Assembly: GCF_001548675.1 (NCBI RefSeq)
Contig: NZ_CP010834.1
Location: 1,709,501 to 1,773,500 of the forward strand
Length of the DNA stretch: 64,000 nucleotides
Reading direction: 5' to 3'
From: Methanobrevibacter sp. YE315
GTDB lineage: Archaea > Methanobacteriota > Methanobacteria > Methanobacteriales > Methanobacteriaceae
Shown here: positions 1-64,000 of the stretch, piece by piece
Layout of the letters: each line of letters starts with the position of its first letter
Numbering within the stretch: position 1 is the first letter of the stretch
Translations under genes and position numbers: made by a program
The notes under the pieces: generated by a model
Database searches by the model: none
Seen by the model: only the letters and a program-made list of their open reading frames with translations
Told to the model about the DNA's origin: nothing

Positions 1-56
1 AAAAATGTAATGACAAATAGTATCACAAATTATTAATGTATGCCCCAATAATTTTA

Positions 57-76
57 ATGGAAATTTATATTTCCAT
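57..76. repeat. 8-bp inverted repeat with 4-nt loop
   Basis: Arms ATGGAAAT and ATTTCCAT flank the loop TTAT, a perfect 8-bp stem. No gene is visible in bases 1-202 on either strand; all frames are short. The element lies downstream of the coiled-coil gene, but there is already a closer hairpin at its stop codon, so a role as terminator or operator cannot be decided. Confidence 0.35.
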
Positions 77-190
77 GAGAATAATGTGATGGCCCATAAG
101 TTATCTTAAAGGTTTATTAAAAAAATATTAAAATCAGATATGGCATATAGATATGACAAGAAAAAAATGAAAAATAAAAAAAGTTAAGAG

Positions 191-208
191 AGGTAGAATA
201 ATCTACCT
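191..208 (-). terminator. Hairpin at stop codon of the coiled-coil gene
   Basis: Perfect 7-bp arms AGGTAGA/TCTACCT with a 4-nt loop overlap the TAG stop at 203-205. On the minus strand it is followed within about 10 bases by several runs of T (down to about 160). This fits an archaeal U-rich terminator. Confidence 0.5.
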
Positions 209-1543
209 TGATTTTTTCTCCAACCTGAATGGAGGAGTTGATTCTAAGGTTTCATAAGCTTCTTGTTCTTCTTGAAGCTCATTAAAGAAAGTGTTAATTT
301 CTTCTAACCTTTTAATCTTATCATTTTTCCTGTTTAACTCGTTTTCAAGAGTAATATAATCTTCACGAGGAACAGTTTGCTCTCTTAAATAGCGAAGTTC
401 ATTATCTTTTTCAGTGATTTCACTTTGTAATTGAGTTTTAAGAGAAATGTATTCATCCTTAGGAATGGACCTTTCCTTGATATACTCGAGCTCACTATTA
501 CGGGCAGAAATCTCAGTTTCAAATTTATTCTGAAGAGAGATATAATCTTCTTTAGGAATGGATCTTTCCTTGATATACTCGAGCTCACTATTACGGGCAG
601 AAATCTCATTTTCTAATTTGGTTTGAAGAGAAATGTAGTCTTCCTTAGGAACAGATTTTTCTTTGATATATTCAAGTTCACTATTACGTGCGGAAATTTC
701 AGTTTCAAATTGATTTTTAAGAGAAAGGTATTCATCTTTAGGGATAGAATTTTCTTTAAGGGTAGTAATCTGATTACCTAAATCTTTAATTTCCTCATCG
801 AATTTGATTTGAAGAGCATCATATTCTTTTTTAGGGATGGAATCTTGTTTTAAGTTAAAAATTTCTGCGTCCATAGCATTAATTTCTGACTCGAATTGAG
901 TCTGTAGAGAGATATATTCATCTTTAGGGATTGTTTGCTCTTTTAATATATCTATCTCGGTGTCTTTTTTGGAAAGTTCATTTTCCTTAATAAGAATCTC
1001 CTTATTTTTAAATTCAAGTTGTTTTTCAAGTTCTAAAATTTGTGTTTGAGATTCTACATTATTTTCAAGTTTAATAACTTTGATTTTATAATCGTCAATG
1101 GTTCTTGAAAGAGAGTTAATTTCAGCATCTTTTTCAGCCATGCTTCTAAAGGATTCGTTTAATCTTTCATTGACATCAGCCAATTCTTTTTTTTTGTAAT
1201 CCCTTAACTGTTCTGCAAAATATTCTTTAATTTCATCAAGAGAATTGTTAACATAATCTAATTCATAAATTCTGTCCTCTTGATTCTTGATCAAAATGTC
1301 TTTTTCATCAAGTTGTCGTTTCAAAAGGTTAATTTCGTCTTCTGCTTTAAATTTAATCACAGAAACTTCTTTCTCTTTCTCTACAATGTCTTTTTCAAGC
1401 TCTTTTATCCTTAACGGAGTATTATCGTTAGCCCGCTCTACTTCAAGCTCTGTCAAATCTAATTTTAATTTATTTAACTCCAATAGGCAAGAGCGAATTA
1501 AAGATTGTAAAGTATCTTTTTCAGCATCAATTCCTATTTCCAT
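203..1543 (-). CDS. Coiled-coil protein with seven 31-residue repeats
   Basis: I do not recognise a named family. The protein is 446 residues, almost entirely Glu/Lys/Leu/Ile-rich and predicted coiled coil, with no signal peptide or membrane segment. From about residue 203 to 418 it consists of seven repeats of exactly 31 residues. Each starts with a motif of the form S-I-P-K-[ED]-[ED]-Y-I-S-L, with the proline at residues 206, 237, 268, 299, 330, 361 and 392. Repeats 3 to 6 are nearly identical over the second half (motif EISARNSELEYIKE), suggesting recent unit duplication. The prolines should kink or break the helix regularly. The C-terminus is a short basic tail. It is probably transcribed alone, from a promoter in 1544-1773, and has a weak ribosome site (AGGGA) before the ATG. 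A cytoskeletal or scaffold role is only a guess. Confidence 0.8.
   Translation of the reverse strand: MEIGIDAEKDTLQSLIRSCLLELNKLKLDLTELEVERANDNTPLRIKELEKDIVEKEKEVSVIKFKAEDEINLLKRQLDEKDILIKNQEDRIYELDYVNNSLDEIKEYFAEQLRDYKKKELADVNERLNESFRSMAEKDAEINSLSRTIDDYKIKVIKLENNVESQTQILELEKQLEFKNKEILIKENELSKKDTEIDILKEQTIPKDEYISLQTQFESEINAMDAEIFNLKQDSIPKKEYDALQIKFDEEIKDLGNQITTLKENSIPKDEYLSLKNQFETEISARNSELEYIKEKSVPKEDYISLQTKLENEISARNSELEYIKERSIPKEDYISLQNKFETEISARNSELEYIKERSIPKDEYISLKTQLQSEITEKDNELRYLREQTVPREDYITLENELNRKNDKIKRLEEINTFFNELQEEQEAYETLESTPPFRLEKKSR
305..934 (-). repeat. Seven tandem 93-bp coding repeats
   Basis: The DNA repeats in 93-bp units (31 codons) inside the coiled-coil gene. The two copies near 463-516 and 556-609 are almost identical over more than 50 bases, while outer copies have diverged. 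The units are contiguous and in frame, so they are protein repeats, not CRISPR. Confidence 0.8.
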
Positions 1544-1617
1544 TCTATCCCTTAGTTAAAATTTTTTCCCAATATCGATTTCAAATTATTAAAAAATTAT
1601 GAATTTGAAAACTCCGA

Positions 1618-1633
1618 TATATTGTACAATATA
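1618..1633. promoter_or_regulatory. Perfect 16-bp palindrome upstream of the coiled-coil gene
   Basis: TATATTGTACAATATA is a perfect palindrome about 75 bases before the ATG of the minus-strand coiled-coil gene. It lies in a 230-bp AT-rich spacer that otherwise shows only TATA-like stretches. Its position would suit an operator; no regulator for it is identified. Confidence 0.35.
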
Positions 1634-1734
1634 ATTCCTTGATATAAATTATTTATTTCATACTATTTAAATTAAACCCTTAAATTAATCTAAAAATAAA
1701 ATTAGAAAGAATTAGAAAACAGATAGAAAAAATA

Positions 1735-1773
1735 AAAAAAATTAATAAAAATAAAAAAAATAAATTGATAAAA
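1735..1773 (-). terminator. U-rich terminator after asd
   Basis: On the minus strand the stop codon of asd is followed by several runs of 4 to 8 T in an otherwise A/T stretch, as is usual at archaeal 3' ends. No hairpin is evident. Confidence 0.4.
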
Positions 1774-2823
1774 TTAGAGTATTTTATCATTAATTAATTC
1801 AGCATTCAATATAGATGCTCCAGCAGCACCACGAATAGTATTATGTCCAACTAATACATATTTGAAACTATTATCAAATGCTTGGTCTTTTCTCAACCTA
1901 CCAACAGTAACAGCCATACCATTACTTGCATTTCTGTCCATTCTAGGTTGTGGCCTGTCATTTTCCTCTTTGACAATTACAGGATTTTCAGGAGCTGAGA
2001 ATAAATTGAGTTCTTGTGGCAATGCTTTAAAGTTCGCCATACTACTTTTCACATCTTCAATGTCAAAGTCATCATCCAACTCAATAAATACCGCTTCAGT
2101 ATGACCATCAATAACAGGCACCCTATGACAAGATGCACTTAATTTGAAATCTGCATTGTTTACGGTATCGCCATCAAAAGAACCTAACAAATGAAGGGTT
2201 TCGCTCTCCATTTTTTCTTCTTCACTGCCAATGTATGGGACCAAATTATCAACAATAGCCATAGAAGGAACACCATTATAACCTGCACCGGACACAGCTT
2301 GCATGGTTGAGACTCTAACAGATTGAACATTAAAATTATCCACAATAGGTTTTAATGTTAAAGTTAACGCAATAGTTGAACAATTAGGATTGGTTACAAT
2401 GAATCCATCCCAATCATTTTCCTTTTGTTGAGCATCAATCATGTCTAAATACTCAGGATTTACTTCAGGAATCACTAATGGAATATTTTTTTTCATACGA
2501 TGAGCACTAGCATTACTTGCAACAACATAATCCTTAGCGAATTTCTTTTCAACATCTGCTGCAAATTCAGTTGGAAGGGATGAAAATACAATATCTACAT
2601 CATTATCCATTTCTTCCGGATTAGTATCAATGACTTTAATGTCTCTAACAGACTCAGGCATTTTACTATCCAAATACCAAGTAGTAGCATCCTCATATCT
2701 TTTACCTGCAGATCTAGATGATGCTGCTAATGCTGTAACCTCAAAATCTGGATGGTTATCAAGTAACTGAATAAATCTTTGACCAACCATACCAGTTGCA
2801 CCAAGTACACCAACGTTTACCAT
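1774..2823 (-). CDS. asd: Aspartate-semialdehyde dehydrogenase
   Basis: Reduces aspartyl phosphate to aspartate semialdehyde with NADPH, the branch-point substrate for lysine, threonine and methionine. The protein is about 349 residues, the length of the archaeal/fungal-type enzyme. The nucleotide-binding motif GATGMVG is at residues 8-14, the active-site cysteine (NPNCST) near 148, and a catalytic-type histidine in the CHRVPV stretch. I start at ATG 2823. The GTG at 2832 lies inside the ribosome site AGGTGA, which is five bases before this ATG and overlaps the stop of dapB. Last gene of the lysC-dapA-dapB-asd operon, followed by U-runs. Confidence 0.96.
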   Translation of the reverse strand: MVNVGVLGATGMVGQRFIQLLDNHPDFEVTALAASSRSAGKRYEDATTWYLDSKMPESVRDIKVIDTNPEEMDNDVDIVFSSLPTEFAADVEKKFAKDYVVASNASAHRMKKNIPLVIPEVNPEYLDMIDAQQKENDWDGFIVTNPNCSTIALTLTLKPIVDNFNVQSVRVSTMQAVSGAGYNGVPSMAIVDNLVPYIGSEEEKMESETLHLLGSFDGDTVNNADFKLSASCHRVPVIDGHTEAVFIELDDDFDIEDVKSSMANFKALPQELNLFSAPENPVIVKEENDRPQPRMDRNASNGMAVTVGRLRKDQAFDNSFKYVLVGHNTIRGAAGASILNAELINDKIL

Positions 2824-2832
2824 AAATCTCAC

Positions 2833-3654
2833 CTATTCTAATCCTAAAACATCATTCATACTGCTTACAACACCTTTTTGAGCAGTAGGAACATATCTGA
2901 TAGCTCTGATTACACCAGCTATGAAAACTTCTCTAGTATGAGCCTGATGTTTAACTTCTAATCTTTCACCATCGCCTACAAACATTACTATGTGGTCACC
3001 AACAATATCTCCACCACGGATAGCATGAACTCCAATCTCTTCTGAAGTTCTTTTGCCGACGAGACCTTTTCTTCCAAATATACCTACTTCTTCAGGGTCA
3101 CGTTCAAGTTCAGCCGCAATTACTTCAAATGCAGTCATTGCAGTTCCGGATGGTGCATCCTTTTTCTGATTGTGATGCGCTTCAATAATTTCAATATCAA
3201 AATCATATAAAAGAGGAGCCAATTTCTTTAATGTGTTGAAAAATACATTTACTCCAATAGCCATGTTTGATGAAATAACTGCACCTACATTATTATCTTC
3301 AACATTTTTAACGTTAGATGCCATTTGTTCATCAGTAAATCCTGTAGTTCCAACAACAATATCCACACCACAAGCAGTGGCTGTTTTAATTGTTTCAACA
3401 GCTGCAGGAGCTATCGTAAAATCAACCAACACTTCAGCACCAGATGATTTTAAAGCTTCTTCTAAATCTTCAGAACCAACAATTTTAACACCAAGTTCAT
3501 CAATACCTGCCTGAAGACCTGCATCTTTACCGGCAAGAGGAGTATTTGGCATTTCAATAGCCGCAACTACTTCCATGTCATCCTGTTCAGTGATTTTTCT
3601 AATAATACCGGAGCCCATTCTCCCAGCTGCCCCGGTTACTGCTACTTTAATCAT
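2833..3654 (-). CDS. dapB: 4-hydroxy-tetrahydrodipicolinate reductase
   Basis: Second step of the diaminopimelate branch: NAD(P)H-dependent reduction of the DapA product to tetrahydrodipicolinate. The 273-residue protein has the Rossmann motif GAAGRMG (residues 8-14) and the catalytic signature EAHHNQKKDAPSGTA starting at about residue 158, with the catalytic histidine and lysine present. Start ATG 3654 has a ribosome site GTAGGT at good distance. It lies 12 bases after dapA and directly before asd, so all four genes are probably one transcript. Confidence 0.96.
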   Translation of the reverse strand: MIKVAVTGAAGRMGSGIIRKITEQDDMEVVAAIEMPNTPLAGKDAGLQAGIDELGVKIVGSEDLEEALKSSGAEVLVDFTIAPAAVETIKTATACGVDIVVGTTGFTDEQMASNVKNVEDNNVGAVISSNMAIGVNVFFNTLKKLAPLLYDFDIEIIEAHHNQKKDAPSGTAMTAFEVIAAELERDPEEVGIFGRKGLVGKRTSEEIGVHAIRGGDIVGDHIVMFVGDGERLEVKHQAHTREVFIAGVIRAIRYVPTAQKGVVSSMNDVLGLE

Positions 3655-3666
3655 AATAATACCTAC

Positions 3667-4560
3667 TTAAATTAATCCAGAATCTTTTAATGCTTTTTTA
3701 AGAACTTCTAAGTTTTCCTCTTTCATGTCACATAAAGGTTTTCTTAAAGGTCCGGAAGGAAGTCCCATTAAATTCATTGCAGTTTTTACAGGAACTGGAT
3801 TACTTTCAATAAAGAGAGCTCTTATTAATTCAACCATTTCATAGTGAAGCTCCATTGCTCTTGTATAGTCATCGTTTAAAATACTGTCAACCATTAAAAC
3901 CATCCTTCTTGTGTCGATGTTTGCAGATGCACTGATTACACCTGTTCCACCCACTGCCATGATTGGTAATGTTAAAGAGTCTTCTCCTGAAAGAATTTTA
4001 AAATCGTCTTCAAGACCTTCATGTGAAAGGGCTTTGTAAATATCAGAAACTTTATCAACACTACCGCTAGCTTCTTTAATTGCTCCAAGACCATCGATTT
4101 TGGCTAACTCCACAACTGTGTCCACATCAATATTGATTCCGGTACGTGATGGCACATTATATGCAATAATTGGAATGTCACAAGATTCAGCTACAGTGCC
4201 GTAATGGTCAATCAAAGCATGTTGTTGTGGTTTATTATAGTACGGGGTGATTAACAATGCTGAATCAGCACCTACATCACAAGCAAATTTAGTAAGAGAT
4301 ACTGCTTCTGAAGTAGCATTGCTGCCTGTTCCAGCTACAGTTTGAACTCTTCCGTCAACTTCGTCAACTAAAATTTCAATAACACGGTGGTGTTCTTCAT
4401 GAGTCATGGTAGCTGATTCACCGGTGGTTCCAGCACCAACCAATCCGTTAACACCTTTATCGATTAAATAGTTTATATTTGATCTAAATCCTTCCTCATC
4501 TAAAGTTCCCTCTTTTGTAAAAGGGGTGACCATTGCAACATATGTTCCTTCAAAATTCAT
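3667..4560 (-). CDS. dapA: 4-hydroxy-tetrahydrodipicolinate synthase
   Basis: Condenses pyruvate with aspartate semialdehyde, the first committed step to lysine. The 297-residue TIM-barrel protein has the substrate loop GTTGES (45-50), YYNKPQQ, the catalytic tyrosine in YNVPSRTG (Tyr134) and the Schiff-base lysine in IKEASG (Lys162), matching the known positions of the family. Its ATG overlaps the stop of lysC by four bases (ATGA), indicating translational coupling. No sign of truncation. Confidence 0.97.
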
Positions 4561-5777
4561 TCTAAAACCTCGCTAATTAATTCATGTGCTTTTTCACCAT
4601 CTTCCCAGTCGACAAATAAAACAACTGCAGTTTGTGATGAAGTAATCTCTAAAATGTTAATGTTACTTTTTCTAAGTGGTTCTGTAATATCTGATATGAT
4701 ACCCGGGGTTTCAATAATATCCGGACTAACAAAAGTTATCATTGCTGTGTCTCTTCCAAGTGATAAGGAACTTAACGCATCAATGTCAACAACTAATTGA
4801 TGTAATAAATGATATGCTTTGTTAGAATCTGTTTTATCTACAAAAACAGTGATTGAATTTTGGCCCGCGGAGATACCAAAAATATTAATTCCTTCGTCAG
4901 CAAGAGCGCCAGTTAAACTAGCCATTAAACCAACATGTTTAAGCATTGCTTCTCCAACAATAGCTATAAGTGAAATAGGATTTTTATAAAGAGTGACACA
5001 TTTTAACATTTCACCCTCAAAAGGTCCTACAATACGAGTTCCCTTTGAAGTTAAGTCCCCATGGGCGAAATTGATTATTTTTGCACTTATTAATGGATCT
5101 TTATATTTTAATGCATGTGGATGCAATACTTGTGCCCCATGAGTTGCCAAATCCCTCAATTCTTCAACAGAAATAGTTTCTAATAATTTCGCATCTTCAA
5201 TTTTATTAGGATCAGTAGACATCACACCATCCACATCAGTGACAATTATCACCTCATTAGCATCTAAACAGTGCCCAATTAAAAATGCAGTAATATCACT
5301 TCCACCTCTTCCCAAGGTTGTGATTTCACCGCTAGGCCCTTTTCCTAAAAATCCGCAAACGACAGGAATAACACCTTGATTAATCAAATGTCTGATTCCT
5401 TCGATTTTTTTATGGGTTGTATTTAAATCAATCTTTGCTTCTAAAGAATTTGAATCGGTAACAATAGGCCATAATTCATTGTATGGGTCAATAAATTCTG
5501 ACTTTACACCTAAAGATTCAATAGTTGCTGAGAATAATCTAGCACTAGTTAATTCACCCATAGCCATAATTTCTGCCTTCTGCTTGTCTGTTAAACTACT
5601 GCCAATAGCTTCATTAGATAATCCAATGAGCTCATCAGTAGCCTTGTTAACAGCTGAAACTACAACTACTACCTGACTGCCTTTCATATACTCATTTACC
5701 ACGGACTGCGCCGCTTTTTTAATTCTAGAACCATCACCAACCGAGGTTCCGCCAAATTTTACTACTATTAAATCCAT
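4557..5777 (-). CDS. lysC: Aspartate kinase
   Basis: Phosphorylates aspartate at the entry of the aspartate pathway. The 406-residue monofunctional enzyme starts with the kinase motif [12 protein letters not shown] and has the GRGGSD motif in the middle. The last ~130 residues form two ACT domains, the usual site of lysine or threonine feedback inhibition. I start at ATG 5777; a GTG nine bases earlier is part of the ribosome site AGGTGA. First gene of the lysine operon, overlapping dapA by four bases. A TATA-like AAAAATATATA lies about 65 bases upstream. Confidence 0.96.
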
Positions 5778-5837
5778 TAAGTTCACCTATTTCTTAAAAA
5801 TTCATGAAAATTTGTTTAAATATTGAATAAACAAATT

Positions 5838-5852
5838 ATACATATATATTTT
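5838..5852 (-). promoter_or_regulatory. TATA-type promoter of the lysine operon
   Basis: Reading the minus strand, an AAAAATATATATG stretch lies about 65 bases before the lysC start, leaving a leader of roughly 40 bases. The rest of 5778-5966 is A/T-rich and contains T-runs after the S17e gene that would act as its terminator. Confidence 0.4.
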
Positions 5853-5966
5853 TATACAACCATATTAATAAACTTTATAACATGAACATGATTTAAAAAA
5901 AGTTGAAAATTTCAAATAATTAAAAAAATATTAAATAAAAAAAGAGTAAGAAAATATGAAAAAAGC

Positions 5967-6164
5967 TTATTCTTGGGTTTGTTCTAACCTTACAAGCCTT
6001 GTAACATATCCTGCAATTTTATTTCTTAAATGTTTAGTACTTACAGTAGAGTATTCTTGTACTAATTTTTTATTTTCTTCAAAATCAGTAGTGAAAACAC
6101 CTTTATGAGTTTCAATAAGTTCTTTTGCTAAACGTTTAACAAATGAAGTTCTAATATTACCCAT
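5967..6164 (-). CDS. rps17e: 30S ribosomal protein S17e
   Basis: Archaeal/eukaryotic small-subunit protein. The 65-residue sequence begins [17 protein letters not shown], the typical start of the family, and is full length. I choose the ATG at 6164 rather than the one at 6170, because the ribosome site GGAGG is seven bases from 6164 but only one from 6170. The gene overlaps the chorismate mutase gene by eight bases (ATGGGTAA), so the two are translationally coupled. Confidence 0.95.
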
Positions 6165-6492
6165 TAACATTCCTCCTTAAAATTTCTTTTTGCTTATTCT
6201 TACTTAAAATAGTTAGCATATCTACGATTTGATTAGTAATATCAACATCAAGACCATTTTCTTCAGCTAATCTCTCAATCTTTTTGTGAATTTCTTCTTC
6301 CCGAGATTTATCATAAATTGGCATTCCAAGATATTCCTTAGAAAGAACTATCCCAGTTGCAAGAGAGGTTCTCTGAGAAATTAAATCAAACAATTCATTA
6401 TCGATTTCATCAATACGATTTCTGGATTCTTCGAGAAGTTCCATAGCTTCTTTTTTATTTTTAAAAGAGTACATTTCATAATCACTTTTCAA
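6157..6492 (-). CDS. Chorismate mutase (AroQ type)
   Basis: Converts chorismate to prephenate on the way to phenylalanine and tyrosine. The 111-residue all-helical protein has the AroQ pattern: [20 protein letters not shown] followed by the kinase-like spacing to K and the YDKSREEEI segment, which carry the arginines and lysine that bind chorismate. The start is a TTG at 6492 with a clear ribosome site GGTGA a few bases upstream; no ATG fits as well without losing the conserved helix. It follows the shikimate kinase gene on the same strand after about 130 bases, so the two aromatic amino acid genes cluster here. Confidence 0.88.
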
Positions 6493-6621
6493 AAAATCAC
6501 CAATTGATAATAATGATAATAATATAATTTATTATTAATCCTAGTATATAAACTATATGTTTAATAGTGATAGAAATAGTAAATTAATTTATTCCTGATG
6601 AAACTGGCTAAAACAATCCAA

Positions 6622-7488
6622 TTATATTAAACTACAACCGATATTGTCCACATTGGTTTCAATGACTCTGCCTTCATATTTGCTCCAGGAATCCTTTACA
6701 TCATCAATTGATTCTTCACCAACAACGGCAACAAAAGAAGAACCTGTACCAGATAACCCCGATGCAATAGCTCCAGCTTCCAATGCGTCAATCGCAATTG
6801 ATGAATCGAAACCTAAAGTGGCCGAATATATTAATCCATTTAAATTTAAGGCCTTGAAATAATCTTTTTCAACTGCAAAAGAGAATGCAGTTTCGACTAG
6901 AGGAGCCAACAATTTCATTCTTTCAGGATTTGAATCACCGGATTTTGAATAATAATTAGGCATATACACTAAAATAGGATAATCCTCCATTTTCTCTTTT
7001 ATGATGAATTCCCTATTCTTATTATCAGTTATAACAACTCCTCCGAAATATGAAGCGGTTGCATCATCAAAAGAGCCTGTTATTGTAACACCTGCATCTA
7101 ATGAAGCATCAATCGCCATGTTAATAATCTGCAAATCATCAAGAGGTTTGAAATCGAATTCTTCGCAAACAATTGAAGATACAACTTTAACGATAGCATT
7201 TGATGAAGCGCTGCTACTGGACAATCCTGATGCCATAGGCAAACTGGATTCAGTTTTTATATTAACACCAAATTCTGATTTGTCAATATCATAATGAGAA
7301 AAGACCTTTTCTACGCACAATTCCATTAACGTATTATCCGCGCCAACATCATTAAAGCACTCTATGCCATTATCTATTGTTTTAGCTTCGCATTTAATGT
7401 CCAATCCTATTCCGAAAGCTGAACCGAAACCTGTTGCAATAGCGTTGATTATTGTTGCAGATCCCGGTGACCTGACATTCATTTTCAT
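6622..7488 (-). CDS. aroK: Shikimate kinase, archaeal GHMP type
   Basis: Phosphorylates shikimate with ATP; the archaeal enzyme belongs to the GHMP kinase superfamily and is unrelated to bacterial AroK. The 288-residue protein has the N-terminal SPGSATIINAIATG stretch and the phosphate-binding loop GLSSSSASSNA around residue 94, typical of this group, plus a C-terminal glycine-rich GLSGTGSSF motif. Its ATG overlaps the stop of the glycosyltransferase gene (ATGA), so it is coupled to that gene. An ATG two codons downstream is also possible. Confidence 0.9.
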   Translation of the reverse strand: MKMNVRSPGSATIINAIATGFGSAFGIGLDIKCEAKTIDNGIECFNDVGADNTLMELCVEKVFSHYDIDKSEFGVNIKTESSLPMASGLSSSSASSNAIVKVVSSIVCEEFDFKPLDDLQIINMAIDASLDAGVTITGSFDDATASYFGGVVITDNKNREFIIKEKMEDYPILVYMPNYYSKSGDSNPERMKLLAPLVETAFSFAVEKDYFKALNLNGLIYSATLGFDSSIAIDALEAGAIASGLSGTGSSFVAVVGEESIDDVKDSWSKYEGRVIETNVDNIGCSLI

Positions 7489-8570
7489 GGTTTGACCTCA
7501 TCATAAGGAATATTGACTTTTGAAAAATCGATAGCCCTATCCCTTGCATTAAGAGATAATGCCAATCTGAAATCATCGTTATTTACAATTCTATCGATTG
7601 CATCAGCTATAGATGGAATATTATTAGGATCTACAAGCAATCCAACATCATCGGTAATTATTTCAGTGATTCCACCAACATTACTTCCGATTACTGGTTT
7701 TCCGCAGGCCAATGCCTCAATCAAGACCAAACCGAAACTTTCTGAAAAGGACGGCAGAATCAAAACATCACAGCTTGGAATGATATCCTCAACATCGGTT
7801 CTGGAACCTGTAAATATCACATCACGAATATGTTCCTCCTCAACCTTTCGAGTCAATTTTTTATATAAAGGCCCATCGCCAACAACAACAAGATAATAAT
7901 CGCTGTTTGAGATTTTTTTAGCTTCCAAAAGAGAATCAACATTTTTTCTTTTGATTAAATTACCGACAAAAAGAACAATAGGCTTACCTTCAAGTTTATT
8001 TTCTTTTTTAAATGAATCATCCCCATTTGTTGAGAATTTTTCAATGTCAACGGAGTTCCATGAAAGTCTGGTCTTGGCGGATATACCTTCAACGCCGGTT
8101 GCAATGATTTCATGCCTCAATGCATTACTGACTGCAAGAACAACATCCGCATCACGCAATACCTTATGTAAAGTTGGCCTTACTATAGGATGTGACTTGT
8201 ATAATTCAAACATGTCTGAACCATGTGCTGTAACATATGTTTTAATCCCATATTCCTTTCCAACTTCTACAGCTGCAGCACCTGCCGGGAACAGATAATG
8301 TCCATGAATAATATCAATGTCAACTTCCTCTAAAAGATTTTTTAAAGCTTTCTTAGCATTTATCTTAAACAATAATCCTCGAATACCCGGAACATTCAAT
8401 CCTGAAGTTCCAATGACATGAATCCCATCAATGTCCTTAATCTCCTTGTGAGGATAGGTAATTACGTAAACTTCATGCCCCTGTTTAACTAATTCCTTAG
8501 ATAAAGTGTGAATATGAACCCCCACACCTCCAAAATGAGGTGGGAATTGACCAACCATAGCTATTTTCAT
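7485..8570 (-). CDS. Glycosyltransferase family 4
   Basis: A GT-B-fold retaining glycosyltransferase of 361 residues. The N-terminal acceptor domain has the GGVGVHIHTL motif, and the C-terminal nucleotide-sugar domain has the E-x7-E signature in SESFGLVLIEALACGKPV. No membrane segment is seen. The sugar donor and acceptor cannot be told from sequence; a cell-wall or surface glycan role is likely by family. It is translationally coupled to shikimate kinase, which is probably only an operon convenience. Confidence 0.88.
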   Translation of the reverse strand: MKIAMVGQFPPHFGGVGVHIHTLSKELVKQGHEVYVITYPHKEIKDIDGIHVIGTSGLNVPGIRGLLFKINAKKALKNLLEEVDIDIIHGHYLFPAGAAAVEVGKEYGIKTYVTAHGSDMFELYKSHPIVRPTLHKVLRDADVVLAVSNALRHEIIATGVEGISAKTRLSWNSVDIEKFSTNGDDSFKKENKLEGKPIVLFVGNLIKRKNVDSLLEAKKISNSDYYLVVVGDGPLYKKLTRKVEEEHIRDVIFTGSRTDVEDIIPSCDVLILPSFSESFGLVLIEALACGKPVIGSNVGGITEIITDDVGLLVDPNNIPSIADAIDRIVNNDDFRLALSLNARDRAIDFSKVNIPYDEVKP

Positions 8571-8588
8571 AAAATTAAACCTCTATAC

Positions 8589-9665
8589 TTATTTAATGAA
8601 ATTATTATTTAAATAAGTTCCTTCCATGTCAACCAAAATAACATTTAAATCCAAATCAAAGCGTTGCTTGCATCTTTCACGGATTGCTTGAGCAATACTG
8701 TTAGAAACTTCAGTTGAAACATTAAGTTCATACAAAATAGACATCATGTCATCAGTTGTCTTTGAATCAAATAATCTCTGGAGATTATCCCTATCAACAC
8801 CACACAATGCAGCATGAGCAACCATAATTTCGCGCCTTCCATCAGCTACAGCATGTTTTGTGTTAAATATTCCTCCAGCAACTTTAATCAGTTTGCCGAT
8901 ATGACCAAAGAAAGTGAATTTCCTGATTCCACGTTTTTCAGCTTCTTCAAACATGAACCCCACATAGTTTCCTGTTTGAATAATCTGTTCTTTTGAAATA
9001 TCTAATTTTTTTAAGGCCAATTTTTCTCCAATATTACCTGGAACAAATACCAAATCTTCAAATCCTGATGCAAGTGCCACATCAATTTGTGTAACAATCG
9101 AATTTTTATATGCTTCACTGGACATTGACCTTGCAATTCCGGTAGTTCCAAGAATGGATATTCCCCCGATTATTCCTAATTTAGGGTTCATGGTTTTTTT
9201 AGCAATTTCTTCACCTTCAGGAATTGAAATAACAACGCGGGCAACTTTCCCTTCAGGAATTTTATCCTCCAGATTTTTAACTATCATACGGCGAGGAACC
9301 GGATTGATTGCATAATCCCCAACCGGAATCTGAAGACCCGGTTTTGTTATTAAACCAACTCCCTTACCTCCGGTTATAATGATTTTGGACTCTTCATCAG
9401 TCTTATCCAACAATTCAACAGTGGAAACAATAGCCAAATCCACAGTAACGTCAGGATCATTATAAGGATTCTTATGAGCTATTGCATATGCTTTAGAAGA
9501 AGAAATCGCTTTGCATTCATCAATGATAATATCTAATGTCTTTTTTGGAGTTTCAACTTTAACACATGCAATATCCGGACTATCTAAAATTGCATCTAAA
9601 GCTGCAAGAGAACATGCGGTAGCTACAGTACCAGTTGTAACGCCAATATAATTATCATTAGTCAT
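8589..9665 (-). CDS. cbiD: Cobalt-precorrin-5B C1-methyltransferase
   Basis: CbiD methylates C1 in the anaerobic cobalamin pathway, which methanogens need for corrinoid methyltransferases. The 358-residue protein opens with the family signature GVTTGTVATACS and carries the GGKGVGLITKPGLQIPVG region and the later GHIGKLIKVAGGIFNTKHA region typical of CbiD. Full length. It is 18 bases upstream of the glycosyltransferase gene on the same strand. No other cobalamin gene is in the window. Confidence 0.94.
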   Translation of the reverse strand: MTNDNYIGVTTGTVATACSLAALDAILDSPDIACVKVETPKKTLDIIIDECKAISSSKAYAIAHKNPYNDPDVTVDLAIVSTVELLDKTDEESKIIITGGKGVGLITKPGLQIPVGDYAINPVPRRMIVKNLEDKIPEGKVARVVISIPEGEEIAKKTMNPKLGIIGGISILGTTGIARSMSSEAYKNSIVTQIDVALASGFEDLVFVPGNIGEKLALKKLDISKEQIIQTGNYVGFMFEEAEKRGIRKFTFFGHIGKLIKVAGGIFNTKHAVADGRREIMVAHAALCGVDRDNLQRLFDSKTTDDMMSILYELNVSTEVSNSIAQAIRERCKQRFDLDLNVILVDMEGTYLNNNFIK

Positions 9666-9697
9666 TTTAATTTAAAAATAATAAAAAAAGAGCGAAT

Positions 9698-9961
9698 CTA
9701 TAACATAGATTCTAATTTTTCAATCAATTCAAAATCACTAGGTGCGCCGACAAAAACCACATCGCCATCAATAACAATAGTAGGAACTGCCATGATTTGA
9801 TAGTCGATAGCTTTTTGATAATTTTCTTTGCTTTCATCGATTTTGAGCACTTCGACATCGATTGCATCGCCTAGTTTATCTTTTGCTTTTAGAGCAGCAT
9901 CGATAGCTGCAGGACAATGAGGACATGAATTAGTTGAAAATACTTCTACTTTAATTGCCAT
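9698..9961 (-). CDS. Small thioredoxin/glutaredoxin-like protein
   Basis: An 87-residue single-domain thiol-disulfide protein with a CPHC active site at residues 13-16 and the cis-proline loop in AVPTIVID. The size and motif match the small methanogen thioredoxins of the Methanocaldococcus Mj0307 type. It is cytoplasmic (no signal). It lies 32 bases upstream of cbiD on the same strand and divergent from the helicase gene. Confidence 0.9.
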   Translation of the reverse strand: MAIKVEVFSTNSCPHCPAAIDAALKAKDKLGDAIDVEVLKIDESKENYQKAIDYQIMAVPTIVIDGDVVFVGAPSDFELIEKLESML

Positions 9962-10083
9962 GATATATCTCCTTATAATATTTGTAACTATTTTATAATT
10001 TTGTCATATATAATTTTTACTTATGAAATAGGTTACAAATGCTCTCGGAAATATTTAATATGAATAAAAAAAATAAAAATTAA

Positions 10084-12159
10084 ATGATTGAAATGGAAAA
10101 TTTAGATGATGATATAAAAACAATAATTAATAGCGCTTATCCCTACATTAAAGAATTTAATCCGGCTCAAAAAGCAGTCATTGAATCTGGATATTTGGAT
10201 GATACTTCAAATTACATAATCTGCATCCCAACTGCAAGTGGAAAAACAGTTCTGGGAATTTTACCAGCTCTTAAAACAGTTTTAAATGGTGGAAAGGCTG
10301 TTTATGCAGCACCCCTCCTATCAATTCAAAATGAAAAAGTAAAAGAGTTCAAGGCATTTGAGGAACATGGGATTAATGTAGGAAAACATCCATCTAATTC
10401 CGATTTATCAGTGATGGTTTTTGAGTCTTTCGATGCCCTAACAAGGTTTTCATGGAATACCCTCAGGGATGTTGATACATTAATCATCGATGAATTTCAC
10501 ATGATCGGGGAATTTACAAGAGGTCCAACACTTGAAGCAGCAATAACAAGAGCCAAAATCATAAATCCCGGCATGAGAATTATTGCACTTTCAGCCACAT
10601 TAAGAAATATAGATGAGATTGAAGGTTGGCTTGAAGGAACCTGCGTTGAACACGATTACAGGCCAGTTCCACTGAATAAAGAAGTATTGGATGCAGAAAT
10701 GTTCAATACAAAGAATAAAAATGATGTGATTGTAAAAGTAATTGAAAAGGCCATTAAAGACAAATCCCAAGCATTGGCTTTCGTATCCACAAGAAGATTT
10801 ACAGAAAGTTTGGCCACATACGTCGCTAAAAAGATTAATAAAAAAATCAACAAGGAGCAAAGGGAAAGGTTCAAGGAAGTTGCAGACAAGCTCTTGGAAG
10901 TTCCAAAAAAGAAAGGATCCCTTCCAACAAGCACCTGTGTAAAATTGGCTGAAGCTGCTGAAAAAGGTGTAGCATTCCACCATGCAGGGCTTTTCAATGA
11001 ACAGAAAGAAATTATTGAAGATGAATTCAGAAAAGGGAATATTTTAATGATTACTGCAACACCTAGCTTAATGTATGGTGTTAATTTACCTTCAAAAACT
11101 GTCATTATTAGAGACCATACCCGCTGGACCAATAATGGACCGCAGCCAATCCCTGTTTTCGATTATGAACAGATGTCCGGTAGGGCAGGCAGACCCCAAT
11201 ACGATGATGTGGGATATTCCTATCTTATTGCAAAAACCATGGATGAAGCTTTCAACCTGCAGGATTATTATGTTGAAGGGGAAATTGAGAAGACAAATTC
11301 AAAATTGGTTGACAATAAGGATGCGATATACAGGCAGATTATAGCCCAGATTGCATCATCACTTTCCAAAAATCTTGATGACTTAACAGATTTCTTCGGA
11401 AGGACATTATACGGATATCAGATGAAGAATAACCCGTCAATGTCCATGTTTGCTGAAGATAGCTTAAGATATGAATTGGAAAGCGCATTGGAATTCCTGC
11501 TGCAAAACGGAATAATCAGAGCAACACCCGAAGGTCTTAAAACAACTGATTTCGGTAATTTGATAGCTAAATCCAATTATACTGTTGAAACAGCAGTTAA
11601 AATCAAAGAATATATTTCAAGCATTAATGAAATAAATGTTGAAGAGTTCATTTATGCTTTATCCGAGACACCTGATTTGCCATTGATAACATTTAAAGGA
11701 AGAAAATCAAAAGATCCTGTGCGAGATAAATTATCCGAATCAGGACTGTTTGCCGTAGACATTGGAAATCCTGAAGCGACCACAGTTTCATTGATTGAAT
11801 GGATTAATGAAAGAAGTGAATATGAAATTGAAAACAAGTATCACGTTTATTCAGCATCAACAAGAAGGTCTGCTTATGAAGCATCACGCCTTGTCAAATT
11901 CGCCAAAAATACATCAGAAGTATTGGGAAATTATTCAAACTTGCAGGACTTTGATTTCCTATCCGCAAGATTGTATTATGGTGTAAAAAAAGATATTATC
12001 CCACTGGTTGTTGGCGTTAAAAGACTCGGTAGAAAAAGAGCAAGAACTCTGGTAAATGTATTTGGAAATGATTTGAGTGGTGTTTCTGAAAGTGAATTGC
12101 AAAAAGTCGAGGGCATTGGACCTAAACTTGCCGAAAAAATTAGTCTATTTTATAAATAA
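10084..12159 (+). CDS. Ski2-type DNA/RNA helicase, Hel308-like
   Basis: Superfamily 2 ATP-dependent helicase of 691 residues. Walker A PTASGKT is at about 49-55, the DExH box is DEFH at 136-139, motif III is SATLR, and motif VI is QMSGRAGRPQYD. The last 40 residues form a helix-hairpin-helix (VEGIGPKLAEKI), as in archaeal Hel308, which acts at stalled replication forks. Hel308 is the best guess, but related Ski2 helicases exist. No ribosome site precedes the first ATG and a TATA-like AATATTTAATA lies about 30 bases upstream, so the mRNA may be nearly leaderless. A second in-frame ATG is at 10093. Confidence 0.88.
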   Translation: MIEMENLDDDIKTIINSAYPYIKEFNPAQKAVIESGYLDDTSNYIICIPTASGKTVLGILPALKTVLNGGKAVYAAPLLSIQNEKVKEFKAFEEHGINVGKHPSNSDLSVMVFESFDALTRFSWNTLRDVDTLIIDEFHMIGEFTRGPTLEAAITRAKIINPGMRIIALSATLRNIDEIEGWLEGTCVEHDYRPVPLNKEVLDAEMFNTKNKNDVIVKVIEKAIKDKSQALAFVSTRRFTESLATYVAKKINKKINKEQRERFKEVADKLLEVPKKKGSLPTSTCVKLAEAAEKGVAFHHAGLFNEQKEIIEDEFRKGNILMITATPSLMYGVNLPSKTVIIRDHTRWTNNGPQPIPVFDYEQMSGRAGRPQYDDVGYSYLIAKTMDEAFNLQDYYVEGEIEKTNSKLVDNKDAIYRQIIAQIASSLSKNLDDLTDFFGRTLYGYQMKNNPSMSMFAEDSLRYELESALEFLLQNGIIRATPEGLKTTDFGNLIAKSNYTVETAVKIKEYISSINEINVEEFIYALSETPDLPLITFKGRKSKDPVRDKLSESGLFAVDIGNPEATTVSLIEWINERSEYEIENKYHVYSASTRRSAYEASRLVKFAKNTSEVLGNYSNLQDFDFLSARLYYGVKKDIIPLVVGVKRLGRKRARTLVNVFGNDLSGVSESELQKVEGIGPKLAEKISLFYK

Positions 12160-12172
12160 TTAAAAGGTGGAA

Positions 12173-12478
12173 TTAACCTCCACCCTCTGCAACTTTAGAA
12201 TCTAATTCCAAGTCCTCTAAAGCTCTAGCTTTTTCTTTCATCGCTTCAATATCAACTTCACCATCGCTTTCTTTATCATAAAAAGTGGATTTTTTAATAT
12301 CCTTTTCATCAAGCAATTCGACTAATTTTGAGCGATACCATAAATTGGTTTTATCTAACATGACCCACTCTACACCGTCTTTAGTCCTTACATCGATTAC
12401 CTTTCCAATAGTTCCTGTTTCGACATAACGAACATGGGATTCGAGAGGAATTTCTATGTCTCTTGCATCTAAAACCAT
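12173..12478 (-). CDS. DUF2098-like archaeal protein
   Basis: A 101-residue protein of unknown function. The first 60 residues look like a small beta-barrel (SHVRYVETGTIGKVIDV, then GVEWVMLDKTNLWYRS), which I recall as the archaeal DUF2098 pattern. The C-terminal 40 residues are charged and probably helical. It is encoded next to a PRC-barrel protein, 17 bases downstream on the same strand, and the two may be co-expressed. It is convergent with the helicase gene. Family assignment is from memory. Confidence 0.65.
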   Translation of the reverse strand: MVLDARDIEIPLESHVRYVETGTIGKVIDVRTKDGVEWVMLDKTNLWYRSKLVELLDEKDIKKSTFYDKESDGEVDIEAMKEKARALEDLELDSKVAEGGG

Positions 12479-12494
12479 TTTAAAACCTATTTAA

Positions 12495-12761
12495 TTATTC
12501 TTCTTCTTCGATTTCAACTTCAACAGTTTCTGCTTCAGCTTCTTTTGGAATTTCTTTGTTTAAAATAACATATGCTCCGATAGTAGCAACATCTTCAAAA
12601 TCTATTTCTAATTCGTCTTTAGAAAATATATTTTTTTGTAAAGTTAATGATATTTTACCAATTTTACCGGTTTCTGGATCAAAATCCAAATTATCAACTT
12701 TACCTACTTCATATGCATTTTTATCTAAAACAGTAGAACCTAAAAATTCTCTAATTTGCAT
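12495..12761 (-). CDS. PRC-barrel domain protein
   Basis: An 88-residue acidic protein. Residues 1-70 show the PRC-barrel pattern REFLGSTVLDKNAYEVGKVDNLDFDPETGKI, a small beta-barrel found in RimM, photosynthetic reaction centre H subunit and many free-standing archaeal proteins. The tail is a run of glutamates. Function unknown. It starts the small two-gene unit with the DUF2098-like gene. Confidence 0.8.
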   Translation of the reverse strand: MQIREFLGSTVLDKNAYEVGKVDNLDFDPETGKIGKISLTLQKNIFSKDELEIDFEDVATIGAYVILNKEIPKEAEAETVEVEIEEEE

Positions 12762-12862
12762 AATTTCACCTTTAATAAGTTATGTAATTATATATAAATA
12801 ATTAAGTATTTAAATAAAACGAATGATAAAAGATTAACTATTAATTATCAATGGTGAAACTA

Positions 12863-14527
12863 ATGGAAAAAGCATGTCGAATAATTATAGATAACATCAT
12901 AAATGGAAAGATATCTACTCGACGTGACCTTGAAGTTGAAAAAAGGCAGCTTTGCCGTGACTTAAAATTATCCAAATTTATGAGCAATGCAGATATTTTG
13001 GAATATGCGAAACCTGAAGAAAAGGAGATTGTTTCTGGAATTCTAAAGAAAAAGCCTACAAGAACAATGTCCGGCGTTGCGATTGTTGCAGTTATGTGCC
13101 ATCCACATAAATGCCCTCATGGAAGATGCTTTTATTGTCCTGAAAGTGATATTGCACCTCCTAGCTACACTGGTGAAGAGCCAGCAGCGCTTAGAGGTAG
13201 AATGTACGAATTTCACCCATATATACAATGTTTCAATAGGTTAAAGCAATTGAAAAAGATTGGCCATCCAATAGACAAAGTCGAATTGATTATAATGGGC
13301 GGAACATTTCCTTCAAGGGATTTATGTTATCAAGAATGGTTTGTATCACAATGCCTAAAAGCAATGACAGATTTCGGCTTAATACTTGAAAACAAACCAA
13401 CAAACTATGAATATAACCTAGATTATGATGAAATAAGGTCATTTGAAAAGGGAATTTTGAAAACATATCCTCCAAGCGATTATGTATTAATCGATGATGT
13501 TCAAACCGCAAATGAAAACTCAAAAGTCAGATGTGTTGGAATGACTTTTGAAACACGCCCTGACTACTGTAAAAAAGACCATATCAATAGAATGCTTAAT
13601 TTTGGAGTCACAAGAGTTGAACTTGGAGTTCAAACATTATCTGATGAACTGTACACTAAAATCAAAAGAGGACATACTCTTGCAGATGTAATTGAAGCAA
13701 ACCAACTTTTGAGAGATTCTGCAATTAAAGTTGCAATGCATATGATGCCGGGTTTGTTTTCTGATGAAAAGCAGGATTTGAAAATGTTCAAACAGCTATT
13801 CAGCGATGATAACTATAAACCGGACATGCTTAAAATATACCCTTGCCTCGTTACAAAGGGAAGTGAATTATATGATCTTTGGCTTGATGGCAAATATGCT
13901 CCATATACCGATGAAGAGGCTGTGGATTTGATTGTTAAAATCAAGAAGATACTCCCAAAATGGGTCAGAACTATGAGAATCCAAAGAGACATACCATCAA
14001 CCTTAATAGAAGCTGGCGTCAAAAAATCAAACTTGGGAGAACTTGTTTACAACAGGTTAGATGAAGAAAAAATCAGCTGCCAATGCATACGCTGCCGTGA
14101 AATCGGCCACAAAAAAACAACCCAGGACTATGATTTGGATGACTTCCAACTATTCAGGGAAACATATGTTGCCTGTGAAGGTGTGGAGAATTTCTTATCT
14201 ATTGAAGATTATAACGAAGAAAGCATTGCGGGATTTTTAAGGCTGAGATTCCCTTCAAAAAATCACTTTAGAGAAGAAATCAGTGACAAAACCGCACTTG
14301 TAAGGGAATTGCATGTTTATGGAAACATGATTAAAATTGGAGATAAAAATCCTAAAATCGGCCAACATACAGGATTTGGAGAAAGGCTCCTTAAAGAAGC
14401 TGAAAACCTAGCTATTGATAATGGTAAAGAAGAAATTGCCATAATAAGTGGAATCGGTTCTAGAAACTATTATCGCAAATTCGGTTATGAGAAGGTAGGA
14501 CCATATATGAAAAAAGAGATAATATAA
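12863..14527 (+). CDS. elp3: tRNA carboxymethyluridine synthase Elp3
   Basis: Radical SAM/acetyltransferase enzyme that modifies C5 of wobble uridine-34 in tRNA; archaeal Elp3 works without the other Elongator subunits. The 554-residue protein has the cluster cysteines CPHGRCFYC (about residues 84, 89, 92), the GGTFPSRD and TRPDYC motifs of the radical SAM domain, and a C-terminal GNAT domain (from about residue 440, with [11 protein letters not shown] as the acetyl-CoA loop). Zinc-type cysteines (CQCIRC) lie between. I start at ATG 12863; the ATG 12 bases earlier overlaps the ribosome site GGTGA. Confidence 0.95.
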
Positions 14528-14582
14528 AAATATTTAAATATAATGTTCGTATAAATACTAACTAATTAAGAGAGTGGTTACT

Positions 14583-15311
14583 ATGTACAATATAAAAAAT
14601 TCAAAAGAATTGGCAAAACTCATCAACTATACTAATTTAAACAACATCATCACTGAAAATGAAATGAGAGAATTCCTTGAAAAAGCAATGGAATTGAACT
14701 TCAATTCAGTGGTTGTTTCACCAACATACGTTAAATTAGCAAAAGAAACTTTAAAAGACACCAACATTAAAGTTGGAAGTGTCATTGGATTCCCATTAGG
14801 TTTCGAGGACACAAACAGCAAAGTAGATGAAGCTAAAGAACTGCTTGAAAAAGGTGCTGACGAATTTGAAGTAGTCATTAATTTAAGCTATTTGAAAGAT
14901 GAAAAATACAGCTTGCTTGAAGATGAAATCAGAAAGATTAAAGAAGCAATCGGCGATAAAATCCTGAAAGTCATCATAGAAACAAAAGCATTAGAAGACT
15001 ATGAAAAAGCAAACGCCGCTAAAGTGGCAGAAAATGGAGGGGCAGATTACGTTAAAACTGCTTCCGGATTCGTATCACCAAACCACCTTTTCGAAAATGT
15101 TAACGATATCAACATAATCCAGAAACATGCACCGAAAATCAAAATAGAAGTTTATGGCGGCATAAACAATTATAAATACGCAAATGAAATATTAACTGCT
15201 GGTGCAGACATTATAGGAAGTAACGAAGGTTACGAAATTGTCAAAAGGTATAAAGAGTTGAGGGAAAATACACAAGTAACACCAAAACCTATTACACTAA
15301 CTAAAAAATAG
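14583..15311 (+). CDS. deoC: Deoxyribose-phosphate aldolase
   Basis: Cleaves 2-deoxyribose 5-phosphate to glyceraldehyde 3-phosphate and acetaldehyde. The 242-residue TIM barrel has the family motifs GFPLG, KVIIET with the proton-relay lysine, and YVKTASGF with the Schiff-base lysine. I use ATG 14583; a GTG nine bases upstream falls in the region expected for the ribosome site. A TATA-like TTTAAATATA about 45 bases upstream supports its own promoter. It is convergent with the tRNA genes. Confidence 0.92.
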   Translation: MYNIKNSKELAKLINYTNLNNIITENEMREFLEKAMELNFNSVVVSPTYVKLAKETLKDTNIKVGSVIGFPLGFEDTNSKVDEAKELLEKGADEFEVVINLSYLKDEKYSLLEDEIRKIKEAIGDKILKVIIETKALEDYEKANAAKVAENGGADYVKTASGFVSPNHLFENVNDINIIQKHAPKIKIEVYGGINNYKYANEILTAGADIIGSNEGYEIVKRYKELRENTQVTPKPITLTKK

Positions 15312-15401
15312 ATAAAAACTCCATCACCATTAAAAACACGTCTGAATATAATTAAAAACTCTAATTTTAAAAAAATCATGGAAAAATAGTTAGAAAATAA
15401 A

Positions 15402-15474
15402 TGCCATGGGCCGGACTTGAACCAGCGACATCTAGATCTTCAGTCTAGCGTTCTCCCATCTGAACTACCATGGC
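15402..15474 (-). tRNA. tRNA-Phe (GAA)
   Basis: The minus strand folds into a full cloverleaf: acceptor stem GCCATGG/CCATGGC with discriminator A, D stem GTTC/GAAC, anticodon stem CTAGA/TCTAG around the loop CTGAAGA (anticodon GAA), and T arm GCTGG-TTCAAGT-CCGGC. CCA is not encoded. It follows tRNA-Val after three bases and is probably processed from the same transcript. Confidence 0.95.
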
Positions 15475-15477
15475 ATA

Positions 15478-15549
15478 TGGACCGAACGAGATTCGAACTC
15501 GTGATCTCCTCCACGTCAAAGAGGAATCATACCCCTAGACCACCGGTCC
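15478..15549 (-). tRNA. tRNA-Val (GAC)
   Basis: Minus-strand cloverleaf with acceptor GGACCGG/TCGGTCC (one G-U pair), discriminator A, anticodon stem CCTCT/GGAGG around the loop TTGACGT (anticodon GAC), and T arm ACGAG-TTCGAAT-CTCGT. CCA is not encoded. First gene of a two-tRNA unit. Confidence 0.94.
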
Positions 15550-15578
15550 TATACAACATACTATAATTAGGTAAAAGT

Positions 15579-15590
15579 AATATATAAATT
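15579..15590 (-). promoter_or_regulatory. TATA box of the tRNA-Val/tRNA-Phe unit
   Basis: On the minus strand an AATTTATATATTACT stretch lies about 30-40 bases before the first base of tRNA-Val, the spacing expected of an archaeal box A. Confidence 0.6.
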
Positions 15591-15707
15591 TTTCTTAGTT
15601 GAACAGAACAAGTTGGGTAATTTTAAAAATAAAAAAAATTGACCAAGAAAATGGCCAATAGATTTTTATTATTTAAGCTTTTTTTAGAAAATAACTAATT
15701 AGAAAAT

Positions 15708-15908
15708 CTATTTGATTGCTAATTTGATATCTTCAGCTTTTACAGTTTTTCTACCAGCGTGGCGTGCGAAATTAACAGCTTTTTGTGCGATTTCGTCACC
15801 TTTTTCTTCTAATGCTTCAGCTAATGCAATTTTTGCATCGTCACTAATTCTTTGTGCGCCAGCATTTTTTAAGATACGACCGACTGGTGCGATTGGTAAT
15901 TCACTCAT
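15708..15908 (-). CDS. Archaeal histone
   Basis: DNA-wrapping protein of the HMf family. The 66-residue single histone fold begins [20 protein letters not shown] and contains the [10 protein letters not shown] and [17 protein letters not shown] elements of the family, so it is complete and tail-less. The ribosome site GGAGGTG is perfect and seven bases before the ATG, consistent with high expression. Single gene with its own promoter. Confidence 0.97.
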
Positions 15909-15940
15909 TATTACACCTCCAATTAAAAGATAGTATGCAA

Positions 15941-15952
15941 TAGTATATAAAG
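15941..15952 (-). promoter_or_regulatory. TATA box of the histone gene
   Basis: On the minus strand CCTTTATATACTA lies about 35-45 bases before the histone ATG, a near-perfect archaeal box A. It is followed by a short leader with a strong ribosome site. Confidence 0.6.
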
Positions 15953-16107
15953 GTATCGGTAAAAATGCTTATTAATCGCTTATATTATTACTTATCACCT
16001 GTTAGAATATGCTTTCGAAATTTGGAAAAAAATATCAGAATTATTAAACTTTAAAGGATAAAAATTAACAATGAAATAAAAATAAGAATATAGATAAAAA
16101 TAAAAAT

Positions 16108-17388
16108 TTATTCTTCATATAATTCACTTTTAAGATAAGTGGCGGTTGCTTCAGTTATTTTAACTTTAACAAAAGTACCTAACTCAACATCACCAATAAT
16201 TACAGGAATATATGAATCAGTTTTAGCAATAAATCCACCTTTAGAACCTTTTTCAACAACCAGCACATTTTGGACGGAACCAATCAATTCTCTGTTTTCA
16301 TCTTCAGTTATTTTTGATTTAATTTCAGATAAAAATTTTGATCTTTTTTTCATAACTTCATGCGGAATTTCCTTAAGTGAAGATGAGATTGCCCCTTTAC
16401 GATGTTGATACTTTGATAAATGAATTAAACTAGGTTTTATCTCTTCAAGCAATTTAACAGTTAAATCAAAATCATCATCACTTTCTGTTGGATAACCAAC
16501 AATAATGTCTACAGCCAAGGCGATGCCTGGAATTTCATTTTTGAACTTTGATACAATATCACGATACTGGTCTATTGTATGGCCCCTCCTCATGTCAGCC
16601 AAAACTTTATCGCTTCCACTTTGAACAGGTAAATGTATGAAATTATATACCTTCGGATGTTTCATAGCATCGATTATATCATCAACATCATTTAAAATGT
16701 TTTTAGGATGCATCATTCCAACACGAACACGGAAATCTCCATCTAAATTGGCCACTTCTTTGATTAAATCTGATAGTTTTTCACCACTGTCCCGACCAAA
16801 TGCCGCAGTATCCTGTGCAGTGAGCTGAATTTCACAAGCCCCATTTTCAATTGCCTTTTTTGCTTCTTCCTTAATATCGGCTATAGGGTAACTATTCAAT
16901 GGTCCGCGAGCAAAACGAGTACAGCAAAAAGTACATGCACCAAAACAACCTTCACAAATCTGAATAATATGAATAAGACTATCGTCAGTTAATTTAGGAA
17001 CACCCACTTTGGATTCCTTTGAAAATCCGCATTCACGAATAACTTCACCACAATAAGTTGCATTAACTATTTCTGCAGCCTTATTTAATTGATGAGGCCC
17101 TATCCATGAACAGTTAGGTCCAATCATATCCAATTTTTCAGGATCAATTTCAACCATACATCCTCCAATAATGATTTTTTTATTTGGAAAATCCTCTTGG
17201 AGCTTCTGGATTCTATAAGTGACCTTATTTTCAGTAGGCAATTTAACATAACATGTATTCACTATAATAACATCTGCTTCCTCAACAGAATCAACAATGT
17301 CAATGTCTCCTTCCTGCAAAATACCCGCTATGATTTGTCCATCAGCCTTATTGAATGTACAGCCATATGACTCAATAAATACTTTCAT
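16108..17388 (-). CDS. tRNA t6A37 methylthiotransferase, archaeal MtaB type
   Basis: Radical SAM enzyme that adds a methylthio group to t6A37 of tRNA (CDKAL1/e-MtaB family). The 426-residue protein has the UPF0004 domain with three cysteines (about 10, 46, 77) for the auxiliary cluster, the radical SAM motif CFGACTFC (about 148, 152, 155), and a C-terminal TRAM domain from about residue 365. I start at the ATG before KVFIESYGCTFN, with ribosome site GTGA six bases upstream; the longer reading frame would run into the preceding gene's end. Transcribed in a tight group with the zinc-finger gene and hacB. Confidence 0.92.
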   Translation of the reverse strand: MKVFIESYGCTFNKADGQIIAGILQEGDIDIVDSVEEADVIIVNTCYVKLPTENKVTYRIQKLQEDFPNKKIIIGGCMVEIDPEKLDMIGPNCSWIGPHQLNKAAEIVNATYCGEVIRECGFSKESKVGVPKLTDDSLIHIIQICEGCFGACTFCCTRFARGPLNSYPIADIKEEAKKAIENGACEIQLTAQDTAAFGRDSGEKLSDLIKEVANLDGDFRVRVGMMHPKNILNDVDDIIDAMKHPKVYNFIHLPVQSGSDKVLADMRRGHTIDQYRDIVSKFKNEIPGIALAVDIIVGYPTESDDDFDLTVKLLEEIKPSLIHLSKYQHRKGAISSSLKEIPHEVMKKRSKFLSEIKSKITEDENRELIGSVQNVLVVEKGSKGGFIAKTDSYIPVIIGDVELGTFVKVKITEATATYLKSELYEE

Positions 17389-17398
17389 TAATTTCACT

Positions 17399-18019
17399 CT
17401 ATGATGTTTTTTTAACAATATCCTTGGTTAAATCATAGTCATAATTGTTGAATTTAACCGGTTTGGAATAAACTCTTCTGATGACTGATGCTTTTGCAAA
17501 ACCGGAAGTTAATTTTCTTTCCTGTGTTTTGATAACATGCACTTTCACAATATGCTTATCAATTTTAACAATATCCCCCGGAGCGATTTCGAAGTCCCTT
17601 TCCAAATCAAGTTTATATGAATCCACTTCACCATGCAAATCAACAGAAAAACCTATGCGTGCAGGAATTTCAACTGAAGTAGACCATATGGTATTTATAT
17701 CTTCAATTTTGGCTTTTTTAACTCTTTTATCGCCAACTTCAATACCAGTTACTTCGACTTGCCCCAAATCAGAAAGCAAAATATCTCCACATTCCAATTC
17801 ATCACTAGGTGATAAATTAATAGTTGTCTTATGAGATTTATCCTGCTCTGAAATAATTAACCTATAAGGTTTAGGCTTTTTTAAAGAGATAATGTCTTTA
17901 AAAACATGACCGCAGTCTTCACATTTCAATAAATATTCCTCAATTAATTTTTTCTTAGAGGATTTCTGTTTCGAATTTAAAATTTCAATATCATCAGAAC
18001 CACAAATTGGACATTCCAT
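17399..18019 (-). CDS. HVO_0476-family zinc finger protein
   Basis: A 206-residue archaeal protein of unknown function. The N-terminus carries two zinc-type CxxC pairs (CPICGSD near residue 3 and CEDCGHVF near residue 33), and the rest is a beta-rich domain with repeated VEVTGIEVGD and VKVHVIKTQERK segments. This layout fits the HVO_0476 family. It sits 13 bases after hacB and 10 bases before the methylthiotransferase gene, so the three are likely co-transcribed. Conserved gene order with a tRNA enzyme suggests, weakly, an RNA-related role. Confidence 0.75.
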   Translation of the reverse strand: MECPICGSDDIEILNSKQKSSKKKLIEEYLLKCEDCGHVFKDIISLKKPKPYRLIISEQDKSHKTTINLSPSDELECGDILLSDLGQVEVTGIEVGDKRVKKAKIEDINTIWSTSVEIPARIGFSVDLHGEVDSYKLDLERDFEIAPGDIVKIDKHIVKVHVIKTQERKLTSGFAKASVIRRVYSKPVKFNNYDYDLTKDIVKKTS

Positions 18020-18031
18020 TTTCGTGCCTCC

Positions 18032-18514
18032 CTAATCATCTTTTAAATAATGGTTTACTAATCCGCCATCTTCCAAAATGCTTAACATGAACTCCTTAAA
18101 TGGTTCGAAAGTTTTAGTTTCACCAGTAGTTTCATTAATTAAAGTTCCTTGGGATAAATCAATGCTTATAATATCTCCATCTTTAGCTTCAATATCACTT
18201 ACGATAACCGGCAAACCAATATTAATCGCATTTCTATAAAAAATTCTTGCAAACGATTTGGCGACAATTGCACTGACCCCTGCTGTTTTGATAGCTACTG
18301 GAGCCTGTTCTCTTGATGAACCGCAGCCGAAGTTTTCATCAGCAACGATAATATCTCCCTTTTGAACGTTTTCCGTGAAATCCGGACGTTCGCCTTCCAG
18401 TACATGATCAGCCAAATCTTGAGGATTAAATGTCCTCAAATATCTTCCGGGAATAATAACATCAGTATCGATATTTTCCCCAAAAGTCCATGTTTTTCCT
18501 TTAATAATATCCAT
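18032..18514 (-). CDS. hacB: Homoaconitase small subunit (HacB-like)
   Basis: Swivel-domain subunit of an aconitase-family hydro-lyase, 160 residues. It has the [13 protein letters not shown] loop and the [10 protein letters not shown] motif. In methanogens a YLRT loop marks homoaconitase (2-oxosuberate synthesis for coenzyme B), while YLVY marks isopropylmalate isomerase (LeuD), so I favour HacB. The start is the ATG before [11 protein letters not shown], with GTGA upstream; the longer frame adds 20 residues unlike the family. The large subunit is not in the window. Confidence 0.78.
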
Positions 18515-18604
18515 TATTATCACTGTAAAATTGATTTTTAAAAAAACGAGTATTTGGGATAAACCCAAATACAAAATTAAGTTAAGGTGATTTTTATAAA
18601 TAAT

Positions 18605-20110
18605 TTAATCTTTCTTGTTAAATGGTGTTGAAAATTCTCTTTCAACACTTTCACGATAAATTGAATTCATTGTACAGAATGGTATAATCCTACCATCCGG
18701 TGTTGCATAATGAATAACGCATTTTTTAACTCTATCCTCATCAAAGTTGAAAGGATCCATGAAATGCATACATGAGATAAGCATTGCATCTTTGGAAAAT
18801 TCTCCTAAAGCCTCATAATCCCTTTTAGCAAACACGTTTAATAAGATTTTGGTAATATCCAAATCTTTAGGTGATCTGCTTGGATGAACTAATTTAGGGA
18901 GATTTCCAGTTAATCCTGCAAGAACTCTTTTATGGGAACCGAACTTGCCTTTTTTAAGCTTATCATTATATTCATCTAATTTAGCAAATAAATCATCAAC
19001 ATCAATGAAATCTGTAATAGGGATTAATTTATCTTTACCCTCCCCTTCGGTTTTTTCTCTGAATACGTAAGTAGCAATTCCACAATGCTCATGACAATTC
19101 AAGGTAACTTTAGCGGAATCTTCACCATCAAGCAGGGATATGAATTCTGCAATTGGTTCAACACAGGATGGTGGGTAAAAAGCACTAGTCGGTACTTGAC
19201 CATCTGTCTCATCTTCAATAATTTTTATGAAGTCAGGAATTGTAATTCTTTGTTCTTCTACCTGATCGGCAGGGGTTCTTCCTGAAAATGATACTGGTTG
19301 GAAATTGACTCCATAAATAATATCATTATTGTCAAATGCGAATTTAATAATTTCTCCGACTTGATTGTCATTTACTCCTTTAACTAATGTAGGAACAAGC
19401 ACTACACCTAAACCTGCTTTTCTACAGTTTTCAATAGCTTGAAGCTTATCTGGAAGCAAATCCCTACCTTTATTTGCAATATAAGGTTCTGGAGTTACAC
19501 CTTCAAAAGAGAGATAAACAGTGTTTAGACCAGCATCCTTTAATTGTTTAGCCAAATTTTCCCTTTTAGCCAGTCTAATACCATTAGTAGCTATTTGAAC
19601 ATGAGTAAAACCTTCTTCTTTAGCCATTTCAATAAGTTCTACAATGTCTTTTCTAACGGTAGGTTCACCACCTGCATACTGAATAGCAGGACATGGATTA
19701 GGCTTTAGATTTCTTAAATTCTTAAGCATTTGCCTTATTTCTTCTTTAGTAGGTTCATATAGGTACCCTGCAGCAGCCGCATTAGCAAAACAAACAGGAC
19801 ATCTTAAATTACACCTATTAGTTACATCAATCAATCCTAAAACTGTGGATGTTTCGTGTTTAGAACATAACCCACAATTGCTTGGACAAGTTCCCAAATT
19901 ATCAACACAGGGATTTTCAACAGGAGTAACGGATGGAACATATTGTTTTACATTATTATACAATTCCTCATCACTCCAGTAAGTGTTAACAAATTCCCCA
20001 TGTTCATCACAAGTTTTTTTGATGAAAATCTTACCATCCTCATCATAAACTTCCGCTTCGATAGGTTTGCCACACTCTGGGCATAAACTTTTTGTACCTT
20101 TAATTTTCAA
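18605..20110 (-). CDS. tes: Tetraether lipid synthase (radical SAM)
   Basis: Joins the tails of two archaeol-type lipids to form glycerol dialkyl glycerol tetraethers, the membrane-spanning lipids of many archaea. The 501-residue protein matches the Methanocaldococcus MJ0619 family in length and features: N-terminal zinc-type cysteines (CPECG, then further cysteines near 34 and 68-82), the radical SAM motif CNLRCPVC (about 100, 104, 107), the GGEPT motif and C-terminal cysteines. Start is probably TTG 20110 behind the ribosome site AGGTGA; the GTG at 20119 is inside that site. It is divergent from carS, another archaeal lipid gene. Confidence 0.88.
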   Translation of the reverse strand: MKIKGTKSLCPECGKPIEAEVYDEDGKIFIKKTCDEHGEFVNTYWSDEELYNNVKQYVPSVTPVENPCVDNLGTCPSNCGLCSKHETSTVLGLIDVTNRCNLRCPVCFANAAAAGYLYEPTKEEIRQMLKNLRNLKPNPCPAIQYAGGEPTVRKDIVELIEMAKEEGFTHVQIATNGIRLAKRENLAKQLKDAGLNTVYLSFEGVTPEPYIANKGRDLLPDKLQAIENCRKAGLGVVLVPTLVKGVNDNQVGEIIKFAFDNNDIIYGVNFQPVSFSGRTPADQVEEQRITIPDFIKIIEDETDGQVPTSAFYPPSCVEPIAEFISLLDGEDSAKVTLNCHEHCGIATYVFREKTEGEGKDKLIPITDFIDVDDLFAKLDEYNDKLKKGKFGSHKRVLAGLTGNLPKLVHPSRSPKDLDITKILLNVFAKRDYEALGEFSKDAMLISCMHFMDPFNFDEDRVKKCVIHYATPDGRIIPFCTMNSIYRESVEREFSTPFNKKD

Positions 20111-20124
20111 AAAAATCACCTTTT

Positions 20125-20148
20125 ACTAATAATGTTTTCATCATTAGT
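20125..20148 (-). promoter_or_regulatory. Hairpin next to the tes ribosome site
   Basis: Arms ACTAATAATG and CATCATTAGT pair over 9 of 10 positions around a TTTT loop. On the tes mRNA the hairpin ends only a couple of bases before the AAGGTGA ribosome site, so it could affect translation, or be an operator in the DNA. Confidence 0.4.
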
Positions 20149-20254
20149 ACAAACTTACATAATATTATATATTTAAATTAATGTAATATTTAAACTTAAT
20201 TAATATATACTAGTTTTAACAAAATAGTAGTAAAATAAATTGGGGAAAAATTAA

Positions 20255-20821
20255 ATGGCTAATGATTTGGGAATGATATTAATTACCTGTATTGCAGTAC
20301 TTTACTTTATTCTTCCGGCATATTTTTCAAATGGTGCTGGATTACTATTCGGTGGAGGCCTGCCAGTTGACCTTGGAAAAAGTGATAGTCATGGCGTTCG
20401 CTGGATTGGAGATGGAGTAACTTGGAAAGGGTTAATTGGAGGAACCATCATCGGAATCATAACCGGAGCCATTCAAGGATTCCTTGCCCCTCAGATAATT
20501 GCAGAATTTGGACAGTATATCACTACCCCAATTGTAACAAGCATCCCCAATGGAATATTGATTGGATTCTTACTTGGTTTTGGAGCATTATTAGGTGATG
20601 CAATAGGTAGTTTCTTAAAAAGAAGACTTGGAATTGGTCGTGGAAAACCTGCTCCAATTTTAGATCAGCTTGACTTTCTGATAGTTGCACTTATCCTAGT
20701 CTCATTCGTTGTAAAACTTAGTCTTTCATTTGTAGTAATAGCAATCGTATTAACCTTAATCATTCACTTATTAGCCAATACTGGCGCTTATCTACTTGGT
20801 TTGAAAGACGTTTGGTACTGA
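20255..20821 (+). CDS. carS: CDP-archaeol synthase
   Basis: Transfers CMP from CTP to unsaturated archaetidic acid, giving the activated precursor for archaeal polar lipids. The 188-residue integral membrane protein has about five hydrophobic segments and the family stretch GGGLPVDLGKSDSHG, followed later by GDAIGSFLKRRLGIGRGK with the basic and acidic residues expected for nucleotide binding. Full length for the DUF46/CarS family. It shares a 135-base A/T-rich spacer with the divergent tes gene. Confidence 0.92.
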   Translation: MANDLGMILITCIAVLYFILPAYFSNGAGLLFGGGLPVDLGKSDSHGVRWIGDGVTWKGLIGGTIIGIITGAIQGFLAPQIIAEFGQYITTPIVTSIPNGILIGFLLGFGALLGDAIGSFLKRRLGIGRGKPAPILDQLDFLIVALILVSFVVKLSLSFVVIAIVLTLIIHLLANTGAYLLGLKDVWY

Positions 20822-20854
20822 TTTTAAAAAAAAGTAATTAAAAGAGAATATCTT

Positions 20855-21877
20855 TTAATTTAAATATCTGTTCATCATTACTGCAGTTCCAACTGCAGGA
20901 GCTACAACACATTCTTCATCCGTTAAGATATCCCCCATGGATTTAACATTCAAACCTAAAAGTTCTGCTGCTTTTTTATCAAGAATATCTTTTCCAAGGC
21001 CTGTTGTGACAATTAAATCTAAATTTTGAGTTTCAACAACTTGTTTTAAACCATCTGCAATCTGTTCAACTTGCTTTTGATGAATGAATTTAGATATCTC
21101 AACAACGTCATCCATGGTTATCATTTCCAAATCAGCACATACTACACGAGCTATCCTTTTAGCACAATCCATTTTGGATTTGCCTTCACCATCAAATGTA
21201 TCACAGACATAATCTTCTTCGCTTATCAAGTCTAAAACAGTATATACATCAGCAGTTTGTGCAAAAAGTTCACTGGCCACACGATATTCTTTTCCATTAA
21301 GTTCAATTTTATCAAGGAAAGTTGCCAGATTGGTCCTTAATGTTCCAGTATATACCAACTCACCGGTAGCCGACCTGTCAAAGTCGGATTTACCGATTGC
21401 ACATTCCTTTCCATCCTTAATTGGTATAATGTCTGTTGTAGTGCTTCCAGTATCAATAAAAATACAATTATCTGATATCAAAGTTGCGATTTGGGCTGTT
21501 GCAATCCAATTTGCGGCTGCTGCCTTTAAAGGAGTCTGTTCAATTTCTTCTTTAGACAACATTCCGTCGATTCCGACATAGGCAATAGGACAATCAAAAG
21601 TTTCTTCACATTTTTTAACTACATCCAAAACTCCATCTTTTTTTGTGTCATATGCATCAACAAGCTCTGCAGTCATGGAAATGCCAACAGCATCTATTTC
21701 AGACATTGGGCAGATATTTTCAATTAACTCAATTAATACTCTTGATAAATCATCATTTTTGCACCACATAGGAAGATATGCAAAATCAACTTCAATGCTC
21801 TTAATATTATCACCATCAAAGTCGATGACTGCCAAATCAGTGTTTGCACCGCCAATATCAAATCCTGCTACCTTCAT
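20855..21877 (-). CDS. mfnF: Methanofuran synthesis enzyme MfnF
   Basis: Couples the gamma-glutamyltyramine and aminomethylfuran units in methanofuran synthesis; the family was formerly called H4MPT-linked C1 transfer pathway protein and belongs to the ASKHA (hydantoinase-like) fold. The 340-residue protein has the phosphate motifs GFDIGGANTDLAV at the N-terminus and FIDTGSTTTDIIPI near residue 135. I start at ATG 21877, one base after the mfnD stop, with GGAG upstream; the longer frame would add 19 unrelated residues overlapping mfnD. The neighbour mfnD supports the call. Confidence 0.88.
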   Translation of the reverse strand: MKVAGFDIGGANTDLAVIDFDGDNIKSIEVDFAYLPMWCKNDDLSRVLIELIENICPMSEIDAVGISMTAELVDAYDTKKDGVLDVVKKCEETFDCPIAYVGIDGMLSKEEIEQTPLKAAAANWIATAQIATLISDNCIFIDTGSTTTDIIPIKDGKECAIGKSDFDRSATGELVYTGTLRTNLATFLDKIELNGKEYRVASELFAQTADVYTVLDLISEEDYVCDTFDGEGKSKMDCAKRIARVVCADLEMITMDDVVEISKFIHQKQVEQIADGLKQVVETQNLDLIVTTGLGKDILDKKAAELLGLNVKSMGDILTDEECVVAPAVGTAVMMNRYLN

Positions 21878-21878
21878 A

Positions 21879-22967
21879 TTATATTCTCCTGATTTCCAAG
21901 GAATCTCCAGATTTTCTAAACTCCACTTCACCATCTAGAGAAATATCCAAATCATCAATATCCACATTTCCGTCAATCAAATCAATGACGGTTTTTCCAA
22001 TGTTAAAATTAGCAATCTTATTTAAACCAACATATGGTGTTGTGAATCTTGAGTTGATTTCCAATAAATAAACTGAATAGATGTCTTTTTCATCGGCATT
22101 AATCAACAAGTCAACACCGACAAATCCTTTCATTCCGTCAATGGCTTCAACGGCTTTTGTTGCAATTTCAAATGCTTCATCTTTGTATTTGCTTTCATAA
22201 GGAATTTTTCCACCAAGATAGGTTCCCTTATCATCTTTTAGTTCTACAAACTGTTCATTCAAACTTATAGGAATCGCTTTTTTACCATCTGATATTAAGC
22301 TAACGCTAACATCGGTTCCTTCAATATATTCCTGAACAAGAATACGGGAGCCCGGTTCGAAAATCTTATCCAAATCCAAAGTTAAATCTTCAATCCTTTC
22401 AATCACGACAATATCCTCACAGTCAACACCAATCAATGGTTTTATGATTAGTTTGAGAGGTGTTAATGGATCTTCTGCTTGCCATTTTTCATGCAAATTT
22501 TCAATTGCCCTTTTCCAATATCCCTTTGGGTCTATTTTAAATCTGAATGATCTTGGTTGGGGAACAATATTGTATAATGCCTCATAAGTTTCAGATTTGT
22601 CAGATGCTTTTAAGCAAGCTTCAGCTGAAGAATTATATATTTTTACGTTATTTTCTTCAAATATTTTAGTGATATTGTAAAGGTTGTTATTATTTTCGGC
22701 AGATATGAAAATGGCTTTATCAAATTGTGCCGCATTTTCTTCAAGCCAGGAAATGATGTCCTGATTGATTAGAATCGGATTGACATTAGCATAATCTTTC
22801 ACAATGCCATCATAAGATTCATTGATAACTAAATCAACATTAAATTCTTTTAAATCTTCTAAAAGTGCAAATATTAATGCTTCAGCTTCTGAAATAATAC
22901 ATTTGTCTTTTTCTCCTGAAGCAGTAAAATACTCAAATACTAAAATTGAATCATTCTCTTTTGTCAT
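21879..22967 (-). CDS. mfnD: Tyramine-L-glutamate ligase MfnD
   Basis: ATP-grasp ligase that attaches glutamate to tyramine in methanofuran synthesis. The 362-residue protein has the ATP-grasp features [14 protein letters not shown] (about residues 169-182), [14 protein letters not shown] and the metal-binding [14 protein letters not shown] near 308. It overlaps the end of the epimerase gene by 17 bases and precedes mfnF by one base, so three genes are tightly coupled. The pairing with mfnF makes the functional assignment stronger than either gene alone. Confidence 0.88.
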
Positions 22968-24273
22968 AAGTAATCATCATACCATTTAAATTTAATTCAT
23001 CATTAGGAAACTGCATTTTATCCCCATCAAAGGCCATGTGAACAAGCGCATTTTCCCTATTTTCAAATTCTTCAACTGATATATCCTCAGTAATCTTTAT
23101 CATTTTCCTTGTAAATGAAGTCATTATGTCTTCGGGAGCTTTAATATCCAATAAACCCTCAGCATAATATTTCTCCATTGCATCTACAGTCAGCTCTGCT
23201 GAATTTCCCTGACCATATGGATTGACAGCATTCCTCATCTTATCTGCAAAATCCTTATCATCAAGGATTTTTCTGGCATTATCAACAATAGCCTGTTTAT
23301 CAGAACCTACGAGAATATTTCCCCCTGCAGTTACAGTTTCTGGCCTTTCAGTATTATACCTTAAAGTCAATGCAGGAACATCCAATGTTATTGCCTCTTC
23401 CTGAAGACCTCCAGAATCAGTTAATATTAAAGTCGAATTTGAAGTTAAAAGTAAAAAATCAAGATAGCCTAAAGGTTTTATAATATGAACGTGATGTAAA
23501 TCATTTAACTCATCAAATAAGCCAAAGTTTTCTAGTGTATTTTTTGTTCTTGGATGAATCGGGAAAATGATATTCATATCATCCAATTCCTTAAGTGCAT
23601 CAATGATATTGGTAACTCTTGTTTTGTCATCGACATTTTCCGCCCTGTGCATTGTTAAAGTTAAAATGTTATCCATATTTTCAATATCTAACTTTTTGAG
23701 TGATTCCTCTTCAAATCCTCTTTTTTGAGCAATTTCCAAATGTCTAAAACAAGCATCAACAACAGGGTTTCCTACAACAAAAAGATTTTTTCTTGAAAAA
23801 CCTTCGGCCAAAAGATTAATGGCTGATTCATTTGTTGGAACAAAATACATTGTTGAACATACATCTGCAGCTCTGCGATTTACCTCTTCGGGCATTGTCA
23901 TGTCAAAAGACCTTAATCCAGCTTCCACATGACCTATTGCAATATGCAATTTAGCTGCAACAAGCGCTCCAGCCAGAACAGCATTGGTATCACCTTGCAC
24001 TAATACGATATCTGGCTTTTCATCTAAAAGAACTTCTTCAATGCCTTGCATCATCAGTCCAGTTTGCTTTCCATGGGTCCCAGAACCTACATGAATATTA
24101 TAATCAGGAGTTGGAATCTCTAAATCTTTAAAGAAATTATCGGACATTTCCTTATCATAATGCTGACCGGTATGTAAAATAATCTGGTCAATGCCTCGTT
24201 TAGAAATTTCATCAATAATAGGCGCCATCTTTATAATTTCGGGTCTAGTTCCTAAAACAGTTGCTATTTTCAT
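22951..24273 (-). CDS. wecB: UDP-N-acetylglucosamine 2-epimerase
   Basis: Interconverts UDP-GlcNAc and UDP-ManNAc for surface polysaccharides or glycans. The 440-residue protein begins with [11 protein letters not shown] and has [28 protein letters not shown], the PEEVNRR segment, HRAENVD and [11 protein letters not shown], the full set of family motifs. The usual enzyme ends near residue 365-375; here about 65 extra residues follow, with no recognisable domain. The end of the gene overlaps mfnD. Confidence 0.92.
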
Positions 24274-24312
24274 AATGTTAATATATTTATCAAAATAACT
24301 TAAAAATTTTTT

Positions 24313-25506
24313 TTAATTTTTCAGCGCATATAAACAAATCGGCAATGCAAGTAATGTGATAAATGAAGATATGAAAAATACTGGTGCATAGCCGGAACTA
24401 GCGGATACAAAGCTTCCAAGCAATGCCGGGCCAAAACCCATTGTTGCATCACAGAAAATGAAAAATGTTGATACTGCATATGAACGGCGGCTTTCAGACA
24501 CGTTACGTGTTACGATAGTAGTACATGCTGAATTCAATGTACCGAATCCAAGAGCGCAGCATACTGCACAAATATAAACTGTAAGATAAGAAGGAATCCA
24601 TGCAATCAATAAAAGGCCAATTGATTGGGCGATTATTCCAACAATACAAATTAACTTATCGCCATGATTATCCTGGATTTTACCCGCAATAGGTCTTGAT
24701 AGAACCAAAACTACTGAATATATTATGAAAAACCATGAAAATGCAGTTATCAAATTAATCTGAGCAGCATAAAGCCTGTTGAATGATAAAATTGAAATAT
24801 ACCCCAAACTTGTCAGGGCGGTGAAAAGTGAAACAGGTATTGCCTTGATTTCCAAGACCTTTTCAATGCCTTTATAATTTTTTTCTTCAGTTTTTTCAAC
24901 TTGTCTTTGGCGGTTGACACCTGGATCCTTTTTGCTGACATCCACAAAATAAATGAAAATCAATGCCAGAGCACAGAATATGCTTGCTACCAAAAAGCAG
25001 CCTTGAGCTCCCACAGTATCATAGAGAAATCCTGAGATGAATGGACCTAATCCAACAGCAATTGTTGTTCCCAGCATGAAATAACCGAAAGCTTCACTAA
25101 AACGCTTTTTAGGAAGTACTGCAGTAGCGATTGTGACAATTGCATTAGCCGATGCTCCGAAACCTATCCCATGAATGAACCTGACAATCAAAAGCAATGT
25201 GACATCGCTTACAACAAAATACAAAAGACAAGCTAAAAAATGAATGCTCATGAAAATCAGTGCAGTCTTTTTCCATCCGACTCTCTCCAGAGCATTTCCG
25301 GAATATATTCTTGAACAAAGTCCTCCAAAAATATATATTCCGGAAACAAGACCTGCAATAGTTGCAGTTGATCCCATTGCAGTAGCATATTCAGCAACAG
25401 TAGACATTAGAGCATACATTACCAAGGCTGTAAACAGCAATGCTCCAAAAACTAAGAAAAAAGGTTTTGTAAATATCCTATCTTGATTATCTTCCAAAGT
25501 ATTCAT
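24313..25506 (-). CDS. MFS transporter
   Basis: A 397-residue, 12-segment major facilitator superfamily protein. The loop between segments 2 and 3 has the MFS pattern (SRIYSGNALERVGWKK). The substrate cannot be told; the general pattern resembles drug or sugar efflux MFS. The ATG overlaps the truA stop by one base (TAATG), so the transporter is co-translated after truA. Confidence 0.85.
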   Translation of the reverse strand: MNTLEDNQDRIFTKPFFLVFGALLFTALVMYALMSTVAEYATAMGSTATIAGLVSGIYIFGGLCSRIYSGNALERVGWKKTALIFMSIHFLACLLYFVVSDVTLLLIVRFIHGIGFGASANAIVTIATAVLPKKRFSEAFGYFMLGTTIAVGLGPFISGFLYDTVGAQGCFLVASIFCALALIFIYFVDVSKKDPGVNRQRQVEKTEEKNYKGIEKVLEIKAIPVSLFTALTSLGYISILSFNRLYAAQINLITAFSWFFIIYSVVLVLSRPIAGKIQDNHGDKLICIVGIIAQSIGLLLIAWIPSYLTVYICAVCCALGFGTLNSACTTIVTRNVSESRRSYAVSTFFIFCDATMGFGPALLGSFVSASSGYAPVFFISSFITLLALPICLYALKN

Positions 25507-26375
25507 TATTTCCCCTTATGCAAATCCTGTAAACTTTTTACCATTGATTCTCTAATAGCATATCTTTTTTGTAAATCGGACAATGAATCGACAAGATTAC
25601 GTCTGAATCTTTCGCATGCATAATCATCATAAGTGAATCTGATTCCATCATATTGAATATCCATCAAAATTAGATATTCGGCTTCCATGACTTTGATGTA
25701 GGCTCTTGGCTCATCTTCTCCAGGATTTAATAATCTTTCCACATCATCCAAATCCATTTTTCCAATAGCCACATCAACAAATACCCTCATCATTTTTCTT
25801 ACCATATTCCATAAAAATGATTCGCCATAAATATCCACAAATATCGGAGAAAGGGTATCATGAAGGTTAGGGAATTCCTTTTTGTGATAATCGTTCAAAT
25901 CAACTTTTGTGATTTTAATGTCATCGATTGTCCTTGTGGTGGTTTTTTGGAACCTCTTGGTAAAATTCGTGAAATTGTGAGTTCCCTTAAATATTTCAGC
26001 ACACTCTTGGAGTTTGTCAATATCCAAATCTTGGAATAGCATGTATCTATACTGTCTCATTTGGGCATATCTAGGCTTAAATGCATAACGTACAGGCGCC
26101 TTTGCTAATATTTGAATATCATCAGGAAGGGAATTATTGATTTCATTGACCCTAACTTCCTTTTCAGACTGAAAGCTAATGACATTACCTAAACTGTGAA
26201 CGCCAGCATCAGTTCTTCCAGCTATTCTGAATCTGGACTTTTTTAAGTCATCAATGTAGTCAAGTTTACGCAAATGATAGATTAACTCTTCTTCGACTGT
26301 TCTTAAGTTGGGTTGTCTTTGAAAACCATGAAAATTAGTCCCGATATATCCGATTTTTAGTGCTGTTCTTTTCAT
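25506..26375 (-). CDS. truA: tRNA pseudouridine synthase A
   Basis: Forms pseudouridine in the anticodon arm of tRNAs (positions 38-40 in the family). The 289-residue protein has the catalytic aspartate in GRTDAGVH (about residue 56), the N-terminal YIGTNFHGFQRQP motif and the C-terminal FLWNMVRKMM motif. Start ATG 26375 is preferred to the adjacent GTG; no strong ribosome site is visible and a TATA-like TTTAAAATATTA is close, so a very short leader is possible. A large non-coding spacer lies upstream. Confidence 0.94.
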   Translation of the reverse strand: MKRTALKIGYIGTNFHGFQRQPNLRTVEEELIYHLRKLDYIDDLKKSRFRIAGRTDAGVHSLGNVISFQSEKEVRVNEINNSLPDDIQILAKAPVRYAFKPRYAQMRQYRYMLFQDLDIDKLQECAEIFKGTHNFTNFTKRFQKTTTRTIDDIKITKVDLNDYHKKEFPNLHDTLSPIFVDIYGESFLWNMVRKMMRVFVDVAIGKMDLDDVERLLNPGEDEPRAYIKVMEAEYLILMDIQYDGIRFTYDDYACERFRRNLVDSLSDLQKRYAIRESMVKSLQDLHKGK

Positions 26376-26439
26376 CACTATAATATTTTAAAATAATATC
26401 AAATAAAGTTTAAGAAATTGACTTGAAAAAGAGGAGGGT

Positions 26440-26465
26440 AAATAGCTATTAAAGAATAGCTATTT
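26440..26465. repeat. Duplicated palindrome AATAGCTATT
   Basis: The 10-bp palindrome AATAGCTATT occurs twice, 14 bases apart (26441-26450 and 26455-26464). The whole element is an 11-bp inverted repeat with a 4-base loop. It lies about 65 bases upstream of truA on the opposite side of its ATG, preceded by a GGAGGG run. It may be an operator or a hairpin. Confidence 0.45.
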
Positions 26466-26751
26466 ATGGTTATATGACTTTATTTATACAAATTATACAA
26501 TTAAATAATAATTTAATAGATATGGAGTAGCTATATTAATGTTAATTTCATTTTTCTGAATTATTCAAAGAAAATTGTATAATCCAATTTATAATTAATA
26601 GTAATAACTATATAAATATTTTTAATACAATTTTTTTCAAACAATAGTTTTAATCTAAAATAGGCAAATAAACATGATTATCATGTGGAATTAAAGTCAA
26701 ATATTACATTAAACTGACACTCACTGATTAAAATCCGTTTATTTGAATACG

Positions 26752-26758
26752 GTAATAC
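26752..26758. promoter_or_regulatory. Orphan GTAATAC element
   Basis: GGTAATACTTTT matches the element seen in the nickel-type transporter promoters, but no gene starts nearby. Chance is possible for a single 7-mer in AT-rich DNA. Confidence 0.3.
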
Positions 26759-26913
26759 TTTTCATTATTGATTAAAAGTAATTAGAATTTTTTAAAAAAT
26801 CTAAATTAAAAAGTTACAATTGATTAAAGACTTATTTAATCTTAAAATTAATTTTTAAGAATTAATTAATGATAAATTAAGAAATAGAAGAAAATAAGTG
26901 AATTATATAATAA

Positions 26914-26938
26914 GTAATACTTTTTTATAAAATAATAC
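26914..26938. promoter_or_regulatory. Orphan GTAATAC element with a weak second copy
   Basis: AAGTAATACTTTTTT at 26912-26926 is an excellent match to the transporter-promoter element, followed by ATAATAC 18 bases on. It lies just downstream of the first acetyltransferase gene, where no promoter is expected for known genes. Confidence 0.4.
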
Positions 26939-26963
26939 TACTAAACATTAAAAGAGACTGATT

Positions 26964-27470
26964 TTAATTCAAAACCTTCACCATATGATTTGTTTCATCA
27001 TAGTCATCTTCCTCGACAGTTATCTCATAACCCATTGATTCCCAAAAAGCCAATGCAGCATCGAGATACCTATGAGTATTCAGATATATTCTAGTATAAC
27101 CTACTTTTTTTGCAAATTCTTCCATTGCATTTACAAGACTCCTGGCTATTCCACGTCTTTTATATTCTTCATCAACCATTAAACGCCAAACACTTGCAGT
27201 ATCCTCTTTTGAATAAATCCCTCTAAAAAACTCATAATCCTTATCATAAGCACGGATAGCTGCCGTTGCAACAATTTTATCCTCGTAATAAACTACAAAA
27301 AATGCATTGCGAGAAGGTTTAATATAATACTCATCTATCCCATCGATATCATAATGAAATTCGGGAGTGGGCCCGATATCATATACCTTTCTTATTTGAC
27401 CATATAGGAAATCCTTTACATTTTCAATTTCTAAAGGATCATCATTTAGTTCTTTGATTGTAAAATCCAT
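26964..27470 (-). CDS. GNAT-family N-acetyltransferase (nik-linked copy 1)
   Basis: A 168-residue acetyl-CoA-dependent acyltransferase. The acetyl-CoA binding motif is in VDEEYKRRGIARSLV (about residues 99-113), followed by the YLNTHRYLDAALAFWESMGYE segment typical of the fold. The substrate is unknown. It follows nikC copy 1 on the same strand after 56 bases with its own ribosome site, so it is probably the last gene of that transporter operon. A clear paralog lies at 32074-32637, sharing the IDEYYI-P-RN core and the CoA loop. Confidence 0.85.
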   Translation of the reverse strand: MDFTIKELNDDPLEIENVKDFLYGQIRKVYDIGPTPEFHYDIDGIDEYYIKPSRNAFFVVYYEDKIVATAAIRAYDKDYEFFRGIYSKEDTASVWRLMVDEEYKRRGIARSLVNAMEEFAKKVGYTRIYLNTHRYLDAALAFWESMGYEITVEEDDYDETNHMVKVLN

Positions 27471-27526
27471 AATATCACTTAAAAATTTTAAAAAAAAATA
27501 AAATAGAGAAATTATTAAAATTTCCC

Positions 27527-28384
27527 TTATTCTTGAGCAGTTTCCGGGTTAAGCAATTTCTCAACATTTTCCCCAATGAAATCAAATAATAACACAACAA
27601 TTAATAATGACATACCAGGGAAGAATGCCAACCACCAATATCCAGAAGATAGATAATGCATAGACTCAGACAGAATAACACCAATAGCAGGTTCATGAGG
27701 AGGTAAACCAAATCCTAAAAATGTAATTGCTGCTTCGTGCATAATCGCGTGAGGGAACATTAAAATCACCCCAACTATAATCTGGGAAACGATTAATGGG
27801 AGAATGTGTTTAGTTGCAATCCACACCTTTGATTTACCTAGATTTTCTGCTAAATGAATATATTCCTTTGTTCTGATTTCCTTTACTTCGGATCTTAAAA
27901 CTCTTGCAAGCGGTGTCCAATGTGTTAGTCCAACACCCATAACAACACCAATAACTCCTCCACCAAACATGATGGAAACAAGAATGATTAAAAGGATGTG
28001 AGGTATTGAACCGAACAAGTCAATGATACCTGCAACAACTTCATCTGCAAATTTATTGAAACTTGAGAATAATCCGAGAATAATAGAAATAAATGTACTT
28101 ATTACTGATGCAATGAAACCTACCATAATACTTAATCCAAGACCTGCAACGGTTCTTTGAAACATATCCCGTCCCATCCAATCGGTACCGAAAATATGCT
28201 CAAATGAAGGCATTTGATTAGCACTAATGAAACTTGTCGGAATATCTCTAATAAAAAAACCGCAAATAAATATTACTAGAATAACTAATGCTGAAAGAGC
28301 GATAATGACAAGGGTTTTAGTCCTGAGATTTGCAGGGTATAAAAACCACTGTTTTTTATCATCAGTTTGCCTTTTCTTAATCAT
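27527..28384 (-). CDS. Nickel/peptide-type ABC permease, NikC-like (copy 1)
   Basis: One of two membrane subunits of a peptide/nickel-family uptake transporter. The 285-residue protein has about six membrane segments, an N-terminal segment followed by the GTDWMGRDMF motif of DppC/NikC proteins, and the coupling-helix EAA region near residue 190. I start at ATG 28384 (ribosome site GAGTGA), which overlaps the nikB stop by eight bases, the same coupling as in the second operon. Which metal or peptide it moves is inferred only from the binding proteins. Confidence 0.86.
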   Translation of the reverse strand: MIKKRQTDDKKQWFLYPANLRTKTLVIIALSALVILVIFICGFFIRDIPTSFISANQMPSFEHIFGTDWMGRDMFQRTVAGLGLSIMVGFIASVISTFISIILGLFSSFNKFADEVVAGIIDLFGSIPHILLIILVSIMFGGGVIGVVMGVGLTHWTPLARVLRSEVKEIRTKEYIHLAENLGKSKVWIATKHILPLIVSQIIVGVILMFPHAIMHEAAITFLGFGLPPHEPAIGVILSESMHYLSSGYWWLAFFPGMSLLIVVLLFDFIGENVEKLLNPETAQE

Positions 28385-29366
28385 TAAATTCACTCTCCTT
28401 GATTCTTGGATCGATTAGATAGTAAGATAAATCCGCAAGCAAGTTACCCACAAATACAAATATTGCACTGAATATTACAATTCCTAAAAATAGAGGCACA
28501 TCACTGTTAAGACCAGCGGCTACTGCAGTTTGCCCAACACCAGGATATGAGAATACCTGTTCTACAAGCACTGCCCCTCCAAATAATTCACTGAAAGATA
28601 AAAATTGTAATGTTACAGCAGGTAACAGAATATTTCTTATTCCATGATTTTTTACTAAATCCCAACCTTTTTCACCTCTTGATTTTGCAAACAATACATA
28701 ATCAGAGGATAACACTTGGATCAGTTCATTACGTGTATACATTGCAATCGGCGCTAAACCAACTAGACTCAATGTTAGTGTAGGCAATACCAATCTTGAT
28801 GCCCACTCCATAAATGTGGCGTCAGTACTCTTTACACCAATTGGAACACCAAATCCTATTGGGAACCATCCTAAATAAACAGCGAATACCATTAAAACAA
28901 GCATTCCAACCCAAAAAGATGGTGCGGATTGAATTGCATAACAGTAAACTTTCACCGCTTTATCAATCCATGATCCTTTATTCTTACCGGCAACAACACC
29001 CATTGCAAAACCGATGATTCCACTTAATAACCATGAAATAGCCATCAATACAATGGAAGCGGAAGCCTTGTCAATTATAATATCAATAACAGGTGCACGA
29101 TATATTAAGGAAGTTCCTAAATCAAAATGTACAAGGTCAACTAACCAATGGAAAATTTTAGTGGTTAACGGAACATTAGTACCGAAATATTCCTGAAGAA
29201 TTTGCCTTTGTGCTTCTGATACTGCAGCTTGTCTTAAATAAGCATTAACTGGATCGATAGGGGATAAATCTAATAGTATAAAACTAAAAATTGCAACTAC
29301 AATTATTAATATTATAAAACGTACCAACTTGTAGCCGAAAAACTTTAATAATTGATTTTTGTTCAA
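28377..29366 (-). CDS. Nickel/peptide-type ABC permease, NikB-like (copy 1)
   Basis: Partner permease of 329 residues with about six membrane segments, an external loop after the first segment (LSPIDPVNAYL), and the YTRNELIQVLSSDYVLFAKSRG coupling region of DppB/NikB proteins. Start appears to be TTG 29366, since no ATG fits, with a GGGGG run as ribosome site. It is about 62% identical by eye to the second copy at 36315-37307. It lies between the binding protein gene and nikC in the same operon. Confidence 0.86.
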   Translation of the reverse strand: MNKNQLLKFFGYKLVRFIILIIVVAIFSFILLDLSPIDPVNAYLRQAAVSEAQRQILQEYFGTNVPLTTKIFHWLVDLVHFDLGTSLIYRAPVIDIIIDKASASIVLMAISWLLSGIIGFAMGVVAGKNKGSWIDKAVKVYCYAIQSAPSFWVGMLVLMVFAVYLGWFPIGFGVPIGVKSTDATFMEWASRLVLPTLTLSLVGLAPIAMYTRNELIQVLSSDYVLFAKSRGEKGWDLVKNHGIRNILLPAVTLQFLSFSELFGGAVLVEQVFSYPGVGQTAVAAGLNSDVPLFLGIVIFSAIFVFVGNLLADLSYYLIDPRIKESEFND

Positions 29367-29420
29367 ACAAATAAACCCCCTTGAAAATTTTTAAAAAAAA
29401 TAAAAAAGGAAAAGAAATAT

Positions 29421-31046
29421 TTAATTGGCTGTGGAATTGGTTCTAGTCCATTCACAGATGTTAATTAATATATCATTTCCTAAACCGTCAGGTTGCTGAC
29501 CAATGTCAATTCCATCTTTAATGAAGTAGTTGTAGTCATAGTTTACTAACCATGCAAATGGAGCATCTCCAGCAGGACCCCAACCTCCGCCGTTAGCGAG
29601 AGCGGATTGAGACCATAATGTGTTAGCTGCATTTAGGTCACTGGAGTGCATTGCATCATCCATCAATTTATCGGAAGCAGTATTGTTGTATAAGCCTGGG
29701 TTCATGTAGAATCCATCAGCGTCTTTACTGTGATATTGTTGATAGATGGATTTATATGGGTCTGGAGAAGTTTGTTGCATTACTGCTGCTGAAGAGTACA
29801 TGTTATTATAAATAGTATCCCAGTCAGCACCAACTAAGTTTACTTCAATTCCAATGTCTTTTGCTTGTTCAGCAAATACTGTTGCTAGAGATTGTCTGTC
29901 AAGGTAATCTGGTGGGTAGTATAAATCAAATGATGCTTTTACACCGTCTTTTTCAACGATTCCATCACCATCAGTATCATTCCATCCACCATCTGCTAAA
30001 ATTTGTTTAGCTTGAGCGACATCCCCATCTTTGACTTTAGCATCAGGGTTTGCGTAAGCTCTTGTATCTACACTGGTATATTCTGGACTAGCGTGACCTG
30101 CAAATATGTCATCACACATAGTTTGACGATTTACACCGACATTTAATGCTTCTCTGATTGCTTTATCAGCAGTTACATTATTACCGATTTTGACAGTTCC
30201 GTTCCAAGTTTCTCCAGTGTCATTTTGATAAGGGAAGGATATACCTTGTGCTCTACCAGCTGATTTTTCAACAAATTGGTATCCATCAACAGTTTGGTTC
30301 AATGCGGAAGTTGCTACAGGAACTACATCCACATCACCGGATTTTGCCAATTCTAACCAAGTTGCTTCTTCAGGGAATAATAAGGTAATTTGAGTAAAGT
30401 AAGGTTTTTGGTCATAATAATTATCGTTTATTTTGAATATTGCTTGTTGACCTTTATCCCAGTGGTCCAATACATATGGTCCGGTACCGATTGGGTTTTC
30501 ACCATAAGTGGTATTGTCATATGAATCAGAAGGAACAATACCAACATATCTTAAATCATAAATGAATGTTGATCTAGGTTCAACTAAATCAAATTTAACA
30601 GTAGTTTTATTTACTGCAGTAACGTTTGCAATATTTGTTAAATCCAATTCAGATTCAGTAGTTTTTGCAGTGTTGAATGTAAATGCTACATCTTCTGCAT
30701 CAAAAGTGGAATTATCTGAAAATTTAACGTCATCTCTAACATTTACTGTCCATGTTTTCCCATCACCACTGATTGAATATCCAGTAGCGAGGTCTGGAAC
30801 AATACTTCCATTCTTATCTGTTTTAAATAAACAGCTTTGTACTAAAGGATTGTAGTTTTGGTGTCCGCAACCCCATCCAACAAGAGGGCTGAAACCTGCT
30901 TCAGGTTCTTTAATGTTACTGTGTGCCGCTACAGTCAAATGGGTAGGATCCTCATCATGTGAACCTCCCATAAATGCTAAAGCGCAACCAACAACAACAA
31001 GAACAGCAGCAATACCACCAATAATCATCATTGTTTTTTTATCCAT
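29421..31046 (-). CDS. Nickel/peptide-type ABC substrate-binding protein (copy 1)
   Basis: Extracytoplasmic binding protein of 541 residues in the peptide/nickel SBP family 5. A membrane anchor spans residues 5-27 and includes VVGC, a possible lipobox. The mature part has the EPEAGFSPLVGW segment seen in nickel-type members of the family, a DTDGDGIVEKDG calcium-loop-like motif, and the usual family-5 fold over its length. The ribosome site GGTGA precedes ATG 31046. No ATPase follows in this operon (permeases and an acetyltransferase do); the nearest ATPases are at 32786. Nickel is my best guess; peptides are possible. Confidence 0.83.
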   Translation of the reverse strand: MDKKTMMIIGGIAAVLVVVGCALAFMGGSHDEDPTHLTVAAHSNIKEPEAGFSPLVGWGCGHQNYNPLVQSCLFKTDKNGSIVPDLATGYSISGDGKTWTVNVRDDVKFSDNSTFDAEDVAFTFNTAKTTESELDLTNIANVTAVNKTTVKFDLVEPRSTFIYDLRYVGIVPSDSYDNTTYGENPIGTGPYVLDHWDKGQQAIFKINDNYYDQKPYFTQITLLFPEEATWLELAKSGDVDVVPVATSALNQTVDGYQFVEKSAGRAQGISFPYQNDTGETWNGTVKIGNNVTADKAIREALNVGVNRQTMCDDIFAGHASPEYTSVDTRAYANPDAKVKDGDVAQAKQILADGGWNDTDGDGIVEKDGVKASFDLYYPPDYLDRQSLATVFAEQAKDIGIEVNLVGADWDTIYNNMYSSAAVMQQTSPDPYKSIYQQYHSKDADGFYMNPGLYNNTASDKLMDDAMHSSDLNAANTLWSQSALANGGGWGPAGDAPFAWLVNYDYNYFIKDGIDIGQQPDGLGNDILINICEWTRTNSTAN

Positions 31047-31086
31047 AACTTTTCACCATAAAATTAAATACCCTATTAAAATAAAA

Positions 31087-31125
31087 GTATTACTTTTTTA
31101 CATAATAATAAGTGATTAGTAATAC
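31087..31125 (-). promoter_or_regulatory. Paired GTATTAC/GTAATAC operator candidate before nikA-like gene
   Basis: GTATTAC at 31087-31093 and GTAATAC at 31119-31125 have centres 32 bp apart, three helical turns. The left site reads AAAGTATTACTTTT, a palindromic extension. They lie 40-80 bases before the start of the binding protein gene, flanking an AT-rich TATA-like stretch. The identical spacing recurs at 32660-32698. Confidence 0.6.
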
Positions 31126-31339
31126 TATTTATAATTATTTTAATATTATGTAATATATTACACACATAAATATAAAAAGATATTTATTACTTTTAAAATT
31201 TGATTTTAATATGAAAAAAATAATAAAAAATAACTAAAAATATGAATGAACCCTTAAATTATTAAATGCCATTTTAAGAAAATATTATATGATAAAACTT
31301 TAAAATAATACAAAACTAAAATAAATGACACACTAAAAA

Positions 31340-31346
31340 GTAATAC
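31340..31346 (+). promoter_or_regulatory. Single GTAATAC element before the Fe-S gene
   Basis: AAAGTAATACTTAA lies 17 bases before the ATG of the QueG-like gene, near the expected transcription start downstream of a TTTAAAATA box. Same consensus as the transporter promoters. Confidence 0.45.
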
Positions 31347-31362
31347 TTAATTAACTATAAAT

Positions 31363-32079
31363 ATGATTAATCGCAAATATTCGGCCATGAATCTATCTCT
31401 TGAACTTAAAAACTATCTTTTGAATAACGGTGCAACGGAAGTAGGTTTTGCTGATATAACAAATTTTACACCGAAAAATGGATTAAACAATGGAGTTGTT
31501 TTTTATATAACCTATCCAAAAGAGATAATAAGAAATATGCAAAATGCCCCCACTCCGGAATATCTTAAAGAATTGATTAGTTTGAATTCTAGATTAGATG
31601 AACTTGGGATGAAATGTGAAGAATTTTTAATCGATGAAGGATTTAATGCTTATGCACAAACAAAAAAGAGATTGGGAAGTGATTTTGGTGAGTTTAATTC
31701 ATTTGAATTGCCCCATAAAACAATAGCAACACGTGCGGGCCTTGGATGGATTGGCAAATCGGCATTATTTACCACAAAAAATTACGGATCAGCCCTAAGA
31801 TTATCATCAGTTCTGACAGATGCTCCCTTAGATATCGGAAAACCAATTTTAAAATCAAAATGCGGAAAATGCATGGAATGTAAGGACGCATGCTTTGGAG
31901 GAGCCATAAGCGGATTAAACTGGAATTATAACCTTAAGAGAAATGACTTTTATGATGATAAGAAATGTGAAAAATATGCTCTGAAAATTTCAGAAGAAAA
32001 TCTAGGAAAAGCAGATACCGTATGTGGAAAATGTATCTTTGCATGTCCACATACACAAAAATATATAAAAAAACTATAA
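31363..32079 (+). CDS. QueG-like double 4Fe-4S protein
   Basis: A 238-residue iron-sulfur protein resembling the C-terminal half of epoxyqueuosine reductase. It has ARAGLGWIGKSALF, then ferredoxin-type cysteines CGKCMECKDAC (about 168-178) and CGKCIFACPHT (about 223-233). It is much shorter than QueG (about 350+), so the cobalamin-binding part is reduced or missing, and the substrate is unknown. No ribosome site precedes ATG 31363; ATG 31387 is the alternative start. Its end overlaps the convergent acetyltransferase gene by six bases. A GTAATAC element in its promoter ties it to the transporter genes. Confidence 0.72.
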   Translation: MINRKYSAMNLSLELKNYLLNNGATEVGFADITNFTPKNGLNNGVVFYITYPKEIIRNMQNAPTPEYLKELISLNSRLDELGMKCEEFLIDEGFNAYAQTKKRLGSDFGEFNSFELPHKTIATRAGLGWIGKSALFTTKNYGSALRLSSVLTDAPLDIGKPILKSKCGKCMECKDACFGGAISGLNWNYNLKRNDFYDDKKCEKYALKISEENLGKADTVCGKCIFACPHTQKYIKKL

Positions 32080-32637
32080 TTTTACAGCATAAGACATAGT
32101 ATTATCTGAAGGATTAATTTCCAAACCTTGAATTTTTTTATCCATATGGACTGTTTCCAATTCATCATTTGCATCCAATGCAACAACAAAACCCATCTTT
32201 GTCCAAAATTCAAGAGCTCCATCTAAATTTTTGTGAGTATGCAAATAAATGTCATTGTAACCTACCTGATTTGCAAAATTTTCAGCCACACTAAACATTT
32301 TAGAAGCTAAACCACAACGCCTACATCTCTCATCAACAAATAACCTCCAAATACTGGAAGTAGTGTCTTTTGAGTAAAGATGTCTGAATTCTGGAAAATC
32401 CTTATCATAAGATCTTATACCAATTGTAGCTATGATTTCACCAGTTTCTTCAAAATATGCAACATAAAAATTGTTCCTTTCGGGATTGATATAATATTCA
32501 TCAATTTCTATAATGTCCTGATGCCACTCCGGAACATAATCATAGCCAAATTCTTTCTTTATCATTTTAAATAAAAATTCTTGAACATCTTTAATCTGTT
32601 CTGAATTTTTACTTAATTCTTTAATAGTAACATTCAT
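32074..32637 (-). CDS. GNAT-family N-acetyltransferase (nik-linked copy 2)
   Basis: A 187-residue acetyltransferase, paralog of 26964-27470. It shares the IDEYYINPERNNFYVAYF core, the SYDKDFPEFRHLYSK segment and the CoA-binding loop around VDERCRRCGLASKM. It has a ~20-residue C-terminal extension the first copy lacks. I start at ATG 32637 with the ribosome site TTGGTG; the longer frame starts at GTG inside that site. It is divergent from the ATPase gene at 32786, sharing the spacer with the paired GTAWTAC element. Confidence 0.84.
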   Translation of the reverse strand: MNVTIKELSKNSEQIKDVQEFLFKMIKKEFGYDYVPEWHQDIIEIDEYYINPERNNFYVAYFEETGEIIATIGIRSYDKDFPEFRHLYSKDTTSSIWRLFVDERCRRCGLASKMFSVAENFANQVGYNDIYLHTHKNLDGALEFWTKMGFVVALDANDELETVHMDKKIQGLEINPSDNTMSYAVKL

Positions 32638-32659
32638 GGCAAACACCAATCAGAAAAAA

Positions 32660-32698
32660 GTATTACTTATGTAAAAAAATTTATCCAATTAGTAATAC
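32660..32698. promoter_or_regulatory. Paired GTATTAC/GTAATAC operator candidate between GNAT and ABC ATPase
   Basis: GTATTAC at 32660-32666 and GTAATAC at 32692-32698, centres again exactly 32 bp apart, in the divergent spacer of the acetyltransferase (minus) and nikD-like ATPase (plus). The flanks extend to AAAAAGTATTACTT and AGTAATACTTTTTT. A GGATAAATTTT stretch between them could be the TATA box of the acetyltransferase. Confidence 0.6.
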
Positions 32699-32785
32699 TT
32701 TTTTGTAAATTTTGAATAACTTTAATATTAATAAGATACAAATTAATATTTAAAACTTATCATTTGAAATTCATTAGGTGATTTA

Positions 32786-33733
32786 ATGGAAAAATTATTA
32801 GATGTGGAGAATGTTTCAATTTCATTTATTCAATATACCCAAGGTTTAAATCAAAGGGATTTAAAAGTTATCACCGATTTAACCCTAGATATATCTGAAG
32901 GTGAAATATTGGCAGTATTGGGTTCAAGCGGATCAGGAAAAAGCTTACTCGCACATGCAATATTCGGAATTCTACCAGAAAACGCTAACTTAAACGGGAA
33001 AATCAAATACAAAGGCAAAGAACTATCACAAGAAGACAAAGAAGAAATCAGAGGAAAAGACATAGTGCTCGTGCCACAATCCGTGAACTTCCTTGACCCA
33101 TTAATGAAAATATCAGACCAAGCAATCGGACACACCGAAAGTGACGAAGAAAGAAAGCAGAAAAAAATAAAGCAAAGGGAAATCTTTGAACACTATAACC
33201 TAGGACCTGAAGTTGATGACATGTATCCATTCCAACTTTCCGGAGGAATGGCAAGAAGGGTACTTGTTTCAACAGCACTACTATCCGATCCCAAACTAGT
33301 AGTTGCAGACGAACCGACTCCGGGACTCGACCAAAAAACAGTCGAAGAAACACTAAACCACTTTAAACACATGAAAGATGATGGAATAGGAGTACTTCTC
33401 ATCACACACGACATTCACGCAGCACTAGAAGTAGCTGACAGAATCGGAATATTCTACTCAGGATATGTAATTGAAATCGCACTTGCCGAAGACTTCTCAG
33501 GAGACGGAGAAAACCTACTACATCCATACACAAAAGCACTTTACAAAGCACTGCCTGCAAACGGATTCGAACTAACAAAAGGACACCAGCCACTACACGG
33601 AGAAATCCCTGAAGGTTGCCCATACTACGACAGATGCGAAATGAGATTTGACAGATGCAAACAAGAAAGACCTGAATTAATTGACTTGGGTAACAAAAAA
33701 GTCAGATGCTTTAAATATGAAGGAGGAATATAA
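32786..33733 (+). CDS. Nickel/peptide-type ABC ATPase, NikD-like (copy 1)
   Basis: ATPase subunit of a peptide/nickel ABC transporter, 315 residues. Walker A GSSGSGKS is at 46-53, the signature is LSGGMARR, Walker B is LVVADEPT, and the C-terminal oligopeptide-family extension has the cysteine-rich CPYYDRCEMRFDRC segment. Ribosome site AGGTGA. The protein is about 97% identical to the second copy at 38164-39111, with long stretches of identical DNA. It is coupled to a NikE-like ATPase one base downstream. It may energise the first permease pair, which lacks its own ATPases. Confidence 0.9.
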   Translation: MEKLLDVENVSISFIQYTQGLNQRDLKVITDLTLDISEGEILAVLGSSGSGKSLLAHAIFGILPENANLNGKIKYKGKELSQEDKEEIRGKDIVLVPQSVNFLDPLMKISDQAIGHTESDEERKQKKIKQREIFEHYNLGPEVDDMYPFQLSGGMARRVLVSTALLSDPKLVVADEPTPGLDQKTVEETLNHFKHMKDDGIGVLLITHDIHAALEVADRIGIFYSGYVIEIALAEDFSGDGENLLHPYTKALYKALPANGFELTKGHQPLHGEIPEGCPYYDRCEMRFDRCKQERPELIDLGNKKVRCFKYEGGI

Positions 33734-33734
33734 A

Positions 33735-34349
33735 ATGGAACTTAAAGCAACAAACATTTCATTCAAATATCCTTCTGCAAAAAAATATTTGCTGAAAGAC
33801 ATTAACTTAGAATTGGACAATAATAAAATAATTGGATTAATTGGAGACAGTGGAAGCGGGAAATCAACATTATGCAAAATACTTTCAGGATATGTTACAA
33901 AATATGAAGGTAGTGTAACATTTGATGGAAATCCTCTCCCTACAAAAGGATTTAAACCGGTCCAACTAATATATCAACACCCTGAAAAAGTAATGAATCC
34001 GAAATGGAAAATGGATCAAGTATTAAAAGAATCCTGGGATGTGCCGGATGATTTTTTAAAGGAGTTCGGTATTCAAAAAAGTTGGCTTACCAGATTTCCA
34101 CAGGAGTTATCCGGTGGAGAGCTTCAAAGATTCTCAGTGATGAGATCATTAAATCCAAATACAAAATTCTTAATAGCTGATGAAATGACAACAATGCTTG
34201 ATGCAATTACTCAAGTACAAATCTTAGATTCCGTATTAAAAATAGTAAAAGAAAGAAAAATGGGATTTTTACTTGTAAGTCACGACATGGATTTAGTTGA
34301 CACTATCTGTGATGATAGAATATATCTAAAGGATATCAACAATATTTAA
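33735..34349 (+). CDS. Nickel/peptide-type ABC ATPase, NikE-like (copy 1)
   Basis: Second ATPase, 204 residues, with Walker A GDSGSGKST near residues 36-44, signature LSGGELQRF and Walker B LIADEMTT. It is short for the family, lacking the C-terminal extension. I start at ATG 33735, one base after the nikD stop, with GGAGG eight bases upstream; the longer open frame overlaps nikD and is not conserved. It is roughly 75% identical to the copy at 39113-39727, much less than its partner nikD copies are to each other. Confidence 0.88.
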   Translation: MELKATNISFKYPSAKKYLLKDINLELDNNKIIGLIGDSGSGKSTLCKILSGYVTKYEGSVTFDGNPLPTKGFKPVQLIYQHPEKVMNPKWKMDQVLKESWDVPDDFLKEFGIQKSWLTRFPQELSGGELQRFSVMRSLNPNTKFLIADEMTTMLDAITQVQILDSVLKIVKERKMGFLLVSHDMDLVDTICDDRIYLKDINNI

Positions 34350-34467
34350 AATTTATCTTTTTTATTAAACAAACAACCACACCAAAATTAAATTTTAATA
34401 CATATAATTAACTAAATTTAAAATTAGTAATAAAATATGTTCTAAAAAATCATGAAAAATTATACAT

Positions 34468-34505
34468 TTAATACTTTTTTTATAGATTTAATGAAATAGT
34501 AATAC
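34468..34505 (+). promoter_or_regulatory. GTAATAC operator candidate before the second binding protein
   Basis: AGTAATACTTTTTTT with core GTAATAC at 34499-34505, plus a one-mismatch copy TTAATAC at 34468-34474 (31 bp apart). The exact copy directly precedes a TATA-like AATATTTAAATAG (about 34516-34528), the position of the TFB-recognition element. Confidence 0.5.
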
Positions 34506-34625
34506 TTTTTTTAGGAATATTTAAATAGTTATAAAATAATAAATTATTATCAATTGTTATTAATTATAGTAATAAAAATAAACAAATAATTATGACAATT
34601 AATTTTTATTTAATGGAGACAAAAA

Positions 34626-36245
34626 ATGGATAAAAAGATTTTAATTGGGATTGCAGCAGTAGCCATAATAGCTATTGTTGCTGGAGCCGTCCTTATGGGC
34701 GGTTCTTCTACACAAAGAGCTGACGATGAACTTGTAGTTGCTGCTTATAGTCACGGAGGAGAACCTGAATCTGGTTTTGATCCGATTCTTGGGTGGAACT
34801 ACTTAGCAGAACCTTTGATACAATCAACACTGTTAAAAATGACACCAGATATGACCTATAAAAATGATTTGGCAACAAGTTGGGAATCAAATGCCAACTT
34901 TACAGAATATACCGTCAAAATCAGAGATGGCGTTAAATTTACTGATAACACAACATTAGATGCTGAAGATGTTGCATTTACATATAATATGGCTAAAAAT
35001 AATGGAACAAGTGAATTAGACTTTGGTTCATTTGAAAATGCAACTGCAGTTGATAAAAATACTGTTAAATTTAAATTAAATACTCCTGATTCAACATTTG
35101 TCGATAAACTTGCATATTTAGGTATTGTACCTTCCGATTCATACAACAATGAAACTTATGGATCAAATCCTGTTGGTTCAGGACCATATAAATTTGTACA
35201 ATGGGATAAAGGTCAACAAGTAATCTTAGAGAAAAATCCTGATTACTATGGAAAACAACCTGAATTTAATAAGTTAACAATTTTATTTGAACAAAACGAA
35301 GCTGCATTTAATGCTGCTAAAAATAAAGAAGTTGATGTAGCTGCTGTACCTTTAGCATTCGCTAACGAAACCGTTGATGGATATGACATGAAATTACTCG
35401 ATACTATTGACGTAAGAGGTATGTCATTCCCTATCACTAACAATACTGGTGAAAAAATAGATGATGCACCAGTTGGAAACAATATTACTGCTGATAAAGC
35501 CATAAGAGAAGCATTGAATTATGGTATCAACAGAACTCAAATTGCTCAAGGAGCATTAAATGGTATTGGAGTACCTAACTATGATGGTATTGCACATACA
35601 TTACCATGGGCTAATAAAGACGCAACAATCCAAGACGGTGATGTTGAAAAAGCTAAACAAATCCTAAGTGATGCTGGATGGAAAGATACCGACGGCGATG
35701 GAATTGTAGAAAAAAATGGTACAAAAGCATCTATTAACGTATACTACTCCGCATCTGCACCAGAAAGACAAGCAATTGCAGTTATGGTTGCTGAACAAGC
35801 AAAACAGTTTGGAATTGAAGTTAATGCAACCGGTGCTGAATGGGATGAAATCTATAAGCATGAATACAGTGACCTTGTTGTATGGGGATACGGTTCCACT
35901 GACCCATCAGATATGAAAGGTAAATACTACAGTCAAAGTTTCGTAGATGGTGTTGGTAACCCTGGACACTACAATAACAGTGTTGTTGATAAACACATTG
36001 ATACAGCAATGGGAATGGAACGTAATGCTTCATTCGCTGAATGGTCTGCAGTATCTTGGGATGGAAACACTGGTATTTCACCTAAAGGTGATGCAGCATG
36101 GTTATGGGTTGGCGAAATCAAATACGGATACTTCGTAGATAAAAGTTTAGACATATCCGAAGACACTGCACTTATCCAACCACACGGTGGAGACATCTTC
36201 TCCAACATCTGTGATTGGCATCGTGTATCATCTATTGAAAAATAA
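34626..36245 (+). CDS. Nickel/peptide-type ABC substrate-binding protein (copy 2)
   Basis: Family-5 binding protein of 539 residues, paralog of the copy at 29421-31046. A membrane anchor spans about residues 4-26 but, unlike copy 1, there is no lipobox-like cysteine. The mature N-terminus has HGGEPESGFDPILGW, the pattern I associate with nickel-type members, and the DTDGDGIVEKNG loop is present. It begins a second operon (binding protein, two permeases, two ATPases). A hairpin with a U-run after its stop probably lowers expression of the downstream genes relative to this one. Confidence 0.85.
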   Translation: MDKKILIGIAAVAIIAIVAGAVLMGGSSTQRADDELVVAAYSHGGEPESGFDPILGWNYLAEPLIQSTLLKMTPDMTYKNDLATSWESNANFTEYTVKIRDGVKFTDNTTLDAEDVAFTYNMAKNNGTSELDFGSFENATAVDKNTVKFKLNTPDSTFVDKLAYLGIVPSDSYNNETYGSNPVGSGPYKFVQWDKGQQVILEKNPDYYGKQPEFNKLTILFEQNEAAFNAAKNKEVDVAAVPLAFANETVDGYDMKLLDTIDVRGMSFPITNNTGEKIDDAPVGNNITADKAIREALNYGINRTQIAQGALNGIGVPNYDGIAHTLPWANKDATIQDGDVEKAKQILSDAGWKDTDGDGIVEKNGTKASINVYYSASAPERQAIAVMVAEQAKQFGIEVNATGAEWDEIYKHEYSDLVVWGYGSTDPSDMKGKYYSQSFVDGVGNPGHYNNSVVDKHIDTAMGMERNASFAEWSAVSWDGNTGISPKGDAAWLWVGEIKYGYFVDKSLDISEDTALIQPHGGDIFSNICDWHRVSSIEK

Positions 36246-36258
36246 AAATTTAAATTAA

Positions 36259-36286
36259 AATGAGTTGAATTCATATTTAACTCATT
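36259..36286 (+). terminator. Intercistronic hairpin and U-run after the binding protein
   Basis: A 12-bp stem (AATGAGTTGAAT pairing with ATTTAACTCATT, one G-U) closes on a TCAT loop and is followed by CTCTTTTTCCCTTTTT. It lies between the binding protein stop and the permease ribosome site, so it is likely a partial terminator or RNA-stabilising hairpin. Confidence 0.6.
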
Positions 36287-36314
36287 CTCTTTTTCCCTTT
36301 TTAGGAGTTATTAT

Positions 36315-37307
36315 ATGATTAATTATGAAAAATTGTTAAAATTTTTAGGAAAAAAAATCGTGAGATTTTTTATATTACTTGTTTTTGTCATTTTATTAAG
36401 TTTCATACTAATTGATTTTTCTCCTATCAATCCTGTAAAAACATATATCAGTAATGTAATCATATCTGCAGATCAAATCGCAAAATTAGAAGCCTACTGG
36501 GGAGTGAATGAACCAATTACAACTAAAATGTTTAATTGGTTAGGGAATGTTCTTCAAGGAAATTTAGGGACTTCATTAATTTTTAGAATACCTGTAATTG
36601 ATGTGATTAAAGAACGATTTACTGCATCTTTAGTATTAATGATAACTTCTTGGATATTTTCTGGAGTTTTAGGATTTTTATTAGGAGTTGTAGCAGGATT
36701 TAAAAAAGATACAATAATTGACAAAGCAATAAAAGTATATTGTTACATATTACAATCCGCACCTGCATTTTGGATAGCATTAATAATGCTTATGGTATTT
36801 AGTATATATCTAGGATGGTTCCCAAGTGGATTAGGTGTTCCAATAGGAACTTTAAGTGAACATGTTACATTTTGGGAATGGTTAAACCGTCTAATATTGC
36901 CAATGGTCACATTAAGTATTGTTGGAGTGGCTTCAATTACTTTATATACTCGTGATAAATTAATTGAAGTAATGAACAGCGATTACTTCCTATTTGCAAA
37001 AGCAAGAGGTGAGAGGGGTTGGGATATTATAAAAAGACATGGAATACGAAATATATTACTTCCTGCAATCACATTACAATTTTTAGGATTTTCAGAATTA
37101 TTTGGTGGAGCCGTATTGGTTGAACAGATATTTACATATCCTGGAATTGGACAAGCAGCGGTGTCCGCAGGTCTTAGAAGTGATGTGCCATTACTTTTGG
37201 GAATTGTAATTTTTAGTGCAATATTTGTTTACTGCGGTAATTTAATAGCAGATATTGTTTACAACTTTGTTGATCCAAGAATTAAGGAAGGTGAAGATGA
37301 TGGTTAA
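36315..37307 (+). CDS. Nickel/peptide-type ABC permease, NikB-like (copy 2)
   Basis: Membrane subunit of 330 residues with about six segments, the DFSPINPVKTYI loop after segment 1 and the YTRDKLIEVMNSDYFLFAKARG coupling region. Paralog of 28377-29366. Ribosome site AGGAG seven bases before the ATG. It overlaps the nikC-like gene by eight bases, the same arrangement as in copy 1. Confidence 0.88.
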   Translation: MINYEKLLKFLGKKIVRFFILLVFVILLSFILIDFSPINPVKTYISNVIISADQIAKLEAYWGVNEPITTKMFNWLGNVLQGNLGTSLIFRIPVIDVIKERFTASLVLMITSWIFSGVLGFLLGVVAGFKKDTIIDKAIKVYCYILQSAPAFWIALIMLMVFSIYLGWFPSGLGVPIGTLSEHVTFWEWLNRLILPMVTLSIVGVASITLYTRDKLIEVMNSDYFLFAKARGERGWDIIKRHGIRNILLPAITLQFLGFSELFGGAVLVEQIFTYPGIGQAAVSAGLRSDVPLLLGIVIFSAIFVYCGNLIADIVYNFVDPRIKEGEDDG

Positions 37308-38154
37308 TCCTAATAGAAAAAGTTATAATCCCCTTTCAAGAATGAATTTGAGGCAAAAAACACTATTAACCATTGCTTTAACAGTCTTAATATTACTATT
37401 AGTAGTAATTTCAAGTTTATTCATCAATTCTAATGATATAACAACAAATTTCAGAATAATGAATCAACCACCAAGTTTTGAACATTTATTTGGAACTGAT
37501 TGGATGGGTAGAGACATGTTTACCCGTACTTTAAAAGGTTTAGGATTAAGTGTTCAAATTGGAACAGGCGCATCAATATTAAGCAGTATTATTGCAATTG
37601 CAATGGCACTTATGGGAAGTATAAACAAATATTTAGACTCATTAATGTCTTGGTTAATTGATTTGTTCTTATCAATTCCACATATTCTATTAATTATATT
37701 AATCTCAATTGCTTTAGGTGGTGGAGCATTCGGTGTCACAATGGGTGTTGCAGTAACTCACTGGACTAGCCTTGCAAGAGTATTAAGAGCTGAAATTAAA
37801 CAGATTAATACTTCTGATTATGTGAAACTATCTCAAAGGTTTGGAAAATCAAAATTGTGGATTGCAAGAAAGCATATATTGCCATTAGTTATTACACAGA
37901 TTATTGTCGGAACAATTTTAATTTTCCCTCATGCAATCATGCACGAAGCAAGTGTAACCTTCTTAGGATTCGGTTTATCACCTCATGAACCTGCAATTGG
38001 TATTATCTTATCAGAATCAATGAAATACCTTGCAACCGGTGACTGGTGGTTGGCATTGTTCCCAGGATTAGCATTGTTAATCTTAGTATTATTATTCGAT
38101 ATCGCTGGAGAAAACATTAAAAAATTATTAGACCCAACAAGCGCTAATGAATAA
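37300..38154 (+). CDS. Nickel/peptide-type ABC permease, NikC-like (copy 2)
   Basis: Partner membrane subunit of 284 residues with the GTDWMGRDMF motif after the first segment and the RFGKSKLWIARKHILP coupling region. I start at ATG 37300, five bases after the ribosome site AGGTGA; an adjacent ATG at 37297 is possible, and the longer frame from 37255 is not. Paralog of 27527-28384. It precedes the nikD-like gene by nine bases. Confidence 0.88.
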   Translation: MVNPNRKSYNPLSRMNLRQKTLLTIALTVLILLLVVISSLFINSNDITTNFRIMNQPPSFEHLFGTDWMGRDMFTRTLKGLGLSVQIGTGASILSSIIAIAMALMGSINKYLDSLMSWLIDLFLSIPHILLIILISIALGGGAFGVTMGVAVTHWTSLARVLRAEIKQINTSDYVKLSQRFGKSKLWIARKHILPLVITQIIVGTILIFPHAIMHEASVTFLGFGLSPHEPAIGIILSESMKYLATGDWWLALFPGLALLILVLLFDIAGENIKKLLDPTSANE

Positions 38155-38163
38155 GGTGATAAA

Positions 38164-39111
38164 ATGGAGAAATTATTAGATGTGGAAAATGTTTCAATTT
38201 CATTTATTCAATATACTCAAGGTTTAAATCAAAGGGATTTAAAAGTTATCACCGATTTAACCCTGGATATATCTGAAGGTGAAATATTGGCAGTATTGGG
38301 TTCAAGCGGATCAGGAAAAAGCTTACTCGCACATGCAATATTCGGAATTCTACCAGAAAACGCTAACTTAAACGGGAAAATCAAATACAAAGGCAAAGAA
38401 CTATCACAAGAAGACAAAGAAGAAATCAGAGGAAAAGACATAGTACTCGTGCCACAATCCGTGAACTTCCTAGATCCCCTAATGAAAATATCAGACCAAG
38501 CAATCGGACACACCGAAAGTGACGAAGAGAAAAAAGCAAAAAAACAAAAACAAAGAGAAATCTTCGAGCACTACAACCTAGGATCAGAAGTAGATGACAT
38601 GTACCCATTCCAACTATCAGGAGGGATGGCAAGAAGAGTACTTGTTTCAACAGCACTACTATCCGACCCTAGACTAGTTGTAGCAGACGAGCCAACACCA
38701 GGACTCGACCAAAAAACAGTCGAAGAAACACTAAACCACTTCAAACACATGAAAGAAGACGGAATAGGAGTACTACTCATCACACACGACATCCACGCAG
38801 CACTAGAAGTAGCTGACAGAATAGGAATATTCTACTCAGGATACGTAATCGAAATCGCACTAAAAGAAGACTTCACTGGAGACGGAGAAAACCTGCTACA
38901 TCCATACACAAAAGCACTTTATAAGGCACTACCAGCAAACGGATTCGAACTAACAAAAGGACACCAGCCACTACACGGAGAAATCCCAGTTGGGTGCCCA
39001 TACTACGACAGATGCGAAATGAGATTTGACAGATGCAAACAAGAAAGACCTGAATTAATTGACTTGGGTAACAAAAAAGTCAGATGCTTTAAATATGAAG
39101 GAGGAATATAA
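38164..39111 (+). CDS. Nickel/peptide-type ABC ATPase, NikD-like (copy 2)
   Basis: A 315-residue ATPase with the same motifs as copy 1 (Walker A GSSGSGKS at 46-53, LSGGMARR, ADEPT, cysteine-rich C-terminus). It differs from copy 1 by about ten residues, chiefly in the charged stretch near residue 120 and a few positions in the last third. Much of the DNA is identical, including third codon positions, which points to recent duplication or gene conversion. Part of the complete five-gene operon. Confidence 0.9.
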   Translation: MEKLLDVENVSISFIQYTQGLNQRDLKVITDLTLDISEGEILAVLGSSGSGKSLLAHAIFGILPENANLNGKIKYKGKELSQEDKEEIRGKDIVLVPQSVNFLDPLMKISDQAIGHTESDEEKKAKKQKQREIFEHYNLGSEVDDMYPFQLSGGMARRVLVSTALLSDPRLVVADEPTPGLDQKTVEETLNHFKHMKEDGIGVLLITHDIHAALEVADRIGIFYSGYVIEIALKEDFTGDGENLLHPYTKALYKALPANGFELTKGHQPLHGEIPVGCPYYDRCEMRFDRCKQERPELIDLGNKKVRCFKYEGGI

Positions 39112-39112
39112 A

Positions 39113-39727
39113 ATGGAACTTAAAGCAACAAACATTTCATTCAAATATCCTTCATCTAAAGAATACATATTAAAGGATATTGACATACAGCTAGACAACA
39201 CTAAAATTACAGGTTTGGTTGGCGACAGCGGCAGTGGGAAATCTACATTATGTAAAATACTTTCCGGTTATGTTACTAAGTATGAAGGAAACGTTACATT
39301 AGATGGTAAAGAATTGCCTTTAAAAGAGTATTGTCCAGTTCAGTTAATTTTTCAACATCCTGAGAAAGTAATGAATCCGAAATGGAAAATGTCTGCTGTT
39401 CTAGAAGAATCCTGGATGCCTGATGATGCTCTTTTAGAAGAATTTGGTATTCAAAAAAGTTGGCTTACCAGATTTCCACAAGAACTATCTGGAGGAGAAC
39501 TTCAAAGATTTTCCGTATTAAGAGCCCTTAACCCAAAAACACAATTTATAATAGCTGATGAAATGACAACAATGCTTGACGCAATCACACAAGTACAAAT
39601 CATAACTTCAGTTATTGATATTGTGAAAAAAAGAAATATGGGAATGCTACTTGTAAGTCACGATATGCCTCTTGTAGATACAATCTGTGATGAAGTAATT
39701 TATTTAAAAGATATTAATGGTGTTTAA
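39113..39727 (+). CDS. Nickel/peptide-type ABC ATPase, NikE-like (copy 2)
   Basis: A 204-residue ATPase with GDSGSGKST, LSGGELQRF and IIADEMTT. Start at ATG 39113, one base after the nikD stop. The first ~26 bases and upstream junction are the same as in copy 1, then the two genes diverge. Last gene of the operon; its end overlaps the convergent MATE gene by four bases. Confidence 0.88.
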   Translation: MELKATNISFKYPSSKEYILKDIDIQLDNTKITGLVGDSGSGKSTLCKILSGYVTKYEGNVTLDGKELPLKEYCPVQLIFQHPEKVMNPKWKMSAVLEESWMPDDALLEEFGIQKSWLTRFPQELSGGELQRFSVLRALNPKTQFIIADEMTTMLDAITQVQIITSVIDIVKKRNMGMLLVSHDMPLVDTICDEVIYLKDINGV

Positions 39728-41091
39728 CCATTAATATTCATTAATTTTTTAATTTGCCAATCCGCCCAAATCATCGTAATGTTATTTGAAACAACTTCAC
39801 CCAAAACAATACCCATCCAAGCTCCCCATACACCATAACCTAAAACAACACCTAATAAAACCGCGAAAAATATTGTAAAACCTGTCTCCCTCATTATTGT
39901 TTGAAACATCGCAGTAATTCCTTTTCCAATACCTTGAAAAACATAAGTTGAAGCAACACCAACTGCCATTGTTGGATAATATATTACAATCCATGAGAGA
40001 AAACTGGTAAGTTCTCCTAAAATCCTGGCACTACTCCCTGATGAAGCAAAAATAGAAGCAATATCCCCTGCAAAGACATTAGTCAAAATAGCTACAAATA
40101 TTGCGATTATTATAGATACTTTCATGGCATATCTATGGACTATTTGGATATTCTTATAGTTTTTGGCACCATAATTGGCGGCAATGACACTAATCAAAGC
40201 TGTTCCGATAGCTAATAGGGGTGTTGTTCCAATAGTCACGATTCTCCAGCCAGTTGAATAAACCGCCACCGAATCGGTTGAACCGACATAAGCCAAAAGC
40301 GCGGAAAAGACAGCTGCAAAAAATGCATTATTTAAAAGTTGGATGCTTGCAGGAATGCCGACTTTAATGACATCTATTGAAATATCTTTTTTAAAATCGA
40401 AATTAGCTAAATTAGGCTTCAAATATGTATCTTTTTTAATATAAAACCAATAAATCAGAATAAAAATCACAAATATTGCTGAAATGATTGTCGCAATAGC
40501 TGCACCTTTAACACCTAGATTTAAAGTATAGATAAAAATTGGGTCTAAAATCATGTTTAAAATAGCTGATGCAATCATTGCATACATCGGACGAGTAGTA
40601 TCACCTTCACCTCTAAAAATACCGTATAATGCATTAGAAAGAATTATAAAAACAGACCCTAAAAGAATTACAATCCCATAATCTGTAGCGTATCCGATTG
40701 TTTGGCCTGCACCCATTGCATTTAAAATTGGATTTAAAAAAACAAGCAATAAAATAGTTACGATTAATGAAACGATAATATCTATAATAATAGAATGAAC
40801 AGATGCATTGTCCGCTTTTAATTTATTTTCTTCGCCGACATATTTTGAAATTGCAAAAGCCGCACCTGAGCCCAAACCATTTCCAAAACCAACTAGAATC
40901 ATGAATATTGGTGTGAAAAATCCAACACCCGCAAGTGCATCGGCTCCAAGTCCAGACACCCATGCAGCATCAATTAAATTATAAAAACTAGTGATAAGCA
41001 GTGAAATAATCAATGGTATAGACATTTTTATCAATGCTTTTTTAGGATTACCCAACATTATATCTACATTTGATGAATCATTGCTTAACAT
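39724..41091 (-). CDS. MATE-family efflux transporter
   Basis: A 455-residue, 12-segment multidrug and toxic-compound extrusion protein, a cation-coupled antiporter. The N-terminus (PKKALIKMSIPLIISLLITSFYNLIDAAWV) and the pseudo-repeat in the second half are typical. It is transcribed alone, convergent with the transporter operon. Substrate unknown. Confidence 0.88.
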   Translation of the reverse strand: MLSNDSSNVDIMLGNPKKALIKMSIPLIISLLITSFYNLIDAAWVSGLGADALAGVGFFTPIFMILVGFGNGLGSGAAFAISKYVGEENKLKADNASVHSIIIDIIVSLIVTILLLVFLNPILNAMGAGQTIGYATDYGIVILLGSVFIILSNALYGIFRGEGDTTRPMYAMIASAILNMILDPIFIYTLNLGVKGAAIATIISAIFVIFILIYWFYIKKDTYLKPNLANFDFKKDISIDVIKVGIPASIQLLNNAFFAAVFSALLAYVGSTDSVAVYSTGWRIVTIGTTPLLAIGTALISVIAANYGAKNYKNIQIVHRYAMKVSIIIAIFVAILTNVFAGDIASIFASSGSSARILGELTSFLSWIVIYYPTMAVGVASTYVFQGIGKGITAMFQTIMRETGFTIFFAVLLGVVLGYGVWGAWMGIVLGEVVSNNITMIWADWQIKKLMNING

Positions 41092-41180
41092 AGATTATAA
41101 TTAAAAACTATTAAAATATAAAGTTAATTATTAAAAAATTCAAGATTTTAATTACTCAAAAATATAAAAAAAGAAAAAGA

Positions 41181-43820
41181 TTAGAATAGTGGATCTTTCA
41201 CCATTCCAATTCTAAAGGAGTTTAAGATAACAAGCAATGTTAAACCTAAGTCTCCGAAACCAACAGACATCATCAATGTGATAATACCCAAAATTGCAAG
41301 TACAACACATAATAATTTAACTGCAATAGCTGCAGTGATGTTCTGTTTAATAATACCCATTGTCTTATGGCTTAAAGCAAATAGATATGGTAGTTTAGAA
41401 ATATCGTCTTGCATCAATGCGATATCTGCAGTTTCGATAGCTACATCAGAACCTGCAGCACCCATTGCAATACCAATATTTGCACGTGCTAAAGCCGGCG
41501 CATCGTTGATACCATCACCAACCATAGCGACATCTCCAAATTTATTTCTAATAGTGTCCAATATATTCAGTTTGTCTTCAGGAAGCAGATCGGAGAAAAC
41601 ATGCTGAATGCCAATTTCATTTGCGACTTTTCTGGCCGCCATCTTATTATCCCCGGTAAGCATTACGGTTTCAACACCCTTATCCTTTAAATCGGCAATG
41701 ACTTCAGAAGCATTAGCCCTAATCTTATCGGATACTGTAATCAAACCAATAACCTTTTCAGCATTTCCAATGAAAACAACAGTTTTTCCTTCAGCAGAAT
41801 ATCTATTTATATCCTCTCTTGAAATGTCAAAGGAGCTTCCTTCAATCAAGGACTCATTGGCGGCATAGAACTGTTCGCCATTGATATTAGCAACAATTCC
41901 CTTACCAGGAACATTTTTAAAGTCTTCGATAGCATCAAAAATGATGTTGTTTTCATCAGCGTAGTTTACAATTGCCTGAGCGATTGGGTGGGAAGATTGG
42001 AATTCCAAAGCAGATGCGATTTTGACGATTTCATCCTCTGAATAATTTTCATCTAAAACTTTAACTTCACTAAATACTAATTTTCCTTCAGTTAAAGTAC
42101 CTGTTTTATCAAAGATTACTGCTTTAACATTACGCATTTCTTCAACATAAGTACTTCCTTTAATAATGACACCATTCCTTGTGGCGGAAGTAATTGCAGA
42201 CACCATTCCGACAGGTGTTGAAATTAAAAATGCACATGGACATGAAATTACAAGCAGTGAAAGAGCTTTATAAACCCAATCAACCAGATTTTGACCAAAT
42301 AAAAATGGCGGAATAAATGCAACGCATGCTGCTGCAACCATCATGATTGGAGTATAATATTTAGCCACTTTTTCGACTAAAGTTTCTGTTTCAGATCTGT
42401 TGAGTTGTGACCTTTTAACCAAAGTTACGATTTTTGAGATAACTGAATCTTTTGCCGCCTTGGTTACCTTAATTTCCAGATATCCGTCTTCGTTTACAGT
42501 TCCTGAAAATACTTCATCCCCGACTTCTTTTAAAACTGGAACACTTTCACCAGTAATGGAAGCCTGGTTAATTGAAGAGGAACCCAAAATAACTTCACCA
42601 TCTAAAGGAACCTTATCACCAGGTTTTACAATGACAATGTCGCCGATATCCACTTCGTCAACATTCCTAATCTCTTCCTTATCCCCTACTTTTACTCTTG
42701 CAGTATCTGGAGCGATTTCAACTAATGACTTAATTGAACGTTTGGCTCTATGTTCGGCATAGTCTTCTAAAAATTCTGCAATATAATAAAGGAAAGTAAC
42801 CGCAGCACCCTCTTCAGGATGTCCAATAATGAATGATGCGACACAAGCGATACACATTAACATTGCAGGACCAATAGTATGTCTGTTAACTAATGATTTA
42901 TATGCTAAAATAGCTATTTCATAGCCTGCAATTACTGCACCAATCATATATGTTATAGTTACGATTGTAGGGTCAAATGATAACCATTCAAAGATATGGC
43001 CTAGAACAAATAAAATACCGCTTGCAACGATGATTTGGATCGGTCTGTTTGCAATCAATGGTTTTCCTTCAGCTAACAATTCCCCATCACCGTGTGCATG
43101 TTCGTGACCGTGGTCATGCCCATGGTCATCGTCATCTGCACAATCTGGACAAGCGCATAAACTAAATTCAACATCATCGTCATGGTCATGGTCATGACAG
43201 CCACAATCATCATCATGGCAAACATCCTCTTTAACATGGTCATGATGGTGGTCATGAGAATGCTCATGCTCGTGATCATGATGATGCTCATGCTCATGGT
43301 CATGATGGTGGTCATGAGAATGCTCATGCTCGTGATCATGATGATGCTCATGCTCATGGTCATGATGATGCTCATGCTCATGGTCATGATGATGCTCATG
43401 CTCATGGTCATGATGATGCTCATGCTCATGGTCATGATGATGCTCATGCTCATGGTCATGATGGTGGTCATGAGAATGCTCATGCTCGTGATCATGATGA
43501 TGCTCATGCTCATGGTCATGATGGTGGTCATGAGAATGTCCATGGTCGTGAACATGGTCATGATCGTCATCATCTGCGCAATCTGGACAAGCACATAGAT
43601 TTATATCCACGTCTTCATCGTAATCAATTTCTTCTCTGTGGTCATAAACGCTTAAATCAGTGCTTTTTTGATAATCTCTTAATAATTGTTTATCATAATG
43701 ATCTGGGTTTTCACAGTGAATTTCATCACAGTTTGGATCCAAACAGATGTAATTGAAGTGTTCTGGATTGTGGCAGTTTTCATCTGTACAATCCGCATCA
43801 TAACATCTATTCTCTACCAT
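41181..43820 (-). CDS. P1B-type metal ATPase with long His-rich domain
   Basis: Heavy-metal efflux ATPase of 879 residues. The core (from about residue 260) has the CPC motif of zinc/cadmium/lead pumps (527-529), the phosphorylation site DKTGTLTEG (Asp571), the SSHPIAQA histidine-proline motif, the TGE dephosphorylation motif and GDGINDAPALA. The N-terminus is extraordinary: two small Cys-rich modules (residues 6-45), then LCACPDCADDDDH, then about 110 residues of His alternating with Asp/Glu, then a second LCACPDCADDDDH at about 221. There is no ordinary heavy-metal-associated domain. The ribosome site is GGTGA. It follows the ArsR regulator gene by 18 bases, so they form one operon. Substrate is most likely zinc or cadmium. 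Confidence 0.92.
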   Translation of the reverse strand: MVENRCYDADCTDENCHNPEHFNYICLDPNCDEIHCENPDHYDKQLLRDYQKSTDLSVYDHREEIDYDEDVDINLCACPDCADDDDHDHVHDHGHSHDHHHDHEHEHHHDHEHEHSHDHHHDHEHEHHHDHEHEHHHDHEHEHHHDHEHEHHHDHEHEHHHDHEHEHSHDHHHDHEHEHHHDHEHEHSHDHHHDHVKEDVCHDDDCGCHDHDHDDDVEFSLCACPDCADDDDHGHDHGHEHAHGDGELLAEGKPLIANRPIQIIVASGILFVLGHIFEWLSFDPTIVTITYMIGAVIAGYEIAILAYKSLVNRHTIGPAMLMCIACVASFIIGHPEEGAAVTFLYYIAEFLEDYAEHRAKRSIKSLVEIAPDTARVKVGDKEEIRNVDEVDIGDIVIVKPGDKVPLDGEVILGSSSINQASITGESVPVLKEVGDEVFSGTVNEDGYLEIKVTKAAKDSVISKIVTLVKRSQLNRSETETLVEKVAKYYTPIMMVAAACVAFIPPFLFGQNLVDWVYKALSLLVISCPCAFLISTPVGMVSAITSATRNGVIIKGSTYVEEMRNVKAVIFDKTGTLTEGKLVFSEVKVLDENYSEDEIVKIASALEFQSSHPIAQAIVNYADENNIIFDAIEDFKNVPGKGIVANINGEQFYAANESLIEGSSFDISREDINRYSAEGKTVVFIGNAEKVIGLITVSDKIRANASEVIADLKDKGVETVMLTGDNKMAARKVANEIGIQHVFSDLLPEDKLNILDTIRNKFGDVAMVGDGINDAPALARANIGIAMGAAGSDVAIETADIALMQDDISKLPYLFALSHKTMGIIKQNITAAIAVKLLCVVLAILGIITLMMSVGFGDLGLTLLVILNSFRIGMVKDPLF
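43236..43530 (-). repeat. Tandem repeat coding the His-rich domain
   Basis: About 290 bases of imperfect 24-bp tandem repeats (coding the 8-residue unit D-H-E-H-E-H-H-H), interrupted by a variant with S-H-D-H-H-H. Because of the repeats, all three frames on both strands stay open here; those frames are by-products. The copy number is expected to vary by slippage. Confidence 0.85.
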
Positions 43821-43838
43821 ATTATCACCAATTAAAAA

Positions 43839-44213
43839 TTATTCTAATATATGTTCCAAACCTACTTTGTAAATCATTTCAATATGAAGGTCGGTAAGTG
43901 AATATCTTGCCATTTTACCTTCTTTTTGATATTTGACAATATTATTTGCGCGCAATATTCTTAATTGATTTGAAACTGTGGTTTGATTCAAATCAAGCGC
44001 TTCGCAAATATCGCAAACACATAAATCTTCTATGCAAAGTAGAGAAATAATTTTTAATCTTGTAGGGTTTCCGAATATTTTGAAGAATTCTGATAAATCA
44101 GCGAATTCAGTTTCGTCAGGTATGCGCTCTTTTACACGACTGACAACATCTTCATGAGAGTCGAATATTTCACACATATCCTCATTGTTGTTTTCAAGAT
44201 TATTATTTTCCAT
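43839..44213 (-). CDS. ArsR/SmtB-family metal-sensing repressor
   Basis: Winged-helix repressor of 124 residues. It has the CVC motif in helix 3 (LCVCDIC, about residues 65 and 67) and the helix-5 site D-x-H ... H-x-x-E (Asp108, His110, His121, Glu124), with exactly the spacing of the zinc sites in SmtB. That suggests zinc sensing, possibly with a cysteine-based cadmium/lead site. I start at ATG 44213 behind the ribosome site GTGA. It precedes the P1B ATPase and is presumably its repressor and autoregulator. Confidence 0.92.
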   Translation of the reverse strand: MENNNLENNNEDMCEIFDSHEDVVSRVKERIPDETEFADLSEFFKIFGNPTRLKIISLLCIEDLCVCDICEALDLNQTTVSNQLRILRANNIVKYQKEGKMARYSLTDLHIEMIYKVGLEHILE

Positions 44214-44235
44214 AGTCATCACATATATTATATAA

Positions 44236-44292
44236 TGATATTATGATATGTTTATGTATTTAAATGTTGTCATATCATGATATTGTGATATG
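44236..44292 (-). promoter_or_regulatory. arsR promoter with direct-repeat operator candidates
   Basis: On the minus strand CATATCACAATATCA (44292-44278) and CATATCATAATATCA (44250-44236) match at 14 of 15 positions and are 42 bp apart, four helical turns. A TATA-like ATTTAAATA (about 44255-44265) lies between them. The upper copy is part of a longer imperfect palindrome with arms CATATCA/TGATATG. Confidence 0.6.
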
Positions 44293-44327
44293 TTATTGTA
44301 AAAAAATAAATGGTGAAAAAGCTTAAA

Positions 44328-44777
44328 TTAGCTACCTTGAAGGTAATGAATCTCTTCACCAAGATAATCTACGTTTTTAACAAGCAGAACATCCTTAGGA
44401 TACTTGACATCACCTAAAGAATGGTTTTCCAATACTGTGCATTTAATAGAGACCGTTATGTATGCATCGGTAACAAACTTTGATGGAATTTTACCCGCAT
44501 CATAGCTATTCATTACAACAATTGTGCCATTACCCGTAAAGACCTGCTTGTTTCCCAATGACTCCATCCATGCAAGTGTTTCATTATCATATCCTTCATA
44601 ATAAGATCCAGTTTTGATGTCTTCAATAACCCTGGATAAAGGATATGGGCCTTCAGATGAGACTTCCAAATCTGTTCTATTTTCAGAACCATTAGTATCA
44701 TCAATCGAATAGACTAAAACTAATGATAAAATAGCTAAAAGTAAAATTACGATTGCAATAATACTTTTATTTTTCAT
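44328..44777 (-). CDS. Membrane-anchored protein, paralog B
   Basis: No known family recognised. A 149-residue protein with an N-terminal membrane anchor (about residues 5-24) and an outside domain of about 120 residues. It shares with the protein at 45279-45728 the pattern VSSEGP, YYxGYDNETLAWMESLG, a KIPSxxVxDAY segment and CxVLENH, so the two are paralogs. I start at the ATG before KNKSIIAIV, eight bases after GAGG; upstream residues would overlap the DUF2124 gene. Last gene of a five-gene group. Confidence 0.7.
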   Translation of the reverse strand: MKNKSIIAIVILLLAILSLVLVYSIDDTNGSENRTDLEVSSEGPYPLSRVIEDIKTGSYYEGYDNETLAWMESLGNKQVFTGNGTIVVMNSYDAGKIPSKFVTDAYITVSIKCTVLENHSLGDVKYPKDVLLVKNVDYLGEEIHYLQGS

Positions 44778-44796
44778 TTCAAAAACCTCACAATGA

Positions 44797-45261
44797 CTAT
44801 TTTTTAACCACACCTATTAATGTCCCATCGATGACACAATCAAAATCGACCTTCTCCAGCCAGCCCGCTTTAGTAAACATGTCCATGAAACAAACACCCA
44901 TAAGCATGCCATCTTCCTTTAAAATGTCTTTGACTAATGCAGTTAACTCTTCAGTATCCACATCATATTTAGGCATTGACAGGCCTCCCAACAAGACAAC
45001 AACATCAGAGTCGTGAGGGTCAGATACTTCATCTTTAAGCACCATAGCATATGGCTTGGATTCAAATTCATGGCATTCATCAATATCCAATAAAGGAATG
45101 AAATGGTTTTCTTTATCTCTCACTGCATAAGATAGAAACTCTGCAAATGGAGTGCAGACTCCTGGAGATCCAATATAAGTAATTTTTTGAGCATCCCCAA
45201 CCTCTTTTTTAAATGTTACAAGCTGTCCGTTTAATCCTTTCCATTCATATACATCTTCCAT
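44797..45261 (-). CDS. DUF2124-like protein
   Basis: A 154-residue cytoplasmic protein of unknown function. It has a Rossmann-like pattern: ITYIGSPGVCTPFAEFLSYAVRDKE near residue 28 and VVVLLGGLSMPK near 88. I recall this as the DUF2124 family of methanogens. It sits between two paralogous membrane-anchored protein genes on the same strand with 17-20 base gaps, so the three are probably expressed together. Confidence 0.65.
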   Translation of the reverse strand: MEDVYEWKGLNGQLVTFKKEVGDAQKITYIGSPGVCTPFAEFLSYAVRDKENHFIPLLDIDECHEFESKPYAMVLKDEVSDPHDSDVVVLLGGLSMPKYDVDTEELTALVKDILKEDGMLMGVCFMDMFTKAGWLEKVDFDCVIDGTLIGVVKK

Positions 45262-45278
45262 TTTTTCACCTCAATAAA

Positions 45279-45728
45279 TTAAACCTCATAATAATAATCT
45301 TCCTGTTTGATGAATTCAACATTATTTACAAGCACCACATCTTTGGAATGATTGCCCTTAACTAATGTATGATTTTCCAATACTTTGCATGAGAATATTT
45401 CCCGGAAATATGCATCGCAGACATAAGCTGAAGGAATCTTATTGGAATCCCATACGTTATCCATGATTACAAATCCATCATTAGAAACCCATACATATTT
45501 TTCCCCCAAGGATTCCATCCATGCAAGTGTTTCGTTGTCATAACCTTTGTAATATTCATGAGTTCTAATCTCATTTACAAGCTTGGAAAGTTTAATAGGT
45601 CCTTCTGAAGAAACATTCAAAGTTGTTCTGTTCGCATCACCAGAAGAGTTATTATCCGCATATACTGAAATAAATCCTAAAAAAGCTACAGCTACAATTA
45701 AAATTGCAATCAATATTTTTTTGTTCAT
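45279..45728 (-). CDS. Membrane-anchored protein, paralog A
   Basis: A 149-residue protein with an N-terminal membrane anchor (about 5-22) and an outside domain resembling the paralog at 44328-44777 across its length (shared YDNETLAWMESLG and CKVLENH). It has two or three cysteines in the outside domain that could form a disulfide. Start at ATG 45728 with ribosome site GAGGTGG; a GTG nine bases earlier is part of that site. Function unknown. Confidence 0.7.
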   Translation of the reverse strand: MNKKILIAILIVAVAFLGFISVYADNNSSGDANRTTLNVSSEGPIKLSKLVNEIRTHEYYKGYDNETLAWMESLGEKYVWVSNDGFVIMDNVWDSNKIPSAYVCDAYFREIFSCKVLENHTLVKGNHSKDVVLVNNVEFIKQEDYYYEV

Positions 45729-45738
45729 TATAACCACC

Positions 45739-46224
45739 TCATAATCTTGGCAAGAATCTATTAACCTTTTTCATATAATCATCATATTGTTTTCCAAAAT
45801 CTTTCATTAGGCGTTGCTCTTCCCTCTTAACTTGAACATTCATTATTATAATTTCGATTACGAAAATTAATAAAGCTCCGAAAGAAAACAATGCAATCAA
45901 AACACCAATATGATAAACAAATACTCCTAAAAGCATTGGGTTTCTGCAGATTCCATAAGGCCCATCAATCATCAAAGAAGTAGTCCTTGGCGCCACTTCA
46001 TGATTAAATGCATCAAACGGATTGCCATTACCCACATTTTTCATGTAAACAATTGACCAAATACTTAATCCAATTCCAAAAATAGCTAATAAAATAAATA
46101 AAATCCATTGGATTGAAGTAATTTGTGCTAAACTTGGACTTCCTGAAGCTAAATACATAACAAAAGGAATTCCAATTATGAAAATAATTAATCCAAGTAC
46201 ATATCCGATGATATCCCTAATCAT
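45739..46224 (-). CDS. Isoprenylcysteine methyltransferase-like membrane protein
   Basis: A 161-residue protein with four or five membrane segments and the ICMT/PEMT-family features: GPYGICRNPMLLGVF (SAM-binding region) and the C-terminal EEQRLMKDFGKQYDDYMKKVNRFLP. Such proteins methylate isoprenylcysteines or lipids; in archaea the substrate is unknown. I start at ATG 46224 (ribosome site AAGGTGA), which leaves the preceding permease gene free of overlap. It heads the small group with the paralogs and DUF2124. Confidence 0.82.
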   Translation of the reverse strand: MIRDIIGYVLGLIIFIIGIPFVMYLASGSPSLAQITSIQWILFILLAIFGIGLSIWSIVYMKNVGNGNPFDAFNHEVAPRTTSLMIDGPYGICRNPMLLGVFVYHIGVLIALFSFGALLIFVIEIIIMNVQVKREEQRLMKDFGKQYDDYMKKVNRFLPRL

Positions 46225-46298
46225 GTTATCACCTTCTATGACTTTAATATTAAAATAAGTTATATAAAAATTAATACTATTTGTTCTTGACGCAACCA

Positions 46299-48557
46299 CT
46301 ATTCAACATCTTTAAGTGCTTCAACCATATCCAAATCCTTAATCCTGCCTGAAAACATCAGATTAACAATAATTGAAATTGAAAAAGTTATTGCAGCGGT
46401 TAAAAGAATATTTCCCCAAGTTAATGTCGGAACATAATATAGGGATTCGCCTGCAGCATCCATCATTAGAGTCATGAAGTAGAATCCCAATGGAATTCCC
46501 AATACAAATCCAATGGCTGTAAATACCAAGTTTTGAGTTAATAACAATCTTCTAAGGAAGTTGGTTTTAAAGCCCAATACTTTTAAGGTTGCAACTTCCC
46601 TCTCCATTTCTGTGAATGATAGGATTCCCAAATTATAAAGAACTAGAATAGCTAAAACGGCCGCAACGACAGTTACAACAGAAACCATCATCATGACTGA
46701 AGAGGTCATTTCAGTCCAGCTGTCCTCCATTGACTCCAGGGTTGTAACTGATTTGATTGAATCAGAATCGTTGTCAAATTTTTCAGTGGTTAAAATACTT
46801 GTTGGTGTGAAATTCAAACCTTCATCCTCAAGAGTATCCGGAGACATTATTAAACCTTGTGAAACAGGTTCTGCATGAATCTGGCCGATTTTTGAAGATA
46901 TCCAATCATCACTTCCAACAATATGCCATTTGATCTCATCACCAACGCTCAGATTAAACTTATTTGCAAGTTTAATTGAGATAGAAACCTTGCCTTCCTT
47001 AATTTCAATAGGATTTTTATTGCTGTCCGTGTAAGATATTAAATCCGTGTTATTCGATGCTAAAACCAAAACCGTGTCTTCCATATCATTTGCCTTAATT
47101 TCAATCGGCATCTGCATGATAAAACTGCCGTTTGTATCATCCAAAATATCATCCAACTCGCTTAAGGAGGGATTGTTGGCTATTACCAATTTTGATTCAA
47201 AATGACTTATATCCTCATATTCCCAGGTTTTGATATCATTCATACTGTCATTCATACCAAATGCCGCAATTAACAATGCTACACAGCCCATAACACCAAT
47301 TATTGCCATCAATGCCCTGAACTTATTTCTTTTTGCATCTCTCCAGTTCCATCTGAAATTAAAACTTAAACGTTTCCAAAGCTTTGATTTTTCAATTAAC
47401 CCCGCTGATGCAGTTTTAGGAGCCTTTGGCCTCATTGTATTTGCAGGATTTTCCTTTGAAATATTTCTACAAGTCAAATATGTTACAATAACGGATGAAA
47501 CAACAAGCAATATGACAATATATACAAAACTCATGTCAAAACCGGGTTCCCAAAAAGGCAACGTATAACGTGAACTCATTGTTGGATAAAACATTTGTGG
47601 AATTACCATAGGTCCGGTAATCAAACCCAGAACGGATCCTATCAAAACTGGTATGAATCCATATAATATGTAATGCAATATTATTATATTATCCCTAAAT
47701 CCAACAGCCTTCAGAATACCTATTTGAGTGCGCTGAAGAGTTACAATCCGTGTCATTGTTGTTAAAAGTGTTAAGAATGTAATTAGAATAAATAAAATCG
47801 GGAAAATATCTCCCATCATTTTATGCTGAGTCATTTCTTCATGAAACTGAGCTACACTAGAATGGTCTTCCTTTTTTGTAAATGACAGATATTCGATTGA
47901 ATCATTCAATTTTTCTTTAAAGTCACTATCTGATTGGTTATATTTAACAAGCAATGTATTGTACTTAACATCAGTTGGAAATGCCTTGTAAGACAAGTAT
48001 GCAAATCCTAAATCTCCAAAATCAGGTATTATTGAAGTAGGTGATGCTTCATAAACATATTCCGGAGAATAACCAATTCCTTTAATCTCCTTTTCCAGTT
48101 CCATCCCATTTATTTCGAAAGTTATGTTATCTCCAATTCCTAAATCCTTAGCATCGGCAAATCGCTTATCTAGCCAAACACCGTCTTCATCATCTATATC
48201 AAAATCGGAACCTTCACTTGGATAAAACTTGGAAATCGTGTTGTTTTCAACAAAATGCAGAGTAATATCCGGGTCATTATCAAAATCACCAACCGATTGA
48301 ACTACAAACACCCTTTCAGCTTCGGTAGTGATGTTTCTTATTTCATCCAAATCAGCATCATCAAAATCAATATCGTAAATCCAACCGTCAGCAAGGTTTG
48401 TTTCATCATAAAAACTATCACTGGTCTGTTCTAATCCATAGTATTCACTACAAATGCCAGTGAAAGCGAAAATACCTAAAAATGCCATCATGAATATTGC
48501 AATAAACTGTGTTTTGTTGAGCTTAATATCTCTCAGCATTTTTTTAGATAATGACAT
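46299..48557 (-). CDS. FtsX-type ABC transporter permease (copy 1)
   Basis: A 752-residue membrane protein of the MacB/LolE/FtsX type: N-terminal segment, a large outside domain (about 45-250), three segments, a linker with NPANTMRPKAPK, then a second segment/outside domain/three-segment unit ending in the MEREVATLKVLGFK permease motif. It is a full two-module permease. It is closely similar along its length to the protein at 50980-53250. There is no ATPase next to it; the LolD-type ATPase at 53255 could serve both. Confidence 0.87.
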   Translation of the reverse strand: MSLSKKMLRDIKLNKTQFIAIFMMAFLGIFAFTGICSEYYGLEQTSDSFYDETNLADGWIYDIDFDDADLDEIRNITTEAERVFVVQSVGDFDNDPDITLHFVENNTISKFYPSEGSDFDIDDEDGVWLDKRFADAKDLGIGDNITFEINGMELEKEIKGIGYSPEYVYEASPTSIIPDFGDLGFAYLSYKAFPTDVKYNTLLVKYNQSDSDFKEKLNDSIEYLSFTKKEDHSSVAQFHEEMTQHKMMGDIFPILFILITFLTLLTTMTRIVTLQRTQIGILKAVGFRDNIIILHYILYGFIPVLIGSVLGLITGPMVIPQMFYPTMSSRYTLPFWEPGFDMSFVYIVILLVVSSVIVTYLTCRNISKENPANTMRPKAPKTASAGLIEKSKLWKRLSFNFRWNWRDAKRNKFRALMAIIGVMGCVALLIAAFGMNDSMNDIKTWEYEDISHFESKLVIANNPSLSELDDILDDTNGSFIMQMPIEIKANDMEDTVLVLASNNTDLISYTDSNKNPIEIKEGKVSISIKLANKFNLSVGDEIKWHIVGSDDWISSKIGQIHAEPVSQGLIMSPDTLEDEGLNFTPTSILTTEKFDNDSDSIKSVTTLESMEDSWTEMTSSVMMMVSVVTVVAAVLAILVLYNLGILSFTEMEREVATLKVLGFKTNFLRRLLLTQNLVFTAIGFVLGIPLGFYFMTLMMDAAGESLYYVPTLTWGNILLTAAITFSISIIVNLMFSGRIKDLDMVEALKDVE

Positions 48558-48755
48558 GATATAATATTAGAAAAATGAAATATAAAAAACCTCTTTTTAA
48601 TTTATAAGGCGATTCATTAAATCAGCATCATGATAAAATGATTGAAGATAACCATAGCTAAATTACATTAACATCACACATAAGATTAAACTAAACTCAT
48701 TTAAAATAAGAATATACATGAAACTGTCATTAAAAAATAAAAAAAAGAAATTAAT

Positions 48756-48790
48756 AAGAGTTTAATTATTCCCAAAATAAAGAAACTCTT
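48756..48790 (-). terminator. Hairpin terminator after the ATP-grasp gene
   Basis: Arms AAGAGTTT and AAACTCTT (8 bp, 19-base loop) lie about 40 bases past the ATP-grasp stop on the minus strand and are followed by T-runs around 48733-48745. The rest of the 270-bp spacer (48558-48827) holds no gene. Confidence 0.5.
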
Positions 48791-48827
48791 TTTCTAAAAT
48801 TAATAAGTAGTTAATACAATTGCAGCA

Positions 48828-50525
48828 TTAACTAATTACATTTTTTGAAGCAATAACGCCAGCATCAATTCCATAAGGAGGGACCTCAATTCTCAAATCC
48901 AAATCCAACATTAATGCTTCAATACCTTTTCTTTGACCTGGAACATATTCATATGTGGTTTCAGGAACAAAAACGATTCCCCCAACTTTAATACGTTTTA
49001 AAATACCCAAAAGAACTTCCACAGTAAGATCATCCCGTTTTTCAACTATACTTTTATTTAAATTAACTATTACATAATCAAATTCATCATTAACATTAGC
49101 AAGGTCTTCTATAGCAACTTGATGGATACTATCAGTATCTAAAAATTGGTCTGTTATTAAAAGTCCGGTTCCATAATCTTCAATGGAATCTGCCACATTT
49201 TTAAGGTCATTCTTTAATTTGTCTTCATCCAAATCTTTAATTTTTTCTAATTCAGGACTTAAAACCAATGCAAAAGCATATTTCTCCAAGCTTCTTAAAA
49301 AACTGATATCATCTTTTAGCAAACTTTTATCTTCATTAACCAAGTAAATGATGCCGCAATTTGAATCCAAATCCTCAGTTTTAACATAAAATATTCCTTC
49401 TTTGGCCATTTCAGCAAAATCGGCTTTGAAGAAACTTTTTAGGTTAGGACTAATACTTACCATAGGTGCAGATTTGGCTATAATGTCTTCTGGAACAATG
49501 AACATTTTTAATGCCCCATGAGCCTGCAGCCTATATCTTTGTTTTACCTTTTCAAAGAAACGAACAGGTTTCAAATAGGAATCGAGAATACTGTCAGTCT
49601 CATGTTGACCTGAAATCCTATCTAAAAATTTAGCAGGCATATGTCCACCACATGGGCGGCAATTAACTTCAATAAGTACAGGACCCTCCTCATCAATCAT
49701 ATATTCACCATGAATTGGCCCATATTCAATACCAAGTGCATCTGCCACCTTATAAGCATATTCAACCATTTCAGCTTCAGCAATACCCAATTCATTAATG
49801 GTTTCTACAGTATCATAGATTATGGCCCCTTCATTGGTTTTTACTTTATGATATTTCCAGATTAAAGTTACGCGATGAAATCCCTGACAAGAAACAGTGT
49901 TCACAATATACTCCTCACCCTTAATACGTTCCTGAATTAAGATTTCATCGATGTCATCACCATAATAATTCTTCCTGTTGAATACATCATCTAGGGAGTC
50001 TATCATTTCCTGCCTATTTGTACAAATGCGCACACCGTCAGAACCCGCACTGTATACTGGTTTGATAACCACTTCACTTAAAGATTCATCATCATAAAAT
50101 TTGATAGCCTCATCTACAGAACGAACAGGTTTTCCCCTAATATAACGAAGTCCCTTTTCAGCCAATCTATTATGCATTTCATTTTTTAATGTCATTGCAT
50201 CCAGATTTTCAATAGGATTGCATAAAAGGCCCAAATCATTAGACAATTTGGATGCTAATATAACACCATGTTCATTGCCCGGCAATACCAATACAGGATC
50301 TGCTTTTCGAACCTCTTCAAGCGTTTCTTCATAAGTATCCTTTTCATAAATCATGTCAAATTTTTCATTTATTTCATCATAATTATGTTTAAGCATTGCT
50401 TGATATAATTCCGGATCAGCAGCGGACTTCAGTTCTAAAACAATTGGATTAAAACCCCTATTAATAATATCTCCAATAAAATTAATTCCTGTAGATATAC
50501 AATCAACGACAATAATATTTCTCAT
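48828..50525 (-). CDS. ATP-grasp ligase with extra C-terminal domain
   Basis: A 565-residue ligase of unknown product. An N-terminal pre-ATP-grasp domain (1-110) is followed by an ATP-grasp domain with KPVYSAGSDGV (155-165), QERIKGEEY and the metal site EVNCRPCGG (286-294), as in peptide-forming L-amino acid ligases (BacD/TabS-like). The C-terminal ~200 residues are not part of the usual ligase. Their last 90 (FDYVIVNL, KRIKVGGIVFVPE) resemble the end of a Rossmann methyltransferase fold but lack a clear SAM motif. The gene is flanked by two FtsX-type permeases. A small-molecule or peptide product exported by the neighbours is speculation. Confidence 0.72.
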   Translation of the reverse strand: MRNIIVVDCISTGINFIGDIINRGFNPIVLELKSAADPELYQAMLKHNYDEINEKFDMIYEKDTYEETLEEVRKADPVLVLPGNEHGVILASKLSNDLGLLCNPIENLDAMTLKNEMHNRLAEKGLRYIRGKPVRSVDEAIKFYDDESLSEVVIKPVYSAGSDGVRICTNRQEMIDSLDDVFNRKNYYGDDIDEILIQERIKGEEYIVNTVSCQGFHRVTLIWKYHKVKTNEGAIIYDTVETINELGIAEAEMVEYAYKVADALGIEYGPIHGEYMIDEEGPVLIEVNCRPCGGHMPAKFLDRISGQHETDSILDSYLKPVRFFEKVKQRYRLQAHGALKMFIVPEDIIAKSAPMVSISPNLKSFFKADFAEMAKEGIFYVKTEDLDSNCGIIYLVNEDKSLLKDDISFLRSLEKYAFALVLSPELEKIKDLDEDKLKNDLKNVADSIEDYGTGLLITDQFLDTDSIHQVAIEDLANVNDEFDYVIVNLNKSIVEKRDDLTVEVLLGILKRIKVGGIVFVPETTYEYVPGQRKGIEALMLDLDLRIEVPPYGIDAGVIASKNVIS

Positions 50526-50681
50526 ATTAACACCTAACTGTATTATAAAATTAAGTTTATATAAAGATATAAATAAATTTAATTAAATTAAACAATAATT
50601 TCTCAATTGACGATTTTTTTTATTTATTATATTCGAATGGCCAATTTTATCCAAAAAACTTAAAATGAATCATTTTATCTT

Positions 50682-50903
50682 TTAATAAGAGTTAATCAAC
50701 TCGGAAAATAAAGAAACCGTTTCCTCAACACTCATTTCAGCATGTTTACTAACTTCAGCAAGATTGGCTTCCCATAGAGAAATTTTGCCCATTGGAGTTA
50801 CCAAAAACTCAAACTTCCAATTCTTTCTAGCCAAATCCCGTTTAAGCAGAGGATAAGTGTTTAAGAGATCCATATATTTTGAATCAGCAGTAATTTCAAC
50901 CAT
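50682..50903 (-). CDS. Small protein, DUF1858-like
   Basis: A 73-residue protein with the pattern of the DUF1858/ScdA-N helical domain: an ITADSKYMDLLNTYPLLKRDL opening and a helical end (MSVEETVSLFSELI). It lacks the CxxC seen in many relatives. Start at ATG 50903 behind AGGTGA. Function unknown. It lies between the ATP-grasp gene and the second FtsX permease on the same strand. Confidence 0.6.
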   Translation of the reverse strand: MVEITADSKYMDLLNTYPLLKRDLARKNWKFEFLVTPMGKISLWEANLAEVSKHAEMSVEETVSLFSELINSY

Positions 50904-50979
50904 CAAATCACCTTCATTAATAAATTGAAATCATGCATTTTTAAAGATTTTGTCACTAATTAAGGGTGAATAAGAAATC

Positions 50980-53250
50980 TTATTCAACACCTTTTAATGA
51001 CTCCACCATGTCCAGATTCTTGATTTTACGTGAAAACATCAGGTTAACAAGTATTGACAAAGTGAATGTTATTGCAGCAGTCAAAATTAGGTTTGTAACA
51101 GTGACTGAAGGCAAAACATAAAATGAATCGCCTGAAGACTCCCACATTATCTTTAATATGTAATAACCAATAGGAACACCCAATATAAACCCAATCGCTG
51201 TGAACCACAAATTTTGGGTCAACAATAGCCTTCTCAAAGACCCTGTCTTAAAACCTAAAACCTTTAATGTTGCTATTTCCCGTTCAATTTCTGTAAATGA
51301 TAATAATCCTAGATTATAAAGAACAACGACCGCCAAAAGGGATGCGAAGAATATCAGAATGTATATCAGCAACCACATTGCTTCTGTTAGCTCATCCCAA
51401 CTAGAAGTCATATCCTTCATGGAGTTAGCACTTTTAATAGCCGAATAGTTCTCATCGATATGCTCTTCAGTTACAATGCTTGTTGGAGTATAATTCAAGT
51501 CCAAATCTTCCAATTTATCTTTAGACATTATGAATCCCTGTGATGTTGGATCGGCATGTATCTTATCTATTTTTGTTTTTATCCATTTATCCGAACCCAT
51601 TATATGCCATTTAACAGTATCACCAACGCCTACATCCAACAAGTCAGCCATTTTTTGTGAAATTGAAACCTCATCATCGGCTATCTCAATCTTATTCCAA
51701 TTATAATCTGTAGGAGTTACCAAATCAGTATGGTTTAAAACCAAAAGCGAACCTGATTTCTTTGCTGAATCCGATTCTATTTCAATAGCAGATTCCATTA
51801 GCTTATCACCGTTTACTTCACTGGCAACATCATCAATTTCAGACATGGTGGCTTCCTCATCAATAACCAATTTAGAGTCATAATGATTAATCTGGTTAAA
51901 TTCCCATTCCTTTAAATCATTCATCCCATCATACATACCAAATGCGGATATTAAGAGTGCAGTACATCCAATAACGCCTATAATGGTCATTAATGCCCTA
52001 AACTTATTTCTTTTTGCATCACGATAATTCCAACGTGCATTAAATGAAAGATGTTTCCAAAACCCTAACTTTTCAACAAAGCCTGAAGATGAAACTTTAG
52101 GTGCTTTTGGCCTTATTGTATCCGCAGGATTTTCATTGAAAATGCTTTTAACTGCAAAATATGACACTAAAAGTGACATTATAACCATTGCCGCTGCAAC
52201 ATAAACAAAATCCATGCTCCATGCAGGTTTCCATGATGGCAGAATATATGTTGAACTCATTGATGGATAGAATAGCTTAGGCAGTGTCATTGGGCCGATA
52301 ACCAATCCTAGAATGGAACCGATTAAAACTAACCAGAATCCATATGAAATATAATGAATCATTATTGATTTGTCAGTGAAACCGCAAGCCTTTAAGATAC
52401 CGATTTGAGTTCTTTGATGAGCAATGATTCTTGTCATTGTTGTTAAAAGGATTAACATTGCAATTAAAATAAACACAACAGGGAAAATGCCCGCCATCAT
52501 CTGATGCTGATCCATTTCTTCTGAAAACTGACTAACACTGGTATGTTCTGATTTTTCAACAAATGAATTGTAATCCCCATCTAATTTTTCAGATAATAAA
52601 TCACTGTAATCATCCGGAGTTCCACTGAATTTTACATTTAAAACATTATATGGAACATCACTCATCGGAAATGCCTTATAAGACATATAAGCAAAACCGA
52701 TTTTAGAAAAATCAGGAATAACTGATGAAGTTGAAGCATGATAAACATATTCCGGAGAGTAACCTACCCCTTTAATTTCCTTTTCAATTTCAAACCCATT
52801 AAACTCAAAAGTGATATTGTCTCCCACTTTCAAATCTTTTGCATCTGCAAAACTTTTATCCAACCATACACCATCATCATCACTAATGTTTAACGGTTCA
52901 CCATCCATTAAATAGAATTTTGATATAGTGTTGTTTTCGACAAAATGCAGCTTTATTTCCGGATCATTTGAGAAGTCTGCAACCGAATCCAGAACTAATT
53001 GCCTTTCACTTTGGGTAGTCGGACTCAGATTATTTACCTTATCTACAAAATCATCATCCAAATTAGCTGAGTAAATCCAACCATCCGCTAAGTTTGTTTC
53101 ATTGTAATAATCATTCACATTTACTTCAAGACCAACTGATTCTCCGCCGACACCAGCAAACACAAATACGCCTAAAAATGCCATTAAAAAAATAGATATG
53201 AATTGTGTTTTATGCTTCCTGATGTCTCTCAACATCTTTTTGAAAAGCAT
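50980..53250 (-). CDS. FtsX-type ABC transporter permease (copy 2)
   Basis: A 756-residue two-module permease, paralog of 46299-48557 with the same architecture and many shared stretches (NLADGWIYSA, HFVENNTISKFY, NPADTIRPKAPK, EREIATLKVLGFK). Four bases after the LolD-type ATPase gene, with ribosome site GGTGA, so the two form one transporter. Such systems usually drive export or outer-surface mechanotransmission rather than uptake. Confidence 0.88.
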   Translation of the reverse strand: MLFKKMLRDIRKHKTQFISIFLMAFLGVFVFAGVGGESVGLEVNVNDYYNETNLADGWIYSANLDDDFVDKVNNLSPTTQSERQLVLDSVADFSNDPEIKLHFVENNTISKFYLMDGEPLNISDDDGVWLDKSFADAKDLKVGDNITFEFNGFEIEKEIKGVGYSPEYVYHASTSSVIPDFSKIGFAYMSYKAFPMSDVPYNVLNVKFSGTPDDYSDLLSEKLDGDYNSFVEKSEHTSVSQFSEEMDQHQMMAGIFPVVFILIAMLILLTTMTRIIAHQRTQIGILKACGFTDKSIMIHYISYGFWLVLIGSILGLVIGPMTLPKLFYPSMSSTYILPSWKPAWSMDFVYVAAAMVIMSLLVSYFAVKSIFNENPADTIRPKAPKVSSSGFVEKLGFWKHLSFNARWNYRDAKRNKFRALMTIIGVIGCTALLISAFGMYDGMNDLKEWEFNQINHYDSKLVIDEEATMSEIDDVASEVNGDKLMESAIEIESDSAKKSGSLLVLNHTDLVTPTDYNWNKIEIADDEVSISQKMADLLDVGVGDTVKWHIMGSDKWIKTKIDKIHADPTSQGFIMSKDKLEDLDLNYTPTSIVTEEHIDENYSAIKSANSMKDMTSSWDELTEAMWLLIYILIFFASLLAVVVLYNLGLLSFTEIEREIATLKVLGFKTGSLRRLLLTQNLWFTAIGFILGVPIGYYILKIMWESSGDSFYVLPSVTVTNLILTAAITFTLSILVNLMFSRKIKNLDMVESLKGVE

Positions 53251-53254
53251 AAGC

Positions 53255-53959
53255 TCACCATTCTAAATCAGTGACCTTTTTTGGATTTTCATTTACAGCA
53301 ATACTTTCAATTTGGCCGTTTTTAATCCTGATTACTTTATCTGCTGCTTCGGCTAAAATTGCGTTGTGTGTAACAATGACTACTGTAGTATCATTGTTAT
53401 TGCTCATATCCTGAAGCAGATTTAAGATTAAAACACCTGTTTTTGAATCTAAAGCTCCTGTTGGCTCATCACATAAAAGCATTGTAGGCTGTTTAGCAAC
53501 GGCTCTTGCAATAGACACCCTTTGCTGTTCCCCACCAGATAACTGTGCTGGAAACTGACTTGCATGGTCTTTCAGGCCAACGGAATCCAAAACATTCAAA
53601 CCGTCAATATCCACATCCACAATGTCTTTCATCAATTCAACATTTTCTAGAGAGGTCAAATTTGGAATCAAATTATAAAACTGGAAAATAAAACCAACAT
53701 TCTTTGCCCTATACTCAGTTAGCTGATTGTCATTGAATGATTCAACATGACTTCCATTTACAATAATCTGACCAGAGGTAACACTATCAAGACCGCCTAA
53801 AAGGTTTAAAAGTGTGGATTTACCCGCACCGGACGGTCCTAATATTACAACAAATTCTCCCTCATCTATTGTAAAATTCACATTATCCATAGCTTTCAAA
53901 ATGTGATCTCCGGACCTATACTCCTTATTCACATTTTTAAATTCAATTATTGTACTCAT
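53255..53959 (-). CDS. LolD/MacB-type ABC ATPase
   Basis: A 234-residue ATPase with Walker [10 protein letters not shown] (about 42-50), Q-loop in [12 protein letters not shown], signature LSGGEQQRV and Walker [12 protein letters not shown]. The typical partner of FtsX/MacB-type permeases. It starts the operon with the second permease. Its promoter contains the palindrome TTTAGGTATGCCTAAA right at the expected TFB/TATA site, suggesting metal-dependent control. Confidence 0.92.
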
Positions 53960-54009
53960 TAATATTGCCTTCTTATATTTAATTATCCACTTACTAATAT
54001 ATTAATTAA

Positions 54010-54036
54010 AGTATATAAAATTTAGGTATGCCTAAA
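54010..54036 (-). promoter_or_regulatory. DtxR-like operator and TATA box of the exporter operon
   Basis: TTTAGGTATGCCTAAA at 54021-54036 has 6-bp arms and resembles sites of DtxR-family (iron/manganese) repressors. On the minus strand it directly precedes TTTTATATAC (about 54010-54021), a good TATA box about 50-60 bases before the ATPase ATG. A repressor bound here would block TFB. The plus-strand hisA promoter is further right (CATATAAAAC near 54051). Confidence 0.6.
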
Positions 54037-54111
54037 TATTTTAATCCAATACATATAAAACATCTCAAAACAAAAAGTATATTATAATGAAATTTTACAG
54101 GAAAAATCCAA

Positions 54112-54849
54112 ATGTCATTTAAAAAAGATGAAATGTTAATAATGCCTGCAGTTGACATCAAGAACGGAAAATGTGTTCAGCTTGTTCAAGGCGAACCGGG
54201 AAGCGAAATGGTAGAAATAGAAAACCCTGAACTTGTTGCAAAACACTGGGAAGATTTGGGAGCAAAAAACATCCATGTAATTGACCTTGACGGAACAATC
54301 AATGGTGTTGCCAGCTTCGATATCATTAAGAAAATATTAAAAGAAGTTTCTGTTCCAATTCAGCTTGGCGGCGGAATAAGGAGTGTTGAATACGCACGCG
54401 AACTATTGGACCTGGACATTGAAAGGCTGATAATCGGGACAATGGGAATTCAACATCCTGAAACCATCGAAGAACTCTCAAATGAATATGGATCCGATAG
54501 GATTATGATTTCACTTGACAGCAAGGACAACAGAGTAGTCATTAAAGGATGGCAGGAAAAGATTGATAAAAGTCCCGCTGAACTCTCACAGGAGTTCAAG
54601 GAGCACGGTGCAGGAAGCATCTTATTTACAAACGTGGATGTTGAAGGGCTTTTGGGTGGATTTTACACAGAACCTGTAGAAGAGCTTAAAAAATCTGTTG
54701 ATTTGCCTATTGTCTATTCCGGCGGAATTACAACAATAGATGATATTAAAAAATTAAATGAAAGTGGTGTGGAAGGTATTGTAATAGGCTCTGCACTTTA
54801 TAAAGATAAAATTGATTTAACAGAAGCTTTAAAATACCAAAAGAGGTAA
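54112..54849 (+). CDS. hisA: Phosphoribosylformimino-AICAR-P isomerase HisA
   Basis: Fourth step of histidine synthesis, an Amadori isomerisation. The 245-residue TIM barrel has the catalytic aspartates in PAVDIKNGKCVQL (N-terminal half) and in TNVDVEGLLGG (C-terminal half), plus the phosphate motifs GGGIRS and YSGGI. Only his gene in the window. It leads a plus-strand group with ribL (4 bases downstream) and argC. Confidence 0.95.
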   Translation: MSFKKDEMLIMPAVDIKNGKCVQLVQGEPGSEMVEIENPELVAKHWEDLGAKNIHVIDLDGTINGVASFDIIKKILKEVSVPIQLGGGIRSVEYARELLDLDIERLIIGTMGIQHPETIEELSNEYGSDRIMISLDSKDNRVVIKGWQEKIDKSPAELSQEFKEHGAGSILFTNVDVEGLLGGFYTEPVEELKKSVDLPIVYSGGITTIDDIKKLNESGVEGIVIGSALYKDKIDLTEALKYQKR

Positions 54850-54853
54850 TTGA

Positions 54854-55318
54854 ATGAAAAAAGTAATGGCGAGCGGAACTTTTGATTTGCTCCATCCGGG
54901 ACATGGAGTGTACTTGGAAGAAGCAAAAAATCTTGGAGGATACAATTCTAAACTTTATGTTGTTGTCGCACGAGACTCCACCGTAGAAAAAAGAAAAAGA
55001 GTCCCAATTATTGGAGAAAACCAACGTTTAGAATTAATTAAAATGTTAAAACCCGTTGATGAAGCTTATCTTGGTAACGAAGAAGGGGATATCTTTAAGA
55101 TTGTAGAAGAAATCGACCCTGACATTATAGCAATTGGACCAGACCAAACCCATAATGTTGAAAAACTACAAAAAGCAGTAGATAAAAGAGGTCTTAAGGC
55201 TCGTGTCCAACGTGTTAAAGTTTACCATAAAGATGAACTTGACAGCAGCTGTAAAATTATTAAAAAAATTAAAAAAACCAACTTTGAAGGAAAAGTATTG
55301 GACAACTGTGAAGATTAA
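54854..55318 (+). CDS. ribL: Archaeal FAD synthetase RibL
   Basis: Adenylylates FMN to FAD with ATP (or CTP). The 154-residue nucleotidyltransferase has GTFDLLHPGH (8-17), the RKRVPIIGENQR stretch with the ISSTR-like role, and IAIGPDQTHN, matching Methanocaldococcus RibL. C-terminal cysteines at about 133 and 152 fit the redox-sensitive cysteines described for RibL. Glycerol-3-phosphate cytidylyltransferase is the related alternative. Confidence 0.88.
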   Translation: MKKVMASGTFDLLHPGHGVYLEEAKNLGGYNSKLYVVVARDSTVEKRKRVPIIGENQRLELIKMLKPVDEAYLGNEEGDIFKIVEEIDPDIIAIGPDQTHNVEKLQKAVDKRGLKARVQRVKVYHKDELDSSCKIIKKIKKTNFEGKVLDNCED

Positions 55319-55330
55319 GGAGATTATAAA

Positions 55331-56353
55331 ATGTTTAAAGTAGCTATTATAGGAGCAAGTGGATATACTGGTGGAGAACTATTGAGAATGTTATTAAACC
55401 ACCCTGAAGTAGAAATAACCGATATCACTTCAAGACAATATGATGGTACTCCAGCACACAAAATACATCCACACATTAGAGATTCAGGACTTGTATTTAA
55501 AAACAAAAGTCCATCAGAACTTGATGCAGATGTTGTATTTACTGCAACTCCTCATGGAGCATCAATGAAAATTGTTCCAGATATTTTAGAAACTGGTGCA
55601 AAAGTAGTTGACTTAAGCGGAGACTACAGGTACAGAGATATAGAAGTCTACGAAAAGTGGTATGGAATGGAACATACTGACAAAGAGAACAAAGGTGCAT
55701 TCGGACTTCCTGAACTATACAGAGATGAAATTAAAAAGTCCAGACTGGTAGCCAACCCAGGATGTTTCCCAACCGGAGCAATCCTATCTTCATACCCGTT
55801 AGTTAAAAATGATTTGGTTGACAGAATCATTATCGATTCAAAAACCGGTGTAAGCGGAGCAGGAGTAAACCCATCAAGCACAACCCATTATCCAAACATT
55901 GCAGATAATGTAAATCCATATAAAATCTCTTCACACAGACATATGTCTGAAATACAACAGGAATTACATGGATTTGATGATGTGAAAGTTTCATTTACCC
56001 CACATTTAGTTCCAGTTAACAGAGGAATCCAAACCACAAGCCATAGTTTCTTAAAAGAAGAATATTTAAACATTACTCCGGAAGAAATTAGAGAAATATA
56101 CGAAAAAGAATTCGGTGACGAATACTTCATTAAACTTATGGATGAAGGAGAAATTCCACATTTAAGCTCAGTTAGAGGATCCAACTTTGTACACATTGGA
56201 GGATTTGAAATTGATGAAACTGGAAGACTTGTTATGCTTTCAGCAATAGATAATCTCGTTAAAGGTGCATCTGGTCAAGCTATTCAAAACATGAATATCC
56301 TTCTTGGCATAGATGAACGCGCGGGATTGACACACTTCGGCCTACATCCTTAA
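55331..56353 (+). CDS. argC: N-acetyl-gamma-glutamyl-phosphate reductase
   Basis: Third step of arginine synthesis: NADPH-dependent reduction of acetylglutamyl phosphate. The 340-residue protein has the nucleotide motif [14 protein letters not shown] (8-21) and the catalytic cysteine in [10 protein letters not shown] (Cys145), followed by SGAG and HRHMSEI with the catalytic histidine. Start has ribosome site GGAG. It follows ribL after 12 bases. Confidence 0.96.
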
Positions 56354-56374
56354 AAAAGATAGGGGGAATAAAAA

Positions 56375-56869
56375 ATGCCTACATTAATAATTTATTACTC
56401 ACAGGGTGGAACTACTGAATTAGTAGCTAAAACATTAGCAAAAAATTTAAAAGCCAGCCTAGTGAAAATTCATGACTTAAAAAATCGTGAAGGGTTAAAA
56501 AATAAATTTTTAGCATCAATTAGTGCATTTAGAGAAAGTAAAACAGACATTGTTCCTGCAAAAGTTGATATAACAGATTATGATACAATAATCTTTGGAA
56601 CACCAACCTGGACTGGAAATCCAACTCCAGCAATTTTGACAATTATCGACAGATGCAATTTAACTGGAAAAGATGTAATCCTATTTGCTACTATGGACAG
56701 CAATCGTGGAGATTCAAACATCGAAAGACTTGAAGAAAAAGTTAAAATGCGTGGAGCAAGAGTCATAGAAACATTCACAATTGCAACTAAAAATAAAAGC
56801 CCTGAAAAGTTAGTTAACGATACAGAAGCAATTATAGAAATGAAAGATTTAAAAATGTACACAAGGTAG
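56375..56869 (+). CDS. Flavodoxin
   Basis: A 164-residue FMN-binding electron carrier. The phosphate loop is YYSQGGTTELVA (7-18), and GTPTWTGNPTPA and FATMDSNRGD give the isoalloxazine contacts. It is cytoplasmic and standard in length. It lies between argC and pyrI on the same strand, with its own ribosome site (GGGGG). Confidence 0.88.
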   Translation: MPTLIIYYSQGGTTELVAKTLAKNLKASLVKIHDLKNREGLKNKFLASISAFRESKTDIVPAKVDITDYDTIIFGTPTWTGNPTPAILTIIDRCNLTGKDVILFATMDSNRGDSNIERLEEKVKMRGARVIETFTIATKNKSPEKLVNDTEAIIEMKDLKMYTR

Positions 56870-56875
56870 ATTAAA

Positions 56876-57355
56876 TTGACTAAAACCAACAAATCAGAAT
56901 TAAAAATTAAAGCTATTGAAAATGGAACAGTAATCGATCATATCACTGCAAACAAATCTCTACATATCCTTAAAATTTTAGGTCTTCCAGATTCCGAAAC
57001 TATAAATGTTACAATAGCCATGAATGTATCTTCCAAAGAACTTGGTAGAAAGGACATTTTAAAAATTGAAAACAGGGAATTGGACCATAAGGAACTTAAT
57101 CAGGTAGCATTAATTGCACCAAAAGCTACAATCAACATTATTAGGAATTATGAAACCGTCAAAAAGGATAAGATTATACTTCCTGAAAAAATTTCCTCAA
57201 TTATCAAGTGTACAAACCCAAAATGCATTACAAATTATGAAAGTGAACCTATTACACCAATTTTCAATGTGGTTAACAAATATCCCCCAGTTGTTAGATG
57301 CCATTATTGTGAAAAATTAATAAAAACAGAAGATATCGATAAACAATTCGAATAA
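56876..57355 (+). CDS. pyrI: Aspartate carbamoyltransferase regulatory chain
   Basis: Binds CTP/ATP and controls PyrB in pyrimidine synthesis. The 159-residue protein has the allosteric domain ([10 protein letters not shown] and [16 protein letters not shown]) and the four zinc cysteines (112, 117, 142, 145) in the C-terminal domain. Start is a TTG six bases after the flavodoxin stop with an AGGT site. pyrB is not in the window. Confidence 0.94.
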
Positions 57356-57359
57356 TCTT

Positions 57360-58568
57360 CTATTCTTTTTTTAAGTAATCCGCCAATCTTTTAGATAATG
57401 CAAGTATTGTTAATATTGGTGGTTTTCCAGGAGATATCGGCAATACGCTTGCATCACAGACAAATAAATCATTTATTTCTGTTTCCAGATTACTGTCTAC
57501 GATTTCACCAATCTTTGCTGATCCACCGGGATGTGCTCCCCTATAAACTGTTGAACCGATAGTTTTTGGGTCAACACCTGCTTTTTCTAGAATAAAACCT
57601 GCAGTAGCTGTTCCTTCAGCAAGATATCTGATATCTTGAATAGTATTAATTTTAACGACATCCCCGTCATCGGTCACATATCCTTTGCATTCATCTGGAG
57701 TCTTAACCATTATTGAAAGTATGTCCTTATCGGTTACATCATCATCGGGGATATTTGCACGGATGAATGATGAAAAATGAGGGGACAATACGAAGTTTTC
57801 ACCGATTACAAGACCTGCCATTTGAACTTCTGTGTTAAAGTTGATGTCTTTTATGTATCCTCCAACAGTTACAAACGGATCGAAGAATAATTCCCTACCC
57901 GCTTCATCAATTCCAGAATTCCTTAATATTAATGCAGAGTTTATTGCTCCGGCAGACAATACTACTTTTTCAGCATTAATGATTTCTTCTTTATTATCTT
58001 TGACATATTTTACGGCAACGGCTTTTCCATTTTCAATCAGCACTTCCTTTACATCCGCTTCACATATCAATGTTGCACCCGCTTCAACTGCTTCATCCAC
58101 ATAGTCTTTTCCAGACCATTTTGCATCTGCAGGACAACCGAAAGCACATTTTCCGCATTGGATACAATCCTCTTCGCGAATAGCTTTTGGCATTTTTAAA
58201 GTATTGAGACCCAGTTCATAGCCCGCATCCAGAAATGCTTGAGTGCCTTTTCCAATATGGGAATCATCCAGTTGATGTACACCCACCAAATCTTCAACAT
58301 ATTCATATGCTTCACTCAAATCAATATCATAGTCAAGCAATTCATCATCAAGAGCACGTACCATATTTGACATCGATACTATTGTTGAACCGCCAATACA
58401 GGTAGTTGTTAGCAAATCAACATCTTCTGAGTATTTGTCATAATAATTAAAAGCGTCTTTTGAGTTTATATAAGGTCCTTTTTCTAAAATTGTAACTGGC
58501 TTTCCATCCAATGCAAGCTCACGAGCCAATATTGAACCGCCAGCACCACTGCCCACAATAACAATCAT
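57360..58568 (-). CDS. GMC-type FAD oxidoreductase with 4Fe-4S motif
   Basis: A 402-residue FAD enzyme of the glucose-methanol-choline type. It has the dinucleotide motif GSGAGGSILAREL at residues 6-18, the TCIGGSTIVSMSN motif, VVLSAGAINSALIL and the C-terminal HPGGSAKIG and VLPISPGKPPILTILAL motifs. Unusually, residues 135-145 form a ferredoxin-type motif CIQCGKCAFGC, so an iron-sulfur cluster probably carries electrons to or from FAD. It is shorter than ordinary GMC enzymes (about 550). Substrate unknown. Convergent with pyrI, four bases apart. Confidence 0.8.
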   Translation of the reverse strand: MIVIVGSGAGGSILARELALDGKPVTILEKGPYINSKDAFNYYDKYSEDVDLLTTTCIGGSTIVSMSNMVRALDDELLDYDIDLSEAYEYVEDLVGVHQLDDSHIGKGTQAFLDAGYELGLNTLKMPKAIREEDCIQCGKCAFGCPADAKWSGKDYVDEAVEAGATLICEADVKEVLIENGKAVAVKYVKDNKEEIINAEKVVLSAGAINSALILRNSGIDEAGRELFFDPFVTVGGYIKDINFNTEVQMAGLVIGENFVLSPHFSSFIRANIPDDDVTDKDILSIMVKTPDECKGYVTDDGDVVKINTIQDIRYLAEGTATAGFILEKAGVDPKTIGSTVYRGAHPGGSAKIGEIVDSNLETEINDLFVCDASVLPISPGKPPILTILALSKRLADYLKKE

Positions 58569-58685
58569 TCAATCACCAAAAATATTAACATGTGTTATAT
58601 TATACTTCCTATTATAAAAATCTACTATTATTTTTCACAAAACTAACACATAAAACTAGTTGAATTGATAAATTAAAAAACTTTT

Positions 58686-58699
58686 ATTACATATGTAAT
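58686..58699. promoter_or_regulatory. Perfect 14-bp palindrome before tldD
   Basis: ATTACATATGTAAT is a perfect palindrome about 40-50 bases before the tldD start, just upstream of a TATA-like AATATAATATTATATT. It is in the divergent spacer with the GMC gene. Operator is possible. Confidence 0.35.
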
Positions 58700-58738
58700 T
58701 CAAAAATATAATATTATATTAATCTTATGAGTGATAAA

Positions 58739-60109
58739 ATGGAAGAATATATTGATTTATTCGAAAGAGTTATTGCACAAACCAGCCCAAAAGTAGATTA
58801 CATCGATATCAGAACCGGAATTGGAGAAAACACTTCCATACTAATGAAAGATGGTGATGTAGATGAAATCAACACCGGAATGAGCTTAGCAGCCAGAGTA
58901 AGAGTGCTAAACAATGGAGCATGGGGCTTTGCATATACCACAGACTTATCTAAAATAAATGAAATTACCGATACTGCCATTAAATTTTCAAACTCACTTA
59001 AAGGAGATGTTAAATTAAGTGAAACAGAACCAATTAAAGATAAAGTTGCAGTGGACGTGAAAATACCGTTTAAAGATATTTCTATCGAAGAGAAAAAAGA
59101 CATGATGAAACAAGCAAATGATTCAGCAGCTATCGAAAAAGTAAACAGCACTACCGTGAGCTATGGAGATAGTGAGATAAATGAATTGTTTATGAACAGC
59201 GAAGGCAGTGAGATTCAAGTAAAAAAAAGTAGAGTAAGAATGGCTTTAAATGCATCTGCAACAAATGGAGAAATCATACAATTTGGACATGGAAGCATTG
59301 GTGGAGTAAAAGGATTTGAAGTGATTGCAGATACAGACATTGAAGAATTTGGAAGAAAAATAGGTGAAAAAGCCGTTAGATTACTTGATGCAAAACCTGC
59401 ACCTTCAGGAAACTTCCCAGTCATAGCCGATCCCGAATTAACAGGCGTCCTAATACATGAAGCACTAGGGCATGCCGTAGAAGGAGATTTGATATTGCAA
59501 AACGATTCAATCCTAAAAGACAAAATGGGAGAACAAATCGCATCAGACATCGTAAATATCTTCGATGATGCAAGCTTAAAAGATGGATTCGGATACTACC
59601 CTTATGATGTGGAAGGAGTTAAAACTGCCCCAAACCAATTAGTAAAAGAAGGCAAATTAGTCTCCCTTCTAAATTCCAGAGAAACTGCATCCAAATTAGG
59701 TATGAAATCCTCTGGAAATGCAAGGTCACTAATAGCTGACCAACCTATTGTAAGAATGAGCAATACATATTTACAGCCTGGAGACAATACTTTTGAAGAA
59801 CTAATCGAAGACATTCAGGATGGAATTTACCTTAAAGGTTCAAGAGGGGGCCAAGTTGATACAGGTAAAGGAATTTTCCAATTTAACGCTGCTGAAGGTT
59901 ATATAATCGAAAAAGGTGAAATAAAAACACCATTAAGAGATGTTTCTTTATCTGGAAATATCTTAGAAACTCTTAAAAACATTGACGCTATTGGAAATGA
60001 TTTTAAATTAAGTGTCGGATTTTGCGGTAAGGATGGGCAAACCGCACCAGTAGGTGATGGCGGACCACATACCAGAATCTTAAATGCATTAGTTGGAGGA
60101 ATGGGATAA
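58739..60109 (+). CDS. tldD: TldD-family metalloprotease
   Basis: Zinc protease that, with TldE, degrades unfolded peptides or trims ribosomal peptides. The 456-residue protein has the [11 protein letters not shown] zinc motif (about residues 240-250), a further GFCGKDGQ with the third ligand-type cysteine, and the C-terminal GVGGPHTRI-like end. I start at ATG 58739 behind GTGA; ATG 58727 has no ribosome site but could be used. No tldE follows; the next gene is AMMECR1, overlapping by one base. Confidence 0.9.
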
Positions 60110-60666
60110 TGATAAGTGATAACGCTGGAAATTATTTGTTAGATTTAGCTAAACAATCAATTAAATATTATTTGGAAAATGGAGAGAAAATGGAAAAGCC
60201 TAAAGATTATCCGATAGAACTTGACGAAAACTTAGGCGTTTTTGTAACATTGAATAAAAACAATTACCTAAGGGGGTGCATTGGATATCCCGAACCTATT
60301 TTGCCTGCAATTGATGCTACAATGGAAGTCGCAATTGCCGCTGCAGTAAACGATCCAAGATTTCCTCAAGTAACAATGGATGAATTTGAAAGCCTTGATT
60401 TTGAAGTTACCGTACTGACAAAACCCGAGCTGATTATAGTAGCCGTTCCAGACCAATACTTTGAAGAAATTGAAATAGGCCGTGACGGACTAATAATTCA
60501 AAAAGGGTATTCAAGAGGTTTATTGCTCCCACAAGTAGCAACTGAAAACAAATTCGGTATTGAAGAGTTTTTAGAACATACATGCATGAAAGCAGGAATA
60601 AGTGCAGACAGTTGGATGGATGAAAGCTGTGATGTGTATAAATTCCAAGGACAAATTTTCAAATAG
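60109..60666 (+). CDS. AMMECR1-family protein (AmmeMemoRadiSam A)
   Basis: A 185-residue protein with the family motif LRGCIGY (54-60) and the conserved [13 protein letters not shown] and EFLEHTC segments. Its biochemical role is not established; in archaea and bacteria it occurs with Memo and a radical SAM protein, neither of which is here. The ATG overlaps the tldD stop (TAATG) and its end overlaps the ribosome site of the NOG1 gene, so the three are one transcript. Confidence 0.9.
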
Positions 60667-60674
60667 TGATTAAA

Positions 60675-61697
60675 ATGATGATACCAACAATACCCACTCC
60701 ACAGGAATTGCTTGACAAGGGATTCAGCAGAGGTAAAAAACAGGCTGACTTAATCAGGAGTCAAAAAATACCTAAACACTTGAAAGGTAAAAGAATTGAA
60801 GAGAGAAGAGTAGTGACCTCCTGTCAGGTTATCAAAGATAAATTAAAATCAATTATAGATGCTGTTCCGGAAATCGAAGAATTGCATCCTTTCTATCAGG
60901 ATTATATTGATATTACTGTAGGCGTAGATGATATGAAACAAGCTCTTGGAGCACTTAATTGGGCTTATGGCATATTGACACAACTTGAAAAAGAATATGG
61001 TGCAAAGATTAGGAAAAATCCATCTGAGAAAGCAACAGCAATACAAAAACAGGCTTATGGAAGGATTGCATCTGTTGTGAATAAAATCAAAAAGGATTTG
61101 GATTTCCTGGACTTTGCAAAACAAAACTTAAGAAACATGCCGACAATAGACTTTGATGCCACTACAATAGTTATTGCAGGTTTTCCGAATGTGGGAAAAT
61201 CAACATTGCTCAGACAACTCAGCAGTGCAGATCCTCAAGTTGCAAACTATCCATTCACAACAAAAGGTATACAAATTGGCCACACAGAAAGACACTGGAA
61301 GCATATCCAAATCATCGATACACCAGGATTGCTTGATAGGCCTGTTTTAGAAATGAATGATATTGAAATGAATGCTATTGTAGCTCTTGAACATCTGGCT
61401 GATGCAATTCTATTCATTTTTGATGCATCTGAAACATGTGGATTCCACTTGGACAACCAGTACAATCTTTTAAAACAAATTGAAAAGATATTTTCAGAAA
61501 TTCCTGTAATATACTTATTTAACAAAATGGACCTAGTTGAAGATAGGGAATACCTTAACCAATATATTGACGATGAAGAAAACTCAATTTTCATTTCTGC
61601 AATCGAAGGCGAAGGTATTGAGGAAATCAACAAAAAGATTGATACTATAAAAAAAATAGACCGCAGCATTGAAGAAGAAGATGATGATTACTACTAA
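60675..61697 (+). CDS. NOG1-family GTPase
   Basis: GTPase linked to large-subunit ribosome assembly in eukaryotes and archaea. The 340-residue protein has an N-terminal helical domain (1-155) with [14 protein letters not shown], then the G domain: GFPNVGKST (169-177), [13 protein letters not shown] and SAIEG. I start at ATG 60675 behind AGTGA; the GTG at 60666 is inside this site. The protein ends in an acidic tail. Last gene of the tldD group. Confidence 0.92.
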
Positions 61698-61787
61698 AAA
61701 ATTATCATTTTCACTTTCTTTTTTTAAAGATTTAAATAATGACTTTGAATCTAAATTTTAACCATTACCATAAAAAACAGTATGAGA

Positions 61788-61833
61788 TTAATGTCATGTA
61801 ACCATCCATACAATAGGCTAACAATGACATTAA
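61788..61833 (-). terminator. 10-bp inverted repeat, likely terminator of the small membrane protein
   Basis: TTAATGTCAT and ATGACATTAA pair perfectly with a 26-base loop. On the minus strand it lies about 45 bases past the stop of the 49-residue protein gene and is followed by GTTTTTTATGG, so it fits a terminator. It also lies after the NOG1 gene on the plus strand, but with no T-run there. Confidence 0.4.
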
Positions 61834-61879
61834 AGTCTAATATTAAACATTAAATTTATTTCAAATTATTCGAGAACAG

Positions 61880-62029
61880 CTAGAATATGAAGCTCAAAAT
61901 AGCAAATATTAATGCAACTCCAACAAGCCCCATTATTATTCTTCTGTGTGCTTCAATATTTTTAATTACTAATCCCAATATTGAAACGATGACTAAAAGA
62001 TTAATTATTTTCAATAAAAATAAAAACAT
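61880..62029 (-). CDS. Small two-segment membrane protein (49 aa)
   Basis: A 49-residue frame beginning MFLFLLKIINLLVIV, with two hydrophobic segments (about 1-20 and 32-48) joined by a short polar stretch (KNIEAHRR). The strong ribosome site AGGAGGT is eight bases before the ATG and a TATA-like ATTTATATTAAATG lies about 45 bases further upstream, so the gene is probably real. No family recognised. It sits alone between the NOG1 and coiled-coil genes, antisense to both. Confidence 0.6.
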   Translation of the reverse strand: MFLFLLKIINLLVIVSILGLVIKNIEAHRRIIMGLVGVALIFAILSFIF

Positions 62030-62280
62030 GCCACGTACCTCCTATGTATTATATTTATTACATTTAATATAAATAATTTAATATTCAAACCTTAATGTTA
62101 CAATCTAACACCAAATAAAGAAATAAAACTAAATAAAAAGCACAATCATGATTAACAATACATTTTATCACTTCAAGACAATATTGATGAATGCTAATCA
62201 TTGAAACGCGACTAAAATGAAAAGATTTATAAACTACCATACATAAAAACCCAATTGTCTAATAAACTAATGGTGAAATT

Positions 62281-62793
62281 ATGAGTTTAGAAGAAACAAA
62301 AGAAAAACTTGTAGTAAAACATGATGAAAGAAAAGTAAAATTCGAAGAAAAAAAAGCACAAGCAAGAATTAACCGTGAAGAAAGAAAACTAAACTTAAAA
62401 GAAGCATATACTGATAAAAAAATATCATCCCATATTGAAAAAGCCATTAAAAAAATCTATAAAGCTGAAGATAAAGCAGATAAGGACATTATTAGATTAT
62501 TAGATGCAGTAGATAAAGAAATTGTAGAAGATGAAGAAAAACCTATTGAACTCATCTTATTCAAAGCAGAAAATAAATTCGAAGAAATCTTATTAAACAC
62601 CGAATTAAAAATGCAAAAGGCTAAAAACGAGTTAATCAAAAATCTTGAAAAAGATATGGAAAAAGTAGCTGAATTAATAACAATTGAAGAAGATCTTGCA
62701 GTTGTTAAAGATGAAATGGATGAAGTTTCAGCTCTTTTAGATGAAAGAATTGACATTGAAAAAGAAACTTTAGACATAAAAGCTAAAGAATAA
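62281..62793 (+). CDS. Highly charged coiled-coil protein
   Basis: A 170-residue protein made almost wholly of Lys/Glu-rich helix (rich in EEKK, REER, KAEDKADKD), predicted coiled coil from end to end, without membrane segment or known domain. The ribosome site GGTGA precedes the ATG and TTTATAAA (about 62227) is a good box A. Function unknown. It is not similar by eye to the 31-residue-repeat protein at the start of the window. Confidence 0.75.
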   Translation: MSLEETKEKLVVKHDERKVKFEEKKAQARINREERKLNLKEAYTDKKISSHIEKAIKKIYKAEDKADKDIIRLLDAVDKEIVEDEEKPIELILFKAENKFEEILLNTELKMQKAKNELIKNLEKDMEKVAELITIEEDLAVVKDEMDEVSALLDERIDIEKETLDIKAKE

Positions 62794-62932
62794 TTAATTT
62801 TCAAAGGAAATATTGTTGAAATTTTATTTCAATGATTTTCTTTCCTTATTTTTATAATATTTAAAGTTAAACCGACAAACCATTTCATTAGGTACTTTAT
62901 TAAATAATCATTTTAAAAAAGGAGTTTTTACT

Positions 62933-63736
62933 ATGAAAAAGTTTTTAAGCATAAATGGTATTGAAATTTGTGTAGATGATACAGAAGAGGGTGAAAATGC
63001 ATTATTGCTGATTCATGGACTTACAGGTGATAAAACTACTATGTACCCAATAAGAGACATGTTTAAAGATGATTATCGGGTAATTACAATCGATACAAGA
63101 GGCCATGGTGAATCAACACGTCCTAAGGAATATACAATTGATGACCATGCAGATGACATTCATGAAATCATCAGTGAATTGAACTTGGAAAAAGCTGATG
63201 TCTTAGGCTATTCCATGGGGTCATACATTGCCCTTAGAGCAGCTGAAGTAAAATGTGATGATATAGATCATTTGGTTTTGGCATGCACTAAGCCAAACGG
63301 CAAAACTTCCTCTGTTGCAAGACTTTTAAAGGAAGCAAATCTTGACATCACCCAAGTTAGCCAGGAAGAAATGATGGGCGTCATATTAAAGGCCAGTCTT
63401 GCACCACAATCATATGAAAAAGCTCTTAATGGCGAATTTAATATTGATGAAATATTAAATGGTGAAGAAAGCTATGAATTGAATGAAGAGGAAAAGGCTG
63501 CAGAAGATGCATCTTTGGCCGACTTTGACAATTCAAATGATTATGATAAGGTAAAATGCAAGACATTGGTTATTGGTGGCGAATATGATGGCATTAATCC
63601 TCCTGAATTAGGTCGTGAAGTGGCAGATGGAATAGATGGTGCTGAATTCGAATTGATTAAAGATGCGGGCCATTTGGCTTTTGCAGAACAGAGTGAAGAA
63701 TTCCAAAAGGTTATTAAAGACTTCCTAAATCAATAG
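62933..63736 (+). CDS. Alpha/beta-hydrolase
   Basis: A 267-residue hydrolase with oxyanion-hole motif IHGLTGD (27-33), nucleophile GYSMGS (Ser94), and the acid and base of the triad in GGEYDGINP (Asp219) and DAGHLAF (His247). DTRGHGES is the usual loop before the cap. It is cytoplasmic. The substrate (ester, lactone or carbon-carbon bond) cannot be told. A hairpin GAATGTTT/AAACATTC follows at 63752-63773. Confidence 0.88.
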   Translation: MKKFLSINGIEICVDDTEEGENALLLIHGLTGDKTTMYPIRDMFKDDYRVITIDTRGHGESTRPKEYTIDDHADDIHEIISELNLEKADVLGYSMGSYIALRAAEVKCDDIDHLVLACTKPNGKTSSVARLLKEANLDITQVSQEEMMGVILKASLAPQSYEKALNGEFNIDEILNGEESYELNEEEKAAEDASLADFDNSNDYDKVKCKTLVIGGEYDGINPPELGREVADGIDGAEFELIKDAGHLAFAEQSEEFQKVIKDFLNQ

Positions 63737-63908
63737 ATTGATGTTTAAAACGAATGTTTGTACTGAAACATTCACTTCAACGAGATTTTGGCATTACTTG
63801 TCAATGATACGCCACTAATTAAAATGAAAAAAATTTATTAGCATAATATCACAATGACCGATTGGTTAGACTGATGAATGTTTTCATAATAAATCAAATA
63901 TGCTAATA

Positions 63909-64000
63909 CTAATTTTTAGATTTTGTTATCTTTGGATAAAAGAAAAATATTAGAATTGCCGCTGAAAAGACTATTGTAGTTATTAAACCTGATTCGGGTC
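63909..64000 (-). CDS. Possible C-terminal end of a membrane protein, cut by window edge
   Basis: The minus strand keeps an open frame from the edge of the window to a TAG at 63909, reading as a hydrophobic helix (GLITTIVFSAAILIFFFYP) with a basic tail (KITKSKN). That is how many membrane proteins end. Only about 30 codons are visible, so this is tentative. Confidence 0.35.
   Translation of the reverse strand, partial: PESGLITTIVFSAAILIFFFYPKITKSKN

What the first reader, a model, noticed from the sequence alone, without database searches (positions are those of the whole stretch)
54010..54036. DtxR-like palindrome at the TATA box of an FtsX/LolD exporter
TTTAGGTATGCCTAAA resembles known DtxR-family operators (TTAGG...CCTAA) and sits where it would block TFB. 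It suggests that the exporter is controlled by iron or manganese, which is not a usual context for MacB/LolCDE-type systems.
Basis: partly seen in the sequence, partly recalled or inferred. Interest (0 to 1): 0.6.

Follow-up and report, generated by a model that had tools for sequence, protein, structure and literature searches.

The report
Archaeal iron switch with regulatory RNAs
The short palindrome in front of this exporter in a gut methane-making microbe is almost certainly a docking site for the cell's iron sensor; the same site sits at about a dozen promoters, including iron-uptake genes and, unexpectedly, several copies of a conserved non-coding RNA that looks like the iron-saving RNAs of bacteria.

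Summary
TTTAGGTATGCCTAAA lies at 54021-54036, 1 bp upstream of the TTTATATA box of a lolD-ftsX operon in a Methanobrevibacter genome. It is not unique: the genome has 14 exact TTTAGGNNNNCCTAAA sites (reversed control 0); 13 sit at fixed distances from a TTTATATA box. Sites precede feoB, feoA and the genome's only dtxR gene (imperfect copies), an ABC pair with an ECF module, and a DUF6110/P1B-ATPase operon. The motif equals the 14-bp IdeR/DtxR single-dimer consensus. It is kept in front of lolD in 24 of 30 relatives; five of the others carry lolD-ftsX behind feoB-feoA. Iron control of the exporter is strongly supported by computation, without expression data; iron is favoured over manganese.

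The larger result lies outside the given coordinates. The same operators, as pairs ~70 bp apart bracketing TATA, precede a multi-copy small RNA found in 57 of 60 Methanobrevibacter genomes and in none of 63 genomes of other genera. It has three stem-loops with covariation and conserved CU-rich, anti-Shine-Dalgarno loops, the design of staphylococcal IsrR. Its targets (hdrB best) are suggestive only.

The parts
54021..54036 (.). DtxR-type operator TTTAGGTATGCCTAAA
   Evidence: kept upstream of lolD in 24 of 30 relatives
54012..54019 (-). TATA box TTTATATA of the lolD promoter, 1 bp from the operator (operator arm overlaps the BRE position)
   Evidence: same spacing at four other promoters of the genome
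53968..53972 (-). Shine-Dalgarno GAAGG of lolD
   Evidence: sequence; conserved in relatives
53255..53959 (-). lolD-like ABC ATPase, 234 aa
   Evidence: PF00005 2.4e-35; best NCBIfam LolD but below the equivalog cut-off; nearest solved chain MJ0796
50980..53250 (-). permease with two FtsX domains, 756 aa
   Evidence: PF02687, two stretches; weak similarity to LolC, YtrF, MacB
54112..54849 (+). divergent gene hisA (name from its sequence, not scanned); not the conserved partner of the operator
   Evidence: in relatives the operator stays with lolD where hisA is elsewhere

Best explanation
The palindrome is an operator of the single DtxR-family metalloregulator of this Methanobrevibacter. Most likely the Fe2+-loaded dimer binds TTAGGN4CCTAA over the BRE/TATA region, blocks TBP/TFB and represses lolD-ftsX; iron shortage releases it. 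The same regulator controls feoAB, an ABC/ECF uptake cluster, a P1B-ATPase operon, itself, and several copies of a small RNA whose promoters carry two operators ~70 bp apart. The exporter is thus part of the iron-starvation response, perhaps extruding or recycling an iron-binding molecule or envelope component. Shown here: the sites, their fixed geometry, their conservation and the iron-gene neighbourhoods. Inferred: DtxR binding, the sign of control, iron as the metal, the substrate, and that the RNA acts by pairing with ribosome-binding sites.
For: 14 exact sites vs 0 control, 144 vs 14 over 13 genus genomes. 13 of 14 at a TTTATATA box, +17/18 in single-site and +28/-43 in paired promoters. 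One PF02742 gene in the genome, with a conserved operator TTTAGGN4CCAAAA beside its own TATA box in 24 of 30 relatives. Operators at feoB, feoA and other uptake genes, several kept in three further genomes. The five lolD loci without the site lie in feoB-feoA-DUF6110-P1B-lolD-ftsX; others follow ABC1-ABC2-ECF. The motif equals the 14-bp IdeR/DtxR consensus. The Cys ligand of iron sensors is invariant in 30 of 30.
Against: No binding or expression data. The DtxR-Met10 position is Glu, as the carboxylate of Mn sensors, and NCBIfam scores MntR above DtxR, both below cut-off. Seven of 60 draft genomes lack dtxR, two of which were counted and have 14 and 18 sites; but they also lack the adjacent endA, a gene archaea need, so a gap in the assemblies is likelier. 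The substrate is unknown.
Confidence: 0.85

Rival explanations
1. The regulator is a manganese (or dual) sensor of MntR type, so lolD-ftsX answers to Mn rather than Fe.
For: NCBIfam best match MntR, 105 bits against 78 for DtxR, both below cut-off; Glu at the Met10 position; close to the Mn regulators ScaR and SloR in the PDB search.
Against: The regulon holds feoA/feoB and neighbours of feo; Cys104 replaces the Glu that ScaR, SloR and MntR have at that position and is invariant; no manganese transporter was seen among the target genes examined, though none was searched for.
Confidence: 0.1
2. The palindrome is bound by some other transcription factor that happens to share the motif; dtxR is just one of its targets.
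For: No direct binding evidence; two draft genomes without a detected dtxR still have 14 and 18 sites.
Against: The motif equals the IdeR/DtxR half-site consensus; dtxR is autoregulated by it and is the only DtxR-family gene; the missing dtxR is explained by a missing contig that also carries endA.
Confidence: 0.05
3. The operator serves hisA, not lolD.
For: hisA is divergent and its own TATA-like box is about 15-20 bp to the right.
Against: The fixed 1-bp spacing is to the lolD TATA box; in relatives the site stays with lolD when hisA is not next to it.
Confidence: 0.03
4. The noncoding element with paired operators is a repeated mobile element or an mRNA leader rather than a small RNA.
For: It is multi-copy, and one copy (449637-449808) has no operator pair directly upstream.
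Against: Covarying stems (23 double-change cells vs 5.5 by shuffling, 0/500), fold z-score -7.9, conserved loops and a U-rich end, present in 31 of 31 high-quality genus genomes, paired operators in 31 of 34 copies. Copies run away from feoB or lie in gene-free stretches.
Confidence: 0.1

Closest known systems
IdeR/DtxR iron regulons of Actinobacteria
   Same: Same regulator family; operator equals the 14-bp TTAGGNNNNCCTAA single-dimer consensus (PMC8464063); uptake genes are targets
   Different: Archaeal promoters with the site on or around BRE/TATA; autoregulated dtxR; Glu at the Met10 position and four extra invariant cysteines; small RNAs in the regulon
DtxR-family regulons of Archaea (Leyn and Rodionov 2015, J Bacteriol 197:451, not readable here)
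   Same: Archaeal DtxR-type control of metal genes
   Different: Could not be compared; whether Methanobrevibacter, lolD-ftsX or small RNAs were covered is not known to me
IsrR of staphylococci (PMC9410917)
   Same: Two iron-repressor boxes at the promoter, three stem-loops, C-rich single-stranded regions, conserved through one genus of low-GC genomes
   Different: DtxR instead of Fur, archaeal, multi-copy, no sequence relation tested or expected, targets not proven
sRNA154 and sRNA41 of Methanosarcina mazei (PMC5867862)
   Same: Archaeal intergenic RNAs proposed to mask ribosome-binding sites
   Different: They answer to nitrogen; the present RNA is tied to iron operators
Equibactin locus eqbA-N with EqbKL and YbtPQ/IrtAB (PMC3672683)
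   Same: DtxR-like regulator with ABC-exporter-fold proteins in an iron uptake context, like ABC1-ABC2 here
   Different: No siderophore synthesis genes were looked for or seen here; lolD-ftsX added
PvdRT-OpmQ and HrtAB, MacB-superfamily exporters (PMC5985334)
   Same: MacB/FtsX-type ABC exporters in iron or heme biology
   Different: Here one 756-aa permease with two FtsX domains in an archaeon, no adaptor or outer-membrane partner, substrate unknown

Membership tests
DtxR/IdeR regulon | A DtxR-family protein in the genome | tested here: met
   PF01325, PF02742 and FeoA domains, single copy
DtxR/IdeR regulon | Operator TTAGGNNNNCCTAA at target promoters | tested here: met
   consensus from PMC8464063
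DtxR/IdeR regulon | Iron transport genes among targets | tested here: met
   feoB and feoA with sites of 0-2 mismatches
DtxR/IdeR regulon | Iron-sensor metal ligands (Met10, Cys102, Glu105, His106; His79, Glu83, His98) | tested here: inconclusive
   All kept and invariant except Met10, which is Glu12
DtxR/IdeR regulon | Metal-dependent binding and repression | not testable with these tools
   needs binding assays and expression
MacB/LolCDE-type (type VII) ABC transporter | LolD-like ATPase beside an FtsX-domain permease | tested here: met
   PF00005 and PF02687
MacB/LolCDE-type (type VII) ABC transporter | Equivalog-level match to LolD, MacB or LolCE | tested here: not met
   All NCBIfam matches far below cut-off, so it is not filed as LolCDE or MacAB
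Iron-sparing sRNA (works like RyhB, FsrA, IsrR) | Noncoding gene with iron-repressor sites at its promoter | tested here: met
   paired operators in 31 of 34 copies
Iron-sparing sRNA (works like RyhB, FsrA, IsrR) | Conserved structure with unpaired anti-RBS segments | tested here: met
Iron-sparing sRNA (works like RyhB, FsrA, IsrR) | Pairs with mRNAs of iron-rich proteins | tested here: inconclusive
   hdrB 10-13 nt in 30 of 30 and lost in deep branches, but genome sample not above null at 9-10 nt
Iron-sparing sRNA (works like RyhB, FsrA, IsrR) | Expression rises under iron starvation | not testable with these tools
   no RNA data held

The most novel reading that the evidence does not exclude
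DtxR of Methanobrevibacter controls a genus-specific, multi-copy small RNA that spares iron in low-iron conditions by masking ribosome-binding sites of iron-sulphur methanogenesis mRNAs such as hdrB: an archaeal counterpart of RyhB and IsrR, arisen independently and tied to methane production.
Probability: 0.5. Interest if true: 0.85.

Novelty: new variant of a known kind. Interest (0 to 1): 0.7.

Why it matters
It gives a nearly complete, testable iron regulon for the main methane producers of the rumen, with a stereotyped archaeal promoter layout (site on the BRE, or two sites bracketing TATA). It places a LolD-FtsX exporter in iron homeostasis. If the small RNA works as proposed, archaea evolved their own iron-sparing RNA, directed at enzymes of methanogenesis; no archaeal iron-sparing RNA turned up in the papers that could be searched, though that library is partial.

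Tried and rejected
Uniqueness of the palindrome: rejected. hisA as the conserved target: rejected. argG and argH as targets: rejected; the sites precede noncoding stretches whose position beside these genes is conserved. Loss of DtxR in seven draft genomes: judged an assembly gap because endA is missing too. Rfam: no match for the six RNA-bearing loci. Fe-S genes as a class: the four main RNA segments together do not pair better with 35 ferredoxin-type genes than with 380 others (p 0.14); only the U-rich tail (p 0.003) and the second RNA D (p 0.017) differ, uncorrected and with a sample enriched for Fe-S loci. Perfect matches of 9 nt or more: 13 against 12.4 under a null that keeps the anti-SD core; 11 nt or more: 4 against 1.2. 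fwdF: its complement is kept even in genomes without a detected RNA, so it does not discriminate. The AlphaFold model of the FtsX protein had pLDDT 52 and was not searched.

Full report
Setting. The window lies in a 2.27-Mb single-contig genome whose relatives are rumen and gut Methanobrevibacter. The palindrome TTTAGGTATGCCTAAA is at 54021-54036, in the 152-bp gap between the leftward gene lolD (53255-53959) and the rightward gene hisA (54112-54849). The TATA box of lolD, TTTATATA on the minus strand, is at 54012-54019, so one arm of the palindrome covers the BRE position.

Not chance, not unique. The genome has 14 exact TTTAGGNNNNCCTAAA sites; the same pattern read backwards has none. Thirteen genomes of the genus together have 144 against 14. 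Sites with one mismatch are half noise: 22 further places, some inside genes. Thirteen of the 14 exact sites lie at a TTTATATA box. In single-site promoters the box starts 17-18 bp after the palindrome's first base (five promoters, lolD among them). In paired promoters it starts 28 bp after the upstream palindrome and 40-43 bp before the downstream one.

Which genes. By position the exact sites precede: lolD-ftsX; an ABC1-ABC2 pair followed by two small membrane proteins (ECF-like, with an ECF-type double ATPase in a relative); DUF6110 with a P1B-type ATPase; an LCM-family methyltransferase; a possible 20-codon microprotein; and noncoding stretches (below). Imperfect sites precede feoB (456815, 456866), feoA (459090, 459146), the sole dtxR gene (1366663) and a Cys-rich 38-codon ORF with a DUF4012 gene (449831, 449900). 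In three other genomes palindromes again precede or lie at feoB/feoA, lolD, ABC1-ABC2, DUF6110-P1B, methyltransferases, and the argG- and argH-side noncoding loci.

The exporter. In 24 of 30 relatives with an intact upstream region the palindrome is exact in its core and sits just before the lolD TATA box; one more has a single mismatch (L083). The other five (L067, L072, L085, L088, L094) carry lolD-ftsX on the same strand behind feoB-feoA-DUF6110-P1B, so they appear to share the feo promoter. In several relatives lolD-ftsX instead follows ABC1-ABC2-ECF. Two independent neighbourhoods therefore tie the exporter to iron uptake. The ATPase is LolD/MacB-like and the permease has two FtsX domains, but no NCBIfam equivalog cut-off is reached, and solved relatives are distant. 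MacB-superfamily exporters in iron biology have precedent in PvdT and HrtB (PMC5985334). The substrate is unknown; an iron-binding molecule or an envelope component is my guess.

The regulator. The genome has one PF02742 gene, a DtxR-type protein with a C-terminal FeoA domain. Its own promoter carries TTTAGGNNNNCCAAAA beside the TATA box in 24 of 30 relatives, with the left arm kept in all 30. Aligned with IdeR, the ligands Cys102, Glu105, His106, His79, Glu83 and His98 are kept and invariant; Met10 is Glu. Four further cysteines (C128, C137, C144, C147) are invariant or nearly so in 30 relatives and present in other genera of the order. Orthologues in other genera have TTTAGGTGAACCTAAT over their start region. 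A structural study of IdeR proposed TTAGGNNNNCCTAA as the single-dimer consensus (PMC8464063), which is this motif. Seven of 60 drafts lack dtxR, but they also lack the adjacent endA, which archaea need, so a missing contig is the likely reason.

The small RNA. Four noncoding copies in the genome are alike (positions: 399888-400065, 449637-449808, 456435-456616 on the minus strand divergent from feoB, 744259-744447 on the minus strand). A search with one copy found the RNA in 57 of 60 genus genomes and 31 of 31 of high quality. A covariance model found it in 36 of 37 genus genomes and 0 of 63 from other genera, with strict filters. In 31 of 34 copies two palindromes lie about 70 bp apart around a TATA box, and several copies sit next to feoB. 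The RNA folds far better than shuffled sequence (z -7.9), and its helices covary (23 double-change cells against 5.5 plus or minus 2.0, 0 of 500 shuffles). The second hairpin changes in step as well, for example GGGAAAT/ATTTCCC and GGAATTT/AAATTCC. Unpaired segments are conserved: AATCTCCAAA, the loop TTTNCACAA, TCTGCCA, and in most copies CTCTCC. Rfam has no match. Two further operator-led noncoding stretches, beside argG and argH, are kept in other genomes and one of them (D) holds a long hairpin.

What the RNA may do. The CU-rich segments are complementary to Shine-Dalgarno sequences. In a sample of 473 genes the two longest perfect matches (12 nt) are hdrB and fwdF, both iron-sulphur proteins of methanogenesis. 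The hdrB match (10-13 nt) holds in 30 of 30 relatives and in G009, G011, G014 and G033 by its core, but not in G012, G021, G029 and G032, where the RNA was not found or lacks that loop. Those four are also the deep branches, so shared descent could explain it. The fwdF match is present everywhere and proves nothing. Overall enrichment is not above a null that keeps the anti-SD core. I therefore treat target identity as suggestive.

Comparison. IsrR of staphylococci has two Fur boxes, three stem-loops, three C-rich regions and genus-wide conservation, and represses iron-enzyme mRNAs at their ribosome-binding sites (PMC9410917). The present RNA matches that design with DtxR in place of Fur. M. 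mazei sRNA154 and sRNA41 show that archaeal RNAs can mask ribosome-binding sites (PMC5867862). No archaeal iron-sparing RNA was found in the searchable papers, a partial library. Leyn and Rodionov 2015 on archaeal DtxR regulons could not be read.

Verdict. Observation confirmed; iron-responsive DtxR control of lolD-ftsX strongly supported by comparative evidence; direct binding, sign of control and metal untested. The site alone is a new member of a known kind; the regulon with its paired-operator small RNA is a new variant.

Noticed in passing
L042:1421-1651 (-), L040:4567-4865 (+), L043:4790-5000 (-), L041:4780-4985 (+): Homologous copies of a three-hairpin small RNA with anti-SD loops; in three of them paired palindromes bracket the TATA box.
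   Followed up: yes
L060, genome 2054082-2054250 (+); homologues in L225 and L222: A second, unrelated noncoding element led by the operator beside argG, with a long hairpin (ACTCTTAATTG/CAATTAAGAGT) and a conserved CATATAACTTTTCAACCTCAATT segment.
   Followed up: partly
L049, genome 1352790-1352600 (-); homologues in L218 and L230: A third operator-led noncoding stretch at the 3' side of argH with a conserved AGCTCAGCTTC segment.
   Followed up: partly
L048, genome 1172033, minus strand: Operator and TATA box followed by GGAGGT and a 20-codon ORF (MIIGIENLKEKIKDEEKSDD), a possible iron-controlled microprotein; conservation not tested.
   Followed up: no
L041, genome 450094-450207 (+); L213:3141-3239: A conserved Cys-rich ORF of about 38 codons (ends WCFFFGCNCH) before a DUF4012 gene, behind the operator in two genomes.
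   Followed up: partly
L050 dtxR, residues 128-147: C-x8-C-x6-C-x2-C, invariant in 30 relatives and kept in other genera of the order; a possible metal or Fe-S site not found in IdeR.
   Followed up: partly
L141, L143, L144 at 1898: In other genera the dtxR start region itself is the palindrome (TTTAGGTGAACCTAAT over the ribosome-binding site and start codon).
   Followed up: partly
L224:3001-5955: The operator-led LCM-family methyltransferase gene lies end to end with a feoB gene, which suggests an iron-related role.
   Followed up: no
window 50682-50906 (-): A 74-aa ORF behind ftsX, kept there in 11 of 30 relatives or fewer, with no Pfam or NCBIfam match.
   Followed up: partly
L062, genome 2215243: An exact operator 40 bp behind a TATA box, followed by a hairpin (GTGTTAAATTAGA...TCTAGTTTAACAC), about 420 bp before a CbiM-like gene; its target is unclear.
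   Followed up: no
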